From assembly GCA_013359135.1 (NCBI GenBank), contig JABWCN010000040.1:1-40763 (forward strand): a DNA stretch of 40,763 nucleotides. The letters are read 5' to 3'. Positions 1 to 40,763 of the stretch are shown one piece after another (position 1 is the first letter of the stretch; each line of letters starts with the position of its first letter). The DNA is from Pseudobdellovibrionaceae bacterium (GTDB lineage: Bacteria > Bdellovibrionota > Bdellovibrionia > Bdellovibrionales > Bdellovibrionaceae). Under the pieces are notes generated by a model. The model searched no databases. It was not told the origin of the DNA and saw nothing but the letters and a program-made list of their open reading frames with translations. The position numbers and the translations under genes were made by a program.

Positions 1-52
1 CTTTTACAGTGGGTGGACGGATTGCACGAATATCAAAATTTTTTTCTTTCAT
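1..52 (-). CDS. 5' end of an unidentified gene (cut by window edge)
   Basis: A minus-strand reading frame opens with ATG at position 52 and runs off the left edge. The 17 visible residues are MKEKNFDIRAIRPPTVK. It lies 42 bp downstream of mnmE on the same strand. An AGTAG-like stretch sits upstream of the ATG, which is a weak ribosome-binding site. In related genomes mnmE is followed by genes such as mnmG, rsmG or parA, but the visible residues match none of these clearly, so no function is given. It could be a chance opening. Confidence 0.4.
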   Translation of the reverse strand, partial: MKEKNFDIRAIRPPTVK

Positions 53-94
53 ATCACTACTTATTTATTTCTTATATTATGAAAAATCTAGGAA

Positions 95-1684
95 CTATTT
101 TCCCAAGCAAAACTCTTTGAAAACTTTATCTAGAATTTGATCATCATAGACTACTCCTATGATTTTTTGGATTGATATTAAAGCCTCCTTGAGGTCAAAG
201 GCGATGTATTCGTGACCAATTCCACCCTCAATAGCCTGTATCGTTTTACTCAAAATCTGCATTGATTCTTTAAGCTGATTATATTGCCTTGAGCTTGATA
301 CTGAAATATTTTCAATAGCACTTTGATCATTCAACCAAAAAGATCTAACAGCAGATAATATCACGCTCTTAGAAAGTGGATCAGCTGCTGAGCAAACCAG
401 AACCTTCTCAAATACCCATTTTAAAGCCAAAAATTGATCCTGAAAATATTTATTCTGTAGTAAATAATCTACAAAATTAACTATAAAATCAAACACCCTA
501 ACAGAGTCTGCCCTTATCCCTGACGTACTCAAAAAACTTATAACATCAACAAAACTAAAATTTAAGCTCGCTAATCTTCCCTTAGCTCTATCCCAATTAC
601 TTCTCAGGCTTGAAAGCTCCGTTGTAGATAACTCAAGATCAGCTTTATTTAACAAAATAAAAGTAGAATCAAGGTTTAGTTTTTTTAAAATTTCTAACTG
701 AGTGGTGTTAAATGGCATCTCGTTAGTTTTTTCAGAACGCTCCTTAAAAAGCTCTAACAAAAATAAGTTAACTTGAGCCTCTTCTTGTTCCTTGAGTGTC
801 CTCTCTATGCCAATTTTCTCAATTACATCCTGTGTTTCACTACGAATACCAGCCGTATCAGCTATAATATACCTAATACCATCATATAAAAACTGCTCTT
901 TCACAACATCTCTTGTTGTCCCAGGAATTGCAGAAATGATAGATCTATCAGTACCCAAAAATAAGTTCATCAAGCTAGACTTACCAACATTTGGCAGGCC
1001 ACTTAGAGTTAATTGTATGCCATCAGATATAATTTTTCCTGTTTTGAAAGAGTCTACTAGTCTAACCACCACACCTTCAACTTCTCTAAGCTTAAGAAGT
1101 AAAACTTCATCTTTAACAATTTCTATATCTTCTGCTGAAAAATCAATAGAAGCTTCAATGTGAGCCAAACACCAAAGAAGATTATCTTCTATCTCATGCA
1201 AAATTTTTGAAAGCTCACCCTTCAATTGGCGTAAACCGAGCTTTGCGCTTAACTTACTTTGAGAATGGATAACAGAAAGAACACTTTCAGCCTGAACAAG
1301 ATCAAGTTTGGAGTTTAAAAAAGCTCTATAAGTGAACTCTCCAGGCTCAGCCAACCTAGCTCCATGTTCACACAGCTGCTCCAAAATTAACTGACAAATT
1401 GTTGGTGAACCATGGCAAGAGATCTCTACAACTTCTTCACCGGTAAAAGATTTTCCGTCTAAAAAAGGAGTAATACATACTTCATCTATAGTTTCACCAG
1501 TCACAAAATTAGAGAAATTAGCCAAAAAAACCCTATGACTTTCGATCATTTTAGGGGGGTTTTTGATCGATATTTTAACTATTTTTAAAGCTTGTTGACC
1601 ACTAACTCTGATAACTGAAATGCCACCAATACCATTTGGAGTTGAGACGGAACAGATTGTATCTTTATCTCTAACTCCAAACAT
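95..1684 (-). CDS. mnmE: tRNA modification GTPase MnmE (TrmE)
   Basis: MnmE works with MnmG to place the (carboxymethyl)aminomethyl group on the wobble uridine (U34) of certain tRNAs, using a G domain activated by dimerisation. The N-terminal tetrahydrofolate-binding domain (about 1-120) includes the conserved stretch ending EPGEFTYRAFLNSKLDL. The G domain shows G1 GLPNVGKS (229-236), G2 TTRD (256-259), G3 DTAG (276-279) and G4 NKAD (346-349). The Glu aligned with the E. coli catalytic residue is about 289. The protein ends in CLGK, the family's C-terminal C-x-GK with the essential Cys. At 529 residues it is longer than the usual ~450; most of the extra length lies between the G5 region and the C-terminal helices (about 400-460). 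It is 6 bp downstream of jag, so the two are probably co-transcribed. Confidence 0.96.
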   Translation of the reverse strand: MFGVRDKDTICSVSTPNGIGGISVIRVSGQQALKIVKISIKNPPKMIESHRVFLANFSNFVTGETIDEVCITPFLDGKSFTGEEVVEISCHGSPTICQLILEQLCEHGARLAEPGEFTYRAFLNSKLDLVQAESVLSVIHSQSKLSAKLGLRQLKGELSKILHEIEDNLLWCLAHIEASIDFSAEDIEIVKDEVLLLKLREVEGVVVRLVDSFKTGKIISDGIQLTLSGLPNVGKSSLMNLFLGTDRSIISAIPGTTRDVVKEQFLYDGIRYIIADTAGIRSETQDVIEKIGIERTLKEQEEAQVNLFLLELFKERSEKTNEMPFNTTQLEILKKLNLDSTFILLNKADLELSTTELSSLRSNWDRAKGRLASLNFSFVDVISFLSTSGIRADSVRVFDFIVNFVDYLLQNKYFQDQFLALKWVFEKVLVCSAADPLSKSVILSAVRSFWLNDQSAIENISVSSSRQYNQLKESMQILSKTIQAIEGGIGHEYIAFDLKEALISIQKIIGVVYDDQILDKVFKEFCLGK

Positions 1685-1690
1685 AAAATC

Positions 1691-2245
1691 CTACTCTTGA
1701 GCCGAAGCATCTTCTTTTGGAGAGCCTTGTGTTTTTGCTGGAAAAATCTTTATCTTTTTATACAACCCCTCACCTAGAGAACGACTTTTAACTCTCTCGT
1801 CTTTTGAAAGGTATTGATGGACAATTTTTCTCTCCTTGGGCGGAAGAGCTCTGTAATATACAGCTTTGTTTTGCTCAATTGCTATAGCTTTAAGATTTTC
1901 TGCACGCTCTATCAATGCCTGCTCACTTTCTTCTCTATAACCACCACAATCAACGTTAATATTGGTCCTATCATCAGGAAAATGATGTTGTATAACTCTT
2001 TTTAAAAGTAACTGAAAAGAGTCAATAAGTTGACCTTTTCTATCCTTGAAAAGTTCCTCGTCTTTTCCAGAAAGCTCAATATCGATAACTTTATTTTGTT
2101 CATCTTCAGAAATAGCGTTCAAAGTGTACTCTAACTCAAAACCTCCGGTCTCAATAAGTCCTTCCAAGGTGCTTCTTACTAATGCTTCAACGGGACTTTC
2201 TGATTCTTTTTTTGATCCCCCAAAAAGTTTTTTAAAAAAATTCAT
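1691..2245 (-). CDS. jag: Jag/KhpB-family RNA-binding protein (KH + R3H)
   Basis: This 184-residue protein looks like the KH-R3H protein commonly encoded beside yidC. Residues about 20-110 form a KH-II-like domain, with DRKGQLIDSFQLLLKRV at the position of the GxxG loop. Residues about 130-170 form an R3H domain with PPKERKIVHQYL, a following Arg and SLGEG. The N-terminal Jag_N domain found in Firmicutes homologues is absent, replaced by a short basic segment. AGGAGATAAAA just before the ATG is a good ribosome-binding site. Family members bind RNA and affect envelope growth or division in other bacteria; the role here is inferred only from homology and position. Confidence 0.9.
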   Translation of the reverse strand: MNFFKKLFGGSKKESESPVEALVRSTLEGLIETGGFELEYTLNAISEDEQNKVIDIELSGKDEELFKDRKGQLIDSFQLLLKRVIQHHFPDDRTNINVDCGGYREESEQALIERAENLKAIAIEQNKAVYYRALPPKERKIVHQYLSKDERVKSRSLGEGLYKKIKIFPAKTQGSPKEDASAQE

Positions 2246-2307
2246 TTTTATCTCCTCTCTTAACGTCTTAATTCTTAAATAAACTACTACTTAAATTAAC
2301 CAACAAT

Positions 2308-3933
2308 TTAAGCTGGCTTTGATTTTAATATAAAATATTGCTGTGTTATTCCAAACAATCCACTAACAAACATATAAAGTGTTAAACCACTCGGTAAATT
2401 TAACATAAATACCGACATAACAACTGGCATCCACATTAATATTTTTGCTTGAGCAGGATCCATATTTGATGGGGTTAGTTTTTGCTGAAAAAACATTGTT
2501 GCTCCCATCAATACTGGAAGAACATAGAATTTATCATGAGCACTCAAATCAGTAATCCAAAGAAAAAATGGACTCTGATAAAGTTCAATGCTTGAGCCGA
2601 TAACACGATATAAAGCAAAAAATATAGGAATTTGTAAGAGCATTGGTAAACAACCGCCAAAAGGATTTGCTTTGTTTACTTTCATCAAATTCATTACCTC
2701 TTGATTCATTTTTATTGGATCATCTTTATATTTTTCTCTTATTGAGGCCATTTCAGGCTGAATTTTTTGCATTGCCTTCATTGACTTCATCGACATCAAA
2801 TTAAACGGTAGCACAAACAATCTCACCAGCAGAGTTAAAAGAATTATCGCTACACCCCAATTAGGAACTAAAGTATAAAACCATTTCATAGTGAACAATA
2901 ATGGTTTAGCAATAAACCCCATCCAACCAAAATTAATAATATTTGTTAATTCTTCATTAACTGAAGAAAGAATATTAATTGATTTAGGACCAGCATACAG
3001 AATTTGCTTTAAAACAATAGAATCTTTTCCTGGTAAAATTGGATAAACAAATTGACCCAAAGCTGCTGCTTCATTGACATTAACAGTTAAGAACGCATCT
3101 GGAATTACTTCTGATTTATCTAAAATGGCTGTAGCAAAATATTGGCTTCCTAAAGAGAGTAAGTTAACAGTTTTAATTTCCTGACTTAAATTTTCTTTTG
3201 CTGCAGAAAAATTAACTGTAGTCGTAGTGTTAGCGTGTGAAACATAGAAGTCTTGATGTTCATAAGAAGGAAATAACCAAGACTTACTCTTTGCCGCTGT
3301 GATACTTTCAGGCAGACTAATAGCAACCTTTTTTAAATTTTTTTCGTTAATTCCATTAATGCTAACAGTATTTTCAAAAAAATTATTTTCTTGATTATAC
3401 TTTACTTCTCTTTCAATAGTTAGCTCATCAATTTTTGCAACACCTTTATATGTGCCTTTAGTCAACTCAATCATTTCAAAATCTAAAGTTTTGTTATCCT
3501 CGATTTTTAACTCAAACAAAGCTCTAGTTTTTGATTGACCAAGTAAAATTGGGTTTTTTTCACTATCAGTATAGTTTTTAATCTTATAATTAACTAAACC
3601 CATACCCTTATTGGTAATTTCAAAAGCAACTTCATTATTCTCAAATGAAATCTTTTTTTCTTCGATCGCTTTCACTTCATTTTTTATATCTGCGTTGTTA
3701 TTTGAAATAGCTTTCAAATCTTCACTTATTTTATCACTTTTTTCCGTAGGATCTTTTATAGCTGAAGAGTTGGTATTTACAGAAGTATCACTACTGCTTG
3801 AAGCCACAGGCTTTTTTCCATAACTAGGATATTTTTTTTGTAAATGATTGTTCCATAAAAAATAAAAAAGTGCGAAAATAACCATTGCTATTAAAAAACG
3901 ACTATTAAAAGGATTACTTTGTTGTTCTTGCAT
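2308..3933 (-). CDS. yidC: Membrane protein insertase YidC
   Basis: YidC inserts and folds inner-membrane proteins, alone or with SecYEG; ATP synthase subunit c is a classical substrate. The start at 3933 (MQEQQSNPFNSRFL) is preferred over an upstream in-frame codon at 3975 because GAAAGGA lies directly before it and the first transmembrane helix then begins near residue 12. A Lys/Ser-rich linker and a large periplasmic beta domain fill residues about 35-330. The conserved core follows: helices around MKWFYTLVPNWGVAIILLTL, the catalytic-groove Arg in LLVRLFVLPF, the cytoplasmic hairpin with KYKDDPIKMNQE, and the final helices. Its 541 residues match Gram-negative YidC. It overlaps the end of yidD by 20 bp. 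Confidence 0.96.
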   Translation of the reverse strand: MQEQQSNPFNSRFLIAMVIFALFYFLWNNHLQKKYPSYGKKPVASSSSDTSVNTNSSAIKDPTEKSDKISEDLKAISNNNADIKNEVKAIEEKKISFENNEVAFEITNKGMGLVNYKIKNYTDSEKNPILLGQSKTRALFELKIEDNKTLDFEMIELTKGTYKGVAKIDELTIEREVKYNQENNFFENTVSINGINEKNLKKVAISLPESITAAKSKSWLFPSYEHQDFYVSHANTTTTVNFSAAKENLSQEIKTVNLLSLGSQYFATAILDKSEVIPDAFLTVNVNEAAALGQFVYPILPGKDSIVLKQILYAGPKSINILSSVNEELTNIINFGWMGFIAKPLLFTMKWFYTLVPNWGVAIILLTLLVRLFVLPFNLMSMKSMKAMQKIQPEMASIREKYKDDPIKMNQEVMNLMKVNKANPFGGCLPMLLQIPIFFALYRVIGSSIELYQSPFFLWITDLSAHDKFYVLPVLMGATMFFQQKLTPSNMDPAQAKILMWMPVVMSVFMLNLPSGLTLYMFVSGLFGITQQYFILKSKPA

Positions 3934-4186
3934 GAATTTTCCTTTCAGGAACGGGGTCATAACCAAAGGTGCCAAATGGATGACAATTTAAAACTCTCTT
4001 AAATATTAATTGAAAAGCACAAAGAAAATGATGCTTATGAAGAGCCTCTTGAGCATATTCAGAACAAGAAGGATAAAAACGACAATTGCCGCCTAAATAT
4101 TGAGAACCAAAAGTTCTATATAAACCCACCAAAAACAGAAATAAAACTTTAAACAACTTATCTAATCTATTGAGGATGGAATACAT
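3914..4186 (-). CDS. yidD: Membrane protein insertion efficiency factor YidD
   Basis: YidD is a small membrane-associated protein that helps insertion near YidC. The family core is clear: an N-terminal amphipathic/hydrophobic helix (about 8-24), then GGNCRFYPSCSEYAQEAL, FKRVLNCHP and GYDPVP, with the three conserved Cys. The start is uncertain. ATG at 4186 gives 90 residues, the normal family length, but has no obvious ribosome-binding site. ATG at 4291 (35 more polar residues) has a weak AAAGAG upstream and would overlap rnpA by 41 bp. The stop lies inside the start of yidC, so the two are probably translationally coupled. Confidence 0.88.
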   Translation of the reverse strand: MYSILNRLDKLFKVLFLFLVGLYRTFGSQYLGGNCRFYPSCSEYAQEALHKHHFLCAFQLIFKRVLNCHPFGTFGYDPVPERKIHARTTK

Positions 4187-4250
4187 TTTTTTAAAAAAAA
4201 GGACCCTGTCTCTATTGAGCTGTAAGTTAATTTTAAAACTTAAATCTATT

Positions 4251-4628
4251 TTACTGTTTTTTTGTAAGCTTAAGGAGCTGTTTTTTTCCATTACCAAATG
4301 CTCTTTGGAAGGTATCGAAGACCATTTTTTTATAAAAATCAGGACTCATCGGTTTAATGAAAACTGTAAAATTAATCTTGAGACTCGGGTTTTCCAAAAG
4401 AAAATCTCTTGTTTCTGCTCGACACCAACGCTTAACTTTATTCCTAATAACAGCATTCCCAACTTTTCTACTTATAGAAATACCAAACTTAGAAATTGAA
4501 GATTGCGATTCCTCAAAAGATATTAACATCCAAGAGGAGCCCCAGATCTTCTTACCATTTTCTTTTAAACCAAGATATTCTGAATTTTTATTTATGGATT
4601 GATACGGTTTACTTACCACTAATCTCAA
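4251..4628 (-). CDS. rnpA: Ribonuclease P protein component
   Basis: RnpA is the protein subunit of RNase P, which matures the 5' ends of tRNAs together with the catalytic RNA. The signature is present at about 47-75: [20 protein letters not shown], followed by the Arg/Glu-rich helix. No ATG precedes the conserved region. The start used is TTG at 4628, inside rpmH; GTG at 4619 is an alternative, and either one overlaps rpmH. Length is 125 residues from the TTG. The placement rpmH-rnpA-yidD-yidC-jag-mnmE is the standard bacterial cluster at the origin. The RNase P RNA gene was not seen here. Confidence 0.93.
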
Positions 4629-4758
4629 CAGATAGCTTTTTTCTACCTTTAGCTCTTCTTCTGTTTAATACTTTTTGTCCATTTTTTGTAAGCATTCTTT
4701 TTCTGAAACCATGTGCACGTTTTCTTCTGACTTTAGAGGGTTGGTACGTTCTTTTCAT
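4609..4758 (-). CDS. rpmH: 50S ribosomal protein bL34
   Basis: This 49-residue, strongly basic protein begins [18 protein letters not shown] and continues with [24 protein letters not shown], the diagnostic bL34 sequence. The ATG at 4758 is preceded by GGAGATAAT. A longer upstream extension in the same frame is unlikely because the family always begins with MKRT(Y/F)QP. It is the first gene of the leftward operon and overlaps the TTG start of rnpA by 20 bp, so translation of the two may be coupled. Confidence 0.97.
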
Positions 4759-5036
4759 ATTATCTCCTTCAAACTGGGTAGAACTGAGGTTTAAGTATAT
4801 GTCCTTAAACCTGAATTTTTTCAAGGAATTATTTAAAATCTATAAAAAACTTTGTAATTAAAAACTTCTTATAAAAACCAAAAGTGACTAGTTACTAGAT
4901 CTTGTGGTTCAATTCAAAACAACTCCCTAAATGCATGGTGTCCGAGTAAATCACAATGCAGCATTAAGGTCAACTATTGATAAGAGAATTAAGCCTTGTT
5001 AATTATTTTCCTCACTAATTTCTAGAGGGGTAAAAA
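4759..5036. promoter_or_regulatory. Divergent rpmH / dnaA intergenic region
   Basis: This 278-bp region separates the two gene arms. It holds the candidate rpmH promoter and a near-palindrome, AGTGACTAGTTACT (4883-4896), which could be an operator. GAGGGG before the dnaA ATG at 5037 is the ribosome-binding site. I found no DnaA-box consensus here and no convincing -10/-35 pair for dnaA. The origin boxes lie on the other side of dnaA. Confidence 0.5.
4794..4824 (-). promoter_or_regulatory. Candidate promoter of the rpmH operon
   Basis: On the minus strand, TTGAAA (4824-4819) and TATACT (4799-4794) each match the sigma-70 consensus at five of six positions. The 19-bp spacer is on the long side. 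Transcription would begin about 30 bp before the rpmH ATG. This is judged by eye only. Confidence 0.4.
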
Positions 5037-6458
5037 ATGCAAATCAATTCGCATTTTTGGGATCAAGTAAAATCCAGTATGAAAAGTCGCAACTTAAACA
5101 ATAAGTTGTTAGACACCTGGTTAGATCCAATTGAATATTTAAATACAACAGGAAGTATTGAAAGGCCTAAAATTCAATTAGGAGTTCCAAATGCATTTCA
5201 TCAATATTTTGTGATAGAGAATCTTCAGGATAAGATTTATTCTGAAATTTCAAATATTTACAACTCTTCTTTTGAGGTTGAGTTTATAGTAACTGGTAAT
5301 AAAGTTCCACCACCACCGGAAAGTCCTCAGGCTTTAGAAGAGGCTATCTCAAACCAGGCTGCAACTCATTCCATGTCCAGTAAAAATCAATTTAATCAAC
5401 CGCAAAATAAAGATCGACACATCCATTCAGATCCTCTGAATCAAGAGTTAACATTTTCAACTTTTGTGGTTGGAAAAAATTCAGAATTTGCTCATGCGGC
5501 TTGTTTTAATGTAGCTAAGAACCCTGGTGGCCATGATTACAACCCACTCTATATTTATGGGCCTGTTGGGATGGGGAAGACACATCTTTTACATGCTGCT
5601 GGTAACTATATTAGAGATCAATATCCCCAAGTAAAAATTACATATATCTCTGCCGAAAGATTCATGAATGAGTGTATTGCTTCCATCCGTCATCATCAAA
5701 TGGATAAGTTTAGACTCAAATACAGAGAAAACTCGGATATTCTCCTTGTTGATGATGTTCAATTTATTGGCAAAGGAGAGGCTGTTCAGGAAGAGTTTTT
5801 CCACACTATTAACACTTTTATCGACAGGAAAAAACAGGTTATCTTAGCCTCTGACAGAATGCCAAAGGATATTATAGATCTAGAGGATCGAAATAGAACA
5901 CGTCTTGAACGAGGATTAATAGCTGATATAACTATGCCTGATCTTGAAACAAGGATAGCCATTCTCAGATATAAAGCTGAAAAATATAATGTGCGTATGT
6001 CAGAAGATGTGGTTAATCATATTGCCAGGATATCCAAACGTTCAATTCGAGAACTTGAGGGAAATCTAAAAAAAGTAAAAATGTTCTCGGAGTTACAAGG
6101 ACTGCAGATTGATTATGAACTAGTAAAAAGGATTCTTTCAAATCATGAAACCCAAACTATGATCAGCGTGGAAGAAATTCTTAGAATTGTTTCTGATCAT
6201 TTTAAAGTTAAAATTCAAGATTTAAAGTCAACAACTAGAGCTAAACAGATTGTTGTGCCTCGTCAAATAGCTATGCACTTAATTAAAAAGTTTCTTGATA
6301 AATCTTTAGTAGATATTGGTAAAGCTTTTGGGGGTAAGGATCACACAACTGTAATGAATGCCATTGAAAGGGTTAAGCATCTACAGAGTACAGATCAAGA
6401 TATGTTTAAGAATATTGAAGAGTTAGAGACTAGAATCCACAATATCACAGGGGTGTGA
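5037..6458 (+). CDS. dnaA: Chromosomal replication initiator DnaA
   Basis: DnaA is the AAA+ initiator that binds DnaA boxes in oriC, melts the origin and helps load DnaB. Domain I is about 1-85. A Gln/Asn/Ser-rich linker follows (about 90-135). Domain III holds Walker A GPVGMGKT (175-182), Walker B DILLVDDVQF (234-243) and the box VII region RTRLERGL (287-294). Domain IV is about 370-473 and carries the DNA-binding signature FGGKDHTTVMNAIERV (431-446). At 473 residues it is normal length. It starts at the ATG after GAGGGGTAAAAA. It has its own target sites immediately downstream in oriC, which may also allow autoregulation. Confidence 0.98.
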   Translation: MQINSHFWDQVKSSMKSRNLNNKLLDTWLDPIEYLNTTGSIERPKIQLGVPNAFHQYFVIENLQDKIYSEISNIYNSSFEVEFIVTGNKVPPPPESPQALEEAISNQAATHSMSSKNQFNQPQNKDRHIHSDPLNQELTFSTFVVGKNSEFAHAACFNVAKNPGGHDYNPLYIYGPVGMGKTHLLHAAGNYIRDQYPQVKITYISAERFMNECIASIRHHQMDKFRLKYRENSDILLVDDVQFIGKGEAVQEEFFHTINTFIDRKKQVILASDRMPKDIIDLEDRNRTRLERGLIADITMPDLETRIAILRYKAEKYNVRMSEDVVNHIARISKRSIRELEGNLKKVKMFSELQGLQIDYELVKRILSNHETQTMISVEEILRIVSDHFKVKIQDLKSTTRAKQIVVPRQIAMHLIKKFLDKSLVDIGKAFGGKDHTTVMNAIERVKHLQSTDQDMFKNIEELETRIHNITGV

Positions 6459-6700
6459 ATGTGGACTGTGGATAACCCCAGGGATAAATACCTGGGTTAA
6501 AATGTGGAGCTTTTAAATGGGGATTTCTCCAAAACCTAAGTTGACTTTTACAGATAGTTTATCCACATTGATAACCTAATAAATTCAATGTGTTAGTTAG
6601 TTAAAGGTCATATCCACAGCCCTACTACTACTACTATATATTTATATATAGTATAAGAATAATATAGATTTTAAGAATTTTTAATGAGGATGCTTCTTAA
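6459..6700. other. oriC: Chromosomal replication origin (oriC)
   Basis: The dnaA-dnaN spacer holds a perfect DnaA box TGTGGATAA (6467-6475), a perfect box TTATCCACA on the other strand (6559-6567) and a one-mismatch box ATATCCACA (6610-6618). Partial TGTGGA matches lie at 6460 and 6503. The last box is followed by a GC-rich GCC spacer (6619-6621), five consecutive CTA triplets (6622-6636) and an AT-only stretch that starts the likely unwinding element (about 6637-6680). CTA on this strand is the 3'-GAT-5' DnaA-trio on the other. That order (box, GC spacer, trios, AT-rich) is the known basal unwinding module of bacterial origins. All genes to the left run leftwards and the next ten genes run rightwards, as expected around an origin. 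Confidence 0.9.
6474..6498. repeat. Hairpin overlapping the first DnaA box
   Basis: AACCCCAGG and CCTGGGTT form an eight-base-pair stem with one bulged C around an eight-base AT-rich loop. It lies 16 bp after the dnaA stop and overlaps the end of the first DnaA box. No T-run follows, so it is a poor intrinsic terminator. It could be a structural element of oriC or chance. Confidence 0.4.
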
Positions 6701-6778
6701 AAAAAGATTCAAAGATTGAATGTAAATATTAAGTTGTAGAAACTAAAAAATTATTAGAGAACTTTGGAAAGAATATTT

Positions 6779-7885
6779 ATGAAAATTGAAATTGAAAAAA
6801 AAGACTTATTAAATTTAATTGGAAAAACTTTAAACATAGTTGATAAAAAAAATACAATGGCTGTATTGGTTAATGTTCTTTTGGATGCAGACCATGATCG
6901 TGTAAAAGTTTTTGCAACAGATTTGGAAGTGAGTTTAACAGACGAAGTATACGCTAAGGTAATTGAGTCAGGAAAAGTTGTTGTTAGTACGAAAAATCTT
7001 TTTGAAATATGTAAAAAATTGGATGAGGGAAAAATTCAATTTATTAAAAAAGAAAATAACTGGCTGGAAATAAAACAAGGAAGATTTTCATCAAGAATTG
7101 TTGGTGTAAGTCATGAAGATTACCCTATTTTTCCAACATACAACCCACAGTATTTTTTAAAAATGAATGCTTTAATGCTTAAAGAAATGATCGATAAAAC
7201 TATTTATTCGGTTTCAAATGATGAAACTCGATATCATTTGAATGGAGTTTATTTTGAAATAAATTCTCAAAATAATTGTAGAATGGTAGCAACAGATGGA
7301 CATCGCTTGAGCTTAGTAAATAAACAACTTGAGCAACTTAAGCATAATTTAACTTCTGGTGTAATTATACCAAGAAAAGGACTTTTCGAAATAAAGAAGA
7401 TTATTGAGAACAATACAGGAACAATAGAAATTGCTATAGAAGGTTCTCAGTTTTATTTAAAAAATGAATCTACTGTTTTGATGATTCGTTTAATTGAAGG
7501 TAAATATCCAAATTATCAACAGTTTATTCCACAGAAGTTACCTCTTAAAATTCTTGTTAATAAAAATGAATTTTTAACTTCTCTAGAGAGAGTAGCGCTT
7601 TTAGCTAATCAAAAATCAAAAGCTGTTTTATTGAATCTTGCAAATAAAAGAATGGAAATATCTTCAAATAATCCTGAACTTGGGGAGGCTAAAGAAGAAA
7701 TTGAGGTTGAATATTCAGGAAGTGATTTAAAGATTGGATTCAATGCAAGATATTTGTTGGACGTATTAGCAGCTATTGATGAAGAAAAAGTATTAATAGA
7801 AATTAATGATCATCTTTCACCTGGTGTTGTTAGACCAAATAACGATCCAAACTACACTTGTGTTGTAATGCCTATGAGAATATAG
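6779..7885 (+). CDS. dnaN: DNA polymerase III sliding clamp (beta subunit)
   Basis: DnaN is the ring-shaped clamp that tethers DNA polymerase III and other enzymes to DNA. The protein has the three-fold clamp repeat over 368 residues. Recognisable segments are the N-terminal MKIEIEKKDLLNLIG, the middle-domain ATDGHRLSLV (typical clamp motif), IPRKGLFEIKKII, EGKYPNYQQFIP and the C-terminal YTCVVMPMRI, matching the family's final VMPMR. The start at 6779 is chosen over an in-frame TTG at 6764 because GGAAAG lies at the right distance and the family N-terminus begins MK(I/F). It is the first gene after oriC, with recF 30 bp downstream. Confidence 0.98.
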   Translation: MKIEIEKKDLLNLIGKTLNIVDKKNTMAVLVNVLLDADHDRVKVFATDLEVSLTDEVYAKVIESGKVVVSTKNLFEICKKLDEGKIQFIKKENNWLEIKQGRFSSRIVGVSHEDYPIFPTYNPQYFLKMNALMLKEMIDKTIYSVSNDETRYHLNGVYFEINSQNNCRMVATDGHRLSLVNKQLEQLKHNLTSGVIIPRKGLFEIKKIIENNTGTIEIAIEGSQFYLKNESTVLMIRLIEGKYPNYQQFIPQKLPLKILVNKNEFLTSLERVALLANQKSKAVLLNLANKRMEISSNNPELGEAKEEIEVEYSGSDLKIGFNARYLLDVLAAIDEEKVLIEINDHLSPGVVRPNNDPNYTCVVMPMRI

Positions 7886-7915
7886 AGATTTTGAAAGATT
7901 AAGGGAAACAAATTA

Positions 7916-9175
7916 GTGTTTATAAAAAATGTTTCTTTGAGTCGATTTAGAAACTTTGATTCTCTTCAGACAGAGTTTTCACCCCAATTAAATTTTTTTT
8001 TAGGACCAAATGGTCAAGGTAAAACAAACCTTTTAGAGGCTCTCTATCTTCTAATTAAAGGTCATTCTTTTAGATATACCCAAAATGATTCTTTTATTAA
8101 TCATAATCCACAAAAAAAGGAAATGTTAGAGCCATTTAATTCTGCTGTTGTGGATAACCTTGTGGGATACACGGATAAGTCACAAGATTCTTTGTTTAAA
8201 TCAAGTAACTTTGGTCATTTTTTATCAAAGGCATTAATAAAAGCTGATTTTTGTGAGAATGATCTATTTTATAAAATTCAGTTAATAGTTGAAAATAAGT
8301 CTAAGATGTTTTCTGTTAACCAAAAAAAAGTTTCATCAAATCAAATTCAAAAAAAGTTTCAAGCAATTTTATTTTCACCAGAAAGTTTGAGTTTTATCAA
8401 AGAATCTGCAGAGTTTCGAAGAGAACTTATTGATGATTTTTTAGGTTCAATTCATCCAAAAAATATAGATATAATTAGTGATTATAAGAAAGTTTTAAAA
8501 ACTAGAAATAAAATTTTAAAAGAAAATAAAGATGGAAAAATTGAATCTAAAAGTTTCTTTATGGTATTTGATTCATTAAATGAATTGTTCATAAAAAGGG
8601 CATCCATTCTAACTTATGAAAGAATCAAAGCCATTAAGGAAATACATAACGAATTAAATGACCATATGCAATATATTTCAAATAATGGTGTTGATATTAT
8701 TGTGGATTATATAGCTTCAGATGAATCATTTTTAAATTTTTCTTTAGAAGATATTGAATTGAAACTCCGTGAAAGACATAAAACATTAGCCTCTGCAGAG
8801 ATTTCTACAGGAACATCATTAATTGGACCTCACAAACACGATATTGTCTTTCTATATAATCAAAAAGATTCAAGATTTTTTTGTTCGCAGGGGCAGCAAA
8901 GAGCTATTATATTATCTTTCAAAATGGCTCAAATCGTGTATCATAGAAAGACTCATGGATGGTATCCGGTGTTGATGTTGGATGATGTCTTGTCTGAGCT
9001 AGATAACGAGAAAAAAAAGCGATTGATTTCTTTTTTAGAAAAAATCAATACGCAGATTTTTATTACGGCCACAGAATTAGATGATGGACTTAATTTTGTG
9101 TTTGATCGTGAAACGGGTTTAGGTTCAAGAAATCATAAAATTATAAATATCTCACAGGGTAAAATTCTTGATTAG
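7916..9175 (+). CDS. recF: DNA replication and repair protein RecF
   Basis: RecF is an SMC-like ATPase that, with RecO and RecR, loads RecA at gapped DNA. Walker A is GPNGQGKT (30-37), the ABC signature region is around FFCSQGQQRAIILSFKMAQ (about 322-340) and Walker B is LMLDDVLSELD (about 347-357). The start is GTG at 7916, preceded by AAGGGA. At 419 residues it is about 50 longer than typical RecF. Much of the excess is a polar insertion at about 63-108, after the FRYTQNDSF strand. It lies between dnaN and gyrB, the conserved order. Confidence 0.96.
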   Translation: MFIKNVSLSRFRNFDSLQTEFSPQLNFFLGPNGQGKTNLLEALYLLIKGHSFRYTQNDSFINHNPQKKEMLEPFNSAVVDNLVGYTDKSQDSLFKSSNFGHFLSKALIKADFCENDLFYKIQLIVENKSKMFSVNQKKVSSNQIQKKFQAILFSPESLSFIKESAEFRRELIDDFLGSIHPKNIDIISDYKKVLKTRNKILKENKDGKIESKSFFMVFDSLNELFIKRASILTYERIKAIKEIHNELNDHMQYISNNGVDIIVDYIASDESFLNFSLEDIELKLRERHKTLASAEISTGTSLIGPHKHDIVFLYNQKDSRFFCSQGQQRAIILSFKMAQIVYHRKTHGWYPVLMLDDVLSELDNEKKKRLISFLEKINTQIFITATELDDGLNFVFDRETGLGSRNHKIINISQGKILD

Positions 9176-11638
<2,463 letters not shown>

Positions 11639-11693
11639 ATAACTTTAACTTGAAACTATAATGAAGAGAAAAACTTCTAAGAGAAGGTAGAAT

Positions 11694-14159
11694 ATGGAAA
11701 TGGAAAAAGGAATTTCAACGATAGATATTAATAAAGAAATGAGAGATGCTTATCTGCAATATTCCATGTCGGTGATTGTAGGAAGAGCCCTCCCTGATGT
11801 GCGTGATGGATTAAAACCTGTTCATCGTCGTATCCTTTTTGCACAACACGAGATGAGTAATACTCACGATAAACCTTATAAAAAATCGGCTCGTGTTGTT
11901 GGTGATGTTATAGGAAAATATCATCCACATGGTGATATAGCTGTTTATGATACTATGGTAAGGATGGCTCAAGAGTTTTCTTTGCGCTATCCCCTTGAAG
12001 ATGGTCAAGGAAACTTTGGATCTATTGATGGAGATTCTCCAGCAGCGATGAGGTATACTGAAGTTAGAATGACAAAATTAGCAGAGGAATTGCTAAACGA
12101 TATTGATAAAGAGACAATTCCTTTTGGGCCTAACTACGATGATTCATTGGAAGTTCCATTAGTTTTACCTGCAAAATTTCCTAACTTATTAATAAATGGA
12201 TCAGCTGGTATTGCCGTGGGAATGGCTACCAACATACCACCACACAATTTGGGGGAAGTTATTAATGGATGTATTCATTTAATAAACAATCCTGAATGTC
12301 CTATAGAGGAGTTGATCGAAAGAATTCCAGGACCTGATTTTCCAACAGCTGGTGTTATTGCTGGTAAAGAGGGAATTCTTCAAGCTTATCGAAAAGGCCG
12401 TGGAATTATCACTCTCAAAGCAGTTACAGAGATTATTCAAAATAAAGATCATGAAGAAATTGTTATATCTGAAATTCCATATCAGGTTAATAAGGCAAAA
12501 CTTGTTGAAAGTATTGCAGATCTTGTTCGTGAAAAAACGATAGAGGGAATTTCAGATATTAGAGACGAATCTTCCCGAGAAGGAATGAGGATCGTTGTCA
12601 TTCTTAAGCGTGGTGAAAACGCAAGTGTTGTTTTAAATAGGTTGTACAAGTTTACACAAATGCAAGTTAGCTTTGGTATTATCATGCTTGCATTGGATAA
12701 AAAGAACCAACCAGTTACTTTTAATTTAAAGCAAATGCTTGAAGCTTTTGTTGATCACAGAAGAGATGTTGTCACTAAACGTTGTATTTTTGATCTAAAA
12801 AAGGCACAGGAGAGAGCACATATTTTAGAAGGTCTAAAAAAAGCTCTTGATCATATTGATGAAGTTATTGCGACAATCAAAGCTTCAAGTGAAGCCGCTA
12901 TTGCTAGAGAAAGTTTGATGAAAAAGTTCGACTTTAGCGAAAGACAAGCTGTAGCTATTCTTGAAATGCGCTTGCAACGATTGACCGGATTAGAAAGAGA
13001 AAAAATTCTAAACGAGTTAGCCGAATTAATGAAAGAAATTGATTGGTTAAAATTTGTTCTTGCTGATGTAAGAGAAATTTACAAAATAATTACTCAAGAA
13101 CTAGAAGAGATTAAGAAAAAATATTCAGATGCTCGAAGAACTCAAATTACTGGAGATCTAACCGACATTGAAGACGAAGACCTGATTGCTGATGAGCAAA
13201 TGGTTGTGACGATTACTAAAACTGGCTATATTAAAAGAATCCCTACAGATGAATACCGCACTCAGAAACGTGGAGGTAAAGGTTTGAAGGGAATGGAAAC
13301 TCGAGAAGAGGACTACGTTACTGATATTTTTACTGCTTCTACGAAAACTATGTTATTGGTGTTCACAGATAAAGGAAAAGTCTATTGGTGCAAAGTTCAC
13401 CGTTTGCCATTAGGGAATAGGACTTCAAAAGGTAAGGCAATAAATAACGTTGTACAAATTGATGCTAATGAGAAAGTTAGAGCTATTCTGCCGGTAGAAG
13501 AATTCACAGAAAATAAATATGTGGTCATGATTACTGAAAAAGGAGTCATTAAGAAAACCTCGTTGGATGCTTTTTCTAATCCAAGAACAGCAGGAATTAT
13601 TGCTTTAACAACAGATCTTGAAGATGGTGTTATAGACGCTCAAATTAGTGATGGTAATAGCGATATTTTCATAGCTACAAAAGAAGGAATGTCGATTCGT
13701 TTTGAAGAGGGTGACGTTAGACCTATGGGCAGAAGTGCACGTGGAGTCAAAGGAATCACTTTGGCAAAAGATGATATTGTGGTTGCAATGGAAATTATTG
13801 AAAAAGATTCCAAAGCATCCATTTTAATGGTTACTAGTAAGGGCTATGGAAAGCGTTCATCTCTTGATGAGTATCGAGTACAAGGACGAGGTGGTTCAGG
13901 AATAATTACTCAAAAAACTACTGACAAAGTAGGTATCGTTATTGGAACTAAAAAAGTTTACGATGATCAAGACCTAATGATTTCAACTGATAATGGTCAG
14001 GTGATTAGAATGACTATTGCAAGTATTTCTTTGATCGGAAGAAATACTCAAGGTGTAAGGTTGATAAATCTTGATGATAAAGATGAAGTGGTTTCCGGAA
14101 TAGCTGTTATTAAAGAACAGGAAACTGAAATCATCGATACTCCAGAGACTAGCTCCTAA
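11694..14159 (+). CDS. gyrA: DNA gyrase subunit A
   Basis: GyrA is the DNA-cleaving and DNA-wrapping subunit of gyrase. The breakage-reunion domain shows [18 protein letters not shown] (31-48) and the catalytic Tyr121 in [10 protein letters not shown]. The C-terminal beta-pinwheel includes the GyrA box QKRGGKG (about 524-530), which separates gyrase from topoisomerase IV ParC. At 821 residues the size is normal. In the quinolone-resistance region the sequence is [10 protein letters not shown]: Ile82 sits where E. coli has Ser83, while Asp86 (E. coli Asp87) is kept. It follows gyrB by 55 bp, with AGAAGGTAG before the ATG. Confidence 0.98.
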
Positions 14160-14166
14160 TAGAATT

Positions 14167-14189
14167 CACACCTCAAAATTTGAGGTGTG
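14167..14189. repeat. Perfect inverted repeat after gyrA
   Basis: CACACCTCAAA and TTTGAGGTGTG are perfect inverted copies around a single base, 7 bp beyond the gyrA stop. No T-run follows on the plus strand, so it is not a classical intrinsic terminator. It may end or process the gyrA transcript. A shorter relative of the same hairpin occurs at 15288-15302. Confidence 0.55.
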
Positions 14190-14213
14190 GAAATAAAAGA
14201 TTAGGCCTTAAAA

Positions 14214-15047
14214 ATGGAAAAAAAAGAAAAATTAGTTGGAATAAAACTTACTAAAATTTTAGTAATATTTTATTTCTTTTATTTAGCGTCTTGCTCTTGG
14301 TCCGACGAAAGAGAGTTCAATCGAGGTTTACGAGAAGTAAACCAAAAAAACTATCGTATTTCACTTCGTCATTTTGAGAATGCTATTAAGTATGCTCCAA
14401 CCTCAGTCTGGGGTATTAAATCAGCGAGAGAAGCTTCTCGTATTAGCCAATATGAAATAAAAAATTATGAAAAAGCGATATACTTTCATCGTCATTTGGT
14501 TTTGTATTCAGATAATTCTGAAGAAAGAATTAAGTCTCAAAAGGATATAGCGTACATATATTTTGATAATTTACAAAATTATCAACAAGCTATTATTGAG
14601 TTTTATAAATTACTACAAATGACTAAAGTAGATGCCGAAATAGCGATGTACAAACTTTCTATTGCTAGAGCAAACTATTATATTAATAACTTTGATCAAG
14701 CACAAAATGAGATAAACGAAATTTCTCGATTAAAAATCCCAGAAGAAATTCAATTTGATGTGCTAATTCTTCATGGCAATGTATTGGTGGCACAAAAGCA
14801 ATTTCAAAAAGCTATTTTTATTTATAAAGAAGTTTTAAAGAGATATCCAGAGCAATCAGCAAAAGAAAATGTCAACTTAACCTTAGCTGTTTGCTTTGAA
14901 GAAAATAATCAATTTAAAGAATCGATTGATATTTTAGAAAAGCTTAAAGTTACTTATAAACCTGTGGAATATATTGAGTTAAGAATTAAAAGATTAAAAG
15001 AGAGGCTTAAAAATCAACCAGGAGCCAAAGGATTACATCGAAAATGA
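14214..15047 (+). CDS. TPR-repeat lipoprotein
   Basis: The 277-residue product begins with a basic segment and a hydrophobic stretch ending in LASC (about 25-28), a good lipobox, so it should be lipidated and membrane-anchored. The mature part is helical, with tetratricopeptide-like repeats such as FNRGLREVNQKNYRISLRHFE, NYQQAIIEFYKLL and KQFQKAIFIYKEVLKRYPE. TPR lipoproteins of this kind often act as scaffolds in envelope complexes (BamD-like proteins are one example), but nothing identifies the partner here. The last four bases (ATGA) overlap the next small gene, so the two are coupled. The ribosome-binding site before the ATG is weak. Confidence 0.85.
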   Translation: MEKKEKLVGIKLTKILVIFYFFYLASCSWSDEREFNRGLREVNQKNYRISLRHFENAIKYAPTSVWGIKSAREASRISQYEIKNYEKAIYFHRHLVLYSDNSEERIKSQKDIAYIYFDNLQNYQQAIIEFYKLLQMTKVDAEIAMYKLSIARANYYINNFDQAQNEINEISRLKIPEEIQFDVLILHGNVLVAQKQFQKAIFIYKEVLKRYPEQSAKENVNLTLAVCFEENNQFKESIDILEKLKVTYKPVEYIELRIKRLKERLKNQPGAKGLHRK

Positions 15048-15268
15048 ATAAATATGTATTATTTATAGGGATAGGATTTGAGCTTATTGGATTAATTGTA
15101 GTCTCATTGTTAGTCTCAAATTATTTTGAGGAAAAATATCAAACCAAAGGCACACTTACTTCAGTTGTTATTTTAATTGCCCTAATTGGCTGGTTTATTC
15201 ATATTTATTTTTTATTGAGCAAAGTAAACAAAGCAACAGAAGTAGATAAAAAGAATGATAACACCTAG
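15044..15268 (+). CDS. AtpZ/AtpI-like small membrane protein
   Basis: This 74-residue protein has two predicted transmembrane helices, about 4-25 and 37-58, separated by a short polar loop (NYFEEKYQTKGT), with a charged C-terminal tail. The size, the Gly-rich first helix and the position upstream of atpI-atpB-atpE fit the AtpZ family (putative F1Fo-ATPase accessory subunit). Similarity at sequence level is weak, so the call rests mainly on topology and context. Its start overlaps the preceding stop as ATGA. Confidence 0.6.
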   Translation: MNKYVLFIGIGFELIGLIVVSLLVSNYFEEKYQTKGTLTSVVILIALIGWFIHIYFLLSKVNKATEVDKKNDNT

Positions 15269-15287
15269 AGTCTAAGCTGCGCAAATT

Positions 15288-15307
15288 ACCTCAAATAGAG
15301 GTGTTTT
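15288..15307. repeat. Short hairpin upstream of atpI
   Basis: ACCTC and GAGGT pair around a five-base loop and are followed by GTTTT. A second, competing pairing is possible between AACACCT at 15260-15266 and AGGTGTT at 15299-15305. The site could be a weak terminator or attenuator between the atpZ-like gene and atpI. It resembles the core of the inverted repeat after gyrA. Confidence 0.3.
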
Positions 15308-15445
15308 GGCCGGAAATAGCTCTTCAAATAAACGAAGAAATCTTAAGTTAAGAGGTTAAAATCCAAAATTAACACTAGTGACCGTTTGGCTTTGATTAAT
15401 TGTAATGTTGAGTTTAAGAAATTAAAAACTCTACAAAGGAAAATT

Positions 15446-15781
15446 ATGCTTTTGAAAATTTTTACGGTGGTGGGGGGTATTCAGTTTTTTTTGGGCATGT
15501 GCCTATATGTAATCTTTCCCCTAGAAAAAGCATCCTTCATTTTAGGTAATTTTATTTCCTATTTGAATTTTGTGGTTTTGGCCTATTTGTGGAGTCAGAT
15601 AATTTATAAAAAAAGAGTTGCCCCTTCTATTGCTCTTGTTGTAATAAAGTATGGAATTTTGATTTATTTATTTAGTAAAATTCCAAAAACTGATTGGGTT
15701 AGACAAAATGATTTAGTTTATGGGATTCTAATAAATCCAGTGGCTATCGTAGTTGGTGGGTTTTTTTTAAAAAATAAATAA
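15446..15781 (+). CDS. atpI: AtpI-like ATP synthase subunit I
   Basis: The 111-residue product has four hydrophobic helices: about 3-22, 30-50, 60-75 and 90-108. That matches the AtpI (subunit I) family, which assists assembly of the c-ring in other bacteria. It lies 27 bp before atpB. The start at ATG 15446 is preferred over an in-frame TTG at 15386 because AAAGGA precedes it at the right distance. Sequence conservation in this family is low, so the name rests on topology and position. Confidence 0.65.
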   Translation: MLLKIFTVVGGIQFFLGMCLYVIFPLEKASFILGNFISYLNFVVLAYLWSQIIYKKRVAPSIALVVIKYGILIYLFSKIPKTDWVRQNDLVYGILINPVAIVVGGFFLKNK

Positions 15782-15808
15782 CAAATACTTTAGTTAACGG
15801 GGATAAAA

Positions 15809-16495
15809 ATGTCTTTTAATTGGACTCAGCTAGCAGTTGGACACGAAAATGTACATATTGCCACTTTAGGCCTTGCCAGTGTGGTAAGTATAGGACTTGG
15901 TCTTTTAGCTAAAAAGCAATTAGGTACCGGAGAAGCAGCAGTTATTCCAGCCGGAAAATTTTCTTTAAGAGGCTTGTTTGAGGTTAATGTTGAGTTTATT
16001 TCAAAGTTAGCTAATTCCATTATAGGTCATGATGGCTATAAGTATGTACCATACTTCTCTGCTATGTTTGGATTTATTTTAATTAATAATCTTATAGGTG
16101 TTATACCTGGAATGACTCCGGCTACAGAAAATATAAATACCACATTTGCTTTTGGTATATTCTCTTTTTTATCTTATAATTTCATTGGACTTAAAAAAGG
16201 TGGATCTCATTATTTGGCGCATTTTTTGGGTCCTATCTGGTGGTTGGCACCTTTGATGTTAGTAATTGAAATTATAGCTCACTTTATTAGACCATTAACC
16301 TTGGGACTCCGTCTTGCGAATGTAATGACAGGGGATCATACAGTTCTTTCCGTTTTCTTGGGCATTGTTCCCTACCCTCTTTTAATTCCAATTCCTTTTT
16401 ATGTTTTGGGATTACTAGTTTGTTTTATCCAGGCTTTTGTTTTTACATTATTATCAATGGTTTATGTTGCTTTAGCTCAAGCATCTGATCATTAA
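15809..16495 (+). CDS. atpB: ATP synthase Fo subunit a
   Basis: Subunit a forms the ion half-channels of the F1Fo ATP synthase stator next to the c-ring. The 228-residue protein has the family's hydrophobic helices and the diagnostic segment RPLTLGLRLANVMTGDHTV, with the essential Arg in LGLRLAN. The last helices, including FIQAFVFTLLSMVYV, end with ALAQASDH. GGGGATAAAA precedes the ATG. Together with atpE it forms a partial Fo operon; atpF, atpH and the F1 genes are not in this window. Confidence 0.97.
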   Translation: MSFNWTQLAVGHENVHIATLGLASVVSIGLGLLAKKQLGTGEAAVIPAGKFSLRGLFEVNVEFISKLANSIIGHDGYKYVPYFSAMFGFILINNLIGVIPGMTPATENINTTFAFGIFSFLSYNFIGLKKGGSHYLAHFLGPIWWLAPLMLVIEIIAHFIRPLTLGLRLANVMTGDHTVLSVFLGIVPYPLLIPIPFYVLGLLVCFIQAFVFTLLSMVYVALAQASDH

Positions 16496-16517
16496 AAGTT
16501 AATTAAAGGAGAAAAAA

Positions 16518-16850
16518 ATGAAAAAATATACTATCGCTTTAGCTACATTATTAGCTTCTGCTTCTGTTTTTGCTGAGGAAGCTGCTACACATACAGCTGC
16601 TGCTGCAACTGCTACAGGTTCTGATAAAGGAATGTTGGCAATCGCTGCTGCTTTATGTATGGGTGTTGCTGTTCTTGGTGGAACATTCAGCCAAGGAAAA
16701 GCTGCTTCAGCTGCTTTAGACGGTATCGCTAGAAATCCTGCTGCTCAAGATAAAATCTTCACACCAATGTTGTTATCTTTGGCTCTTATCGAGTCATTAG
16801 TTATTCTTGGTTTCCTAGTTGCTTTCGTAAAAATTGGTGGTCTTTTATAA
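16518..16850 (+). CDS. atpE: ATP synthase Fo subunit c
   Basis: Subunit c forms the rotor ring. The two-helix hairpin spans about 37-104, with the polar loop ARNPAA (71-76) and the ion-binding Glu92 in ALIESLVI. The protein is 110 residues, against about 70-90 for many c subunits, because it begins with a signal-peptide-like segment ending VFAEE (about 1-21) and an Ala/Thr-rich stretch. Gln59 and the Glu92-Ser93 pair occupy positions used for ion coordination in Na+-type c rings, but the downstream Thr and Tyr of those rings are Leu here. AAAGGAGAAAAAA precedes the ATG. A strong terminator follows. Confidence 0.96.
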
Positions 16851-16915
16851 TTTAATTCCGGAGTTTAACTTTCGGCATTAGATCTAAAAGCCTTATTTTA
16901 ATTAAATAAGCATAT

Positions 16916-16948
16916 AAAAAGAGGACTAATTGTCCTCTTTTTTATTTT
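16916..16948 (+). terminator. Intrinsic terminator of the atp operon
   Basis: AAAAAGAGGAC and GTCCTCTTTTT form an 11-bp stem around TAATT and run into a T-rich tail. It lies about 65 bp after the atpE stop and should end the rightward transcript. Confidence 0.88.
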
Positions 16949-17097
16949 GATTAAGCCAATACTTTTGTTGAACTCATTCTTTGACTGAATTCTACCTACT
17001 TAAAGGACAAAAATATATATCATCGTTTATGGATGATAGTGGTATTTCTAAAGGTGTTGCATTTCAAATTAATTGCGAAAATAAATAAAAAAATTTT
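16949..17097. other. Gene-free spacer between the atp operon and pmm
   Basis: The whole 334-bp gap between atpE and pmm holds the two terminators listed separately and this stretch between them. The stretch contains a short open frame ending at about 17086 with no ribosome-binding site and no recognised similarity. I see no promoter or RNA gene here. Confidence 0.5.
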
Positions 17098-17128
17098 TAT
17101 TAAAGAAGTGATTTTATATCACTTCTTT
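17098..17128 (-). terminator. Intrinsic terminator downstream of pmm
   Basis: AAAGAAGTGAT and ATCACTTCTTT form a perfect 11-bp stem (17102-17112 with 17118-17128) around a five-base loop. On the minus strand it is followed by TAATAAAAATTTTTTT, so it should end the leftward pmm transcript. Confidence 0.75.
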
Positions 17129-17184
17129 ATCAACAGACTTCATTATATAACTGAATGAGAAACTGCTACTAAAAAGTAAATTCG

Positions 17185-18552
17185 CTATAGATATTTGTTA
17201 ACGATACTTTCAACTCTTGATTTTATTTGATCAAGCCCTGCTTGAGTAGATGATTCATATCTTAAAACTAAAACAGGCTGAGTATTTGAGGAGCGGCATA
17301 AAGCCCAACCATCAGTAAAAGAAATTCGAATTCCATCAGTAAAATCGACTTTATAGTCGGGTCCACCAGAGCCAAAAGCCTCTTTCATTTTTTCAACAAT
17401 AAGTATCTTCTTTTCTTCAGTAGTGTCTACACGAATTTCTGGAGTATTAAAAGCAGGAGGTAGTCCTTCAAGAAGTTGTGGAATAGTTTTTCCAGTGTTT
17501 GCCAAAATTTCAATTAATCGCAGAGCCGCATAAGGAGCATCATCATATCCATAGTTTCGGTCTGCAAAGAAAACATGGCCACTCATTTCTCCACCGAAAG
17601 GTGATTTTTCAACCTTAATTTTTTCTTTGACCAAGCTGTGGCCTGTTTTCCACATTATAGGAATACCACCGTGGGCTTTAATATCATGATAAAGTCGGTC
17701 TGAGCACTTCACATCACCAATTATTTTAGAATTTTTTGTTGTAGCTAAAATACTTCTAGAAATAATAACCATAAGCTCATCGCCATAAAGCATTTTTCCC
17801 GTGTGATCAATAACACCAATACGATCAGCGTCTCCATCAAAACCAATTCCACAAATAGCTCCAGTTTTTAAAACCTCGGCCTTCATGTGTTGTAGGTTTT
17901 TCTCAACTGTTGGATCAGGATGGTGATTAGGAAAAGTTCCATCTGGTTTTTCAAATAAAATAATAGGATCTAATCCGACAGCATTAAATAAGCCCCTAAC
18001 AACAGATCCAGCAGCGCCATTGCCGCAATCTAAAACAATCTTAATAGGTTTTATTTGTCCAAATTCTTTTTTATAGCGCTCATAATAACTTGGCTTAATG
18101 TCATGATGAGACTCACTTCCGATACCACTAATAAAATCATTTATCTCAATTATTTCTCTTAGTTTTTGAATTTCTTCACCAAATATTGTCGACTTTCCTA
18201 GCGAAATTTTAAAACCATTATATTCGGGTGGGTTATGAGAGCCAGTCACTTGAACAGCTCCATCTATATTAGGAAGTTCGAATGTTGAGAAATAACAAAC
18301 TGGTGTGGTTACTAGTCCCAGATGAACGACATTAATTCCTGACTCTAAAAACCCTTTCGCTAGAGCTTTAACAATGTTATTACAAGAAAGTCTAGCATCA
18401 TGTCCGATTGAAATAGTTAGCTGTGTTTTATTAACTTTTTTTGAAAGATATTTTGAAAAAGCTTTTCCAAGGAGATAAGCAAAATGGTCGTCAAACTCTT
18501 TGTTGTAAACGCCACGAATATCATACTCACGAAAAATAACTTTGTTAAACAT
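17185..18552 (-). CDS. Phosphomannomutase/phosphoglucomutase
   Basis: This 455-residue alpha-D-phosphohexomutase interconverts sugar 1- and 6-phosphates, feeding GDP-mannose, LPS or other polysaccharide synthesis. The N-terminal FREYDIRG is typical of the AlgC/ManB type. The phosphoserine loop is TGSHNPPEYNGFK with Ser105. The metal-binding loop is GFDGDADR (about 236-243). The sugar-binding loop is GEMSGH, and the phosphate-binding loop is RYESST near the C-terminus. AGGAGACAGC precedes the ATG. I cannot tell from sequence whether mannose or glucose phosphate is preferred. It is the last gene of the leftward block. Confidence 0.93.
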   Translation of the reverse strand: MFNKVIFREYDIRGVYNKEFDDHFAYLLGKAFSKYLSKKVNKTQLTISIGHDARLSCNNIVKALAKGFLESGINVVHLGLVTTPVCYFSTFELPNIDGAVQVTGSHNPPEYNGFKISLGKSTIFGEEIQKLREIIEINDFISGIGSESHHDIKPSYYERYKKEFGQIKPIKIVLDCGNGAAGSVVRGLFNAVGLDPIILFEKPDGTFPNHHPDPTVEKNLQHMKAEVLKTGAICGIGFDGDADRIGVIDHTGKMLYGDELMVIISRSILATTKNSKIIGDVKCSDRLYHDIKAHGGIPIMWKTGHSLVKEKIKVEKSPFGGEMSGHVFFADRNYGYDDAPYAALRLIEILANTGKTIPQLLEGLPPAFNTPEIRVDTTEEKKILIVEKMKEAFGSGGPDYKVDFTDGIRISFTDGWALCRSSNTQPVLVLRYESSTQAGLDQIKSRVESIVNKYL

Positions 18553-18608
18553 GCTGTCTCCTATTAAAACTAAAAGTGCTCCATTTTAAATATATTTTCT
18601 GATGGAAA

Positions 18609-19598
18609 TCAAGGCAAATAGGAAGATGACAATTTAAGAGCCCACTTAATGGCTTCTATCATGGAATTTGGATTAGCTTTATTCATTCCAAAAATGTCTT
18701 TTGCTGTTCCATGATCAACGCTTGTTCTTAGGAATGGAAGGCCAAAGGTTATATGAACTCCCGAATCCTGTCCGTGAATCATTTTAAAAGGGATTAAACC
18801 TTGATCATGGTATGTGGCTATAAAAAGAGAATAACGATTCCAGTATTTTTTTTGAAAGGCTACATCAGGAACCAGAGGGCCCTCGAAACTTGGAGTCGAT
18901 TTTAATAAAGAGTTATCTACTGAAAAAAAAGATGATAGTTTTTTTTCTGCAGCTCCGTCAATAATCCCGCCCTCACCAGCGTGTGGATTAACCCCCAGAA
19001 AAGCGATAGGCTTTTTTCTGATTCTTGGAGCTAGATTTTTCCTAAATTGTAATAAGTTCTTTAGAAGAGATGTATCATTAAATTTAAGTATGTTTCTATT
19101 AACTTGCTTAAGTGGAATGTGACCAGTGAGCAAAAGAACATTGAAAAACCTTCCAACAAAAAGCATATACAAATTATTAACTTTAGATACGGACCTAAAA
19201 ATCTCAGTGTGACCTACCTCAGAAAAGCCAGATTTTTGAATTAACTCCTTAGATAGTGGAGCTGTAATTAAAGCTGAAAATCGTCCACTCATGCATAGTT
19301 TTGAAGCCTGAAAGACCCAATGCGGAGGTGATAATTTAGATGCGATAAAAACAATTTCAAAATTCTTATAGAGGTCAATGTTATTGAGAGATTCATCACT
19401 TACGGTTAAGGTTTTAAATTTTTTTTTTAATTGAATGACATATTTTTCTTTAGAGTTACTTATGTAAATAAAAAAAACATTATCTCTTAGAAAGCTTTTT
19501 TTTTTAGACAAACTTATTAAAGCTTTAGCTGTAACCTCAAGACCAACTCCATCTTGATCACCAGTTGTGATGAGATAGAGAGCTTTATTTGTTGACAC
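18609..19598 (-). CDS. pdxA: 4-hydroxythreonine-4-phosphate dehydrogenase PdxA
   Basis: PdxA oxidises 4-phosphohydroxy-L-threonine in the DXP-dependent pyridoxal phosphate pathway. The family segments are present in order: TTGDQDGVGLEVTAKAL at the N-terminus, GHTE, GVNPHAGEGG, GPLVPDVAF, the metal-binding ATYHDQGLIPFK and SVDHGTAKDI. The three metal-site His lie in GHTE, YHDQG and VDHGTA. The start is GTG at 19598, overlapping the end of the SurA-like gene by 14 bp. The surA-pdxA pairing is also found in E. coli. At 329 residues it is full length. Confidence 0.93.
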   Translation of the reverse strand: MSTNKALYLITTGDQDGVGLEVTAKALISLSKKKSFLRDNVFFIYISNSKEKYVIQLKKKFKTLTVSDESLNNIDLYKNFEIVFIASKLSPPHWVFQASKLCMSGRFSALITAPLSKELIQKSGFSEVGHTEIFRSVSKVNNLYMLFVGRFFNVLLLTGHIPLKQVNRNILKFNDTSLLKNLLQFRKNLAPRIRKKPIAFLGVNPHAGEGGIIDGAAEKKLSSFFSVDNSLLKSTPSFEGPLVPDVAFQKKYWNRYSLFIATYHDQGLIPFKMIHGQDSGVHITFGLPFLRTSVDHGTAKDIFGMNKANPNSMIEAIKWALKLSSSYLP

Positions 19599-20553
19599 GG
19601 ATAAATGCTTCGTCTTTTTTGGATTGCAACCAAATTTTTAACTGACGTTTAAAATTTTTCTCTACCAAACTAGATGTGATAGTGGCTTTTTCTTTTTCAA
19701 ACTTAGGATCTTTGACTGATTTTTTTTCAAGAATTTTGAAAATATGTAAACCCTGCTTTGTTTTCATCACAGGAGTTACCTCACCAACATCTATATTTTT
19801 TATGGAATCTTCAATTTCTTTTGAAAAATCACCAGCTTTAAATGTACCAAGAAGCCCTCCCTGAGAAAAATCAGCATCTTCACTGAATTGCTCGGCTAAG
19901 GCCTCAAATTTTTCGCCTTTTTTTAACCGATTGTAGACTAGGTTAGCTCTCTCTTGAGCGGCTTGAGGCCCACTTTTTTTGGTATTAAATAAAATATGAG
20001 CAATTTTGTACTCAGAGATAGAATTTTTTGCTTGAGGATTCTTTTTTAGAAACTCAGTAAAGGCATCTTCTTCTGTAACTCTAATCTTAGAAATAATTTC
20101 CATTTCTAGTAAACTTTGTCTTTCCATTCGGGTTTTCAAAAAAGCTTGATAATCTGCTACGCCCATTCCTTGACTCTTTATAGCATTGAGAACTTCATCT
20201 GTTGTTATATTGTTCCTTTTTGCCATTTCTTTGATTTCTTGTTGAACCTTCTCCATGGTAACATTGAGGTTTAAACGCTTAACTTCGGAATCAAGAATTT
20301 TTTCATTGATAAGATAATCAAGCTGAGATTTTTTGTTATCTACTAGTGAATGTGTGTCACCAGTTTCAACGAGAGAGTCATCTATCATAGATGATGTTTT
20401 AATCTTTTTTTGCAAAAGTTTAAAATCAGAATCAAGGATAATTTCAGAATTAACTATGGCAACTATTTTTTCAACCAGCTCAGCATTGGCTAAATTAAAA
20501 AATAAAGAAGTTAAAATTAAAAAACCAGAAATACTAAGACTACTTTTTTTCAT
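19585..20553 (-). CDS. surA: SurA-like periplasmic peptidyl-prolyl isomerase/chaperone
   Basis: SurA is a periplasmic chaperone for outer-membrane proteins. A signal peptide (about 1-24, ending LANA) is followed by VEKIVAIVNSEIILDSDF, typical of the SurA N-terminal domain. A helical region and one parvulin PPIase domain (about 175-285) follow, with EYKIAHILFNT, FSEDADFSQGGLLGTF and KTKQGLHIFKILE. E. coli SurA has two such domains, so this 322-residue protein is a shorter form. The start at 20553 has AAGGAC upstream and gives a normal signal peptide. Both ends overlap neighbours by 14 bp (pdxA and the PPIase lipoprotein), which indicates one operon. Confidence 0.88.
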   Translation of the reverse strand: MKKSSLSISGFLILTSLFFNLANAELVEKIVAIVNSEIILDSDFKLLQKKIKTSSMIDDSLVETGDTHSLVDNKKSQLDYLINEKILDSEVKRLNLNVTMEKVQQEIKEMAKRNNITTDEVLNAIKSQGMGVADYQAFLKTRMERQSLLEMEIISKIRVTEEDAFTEFLKKNPQAKNSISEYKIAHILFNTKKSGPQAAQERANLVYNRLKKGEKFEALAEQFSEDADFSQGGLLGTFKAGDFSKEIEDSIKNIDVGEVTPVMKTKQGLHIFKILEKKSVKDPKFEKEKATITSSLVEKNFKRQLKIWLQSKKDEAFIRVNK

Positions 20554-21532
20554 TCTTTTGTCCTTGAGCTTGTCCCTGAGTCTCAACCTTTAATGAGTTG
20601 ATTAACTCAACATCTTTATACACTCGACTGCTTCTCAATTGAGTGTCTATCCATGAAACATACTCGGACTTTTCTTTGAGTTCAATTATTCTTCGTTGAA
20701 TATTAGATTTTATTTCCTCAAAAGGAGGCACTGTTTCAGGCTGCTTTTTTTCAACCTTTACCAGTAAGACTCCAAATGGGGTTTTGATTGGATCTCCAAC
20801 TTGATTTAAGGGGTATTTGAAAATGGGATCATAGAAGTCAATAGTCCCCCTTTCTATCCAACCGACTCGCCCTTCGTTTGTGCCTTCGGGGCCAAGAGAA
20901 TATTTTTTTGCAAGTTCTGAAAAGCTTTCTTTCTTCAAAGAATTTTTGATGAACTCAGCTCTTGCCTCATCTTTTAGAACAATTTGATAAACGTAGACAC
21001 GCTCTTTTCTGCGAAAAGTATCTTTGTTCTCGTTATAAAAGCTCTTCATTTCCTCCTCGGTTGGAGGCTTAATCTTTTTATTAATTTCTTTAGAGACTTT
21101 TTTTTCGAGCAAATTGAGCATCAGATTGTGGCGCCAATCTGCAAAAGACAAACCCTCATCCGCAAGTACGCGTCGAAAAGACAAGTCATCAGGATAAAGA
21201 CTACGAATATGTGAAACCTCTTTATCTAGTTCTTCATCAGTCACTTCAATTTTATTTTTAACAGCCCAATCAATCATTAAGCTTCTAATTATGAACTGGT
21301 TAAGAATTTCGTCTTTAGTTCTTTGGTTGACACCAGGATCCTTGGCTGCCAAAGAATCTAGATCCTTAAGGCGCATGGAGAGTTTAACGGCAAACTCTTT
21401 TAAGTTCATTTCATTTTCATTAACTTTTATTACCGGCTTTGAGTTCACAGAATTGCTCTTTTTAAAACAAGACGTATGAGAGAGAACAAACAAAGCTAAA
21501 AGAAGTTTGAAAAGTTGATTACTAATTTTCAT
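20540..21532 (-). CDS. Parvulin-type PPIase lipoprotein
   Basis: The 330-residue product starts with a hydrophobic signal and Cys22 in LSHTSC. The His at -3 is unusual for a lipobox, but the pattern otherwise looks like a lipoprotein. A SurA-N-like helical domain follows (about 38-165). A PpiC-like domain spans about 170-270: RVYVYQIVLKDEA, FSELAKKYSLGPEGTNEGRVGWIERG and IKTPFGVLLVKVE. The first strand lacks the usual HIL motif (VYQIVL instead), so isomerase activity may be weak and the protein may act mainly as a chaperone. The C-terminal tail is Gln/Gly/Lys-rich. It sits directly upstream of surA. Confidence 0.82.
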   Translation of the reverse strand: MKISNQLFKLLLALFVLSHTSCFKKSNSVNSKPVIKVNENEMNLKEFAVKLSMRLKDLDSLAAKDPGVNQRTKDEILNQFIIRSLMIDWAVKNKIEVTDEELDKEVSHIRSLYPDDLSFRRVLADEGLSFADWRHNLMLNLLEKKVSKEINKKIKPPTEEEMKSFYNENKDTFRRKERVYVYQIVLKDEARAEFIKNSLKKESFSELAKKYSLGPEGTNEGRVGWIERGTIDFYDPIFKYPLNQVGDPIKTPFGVLLVKVEKKQPETVPPFEEIKSNIQRRIIELKEKSEYVSWIDTQLRSSRVYKDVELINSLKVETQGQAQGQKNEKK

Positions 21533-21623
21533 GTCAGTCCATTTCGATGACCAAATTTCTAAGCTTTATTTGTCCTAAATCAAGCAACAGAGTCAAGTTT
21601 GTAAAAAAACCTAAGTATCAGAA

Positions 21624-22466
21624 TTATTCAAGTAATGAGGCATTGGATTTGATGGAATAGGACTTTTTTAGCTTTTCCATATAGTCATCAAAAAGTTTCT
21701 TCCTTTTTTCCTCAAAAACAGCAAGTCTCACCGCTCGACGGTTGGCATTTTCGTAAGATCTCTTATCGGTAATTTTGATAATGTGAAAACCAAATTGAGT
21801 TTCAATTAGTCCTTTTATATCACCTGTTTTGCCGTTAAGAGCTGCATCGTACAACTGAGGAACTATAGTCATTCTTGATTGCCAACCAGCATCTCCACCA
21901 ACTTGTTTAGAAAGAGGATCGTCAGAGTAGAGTTTGACTAGCTCAGCAAAAGGACGTTTAGATTTTTTAACATCTTCAAAAACTTTTTTAGCCCTTTCTA
22001 AAGCTTCATTTCGTTGCTCACTTGTGGGGTTTGATTTTAGCTCAAAGAGAATATGGCTAAACCTAACTTCAGGATTTTTTTTGTAATACTCTTCCATTTC
22101 TTTGTCAGAAATAGGCATGTCTTGAACTTTTTGTCCAAGCTCTTTTTCAAGTAATCCTTTGTAAAGTTCTCGCTTCATGGCGTCTTTAACAATAGGGTCA
22201 TTTTCAAGTTTACGTTTTTCAGCTTCTTGAACTCCAACTTCAAAACGAATAAGTTCTTCTAGAAATTGTTTTTTTGTTGGTGGTGGAAGAATAGCATTTT
22301 TCGTTGTTCTCAGAAATTTTTCATTAAACTCTTTTAAAGTGATTTTGGTATTTCCTATGACCGCAACAACTTCGTCGGGACCTGCTGCAGCTAGTGTTTT
22401 TTGCGAGACATTCAACAATAAGACCAAAGTCATAAGTAGAGTTATTAGAAAATAGGAACGATTCAT
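21624..22466 (-). CDS. Periplasmic parvulin-type peptidyl-prolyl isomerase (PpiC family)
   Basis: A 280-residue exported protein with a signal peptide (about 1-26, ending TLA-A). It has a SurA-N-like region with VVAVIGNTKITLKEFNEKF, then a parvulin domain (about 132-232) with VRFSHILFEL, YSDDPLSKQVGGDAGWQ and IETQFGFHIIKITDKR. The conserved motifs are intact, so it is probably catalytically competent. AAAGGA precedes the ATG. It is the first of three consecutive PPIase genes in the leftward direction and lies 91 bp from the next. A role in folding outer-membrane or periplasmic proteins is inferred. Confidence 0.87.
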   Translation of the reverse strand: MNRSYFLITLLMTLVLLLNVSQKTLAAAGPDEVVAVIGNTKITLKEFNEKFLRTTKNAILPPPTKKQFLEELIRFEVGVQEAEKRKLENDPIVKDAMKRELYKGLLEKELGQKVQDMPISDKEMEEYYKKNPEVRFSHILFELKSNPTSEQRNEALERAKKVFEDVKKSKRPFAELVKLYSDDPLSKQVGGDAGWQSRMTIVPQLYDAALNGKTGDIKGLIETQFGFHIIKITDKRSYENANRRAVRLAVFEEKRKKLFDDYMEKLKKSYSIKSNASLLE

Positions 22467-22533
22467 TTAAAAATCCTTTTTTAAATTTAAATTCTATAGG
22501 GAGTACCCTAGCTACTAAAAAAGGTTAGCATTG

Positions 22534-23190
22534 TTATTTTCTTTGAGCAAACAAATCCTGGGCTAAATACTTAGCCTCAAGTAAAAGTTTTTCAGTTGAG
22601 TTTGCAAGTTCTTCGCTTCTTGGATCTATTTCCTTTGTAATTGGTCCAATAGGTCCAGACCATACAATTTCAATTTTAGAGAACAGTTTTGGTAAATAAG
22701 TTTTATTCCAAGACTTAGGAAAAAGAAAAGCACGATCACAGTGTATTCCTGCCACATAAATAGGGGCGTTAATTAAACGTGAGGTTTCAAAAACACCTGG
22801 TTTTACTTTGTAGATTGGGCCCTTGGGGCCATCCACTGCAAAGCTACAATTTCTTTTTTTTTCTTTGATGATTTTTATGAGGCCTTTTAAGGCTTGCACG
22901 GCGCCCCTTGTGGAGGAGCCTCTAGAGGTAAGGCCACCAACTAACCTTACAAGAGAGTTCATAATTTCACCATCTTTACTTTGTGAGGTGATCGTCGCAA
23001 CTCGGTAGTGTCCAATCCAATCTAACAATACAATTTCATCACCATGGAAATGAGCTAAAATAATTGGTTCTTTTTCTACAAGAGCTTTCTTCATGGAGTC
23101 GGGTTCGTGAATTCGAACCCTCCAGGTGAATGAAAAAAAACGGTAAATTAAAAAAATTAGCAAAGGTAATAAAAATTTTCTTAGAAACAT
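22534..23190 (-). CDS. DUF374 / lysophospholipid acyltransferase-like protein
   Basis: The 218-residue product has an N-terminal membrane helix (about 4-22) and the family's blocks: AHFHGDEIVLLDW (about 46-58), TSQSKDGEIMNSLVR with GGLTSRGSS, VDGPKGPIYKVKPG and a final WSGPI. These match the DUF374 family, related to LpxL/PlsC-type acyltransferases, where the His-x-His region replaces the HX4D motif. The likely role is acyl transfer in lipid A or phospholipid metabolism at the inner membrane; the substrate is unknown. The ribosome-binding site is weak. Its neighbours are EtfA upstream and PPIases downstream on the same strand. Confidence 0.8.
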   Translation of the reverse strand: MFLRKFLLPLLIFLIYRFFSFTWRVRIHEPDSMKKALVEKEPIILAHFHGDEIVLLDWIGHYRVATITSQSKDGEIMNSLVRLVGGLTSRGSSTRGAVQALKGLIKIIKEKKRNCSFAVDGPKGPIYKVKPGVFETSRLINAPIYVAGIHCDRAFLFPKSWNKTYLPKLFSKIEIVWSGPIGPITKEIDPRSEELANSTEKLLLEAKYLAQDLFAQRK

Positions 23191-23251
23191 AATTTATAAT
23201 GAGATTCTTTCTAGAAATAAATTTTTGCAAACATAGAAACGAGAATATTTT

Positions 23252-23288
23252 CTTAAACTAGCAGATTTTTAGGCCTTGCTAGCTTAAG
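23252..23288. terminator. Hairpin between etfA and the DUF374 gene
   Basis: CTTAAACTAGCA and TGCTAGCTTAAG form a 12-bp stem with one mismatch around a 13-base loop. On the plus strand it runs into AATTTTTTAAAAA; on the minus strand, where etfA ends, the following bases are not a clean T-run. It may separate etfBA from the downstream block, but this is uncertain. Confidence 0.4.
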
Positions 23289-23301
23289 AATTTTTTAAAA
23301 A

Positions 23302-24270
23302 TTATTTGTGAAGTGCTCTTTTAAACTCTTCAGTGAGTTTTGGTAGGATATCGGCAAAATCTCCAACTATACCATAAGTAGATTTTTGGAAAATAGGTGC
23401 ATTTGCGTCGGTATTGATGGCAACGATCACCTTACTGCCCGTCATTCCAGCTAGGTGCTGTATTGCTCCTGAAATACCAACAGCAATGTAAAGAGTTGGG
23501 GCCACGGTTTTTCCAGTCTGTCCAACTTGCATTGAATGTGGTACCCAGCCAGCATCTACGACAGCTCGTGAGGCACCAACTGTAGCTCCTAAAACTTGTG
23601 CTAATTCGTCCAAATATTTAAAATTAGCGGCCTCTTTTAGACCACGACCACCAGAAACAACAATGTTTGCTTCGGTAAGATCAAGTTTTTCAGATGTGCC
23701 TTTTACAATCTCTTTAAGCAAAACTTTTAAATCAATTTTAGTTACAGAAAGTTCTTCAATTGTGATTGTTTTGCTAGTATCTGGAGCCGCAACTGGAAGC
23801 TGATTAGGTCTCATTAATACAATTTGCAAAGAAGCATTTGAGAAGGCATGGTTAGCAAAGCACTTACCTGCGAAAAGAGGCTTTTTTGCAACAACAGAAG
23901 CTCCGTTTATCTCAAGGCTAGTGGCATCAGACACAATACCAGCATTTAGTCTTGCAGCTGCTTTTGGAAAAAGATCTTTTCCTGTAGCAGAGGCTGAAGC
24001 TAATAAAACAGTGGCTTGAGTTTTTGCGTAGGCCTCTTGAATAGCCTGAGTGTATAATTCGGGATTGTAGCTTACATAAGCTTCATCGCTTACAGTTAGC
24101 GCTGTAGTTGCACCATGATAAGCAGTTTGAGCGGCAATACTCTTGGCTTCTTTTCCAAAGATAAGAGCGATGACATCGCTGCTATTGGATTTAGCAAATT
24201 GAAGCAATTCTTGAGAGCTTCTTTTTAATTGACCATTATGGTGTTCACAAAAAACTAATATTTTACTCAT
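23302..24270 (-). CDS. etfA: Electron transfer flavoprotein alpha subunit
   Basis: EtfA carries the FAD of the ETF heterodimer, which moves electrons from acyl-CoA and other dehydrogenases to the quinone pool. The C-terminal FAD-binding domain is clear: VVSGGRGL (about 205-212), [29 protein letters not shown] (about 251-279) and [22 protein letters not shown], all strongly conserved in the family. At 322 residues it is normal length. AAGGAAGTGATTT precedes the ATG. It follows etfB by 11 bp, so the two subunits are co-expressed. Confidence 0.96.
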
Positions 24271-24281
24271 AAATCACTTCC

Positions 24282-25058
24282 TTATAAAACTTTTGCTTCG
24301 TCTCTTAATAGTTTAACTAGTTCGCTGGTTTGAGCAGTTGCATCTCCTGAAATCATTTTAACGGGTGCTTTGTCCGCAGGAAAAGTGAAAGCACCGGCCT
24401 TCACTTTAAAATCGGAAGGCTCAATACCCAACTGGGCTTGATCATATTCTTTTAAAACTTTTTTCTTAGCTTTCATGATTCCAGGAAGGCTAGCATATCT
24501 TGGTGTGTTTAAACCTTTGTTGGTTGTAATTAAACAAGGAAGCGCAATTTCAAAAATTTCTTTAGCTCCTCCATCAACATCACGCTCAACCTTAAGAGCA
24601 TTGGCTTGATATTCAATTTTACTAACGACGCTAACATGAGGTATTTTCAGAAATTCAGCAAGCATTGGCCCAACAGCATTTCCATTATCATCAATTGCTA
24701 ATTTTCCAGTCAAAATTAAATCAGCTCCACCCTCTGATTGAATGGTTTTTGCCAAGGTTTTTGCGGTTGTGTACGAATCACCATCTTGAGAGGTGTTAAT
24801 AACAATTCCTTCATCAGCTCCCATAGCAAGGGCTGTCCTTAGGACCTCAGAGGCTCTTTGTTTGGGCCCTAGAGTTAGGACGAAAACCTGAGCTGTGGGA
24901 TTTTTTTCTTTAAATTTAACAGCTTCTTCAACTGCGATTTCATCATAAGGATTGAGCACCCATTTAACACCTTGAGTATCTACGCCTGAGCCATCAGCTA
25001 AAAATTTAATCTTAGTTTCAGAGTCAGGTACTTGTTTTACACAAACGAAAATTTTCAT
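24282..25058 (-). CDS. etfB: Electron transfer flavoprotein beta subunit
   Basis: EtfB is the AMP-binding partner of EtfA. The N-terminal VCVKQVPDSETKIKF and VLNPYDEIAVEEAVKFKE are typical. ALAMGADEGI, LTGKLAIDDNGNAVGPMLAEFLKIP (about 116-140) and the signature region VERDVDGGAKEIFEIALPCLITTNKGLNTPRYASLPGIMKAKKK (about 157-200) complete the family pattern. The product is 258 residues. AGGTGAACA precedes the ATG. It is the first gene of the leftward etfBA pair and is divergent from sdhC across a 181-bp spacer. Confidence 0.96.
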   Translation of the reverse strand: MKIFVCVKQVPDSETKIKFLADGSGVDTQGVKWVLNPYDEIAVEEAVKFKEKNPTAQVFVLTLGPKQRASEVLRTALAMGADEGIVINTSQDGDSYTTAKTLAKTIQSEGGADLILTGKLAIDDNGNAVGPMLAEFLKIPHVSVVSKIEYQANALKVERDVDGGAKEIFEIALPCLITTNKGLNTPRYASLPGIMKAKKKVLKEYDQAQLGIEPSDFKVKAGAFTFPADKAPVKMISGDATAQTSELVKLLRDEAKVL

Positions 25059-25181
25059 TGTTCACCTACTTTGTTATTAATTACTAAATGTTCTTCTACA
25101 TAGTCCTTTAATGACTGATTAAAAACAAAAAAATCTCTGTTTAACATTGTGCAAAACCAACTAGCTAAAATCATAATATTT

Positions 25182-25210
25182 TAGACAAATTTTGATTAAA
25201 GAAGTATGAG
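25182..25210 (+). promoter_or_regulatory. Candidate sdh promoter
   Basis: TAGACA (25182-25187) and TATGAG (25205-25210) lie 17 bp apart, matching the sigma-70 consensus at five and four of six positions, about 30 bp before the sdhC ATG. It lies in the divergent etfB/sdhC spacer. Judged by eye only. Confidence 0.33.
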
Positions 25211-25239
25211 TAAAGTTTGCAAAAAAAAGGAAAACAAAG

Positions 25240-25911
25240 ATGATAAAATTTATTAGTTCCTCTGTTGGAAAAAAGTACTTAATGGGTCTTTCTGGCCTTG
25301 TTTGGGCGGGTTTTATTTTTGTGCATATGCTTGGAAATATGACTATCTTAATTAGTCCAGATCTTTACAACGCTTATGGGCACGCCATTGTCAGCAATAA
25401 ACCATTGTTGTTTGCTACTGAGGCCGCACTTCTTGGCGCCCTTTTTGTACATGTCATTTGTGCCGTTCTTTTAACTAAAGGCAATCAAGAGGCGAGAAAA
25501 TCTCGTTACGCCGCTACTCCAAATGGAGCCAAAGCACCAGCGTTTGCTTCTCAGTGGATGGCAGTTCATGGATCAATTATTTTAATTTTTATCATCTCTC
25601 ATTTGCTTACATTTAAATATGGAAATTATTATGAAACCACGGTGAATGGAGTAAATATGAGAGATCTAGCAAGGCTCATTTATGAAAACTTTCAACTTCC
25701 ACAGGTTGTTGGTTGGTATGTGATTTCATTGATTTTGTTGGGCTTTCACTTAACTCACGGCGTGAGATCTATTTTTCAATCTTTTGGTTTGTTGCATCCT
25801 GCTTATCAGCCAGTAATTCAAAAGTTAGGTGTTGTCTATGCTGTTGTCGTTGCTGGTGGGTTTATTTCGCAACCTATCTTTGTGTTTTTCGCTAAGTCAC
25901 TAGGGTCTTAA
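25240..25911 (+). CDS. sdhC: Succinate dehydrogenase cytochrome b subunit (di-haem type)
   Basis: This 223-residue integral membrane subunit anchors SdhA and SdhB and passes electrons to quinone. It has five predicted helices. Four His fit the axial-ligand pattern of the single-subunit di-haem family (type B, as in Bacillus subtilis SdhC and Wolinella FrdC): His29 in FVHMLGN, His71 in FVHVICA, His121 in ISHLLTF and His170 in GFHLTHG. No separate sdhD follows, consistent with that type. AAAGGAAAACAAAG precedes the ATG. It is the first gene of sdhCAB. Confidence 0.93.
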   Translation: MIKFISSSVGKKYLMGLSGLVWAGFIFVHMLGNMTILISPDLYNAYGHAIVSNKPLLFATEAALLGALFVHVICAVLLTKGNQEARKSRYAATPNGAKAPAFASQWMAVHGSIILIFIISHLLTFKYGNYYETTVNGVNMRDLARLIYENFQLPQVVGWYVISLILLGFHLTHGVRSIFQSFGLLHPAYQPVIQKLGVVYAVVVAGGFISQPIFVFFAKSLGS

Positions 25912-25952
25912 GGTTCTTAGGTTTTAATTAAAATTTTAAATTGGAGTAAGAA

Positions 25953-27866
25953 ATGGCAATAAATTTAGATAGTAAAATTCCAAGCGGACCTATTGAATCC
26001 AAATGGAAAAACCATAAGTTTAACATGAAGCTTGTTAATCCAGCAAACAAAAGAAAACATTCTGTTATTGTTGTTGGGACTGGCTTGGCTGGTGCTTCAG
26101 CTGCGGCCTCGCTTGGAGAGCTTGGTTATAAAGTTAAAGCTTTCTGTGTTCACGAGTCACCGCGTAGGGCTCACTCTGTAGCGGCTCAAGGTGGTATTAA
26201 TGCAGCCAAAAATTATCAAAACGATGGCGACTCTGTGTATCGTTTGTTTTACGATACCGTAAAGGGTGGTGATTTTAGGGCTCGCGAAGCTAACGTTCAC
26301 CGTTTAGCCGAAGTGTCTACCGCAATTATCGATACTTGTGTGGCACAAGGGGTTCCTTTTGCTAGAGAATACGGTGGTTTGTTGTCAAATCGTTCTTTTG
26401 GTGGTGCGCAAGTATCTAGAACTTTCTATGCTCGTGGTCAAACGGGACAACAATTGTTGTTGGGGGCTTACTCGGCAATGATGAGACAGGTTGATTTAGG
26501 TCAGGTAGAGCTAAGAACCAGAAGAGAGATGCTGGATCTAGTAATTGTTGATGGAAAAGCTCGTGGCGTTAGTATGAGAAATTTATTAACGGGCGAGATT
26601 GAATCTTATGAGGCCGATGCTGTAGTTATAGCCACTGGTGGTTATTCGAATGTTTTTTATTTATCTACAAACGCAATGGCGTGTGCTGTAACAGCAGCCT
26701 GGAAGGCTCACAAAAAGGGAGCTTTGTTTGCGAATCCTTGCTACACACAAATCCATCCAACATGCATTCCCGTACATGGCGAAAATCAATCTAAGTTGAC
26801 CCTAATGTCTGAGTCTTTGAGAAATGATGGAAGGGTTTGGGTTCCAAAAAACAAAAATGACAAACGTCCTCCTCAAGACATCCCTGAGGGCGAACGAGAT
26901 TATTATTTAGAAAGAGTTTATCCAAGTTTTGGTAACTTAGCTCCTAGGGATGTTGCTTCACGACAGGCTAAATTTCGTTGTGATGAAGGCTTTGGGGTTG
27001 GCGAGGGACATGCTGTTTATCTTGATTTTAAAGATGCCATTCAACGCTATGGAGAAGATAAAATTGCTGAGCGCTATGGAAACCTTTTCCAAATGTACGA
27101 CAAGATCACTGGTGAAAATCCTTATAAGATGCCAATGAAAATTTATCCAGCACCTCACTATACTATGGGTGGACTATGGGTTGATTATAACCTTATGAGC
27201 ACTATCCCGGGGTTATTTGTTGCTGGAGAGGCTAACTTTTCTGATCATGGAGCAAATCGTCTTGGCGCATCTGCATTGATGCAAGGCTTAGCTGATGGCT
27301 ACTTTGTTCTACCTTATACTATCGGTGATTATATCGCTAATACTAAACTTGAAAAAGTAACAACTGATAATACCGCCTTTAAAGAAACTAAAAATGAAGT
27401 TGAAACTGGAATTAATAAATTGATGAACATTAAAGGCAATAGAACTGTTGAGAGTCTTCATAAAGAGCTTGGACGTGTAATGTGGGACAAGTGTGGAATG
27501 TCTAGAACTCGCGAGGGCCTTCAAGAGGCAGCTCAAAAAATTGCAAAAATAAAACAAGAGTTTTGGAATAATGTAAGAATTCCTGGAGAAGTTAATTACC
27601 TTAATCCTGAACTAGAAAAAGCAGGAAGAGTTGCTGATTTTATCGAACTTGGTGAGCTTATGTGTAAAGATGCTCTTGAAAGAGAAGAATCATGTGGAGG
27701 ACATTTCCGAGAAGAACATCAAGAAAATGGCGAAGCTAAACGTAACGACGATAAGTTTTGTCATGTTGCTGCTTGGGAGTGGAATGGAGACAACAAACCA
27801 CAAACTCGTCACGTGGAAGAACTGAAATTTGAGAATGTTAAACTAGCAACAAGAAGCTACAAATAG
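25953..27866 (+). CDS. sdhA: Succinate dehydrogenase flavoprotein subunit
   Basis: SdhA oxidises succinate to fumarate with covalently bound FAD. The dinucleotide fold is [20 protein letters not shown] (about 40-59). The FAD-linking His is His74 in [17 protein letters not shown]. Substrate-site segments include [25 protein letters not shown] (with the active-site His) and [32 protein letters not shown]. The 637-residue length matches the di-haem SQR/QFR family better than the ~588-residue E. coli SdhA. It lies 41 bp after sdhC and 11 bp before sdhB. Confidence 0.97.
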
Positions 27867-27877
27867 AGGGTATGAAA

Positions 27878-28666
27878 ATGTCTGAAAATAAAATCAATTT
27901 AACACTAAAAGTTTGGCGTCAAAAGGGACAAAAAGACGATGGACAGTTTAAAGAGTACCACGCCAACGACATTTCAACTGATGCTTCGTTTTTGGAAATG
28001 CTTGATGCTGTGAATGAAGAGCTAATCTCTAAAGGTGATGATCCTATTGCGTTTGATCACGATTGTCGCGAAGGAATTTGTGGAAGTTGTGGATTTATGA
28101 TTGATGGTAATGCCCATGGACCACAGAAATCAACAACGGTTTGCCAGCTTCACATGAGGCATTTCAAAAATGGCGATTCTGTAACTCTTGAACCATGGAG
28201 AGCTTCTTCGTTTCCTGTGATTAAAGATTTAATGGTCGATAGAACTGCGTTTGATCGTATCATTAGATCTGGTGGTTATATTTCTGTGAACACAGGAAAT
28301 GCTCAAGACGGAAATGCGCTACCTATTCCTAAACAAGATGCTGACGAGGCTTTTAACGCAGCTACTTGTATCGGCTGTGGAGCTTGCGTTGCCTCTTGTA
28401 AAAATGCTTCAGCAGCCCTATTTACTTCGGCTAAAATTTCTCACCTGGGATTGTTGCCACAGGGACAAGTAGAGAAAGATAAAAGAGCCTTGCGCATGGT
28501 GGAACAAATGGATGCAGAGGGATTTGGAGCTTGTACAAGCACTGGAACTTGCTCTGCCTCTTGCCCTAAAGATATTAGCCTAATAAATATTGCGAAAATG
28601 AATAAGGACTTTTTAAAAGCAAGTTTAACAAAAAAACCCGAAGCCCATGCGGGTGACGGAGTTTAA
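27878..28666 (+). CDS. sdhB: Succinate dehydrogenase iron-sulfur subunit
   Basis: SdhB carries three iron-sulfur clusters linking the flavin to the haems. The plant-type [2Fe-2S] motif is [15 protein letters not shown] with a later Cys in TVCQLH. The ferredoxin-like part has [16 protein letters not shown] and [16 protein letters not shown]. The start at 27878 (MSENKIN) is preferred over ATG 27872 because GAGGG ends only one base before the latter and is correctly spaced for the former. The product is 262 residues. A strong bidirectional terminator follows. Confidence 0.96.
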
Positions 28667-28686
28667 TCGACTGCTACTATTTTAAT

Positions 28687-28730
28687 AAAAACCTCCCTAT
28701 TAAATTAAAAAAATGGGAGGTTTTTATTTT
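28687..28730. terminator. Bidirectional terminator after sdhB
   Basis: AAAAACCTCCC (28687-28697) and GGGAGGTTTTT (28715-28725) form an 11-bp stem around a 17-base AT-rich loop, with T-rich tails in both directions. It can end the sdhCAB transcript and the convergent small gene, whose stop codon lies inside it. Confidence 0.85.
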
Positions 28731-29083
28731 AAAGCCGAAGCATTTTGAAAATACATATTACTTGGCACTAATCCAGGATTACTTATACCCTGAAGCTGAC
28801 CACTAAAGAGATTACTAGATAAAGGGTCATGTTGATTATTAAAGTTAAACGAGTTTACATTTCCTGAATTGAGCAACTCAAGAATACGATTATAAGGATC
28901 ACTGTCGATCATAGAGTTCATGACTGAAGTATTTGAACTTTGTCCCCAACAGAGATCTGTGAATAGAGTGGATGTGTTTGAATTACAGTAGGACATTTGG
29001 TCCATAGGACTTAGTGCATTAATTGAAGCAAAAGAAAAATTAGTTGTAAGCACAAGCAGAAGAAGTGGCAGAAGTTTTTTCAC
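28724..29083 (-). CDS. Small secreted protein of unknown function
   Basis: A 119-residue product with a clear signal peptide (about 1-19, ending NFSFA-S). The mature part is rich in Asn, Ser and Leu and carries two Cys (in SYCNSN and DLCWGQ), which could form a disulfide. I recognise no domain. The start is GTG at 29083, supported by AAAGGA six bases upstream. The gene is convergent with sdhB and separated from the divergent protease gene by a long spacer. Confidence 0.7.
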   Translation of the reverse strand: MKKLLPLLLLVLTTNFSFASINALSPMDQMSYCNSNTSTLFTDLCWGQSSNTSVMNSMIDSDPYNRILELLNSGNVNSFNFNNQHDPLSSNLFSGQLQGISNPGLVPSNMYFQNASALK

Positions 29084-29452
29084 ATAAATCCTTTGTTAAA
29101 TGGTTCTAACTTAAATTTGCTGCAATCTCACCTCCTGTATCATATTGGGTCAGTTATTACGTAAAATATGCCCTTAAAAAACTCTACAAGATTGAGACCC
29201 ATTTGAGGTTTTTAAAGATGAAAGAACCTTTTATTAAGTAGGGTTAAAAAGCATTAATCGCTAAAAGTGACTAGCAAAAAAAGGCTTTATCTGTAGACCA
29301 TCCCAAGGTCCAAATTTTTACCTAGACCCTCAGAAGATTCATTACAAAAGTCTTTAAGACTTTTATCTTAGAGAATAGTTAAATTTGAGTTCTAGATTTT
29401 CAACTCCTAGAAAGTGCTAGTAATTCAAGTTCTAGAGCTTTTTGGAGGGGTG
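29084..29452. other. Gene-free spacer upstream of the secreted protease
   Basis: This 369-bp spacer separates the divergent small secreted protein and protease genes. It holds a perfect 9-bp palindrome AAAAGTCTT-T-AAGACTTTT (29346-29364). TTGAGT (29385-29390) and TAGAAA (29408-29413), 17 bp apart, could be the protease promoter. TTCTAGA occurs twice (about 29390 and 29430). GGAGGGG before the ATG at 29453 is the ribosome-binding site. I recognise no RNA gene or riboswitch. Confidence 0.45.
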
Positions 29453-31081
29453 ATGAAAAAGTTTACTTGTTTATTGAATCTAGTTTTATTTTTAGCTTTG
29501 CAATCTTTTTCTCAGGAGTTTGTTCCCGGAGAATATGTAGTTACCTTTAAGAATAATAAAAGTCCCTTTAAGGCTCAGGTTAGCGAGTTATCCCAAAGAG
29601 TCAGTAGCGATGTTGAAGTTATTTCAAATCGCTTAAGGATAGCTCATGTGAAATCAAATTCAGTGGTTGCTGATCAAGAATTTTTGTCTCAACTAAAGTT
29701 TGATCATAATGTTGAGATTGCTGAGCCAAATTATATTTATCGCGCAAGCTATGACTTTGGAAATAAATCTAATGATCCTCTTTTTTCTAAACTTTGGGGA
29801 ATGAACAATGTTGGATTGCCAGACTCAAAAGGCCAAGCGGGAGAGCCAGGAATAGATATTAATGCCCTAAAAGCCTGGGAGGTGCAGACTGGCTCAAAAG
29901 AAGTTGTTATAGCAATCATCGATACGGGGATTAATTATAAATCTAAAGATTTAAAAGATAATATTTGGAAAAATGAAAAAGAACTAAATGGAGTTAAAGG
30001 AGTTGATGATGATAACAACGGGTTTATTGATGATATCTATGGATGGAATTTTGTAAAAAACAACAATGATCCTATAGATGATCAAGGGCATGGGTCACAT
30101 TGTGCTGGGACTATTGGTGCTACAGGAGATGATGGGGTTGGAATTGTTGGAGTTAATTGGCATACACGAATGATGGCTCTGAAGTTTTTAGATTCAAAGG
30201 GGGCTGGTAATTTAGCCAATGCCATCAAAGCTATTGATTATGCCATAAAAAATGGAGCTAAAATTTTAAGTAATTCTTGGGGTGGAGGAGGGTTTTCTGA
30301 GACTTTGAAACAAGCTGTTGAAAGGTCTAACGAAGCCAGAACTTTATTTGTAGTAGCAGCGGGAAATGAAAGTAATAATAATGATCAATCACCATCCTAC
30401 CCAGCCAATTATGAAGTTCCAAACGTTATCTCTGTGGCTGCTATTGATAATAAAGGAGCTATCGCAAAATTTTCTAACTATGGAAAAAAATCTGTTCATA
30501 TTGCGGCTCCAGGGGTTAATATTTTCTCTACAACGACAAAAGGTTATGAATCCTGGTCAGGAACCTCTATGGCTACTCCCCATGTATCAGGAGTGGCAGG
30601 GTTAATGATGGCGCAGTATCCTGATATGGATGTCTTAAAAATTAAAGAAATTATTCTTGGTACTGCTAGATCATTGAAGAGCTTAAGAACAAAAGTGCAA
30701 ACTAAAGGTATGGTTGATGCTTATGCAGCCTTAATACAGAAATTCCCAGAACCAGATCCTAATGATCCAGGCAATTGGAAGTTTCTTTCTTATCCCATTT
30801 CTTCTGAGCATCCTTATAAAGCTCAAGAAAATCAAACTTGGGAAATTACTGTTCCAGAAGCTAGTGAGATCGCAATTTATTTTGATCAATATAAAACGGA
30901 GTATAAATACGACAATATATACATCTACGACAAGGACGGCATTTTAGTTCAGACAATTACCGGCCAGGACGAAGAGTATTATAGCGAAAGTATCAAAGGT
31001 AACTATGCTAAGATTGTCTTAGTTACAGACAAATCAAGACAAAATTATGGATTTGATATTTCAAAGGTGAGTTATCGCTAA
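29453..31081 (+). CDS. Secreted subtilisin-like serine protease (S8) with CUB-like C-terminus
   Basis: A 542-residue exported protease. Signal peptide about 1-20. An inhibitor-like propeptide (about 21-97) begins FVPGEYVVTFKNN. The S8 domain (about 135-430) shows the complete triad: Asp157 in IAIIDTGI, His213 in GHGSHCAGT and Ser372 in GTSMATPHVSG, with the oxyanion Asn305 in AAGNES. DDDNNGFIDD is a likely calcium site. The last ~95 residues contain DNIYIYDKDG and GNYAKIVLVTDKS, resembling a CUB-like domain. ATG 29453 is chosen over an upstream in-frame codon because GGAGGGG precedes it. The stop overlaps the convergent lipoprotein stop by 4 bp. A role in digesting prey or environmental protein is inferred from the likely host group. 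Confidence 0.93.
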   Translation: MKKFTCLLNLVLFLALQSFSQEFVPGEYVVTFKNNKSPFKAQVSELSQRVSSDVEVISNRLRIAHVKSNSVVADQEFLSQLKFDHNVEIAEPNYIYRASYDFGNKSNDPLFSKLWGMNNVGLPDSKGQAGEPGIDINALKAWEVQTGSKEVVIAIIDTGINYKSKDLKDNIWKNEKELNGVKGVDDDNNGFIDDIYGWNFVKNNNDPIDDQGHGSHCAGTIGATGDDGVGIVGVNWHTRMMALKFLDSKGAGNLANAIKAIDYAIKNGAKILSNSWGGGGFSETLKQAVERSNEARTLFVVAAGNESNNNDQSPSYPANYEVPNVISVAAIDNKGAIAKFSNYGKKSVHIAAPGVNIFSTTTKGYESWSGTSMATPHVSGVAGLMMAQYPDMDVLKIKEIILGTARSLKSLRTKVQTKGMVDAYAALIQKFPEPDPNDPGNWKFLSYPISSEHPYKAQENQTWEITVPEASEIAIYFDQYKTEYKYDNIYIYDKDGILVQTITGQDEEYYSESIKGNYAKIVLVTDKSRQNYGFDISKVSYR

Positions 31082-32190
31082 ATACCACCACCATCATCTA
31101 TTCGCGGCTCAGTGGGAGGCGGAGCAACTTCCCCTTTCTTGAGCTCGCAGGTGTTTTTTATAAACTGAAGATAACCATTCCTACATTTGAACTCAATACT
31201 CCCAATATAGTAATCGGTATTACCAAAAAGGTATCCACATCTAGCAAAATTATCTTTGTTGCACTTTACTTCATGTACAGTAGGAACATCAGTGTTGCAA
31301 CTAATTGAAAATGAGGTTCCATTTGCAACCGAGCCATTGAGGTTAAAGTAATTAAATCCAAGAGTTTGCATTGTTCTGTTGTAACGACTTTGAAGTTGGG
31401 AAATCATAGTATTGCTGGAAGAGGCAAAATACTTCACGTCTTGGTATTGAAACATAGAGCCCAGCCAATCATAAACGTCAGAATAGTTTTTTTGCGTTGT
31501 AACTGGAAACCAATATTGTCCCCTATCACAACTTTTTGTCATCATACGAATGTAAGCCTTATTTGAAACCCGGCTAACGCCAGCACTATCAGTGACTACA
31601 ACATGATAATCACCTTCTTTATAAATTCTATCTAAGGTTGAAGGGTAAGTTTCATAATAATCATTTCCGTATAAAGGCGGAAGTAGTTGATCATTTAAAT
31701 ACCATTTGTATTTGTAAGGTGACTTTCCTCCACGCACCGAAACACCTAAATTAAAATCAGCACCTTCGGATAATGTCGCTGATTTTGGGTGCTCTGTGAT
31801 TTCGAGGGCTATTGATCCAGGATTACTAATACCACCTAATCCCGAACCAAATCCTGATCCAGATCCCGACCCAGCATTACAACCAATACAACCACCTGGA
31901 GTTGTTCTTGGTGTTCCGCTAGAAGATGAACTACCCGAAGTTATTGAGCCAGAAGAAGAAGATGATGATGGTGTTCGAGTAGCACCTCGAGCGCTACCAG
32001 AGTTAATTCCACCATTAGGGCTTTGATTAGATCCTGAAGTTGAAGCATTTGTGGAGCTACCAGTTTTTTTGGAACCGCTGTCTTCATTTTTATTTTCTTT
32101 AGGAGCTTGACAGTTCTGGAACGAAACTATTAACAAGGAAGTAAACAAGACCAATCTTATTTGCTTAACGCGTGCATTGCTGAATTTCAT
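31078..32190 (-). CDS. Ser/Gly-rich lipoprotein with Ig-like domain
   Basis: A 370-residue exported protein. The signal region ends in IVSFQNC, so Cys27 is the probable lipid anchor despite Asn at -1. A low-complexity Ser/Gly/Thr linker covers about 37-122 and contains CIGCNAG. An Ig-like domain follows (about 125-215), with ITEHPKSATLSEGADFNLGVSVRGG and YKYKWYLNDQ. The C-terminal ~150 residues hold six Cys and no domain I recognise; the tail is Pro/Asp/Gly-rich. GGGGGATAA precedes the ATG. The linker would hold the folded part away from the membrane. Function unknown; adhesion or surface display is a guess. Confidence 0.78.
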   Translation of the reverse strand: MKFSNARVKQIRLVLFTSLLIVSFQNCQAPKENKNEDSGSKKTGSSTNASTSGSNQSPNGGINSGSARGATRTPSSSSSSGSITSGSSSSSGTPRTTPGGCIGCNAGSGSGSGFGSGLGGISNPGSIALEITEHPKSATLSEGADFNLGVSVRGGKSPYKYKWYLNDQLLPPLYGNDYYETYPSTLDRIYKEGDYHVVVTDSAGVSRVSNKAYIRMMTKSCDRGQYWFPVTTQKNYSDVYDWLGSMFQYQDVKYFASSSNTMISQLQSRYNRTMQTLGFNYFNLNGSVANGTSFSISCNTDVPTVHEVKCNKDNFARCGYLFGNTDYYIGSIEFKCRNGYLQFIKNTCELKKGEVAPPPTEPRIDDGGGI

Positions 32191-32429
32191 TTATCCCCCA
32201 CTTGTTGACAGAGCAAAACAATGGCCATGTTGTTTCTATTCTATCGAACAGCCAGTGAAAAGACTTTAGACATTGTCAAAAATAAAAACGACAGTTTCAT
32301 TTTGAGATGTAAGCTTTAGAGACAGAACGAAAAAAAATTTCAAAATATTTTCAGAGAAAAAAGCTAAATCCGATAGGTAATCGTTAGGACTAGATCTTGT
32401 CTTGTAGATTTTTATAAACTGAATGGATT

Positions 32430-35400
32430 ATGATTTATAAAGTAATTTTTGTTTTTGTTTTTTTATTATTATCAAGAGCGATGTCAACATCAGCTGACAA
32501 TGAGCTTAGAAGTTCTATCCAGGCTTTGGGTAAATTTAATGGCAAAACTTATACGGGTGATTGTGAGACTAAAAACTTTTGCCCTCCTCTTTTGAAAAGT
32601 CTTTTAAAAGAGGACAAAGAAAATAGATTTTTAAATATTGTTGAAAACAGATATGGCGCTTGTCTTAACGAAACAAAGCAAAATAAATATTCGTTTTATG
32701 AAAAAAAAGAGCTTGTGAATTTTTATTCAAGCCAAGAGTTTCCAAACATGGGAAATGTTTATACTGCAATTATCAACAGATGTAGTCTTTCAAACCCTGA
32801 GGTTGATAACCAAATTGTAGCAAAGTATTTTTATTATCTAGCTAGAATTCAACAGGGACAAATTTCTGCTTTAGACGAGAAAGCCGCTATTGATATTAGC
32901 CTTGGCAAGGCCCCACTTTCTGATGTTAACTGTGAGGATTTAAAATTCCAAAACTCGATAGAAAAATGTAAGCAAGTTAAAAACTCTTGTAAGGATTTAA
33001 AAAGCGAGCAGGCCTCTGTCCAAGAGGCTGAAGCTGAACAAGAACGTATTGCAGAAATTAATTCACAGATAACAAAAATGTCTCAAAAAAAAGAATGGTT
33101 AAAAGATAGTATACCTTATGAAAAAATGCAAAAAGAAGAGTTGAACAAACAACTTGGAATTTTAAATTTTGAAAAAGAGCAGATTTTATCAAGAAATCCA
33201 ATATTGAAGTCCGAATCAATATATGGTCGTAGAGGTAATGATTTTAAGAAGGCTTATTTAGCTCAGCTAAAACAAAACTCCAACAAATTGAAAGATCTAA
33301 TTATACAGTCTAATTCTAAGACCAATTGTTTTACAGCTCAATCGACGACTAAAGATTGTAATGAAGACAGTTTTTTTAACTTTGTACAAGACTACACTCC
33401 TGAAATATCACTAGAAAATAAAAGTGCTCAACCTAATGAAAAAAAAGTAAGTGCTCAAAATTTTTTGAAACAACAACAGTGTTTACATAAAGGCAATTTC
33501 GAAAAAAAAGAATTATCAGCCTTATTGTGGCAGTCAACGTTTGATGCTGCTCTGACAATTGCAACTATGGGTTTGGCAACTCCAGTTGTTGCCGCTAGGG
33601 CGCTGTATACAGCAAGAGGAATGAGACTTCTTAATGCTTCTAAACAGATTGTAGGTTTTGCAAATGCTAGCAATTTTTCAGTTGGTGTTACTAAGGCAAT
33701 AGATCGTTGTTCTACTGAAAAGGTGAGCTCTGAAAAAGGATTTGAAACCAAAGAGATGGGCCAATCTTGTCAATTGATTTCTCCTTTAGCAACCAGAAGT
33801 TTTGTTAAAAAGATTGATGAGTGTGTCTTACTTGGTGCCATGGCCGCACTTGGTATGGCGCCGATGATTGCTAAATCTCTTCAGAGGGAGGTTGTTTCTG
33901 GAAAACTTACAAAGCTTGAAAATATTTTACTGAGAGAGGGAGTCAGTAAAGAAGAACTAGAGCTTGAGAGAAAAGCTTTAGCAATGGGTGCAGAGGCTAA
34001 AGTCCCCAAAAAATTAATTTCATCTAATGCCATGCTATCTGATGCTGATAGGAAAAAGAAAATTAAACAACAATTTGAAAATCTAAGTGTTGCCCAAGTG
34101 AATTGTGTAGTCGAAAAAGTACATACCATTGGTAGTGGAAACAGCGTTGCTCGTTACACCAGGATGCAAATTATTAGTAAATACAAGACAGCGCGAGAGG
34201 TTTGCAACATCAGTAAAGAAGATACAGAAGCTCTTTTAAAATTAGGTTTTGCGGGTGAGTTGCCCGAGCAAGCGTTTAAAGAAGCAGCCGCTGAATTTGC
34301 AAATCTTCTAGCAAAACCTACAATTCCGGTTGTGAGCGCTCATTCTTCTGGCAAGTTATTGCACGAATTGGAAACTGAAGAAATTTTAAAAAGAGTTGAT
34401 GATCTGAAACGACGAATTGCAGGTGAGCCAGATCCTTTAAAAAAAGTGGAATTTAGAGATGAAATCGATGAACTAATTCGTGAAGCAACTAGCCGCCCAA
34501 CAAAAGACACTGGATTAAAAATTGATAAAACTCCAGTAAGGTTAACTTCAGCAACTGACTCAAGCAGATCCACAACAACGGCGTTGACTTTATCAAGCAA
34601 TGCTAGAGCTAGGATTGTTTCTGAGGGTGGTTCTGAGTTCGAAGCATTAAATCATCAAATAATTCCTGGTAAGCAATATAGTTTTAAATCAGATACTCAT
34701 GGCGTTGGTAGTGGTGAGCTATTGAGATTAGATGATACAATGCCAGGAAATGTGCTGCTAAAATCCTTTGGAAAAGATGGCGGAGAAAAAGTAATTTCAG
34801 TACCAATGGAAGATTTAGCAATTACAAAAAAACAAATAGAAGCTATTCAAAGAAGTCAGGCGCCTACCACAAAAGGTGGTGGATCTGACTTTCAATCCTT
34901 GTTGCGAGGTCCAACTCCAGGATCTGCTAAACAGAGAGGTGTTGAAATAGCTGATAATCTAGCTAAGCAAGCAGGAAGATCTCCTTTGGATAAAGAAGTT
35001 GATGAGCTAAAGCTTTCTCGTACGAGTATTTTAGATGATAAAGGAGATCGACTTGCCAAATTAACCACTTTATCTGGGGAAGAACAAAAATATTTTAAAG
35101 CCTTGTATGAGATAGATACCTCAAAAATGAAACCCACTCCAGAGGAGTTTGCAGTCATTCAAAAGGCAAAAGAGATAAGAGCAAGCAAAGCTCAGAATAG
35201 AATGAGTGATCCTCAGGCAAGAAGATATTTTGAAAAAATTGAAGAAATAGAAAATGATCTTAGACAAGCTCCAGCAAAAATTAGAGCCAATGTACAGAGA
35301 CAACTAGAAAATATTAATAAAAGATCTGATTTTAAATATTTAACAGTGCCCCCAAAAACCAGCTTTGCTAGGGCGTTAGGAAAGGATAGCTTAACTAGTT

Positions 35401-35603
35401 ATGAGGCACAAGATCACACTCTTATAGAGAAAGTTTTAAAATTAAAACCTGATTTCGCGTACAATCAACTTGAGCCAAAAGATATGAATACTTTAGCTCA
35501 AGTCAAAAGCAAACTTGAAAAATCAGCAAGCGATGACCCTGCAAAAGAATGGTTCTTAAGTAGGCTTAAGTTGTATTTAGAATATTTTGAAGCCATAAAA
35601 TAA
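32430..35603 (+). CDS. Large exported protein of unknown function
   Basis: A 1057-residue product with a signal peptide (about 1-22) and no lipobox. Features in order: a Cys-containing N-terminal region, a charged helical/coiled-coil segment (about 190-255), two hydrophobic segments (about 370-395 and 464-484) that could be membrane or pore helices, and a segment (about 537-630, LSVAQVNCVVEKVHTIG through LLKLGFAGELPE). The last resembles a helical module I have seen in large bacterial exported proteins, but I cannot name it. The last ~350 residues are charged and low in Cys. It starts at ATG 32430, since an in-frame stop lies at 32415. The ribosome-binding site is weak. No homologue can be named from sequence alone. 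Confidence 0.75.
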   Translation: MIYKVIFVFVFLLLSRAMSTSADNELRSSIQALGKFNGKTYTGDCETKNFCPPLLKSLLKEDKENRFLNIVENRYGACLNETKQNKYSFYEKKELVNFYSSQEFPNMGNVYTAIINRCSLSNPEVDNQIVAKYFYYLARIQQGQISALDEKAAIDISLGKAPLSDVNCEDLKFQNSIEKCKQVKNSCKDLKSEQASVQEAEAEQERIAEINSQITKMSQKKEWLKDSIPYEKMQKEELNKQLGILNFEKEQILSRNPILKSESIYGRRGNDFKKAYLAQLKQNSNKLKDLIIQSNSKTNCFTAQSTTKDCNEDSFFNFVQDYTPEISLENKSAQPNEKKVSAQNFLKQQQCLHKGNFEKKELSALLWQSTFDAALTIATMGLATPVVAARALYTARGMRLLNASKQIVGFANASNFSVGVTKAIDRCSTEKVSSEKGFETKEMGQSCQLISPLATRSFVKKIDECVLLGAMAALGMAPMIAKSLQREVVSGKLTKLENILLREGVSKEELELERKALAMGAEAKVPKKLISSNAMLSDADRKKKIKQQFENLSVAQVNCVVEKVHTIGSGNSVARYTRMQIISKYKTAREVCNISKEDTEALLKLGFAGELPEQAFKEAAAEFANLLAKPTIPVVSAHSSGKLLHELETEEILKRVDDLKRRIAGEPDPLKKVEFRDEIDELIREATSRPTKDTGLKIDKTPVRLTSATDSSRSTTTALTLSSNARARIVSEGGSEFEALNHQIIPGKQYSFKSDTHGVGSGELLRLDDTMPGNVLLKSFGKDGGEKVISVPMEDLAITKKQIEAIQRSQAPTTKGGGSDFQSLLRGPTPGSAKQRGVEIADNLAKQAGRSPLDKEVDELKLSRTSILDDKGDRLAKLTTLSGEEQKYFKALYEIDTSKMKPTPEEFAVIQKAKEIRASKAQNRMSDPQARRYFEKIEEIENDLRQAPAKIRANVQRQLENINKRSDFKYLTVPPKTSFARALGKDSLTSYEAQDHTLIEKVLKLKPDFAYNQLEPKDMNTLAQVKSKLEKSASDDPAKEWFLSRLKLYLEYFEAIK

Positions 35604-35684
35604 CAAAACAAAAGAGAGCAGATAAAAGGAGATTTCTGCGAATTGACCAGAGTCACGATAAACAACCTAAAAGAGATAATTTAA

Positions 35685-36548
35685 TTAGCGAACAAATTTT
35701 TCAATTTTAAGATTAATATAATCTGGAAAATCTAACTGAGTACAGTGACTACCATAGGGAACTGTTACTAACTCAGCGCCTTTTATCTGACTTGCCATCT
35801 CTATTTGAAAACTCTTAGGGGTTACATTGTCTTCTTCACCAGAGATAATTAGCGTGGGCACATCTATTTTTTTCAAAACTTTTTCTCCATTAAAACTCAT
35901 CATATCTTCAAAAAAAGAAAGAAACACATTCAAGTCAAGTTGCGCAACACCTCGAGCATAAACTTCGATGTCTTTAAAGTGTGTTAATTTGATATTAAAG
36001 CCACCAACAAGAGCAACGGCTCGCATAGAAACGGGATTGTATACGGCCCATTTCCAAAGCTGAGTAAAAAGCACTGGAGATTCTTGGAATTGCTTTTTGA
36101 AATAGTGAAAAAAAGGTTCCACAACATCCAGCCCAAACATTCCTTTTATTGGATTTTTTGCAAAACCATTGATTAGAGTTATGGATTTAAATTTTTCGGG
36201 GAATTGATCATAGGCAGAGAAAATGACAGGAGCACCAAAACTGTGACCGATGAAGTGAGCTTTGGGAATTTTTAAATGATCTAGAATTACTTCGATATCT
36301 TTTGCGGCTGAGGCAATGTTTATGTTTTGTGGATTTGTGATGGGATTACTTTGATGGTGACCCCTAAGATCAAAAGTAATAACCCTAAAGTTCTTTGAAA
36401 AGTACTTTATTTGATGGTGCCAGTGATTAGTAAGGCAAGCGATCCCATAGACAAAAACTAAACACTCACCCTCACCTCGACTCTCAAAATAGATAGAGGA
36501 CCCATCAAATGATTTTACTATTCCCGAACTTTTTTCAAATAGTTCCAC
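35685..36548 (-). CDS. Alpha/beta-fold hydrolase
   Basis: A 287-residue cytosolic hydrolase (no signal peptide). The nucleophile elbow is GHSFGAP with Ser103. Asp240 in SGEEDNVTP and His268 in YGSHCTQLD complete the triad. VYGIACLTNHW sits where the oxyanion HG motif is normally found, with VYG replacing HG. FDLRGHHQS is the usual strand-4 block. The start is GTG at 36548 with GGAG upstream. The substrate cannot be predicted; esterase, lipase or peptidase activity is possible. It lies 17 bp after the FHA-domain gene on the same strand, so the two are probably co-transcribed. Confidence 0.88.
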   Translation of the reverse strand: MELFEKSSGIVKSFDGSSIYFESRGEGECLVFVYGIACLTNHWHHQIKYFSKNFRVITFDLRGHHQSNPITNPQNINIASAAKDIEVILDHLKIPKAHFIGHSFGAPVIFSAYDQFPEKFKSITLINGFAKNPIKGMFGLDVVEPFFHYFKKQFQESPVLFTQLWKWAVYNPVSMRAVALVGGFNIKLTHFKDIEVYARGVAQLDLNVFLSFFEDMMSFNGEKVLKKIDVPTLIISGEEDNVTPKSFQIEMASQIKGAELVTVPYGSHCTQLDFPDYINLKIEKFVR

Positions 36549-36565
36549 GTCACTGCTCCATATAA

Positions 36566-37291
36566 CTAGCCATCGTGGCTTTCGTGTAGTTTTGCTTTTT
36601 CTGCAATAGAGAAGAGCACTTTTATTATTGTAGAGCCAATTTTAATTTTATCTCCACTGCTTAAAAATGCTGATTCAAAGATATTATCGTTAAGTAATAC
36701 TTTATCTAAAGAACAATTTAAAATTTTTATGCCTTTTTTATCTGGTATAAGCTTAAATGCTAATTCCGGACAAATTTCATCGTTGATAGGTATATCGAAG
36801 GAATAAAAACCAGCAACTCTGGGACCATAACCCACAGTTATAACTTCTTCATATTGTAGCCCTTGTATAAAATGTAATTCTAGCATGGGGTTAAAGGGCT
36901 GTACTTTTTCTGGCAACAAAGTTTTGGGAGAATGGGTTTTCATATAGTCTGAAAATTTTTCCTCCCAACTTTTTGAGGGGAACATTTTTTCCAGATCTTT
37001 ATCACTTATTTCAAGAACCAGGAATGGAGTATCGCCTATAATAAAGGCAACATTATTGGCGAGGTGCAGTGTACGAACTATTTCATTGTTAAATATGAGA
37101 CCATTTTTAGAATTAAGGTCTTGTAGAAAAAGTTGATCCTGTTGATCGATAAGAACCTGAGCATGACGAGAGGATACGTTGGGATCTTTTATAATAACAT
37201 CAGTTTGTCGGCGTCCAAAAGTAGTGCCTGGAGCTAGCTTAAATTTAGCTCCTTTTTGAATTCCTTCTGTAATTTCAACGATTAAGGGCAT
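36566..37291 (-). CDS. FHA-domain protein
   Basis: A 241-residue cytoplasmic protein. The N-terminal FHA domain (about 4-95) binds phosphothreonine peptides; the key residues are present: Gly26-Arg27 in FGRRQTD, SSRHA (40-44) and LNSKNG (59-64). The C-terminal half (about 128-235) has a similar length and strand pattern, with VLLNDNIF and LSSGDKIKIGSTIIKVL, and may be a second, degenerate FHA-like domain lacking the phosphate-binding Arg/Ser. No kinase or secretion gene lies next to it, so its partner is unknown. The ribosome-binding site is weak. Confidence 0.88.
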   Translation of the reverse strand: MPLIVEITEGIQKGAKFKLAPGTTFGRRQTDVIIKDPNVSSRHAQVLIDQQDQLFLQDLNSKNGLIFNNEIVRTLHLANNVAFIIGDTPFLVLEISDKDLEKMFPSKSWEEKFSDYMKTHSPKTLLPEKVQPFNPMLELHFIQGLQYEEVITVGYGPRVAGFYSFDIPINDEICPELAFKLIPDKKGIKILNCSLDKVLLNDNIFESAFLSSGDKIKIGSTIIKVLFSIAEKAKLHESHDG

Positions 37292-37337
37292 ATTTACATC
37301 AGATCATTAGAGATTCACAGACGCAATTAACTTTATC

Positions 37338-37366
37338 TTGAGGTTAGACCAAAGACATGGTATCAG
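37338..37366 (+). promoter_or_regulatory. Candidate rpsF promoter
   Basis: TTGAGG (37338-37343) and TATCAG (37361-37366) are 17 bp apart and match sigma-70 elements at four of six positions each, with a leader of about 85 bases before rpsF. Judged by eye only. Confidence 0.28.
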
Positions 37367-37459
37367 AAACAATCCTTGCTCACATTATGCGCAAAAACAA
37401 ACGGTAAATCAGAGTTCATTACCTGCCATGAATGTGGGCTATAACCGGAAGGAAATAGA

Positions 37460-37909
37460 ATGAAGTTACAATTAAAAAAGCCAAAGATTATAAATAATTA
37501 CGAAGTAGTTGTTTTAGTTCATCCAGATGCTTCTTTAGATGATCAAAAAGAAGTTTTTAGAAAAAATAAAGAAACCCTTAAAAACTTTAGTGGTGATTTT
37601 TTCTCATTAGAAACTTGGGGCAAAAGATCATTGGCATATCCTATTCAAAAACTTAAAAAAGCTTATTTTTTTCATGCATACTTTCATGCTGAACCTGCAG
37701 CGGTTGCAGAGCTTGAGAGAACGATGAGAATCAATGATAAAGTTTTAAGATTTATGCATACAAAACTGGATAGCAGAAAGCCTTTGGCTAAACATCAAGA
37801 GAGTTTTAAAGCTCAATTGAAAATTTCTGCAGAGAAAGAAAGAGAAAAAGAAGCAAAAATCCAAGCTAGAAAAGCGGCAAGAGCTGCAGCGGCGGCTTCT
37901 GCTGAATAA
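37460..37909 (+). CDS. rpsF: 30S ribosomal protein bS6
   Basis: bS6 binds the small-subunit platform together with bS18. The core domain (about 12-105) shows NNYEVVVLVHPD, ETWGKRSLAYPIQKLKKAYFFHAYFHAE and LERTMRINDKVLRFM, all typical. A long basic, Ala-rich C-terminal tail follows (about 110-149), giving 149 residues against about 95-135 in many bacteria. GGAAGGAAATAG precedes the ATG. The stop codon overlaps the next start by one base. The gene for bS18, normally next in the operon, is not here. Confidence 0.96.
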   Translation: MKLQLKKPKIINNYEVVVLVHPDASLDDQKEVFRKNKETLKNFSGDFFSLETWGKRSLAYPIQKLKKAYFFHAYFHAEPAAVAELERTMRINDKVLRFMHTKLDSRKPLAKHQESFKAQLKISAEKEREKEAKIQARKAARAAAAASAE

Positions 37910-38823
37910 TGTCTAGTAGAAAAAACAAATCACCAAAGAAGTTAAGTCTTTTAGTTATTTACTCTTTGATTACCGCTTTGGTGACTGTGTTTTTTAGTGG
38001 ACCTTTCTTGCGGGTGTTAAGAAGGTCCTATGGACCAATGGTTTACTGGTCACTATTTATTGCTCTTGTAAGCGCTTCGGCGATAACAAAAACCTACTTG
38101 GTTTTGTGTTTTTTAGGGGCTTTGTGGTTGACCTTAGGCCTTAGTGTTGAGTTTGAAAAGGCAAGAATGTCTTTTTCCATCAACTTGTTAATAAGCTCTA
38201 TTGTAGGGGCTTTATTTTCGATGGGTGGTTATGTGTATGTTTTGGCTGAAGAAGGTATAAATAACTTTGAAAGATTCAAAGTATACTTCAAAGAGGCTGT
38301 TGAAACCTTTCTTAAGGCAAAGTCTGAAGTTGAAGTAGACTGGGAAATGTTGATTTACCAAATTCCATCGATGGTGATGTTATTTTTTTTGGTAAGTATA
38401 GTTGTAGGATATTTGTTTGAGCGAAGAGTGTATTTTTGGTTAAAGTTACCAAAGCAGAGCACTTTTTATAAAATAAATTTCTTAGACTACAAAGTAAGTG
38501 AATTAACTGTTTGGGTAAGTTTATTTGCACTTTTGATAGGTGTTCTAGATTTAAAAAATTTGAATTTAGAAAACTTAAAAATTTGGCAAGCAGTGAGTTC
38601 TAATTTGATAAATATTCTTGTGATTGTTTTTTTCTTTCAAGGAATGGCCATTATGGAGTCATTTTTAAGAAAAATAAAAGCTGGAATTTTTTTTAGGGCA
38701 TTTACATATTTTATTTTTATTGGACAACTATTTTTAGTTTTGTCGCTATTGGGATTTATCGATTTTTGGATCGACTTTAGAACCAGAATAGACAAAATGG
38801 GTTGGCTAAAAAATGAGATTTAA
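37909..38823 (+). CDS. DUF2232-like multi-spanning membrane protein
   Basis: A 304-residue protein with about eight hydrophobic helices after a short basic N-terminus. The ending LSLLGFIDFWIDFRTR and the preceding LINILVIVFFFQGMAIMESFL match the pattern of DUF2232/YybS-type proteins, which are encoded beside rpsF and rplI in several groups. Function is unknown. The ATG overlaps the rpsF stop by one base (TAATG), so it is translationally coupled to bS6, and rplI starts 24 bp downstream. Confidence 0.75.
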   Translation: MSSRKNKSPKKLSLLVIYSLITALVTVFFSGPFLRVLRRSYGPMVYWSLFIALVSASAITKTYLVLCFLGALWLTLGLSVEFEKARMSFSINLLISSIVGALFSMGGYVYVLAEEGINNFERFKVYFKEAVETFLKAKSEVEVDWEMLIYQIPSMVMLFFLVSIVVGYLFERRVYFWLKLPKQSTFYKINFLDYKVSELTVWVSLFALLIGVLDLKNLNLENLKIWQAVSSNLINILVIVFFFQGMAIMESFLRKIKAGIFFRAFTYFIFIGQLFLVLSLLGFIDFWIDFRTRIDKMGWLKNEI

Positions 38824-38847
38824 TTTTTATTGAAGAAAGAGGATGAT

Positions 38848-39291
38848 ATGAAAGTCATTTTACAAAAAGACATTAAAGATCTTGGAAAAGCTGGTGATCT
38901 TCTTAATGTATCTACAGGTTATTTTAGAAATTTTTTATTCCCAAGAAACTTAGCTTTAGAAGCTACAGAGTCAAAAGTTAAAGAGTGGGAACATTTGAAG
39001 AAAGTTTCTGAAGCTAAGAAAAAGAAAGCTTTAGAAGAGAAGAAGGCCGTTGTTGCTAAGTTAAATGGATTAACATTGAACTTTAAAGCTACAGCTGGAG
39101 AGTCTGATAAATTATTCGGTGCTGTAACTCACTTGGAAATCTCTAAAGAATTAGAAAAGCATGGCTTTTCTGTTGATAAAAGAGATATCGTTCTAGACGA
39201 GCAAATCAAAATTTTAGGGAAACACAAAGCACATGTTAAGTTTGCTGAAGGTTTAGTTGCTGAGCTTTCTATTAATGTTGAGAGAGCTTAA
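38848..39291 (+). CDS. rplI: 50S ribosomal protein bL9
   Basis: bL9 is recognised by its N-terminal domain: MKVILQKDIKDLGKAGDLLNVSTGYFRNFLFPRNLALEAT, a near-consensus match including the GYFRNFL(F/I)P signature. The long connecting helix (about 45-75) and the C-terminal domain follow. The start at 38848 is used because AGAGGATGAT precedes it and the family begins MKVILL; an in-frame TTG at 38830 is less likely. The product is 147 residues, normal for the family. Confidence 0.96.
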   Translation: MKVILQKDIKDLGKAGDLLNVSTGYFRNFLFPRNLALEATESKVKEWEHLKKVSEAKKKKALEEKKAVVAKLNGLTLNFKATAGESDKLFGAVTHLEISKELEKHGFSVDKRDIVLDEQIKILGKHKAHVKFAEGLVAELSINVERA

Positions 39292-39345
39292 TTTTTTTAA
39301 GCAATTTATAAAATTAATTTGATAACTAGATACCTAGTTTATACG

Positions 39346-39370
39346 CAAAGGGCTCTTTAAGAGTCCTTTG
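39346..39370. terminator. Hairpin between rplI and the convergent small gene
   Basis: CAAAGGGCTCTT and AAGAGTCCTTTG form a 12-bp stem with one G-T pair, overlapping the stop of the small leftward gene. There is no clear T-run on either side, so termination is only possible, not shown. Confidence 0.4.
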
Positions 39371-39554
39371 TCATTTCAAGAATAAGTTCTTGTACATAAT
39401 CAGCAAGGGCTTCTCTGAGTTCATCAAGAGTAAATGTTTCTGGATTAAGCCTATAGTTTTGAAGAATGTCGTTAAATTCATTTTTGAACAAACTTTGGTC
39501 TATTTCTGAATGTTGGCACAACTCTAATGTTAAATTTTTTCCACTTAAACTCAT
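39357..39554 (-). CDS. Small protein of unknown function
   Basis: A 65-residue, acidic, cytoplasmic protein without signal or membrane segment, predicted to be mostly helical (FKNEFNDILQNYRL, LDELREALADYVQELILEMTK). The start at 39554 has a strong GGAGGCAAA ribosome-binding site. It lies between rplI (convergent) and dnaB (same strand, downstream). I recognise no family. The good start signal supports a real gene. Confidence 0.6.
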   Translation of the reverse strand: MSLSGKNLTLELCQHSEIDQSLFKNEFNDILQNYRLNPETFTLDELREALADYVQELILEMTKDS

Positions 39555-39734
39555 TTTGCCTCCGTGCAATTTTAGCTCTTATTGAGTCCTTTCAACTGAG
39601 CCTACAGTTATGATTCTACAATTGGACCAAAGGGTTAAATAGAAGACAAGAGTTGAAAAAAAATAATCCAAAGGTCCTAAAATCTTGGTCTAGAAATACA
39701 AAACAGGCTTTAAAGTCTTAATAAAGAACCATGC

Positions 39735-40763
39735 TTAAACTTGGGGAGCGAAGTTTTTTGGTTTTCCCTGTGGGTTGTTTTGTCCACCACCATAATGATT
39801 AGGTGGCAATTGAGGTGGAGGAAGAGGATTAACTACCTCTGGATCAGCATCTCTGAAACGGTTGAACTTAGCATCAAAACGAAGCTTTACAGTTCCTGTC
39901 GGACCATTCCTTTGCTTGCCGATTATAACTTCTGCATGCCCTTGCTTTTCAGGATCTTCCTTGTCGTAATAATCATCACGATATAACATCATGATGACAT
40001 CAGCATCTTGTTCAATAGATCCAGATTCACGCAAATCTGAGAGCATTGGTCTTCTGTCAGAACGTCCCTCAACTCCCCGATTTAACTGAGCAAGTGCTAG
40101 TACGGGAATTGAAAGTTCTTTGGCGATAACTTTCAATGTCTTAGAAATTTCAGAGACAGCTCGTTCTCTACTTTCAATTTTTTGTTTTAAATCCATTAAT
40201 TGAAGGTAGTCGATCATGATACAATCAATACCATATTGAGCTTTAAGACGACGACAACGTGCTCTTATTTCGAATGGTGAAATACCTGAGGTATCATCAA
40301 TGAAAAGCTTGGCCTCACTAAGTTGTGAAGCAGCAGATATTAGTTTTGGCCAACTGGTATCTTGGATTCTTCCAGTTCTAATTTCAGACATTGAAACTTT
40401 AGATTCAGCCGCCAGTAACCTCATCATAACAGCCTCTTTACCCATCTCTAGAGAAAAATAAGCAACAGTTCTTTTTTCTCTTAGAGCCATATGCGAGGCT
40501 AGATTCAAACTAAACGCTGTTTTTCCCATAGAAGGACGAGCCGCAATGATTGTGAGTTCACCAGAGTGGAAACCAGCAGTCATTTTGTCTAGCTCTGTAA
40601 GGCCACTTGAAATTCCAGTAATATCTTCTTTCTTTTGATAAAGAGCTTCAATTTTTTTAATACTCTCTTTAACAATATCCATGGAGTTTACAAGACCTTG
40701 AGTTGTTTTTTGTTCTCCAATTTTAAAGATATCAGATTCCGCTTTATCTAAAATATAATCTAC
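39735..40763 (-). CDS. dnaB: Replicative DNA helicase DnaB (5' end outside window)
   Basis: DnaB is the hexameric helicase of the replication fork. The frame continues to the right edge, so the N-terminal domain is missing and 342 residues are visible. The visible part starts in the linker region (AESDIFKI), followed by the RecA-like domain: GISSGLTELDKMTAGFHSGELTIIAARPSMGKTAF with Walker A, FSLEM, DCIMIDYLQLM (Walker B), LNRGVEGRSDRRPMLSDLRESGSIEQDADVI and GKQRNGPTGTVKL. A Pro/Asn/Gly-rich tail (about the last 30 residues) follows the core. It is the usual gene after rplI in many bacteria, but here it is on the opposite strand. Confidence 0.96.
   Translation of the reverse strand, partial: VDYILDKAESDIFKIGEQKTTQGLVNSMDIVKESIKKIEALYQKKEDITGISSGLTELDKMTAGFHSGELTIIAARPSMGKTAFSLNLASHMALREKRTVAYFSLEMGKEAVMMRLLAAESKVSMSEIRTGRIQDTSWPKLISAASQLSEAKLFIDDTSGISPFEIRARCRRLKAQYGIDCIMIDYLQLMDLKQKIESRERAVSEISKTLKVIAKELSIPVLALAQLNRGVEGRSDRRPMLSDLRESGSIEQDADVIMMLYRDDYYDKEDPEKQGHAEVIIGKQRNGPTGTVKLRFDAKFNRFRDADPEVVNPLPPPQLPPNHYGGGQNNPQGKPKNFAPQV

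Follow-up and report, generated by a model that had tools for sequence, protein, structure and literature searches.

Results

Gene order and origin features at the dnaA-dnaN locus

The window analysed here, a stretch of 40,763 nucleotides, is the whole of one contig (C84) from the draft assembly of a Bdellovibrio-like member of the Bdellovibrionaceae with a 3.84-Mb genome. On the minus strand we found mnmE, jag and yidC, together with rnpA and rpmH, whose positions are taken from the published gene order and not from a profile match of our own; dnaA, dnaN, recF, gyrB and gyrA follow on the plus strand. The encoded DnaA is 84-90% identical to that of genus mates; the nearest named records belong to Bdellovibrionaceae MAGs, and B. 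bacteriovorus strain kdesi shares 76% identity. The candidate origin lies between dnaA and dnaN, within this replication gene cluster (Table 1). The interval measures 320 bp, versus 225 bp in the closest relative (L002), and the extra 95 bp sits between the AT-rich tract and dnaN (6660-6778). Across the window, we found no parS-like palindrome and an Rfam search gave no match; a 1057-aa open frame at 32430-35603 had no Pfam match at 1e-5.

Table 1. Features of the dnaA-dnaN region, in window coordinates.
Feature	Position	Strand	Remarks
dnaA	5037-6458	+	473-aa initiator; TIGR00362, 465.8 bits, above cut-off
DnaA box GAATCCACA	6433-6441	+	inside the 3' end of dnaA; fits the B. bacteriovorus consensus NN(A/T)TCCACA
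Perfect DnaA box TTATCCACA	6467-6475	-	reads TGTGGATAA on the plus strand; points away from the trios
Perfect upstream DnaA box TTATCCACA	6559-6567	+	51 bp before the array-proximal box
Array-proximal DnaA box ATATCCACA	6610-6618	+	adjoins the GCC spacer
GCC spacer	6619-6621		between box ATATCCACA and the trios
Five DnaA-trios	6622-6636	-	plus strand (CTA)5 = CTACTACTACTACTA; trio strand 3'-(GAT)5-5'
AT-rich DNA unwinding element	6637-6700		84% A+T
dnaN	6779-7885	+	TIGR00663; ATG start picked by comparison with relatives; right origin flank

Box cluster, unique array and duplex stability

Single boxes prove nothing in this DNA, since one-mismatch matches to TTWTNCACA numbered 151 in the window, close to the 147 expected. 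Their clustering at the origin is above chance: the motif NNWTCCACA occurs at four sites within 220 bp, and the maximum was two both elsewhere on the contig and in 40 Markov simulations. The array sequence, CTACTACTACTACTA, was found once in the 3.84-Mb genome, at 6622, while its reversed control had no match; (CTA)5 was absent from all 40 Markov-simulated contigs. No 50-bp segment of the contig is less stable than the one that begins at 6635, at the array's end, with a nearest-neighbour dG of -45.0 (next distinct site, -49.4). Together, the unique array, the box cluster and the stability minimum at the same spot support the reading of this region as an origin. An inverted repeat (6632-6641/6644-6653) does not, on inspection of the aligned sequences by eye, persist in most relatives.

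The AT-rich tract and the sequence next to it could instead be mainly the promoter of dnaN, with the box as an autoregulatory site. One weak sigma-70-like match (6613-6642) fits such a role; promoter-like matches, however, numbered two against 2.8 expected from shuffles. A promoter would also leave a five-fold trinucleotide array at a fixed distance from the box unexplained, and the same interval has been mapped experimentally as the origin in B. bacteriovorus. We therefore regard a mainly promoter function as highly improbable.

GC skew agrees with an origin at this position. On this draft contig, which begins 5 kb left of dnaA and on which local skew partly tracks gene direction, the skew is -0.10 to -0.24 at 1-5 kb and positive at 6-16 kb, with the cumulative minimum at 5461, inside dnaA and about 1.1 kb from the array. 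The switch is thus local in the window; over a whole chromosome it was seen only in a complete relative, where 20 sampled stretches show positive skew between dnaA and about 1.9 Mb and negative skew elsewhere.

Comparison with the basal unwinding system and characterized origins

Under the published rule for a basal unwinding system (BUS), three or more 3'-NAN-5' trios must lie no further than 16 bp from a DnaA box, which may have up to two mismatches. Here, box ATATCCACA is followed after a 3-bp spacer by five GAT trios, so that within this genome all five carry the middle adenine. The polarity is also that of a BUS: the trio strand runs 3' to 5' away from the box, a plus-strand box being followed by plus-strand CTA.

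The closest characterized counterpart is in B. bacteriovorus, where Makowski et al. (2016; PMC5124646) used DnaA immunoprecipitation, DMS footprinting, P1 nuclease and replication initiation point mapping to place the origin in the same dnaA-dnaN interval; trios were noted, and bound boxes were found within the 3' end of dnaA as well. Our region shares with it the gene order, the NN(A/T)TCCACA boxes (including those in the 3' end of dnaA), a short GC-rich spacer, a GAT array beside the first box and an AT-rich unwinding element. It differs in belonging to another genus, with a DnaA about 76% identical. Makowski et al. counted four trios, whereas the Bdellovibrio-type origins that we aligned show five CTA.

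The B. subtilis incC BUS likewise combines a DnaA box, a short GC spacer, trios running 3' to 5' away from the box, an AT-rich tract, a distal phased box and a conserved single-strand pocket in DnaA. Its six trios are degenerate where the five here are identical; its boxes form a tandem pair where a single array-proximal box stands here; and the genome analysed here, unlike B. subtilis, lacks a DnaB_2-domain protein, while its relatives often carry C as the middle base. In H. pylori oriC2 (PMC8235120), a Gram-negative origin, five perfect trios beside a box are needed for unwinding; that origin, however, is bipartite, and the plus-strand middle T, described there as highly conserved, is the letter that changes most often in Bdellovibrionales. 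Among 2070 origins, Pelliciari et al. (2021) predicted modules of this kind in 85%, and they reported unwinding that depends on the trios for six further species, of which three are Gram-negative; it has been demonstrated for H. pylori, Synechococcus and Deinococcus.

Much of an earlier note on this DNA, written from its letters, is borne out by these results. It had proposed a compact oriC, which agrees with the location, box cluster, unique array and stability minimum; a match to the B. subtilis module, which the succession of box, GC spacer, trios and AT-rich tract confirms; and a setting outside Firmicutes, which the assignment to Bdellovibrionaceae upholds. Its positions for two perfect boxes and one near-perfect box, and for GCC followed by five CTA and an AT-rich stretch, are exactly those of Table 1, the first box being on the minus strand, and the skew plot that it called for shows a switch at dnaA from negative to positive. 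Its presentation of the site as a clear test case outside Firmicutes came too late to be a first: the B. bacteriovorus trios of 2016 and the unwinding shown in H. pylori, Synechococcus and Deinococcus precede it. The site adds one more well-formed origin to a known class, which had been described from this family before.

Conservation of the array across Bdellovibrionales

We compared the dnaA-dnaN intervals of 62 Bdellovibrionaceae and 59 other Bdellovibrionales (121 origins). Exactly (CTA)5 was present in 58 of the 121, and 90 had four or more CTA. Box and array were separated by 3 bp in 98 origins, by 4 bp in 20 and by 2 bp in three. The array is the module's most constant part, its register and spacer being near-constant in the 121 origins while the flanks vary. 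The comparison of this spacer across relatives that the earlier note suggested therefore shows a conserved array, and its description of five identical trios as unusually regular does not stand, given that nearly half of the order's sampled origins have the same run. Because the automatic anchor used to place arrays prefers CTA in one of the first two trios, trio 1 looks near-invariant in part through the anchoring itself.

The boxes are less uniform. Of the 100 relatives in which an upstream forward box is detectable, 88 have it at a distance of 51 or 52 bp, which resembles the phased distal box that B. subtilis requires. Across much of the order, in many families (for example L151, L162 and L181), the array-proximal box has decayed to TTATCAACG-like forms with the array intact.

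Three arrays (L142, L201 and L202) were missed by the automatic anchor and placed by hand from the box. The array of L142 (G046:C60), the most deviant in its family, reads CAA CGA CGA CAA CTA after the box TTTTCAACA and keeps the middle A in its last trio only. In L201 and L202, two members of one genus (G102 and G100) with genomes of 1.4-2.0 Mb, the array has decayed to TTA/ATA-like triplets, and this origin may be changing with genome reduction. Clostridial loci had no recognisable array beside dnaA, and hence gave no Firmicutes comparator. One record, L020 (CALQIT020000001.1), is titled as a Streptomyces griseus MAG; its dnaA product is 63% identical to the Bdellovibrionaceae DnaA described here, and the title looks wrong.

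These data bear on whether the CTA run might be a neutral trinucleotide microsatellite that lies near DnaA boxes by chance. The five perfect copies in this genome are what such a repeat could look like. Slippage, however, would vary the copy number, and array length and register are near-fixed over 121 origins and dozens of genera, with even imperfect arrays retaining five trios; a drifting microsatellite would not hold its copy number over such depth and is ruled out. The array also stands 2-4 bp from the box everywhere and is unique in the genome. We give the microsatellite reading almost no credence.

Changes at the middle trio base

The window itself contains pure CTA only, so the comparative point comes from its relatives. 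Counting changes by parsimony on a DnaA-DnaN tree, we found 22 changes in the first letter of CTA, 47 in the middle letter and 39 in the third, 23 of the last in the final trio; twenty bootstrap trees gave 45-48 middle-letter changes. On the trio strand, the middle changes comprised 28 A>C, 12 A>T and one A>G, plus six reversals or onward changes. Unpolarised plus-strand T changes in a set of 118 origins were T/G in 32 cases, T/A in 10 and T/C in one. In close pairs, the neutral shares were 28% (intergenic) and 36% (fourfold sites) for T/C, and 29% and 27% for T/G. Setting parsimony events against these raw pairwise neutral differences, we obtained Fisher p values (intergenic and fourfold, respectively) of 6e-9 and 3e-10 for the T/G excess and of 4e-5 and 3e-7 for the T/C deficit. 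These data show that the central letter is the most changed in Bdellovibrionales, and that it changes non-randomly.

The middle adenine is not conserved across the order: in 23 of the 121 origins, no more than two middle-A trios stand in a row, and 14 of these 23 reach three if A or C is allowed. Such a pattern suggests that A and C are the best-tolerated middle bases in the order, as expected from the base-capture model.

Could the A>C excess reflect GC-raising mutation or selection on duplex stability, and not base recognition? A:T to C:G changes do raise local GC. Duplex stability, however, cannot explain the spectrum, because an A:T pair becomes a G:C pair under A>C and A>G alike: A>G stabilises about equally, yet it occurred once against 28 A>C, while T/C makes up 28-36% of neutral T changes. 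An origin of the excess in GC content or stability is thus very unlikely.

The trio pocket of DnaA and the strand that is read

In B. subtilis, Asn187 of DnaA holds the central trio adenine via its amine, and cytosine is a better substitute for that adenine than G or T, both in vitro and in vivo (Nat Commun 2023, PMC10721633); the authors asked if other DnaAs read other sequences. The dinucleotide-pocket residues that they name are present in the protein analysed here, where E183, N187, I190, I193, R202 and E228 correspond to E207, N211, I214, I217, R226 and E253. Among the 62 Bdellovibrionaceae DnaAs, the equivalents of N187 and E228 are conserved in 62/62 and those of E183 and R202 in 60/62, and the I190 and I193 equivalents are hydrophobic in all. 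Residues were mapped on what we take to be the B. subtilis ISM segment, matched only to the residue letters that PMC10721633 names. The pocket seems unchanged, and the natural substitutions in the trios seem to follow its chemistry.

Several individual DnaAs stand apart. In L117 and L118, the only two sampled members of genus g12, Gln stands at the position of Arg202, the residue contacting the trio guanine in B. subtilis; both have CGA as last trio and a TTTTCCCCG box. Second, divergent DnaA-like genes lie outside the oriC locus in L143 (G033:C93:18429-19709; 33% identity) and L144 (G050:C1:2346795-2348063; 24% identity, with an internal stop).

A search of the genome for helicase-loading proteins found DciA (PF05258) and no DnaB_2 domain (PF07261; DnaD/DnaB-type). 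In B. subtilis, DnaD reads 5'-TnnT-3' on the strand opposite the trios, fixing the same T column; since a DnaB_2-domain protein is absent here, an origin of the B. subtilis DnaD type, with a DnaD recognition element, is not expected.

Minus-strand A/C and plus-strand T/G are one pattern, and assigning it to a strand therefore rests on the known polarity of the module. The array might accordingly be a plus-strand element, 5'-AC-3' at every third base with T or G between, bound by a helicase-loading or other single-strand protein and not by DnaA on the minus strand. DnaD in B. subtilis is a precedent; seen from the plus strand, the middle changes preserve T or G exactly as, seen from the minus strand, they preserve A or C, and within trios 2-4 changes are more frequent in the T column than in the C and A columns. 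It is, however, precisely the TnnT motif that T>G changes lose. The genome is without a DnaB_2 domain, and the residues of the DnaA pocket that binds the minus strand are conserved. We consider a plus-strand reader unlikely, and favour DnaA as the reader of the minus strand.

Discussion

Our comparison makes it very likely that the region is the chromosomal oriC of this member of the Bdellovibrionaceae, with a DnaA-box/DnaA-trio basal unwinding system whose middle base would, order-wide, be A or C. We propose the following course of events. DnaA would bind the boxes through its domain IV, and the plus-strand array-proximal box would seed a DnaA oligomer that extends across the GCC spacer to the minus strand of the array, where each of the five 3'-GAT-5' trios would enter the single-strand pockets of neighbouring DnaA molecules. 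Opening of the duplex, presumably trio-dependent, would then proceed into the AT-rich tract. The box 51 bp upstream probably raises the local DnaA concentration by looping, like the phased distal boxes of B. subtilis. For helicase loading we propose DciA, because no DnaB_2-domain (DnaD/DnaB-type) protein was found.

The comparative result on the middle base matters more than the site itself. We think it rather likely that Bdellovibrionales use the code 3'-G(A/C)T-5', in which the central A has repeatedly given way to C, the other base that offers an exocyclic amine to the DnaA asparagine. The freedom to do so perhaps comes from the absence of DnaD: without a second reader, the T column would be free to vary as far as DnaA allows. 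A strict amine rule has against it the 12 trio-strand changes to T, which lacks an exocyclic amine.

In the literature searched we found no report of natural trios with a central cytosine. The middle letter is regarded as conserved in both B. subtilis and H. pylori, and the H. pylori authors describe the middle T of the complementary strand as highly conserved (PMC8235120). The pattern in Bdellovibrionales agrees with a cytosine result known only from B. subtilis mutation, and would provide an independent evolutionary read-out of the bases that the DnaA pocket accepts, in a lineage that varies the very base described as conserved. Origin finders that require a middle adenine would miss or truncate real arrays, as 23 of 121 origins fail a three-in-a-row rule in register. 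If the A/C code is true, it would explain some origins scored as lacking trios and would supply evidence from natural evolution for the base-capture mechanism.
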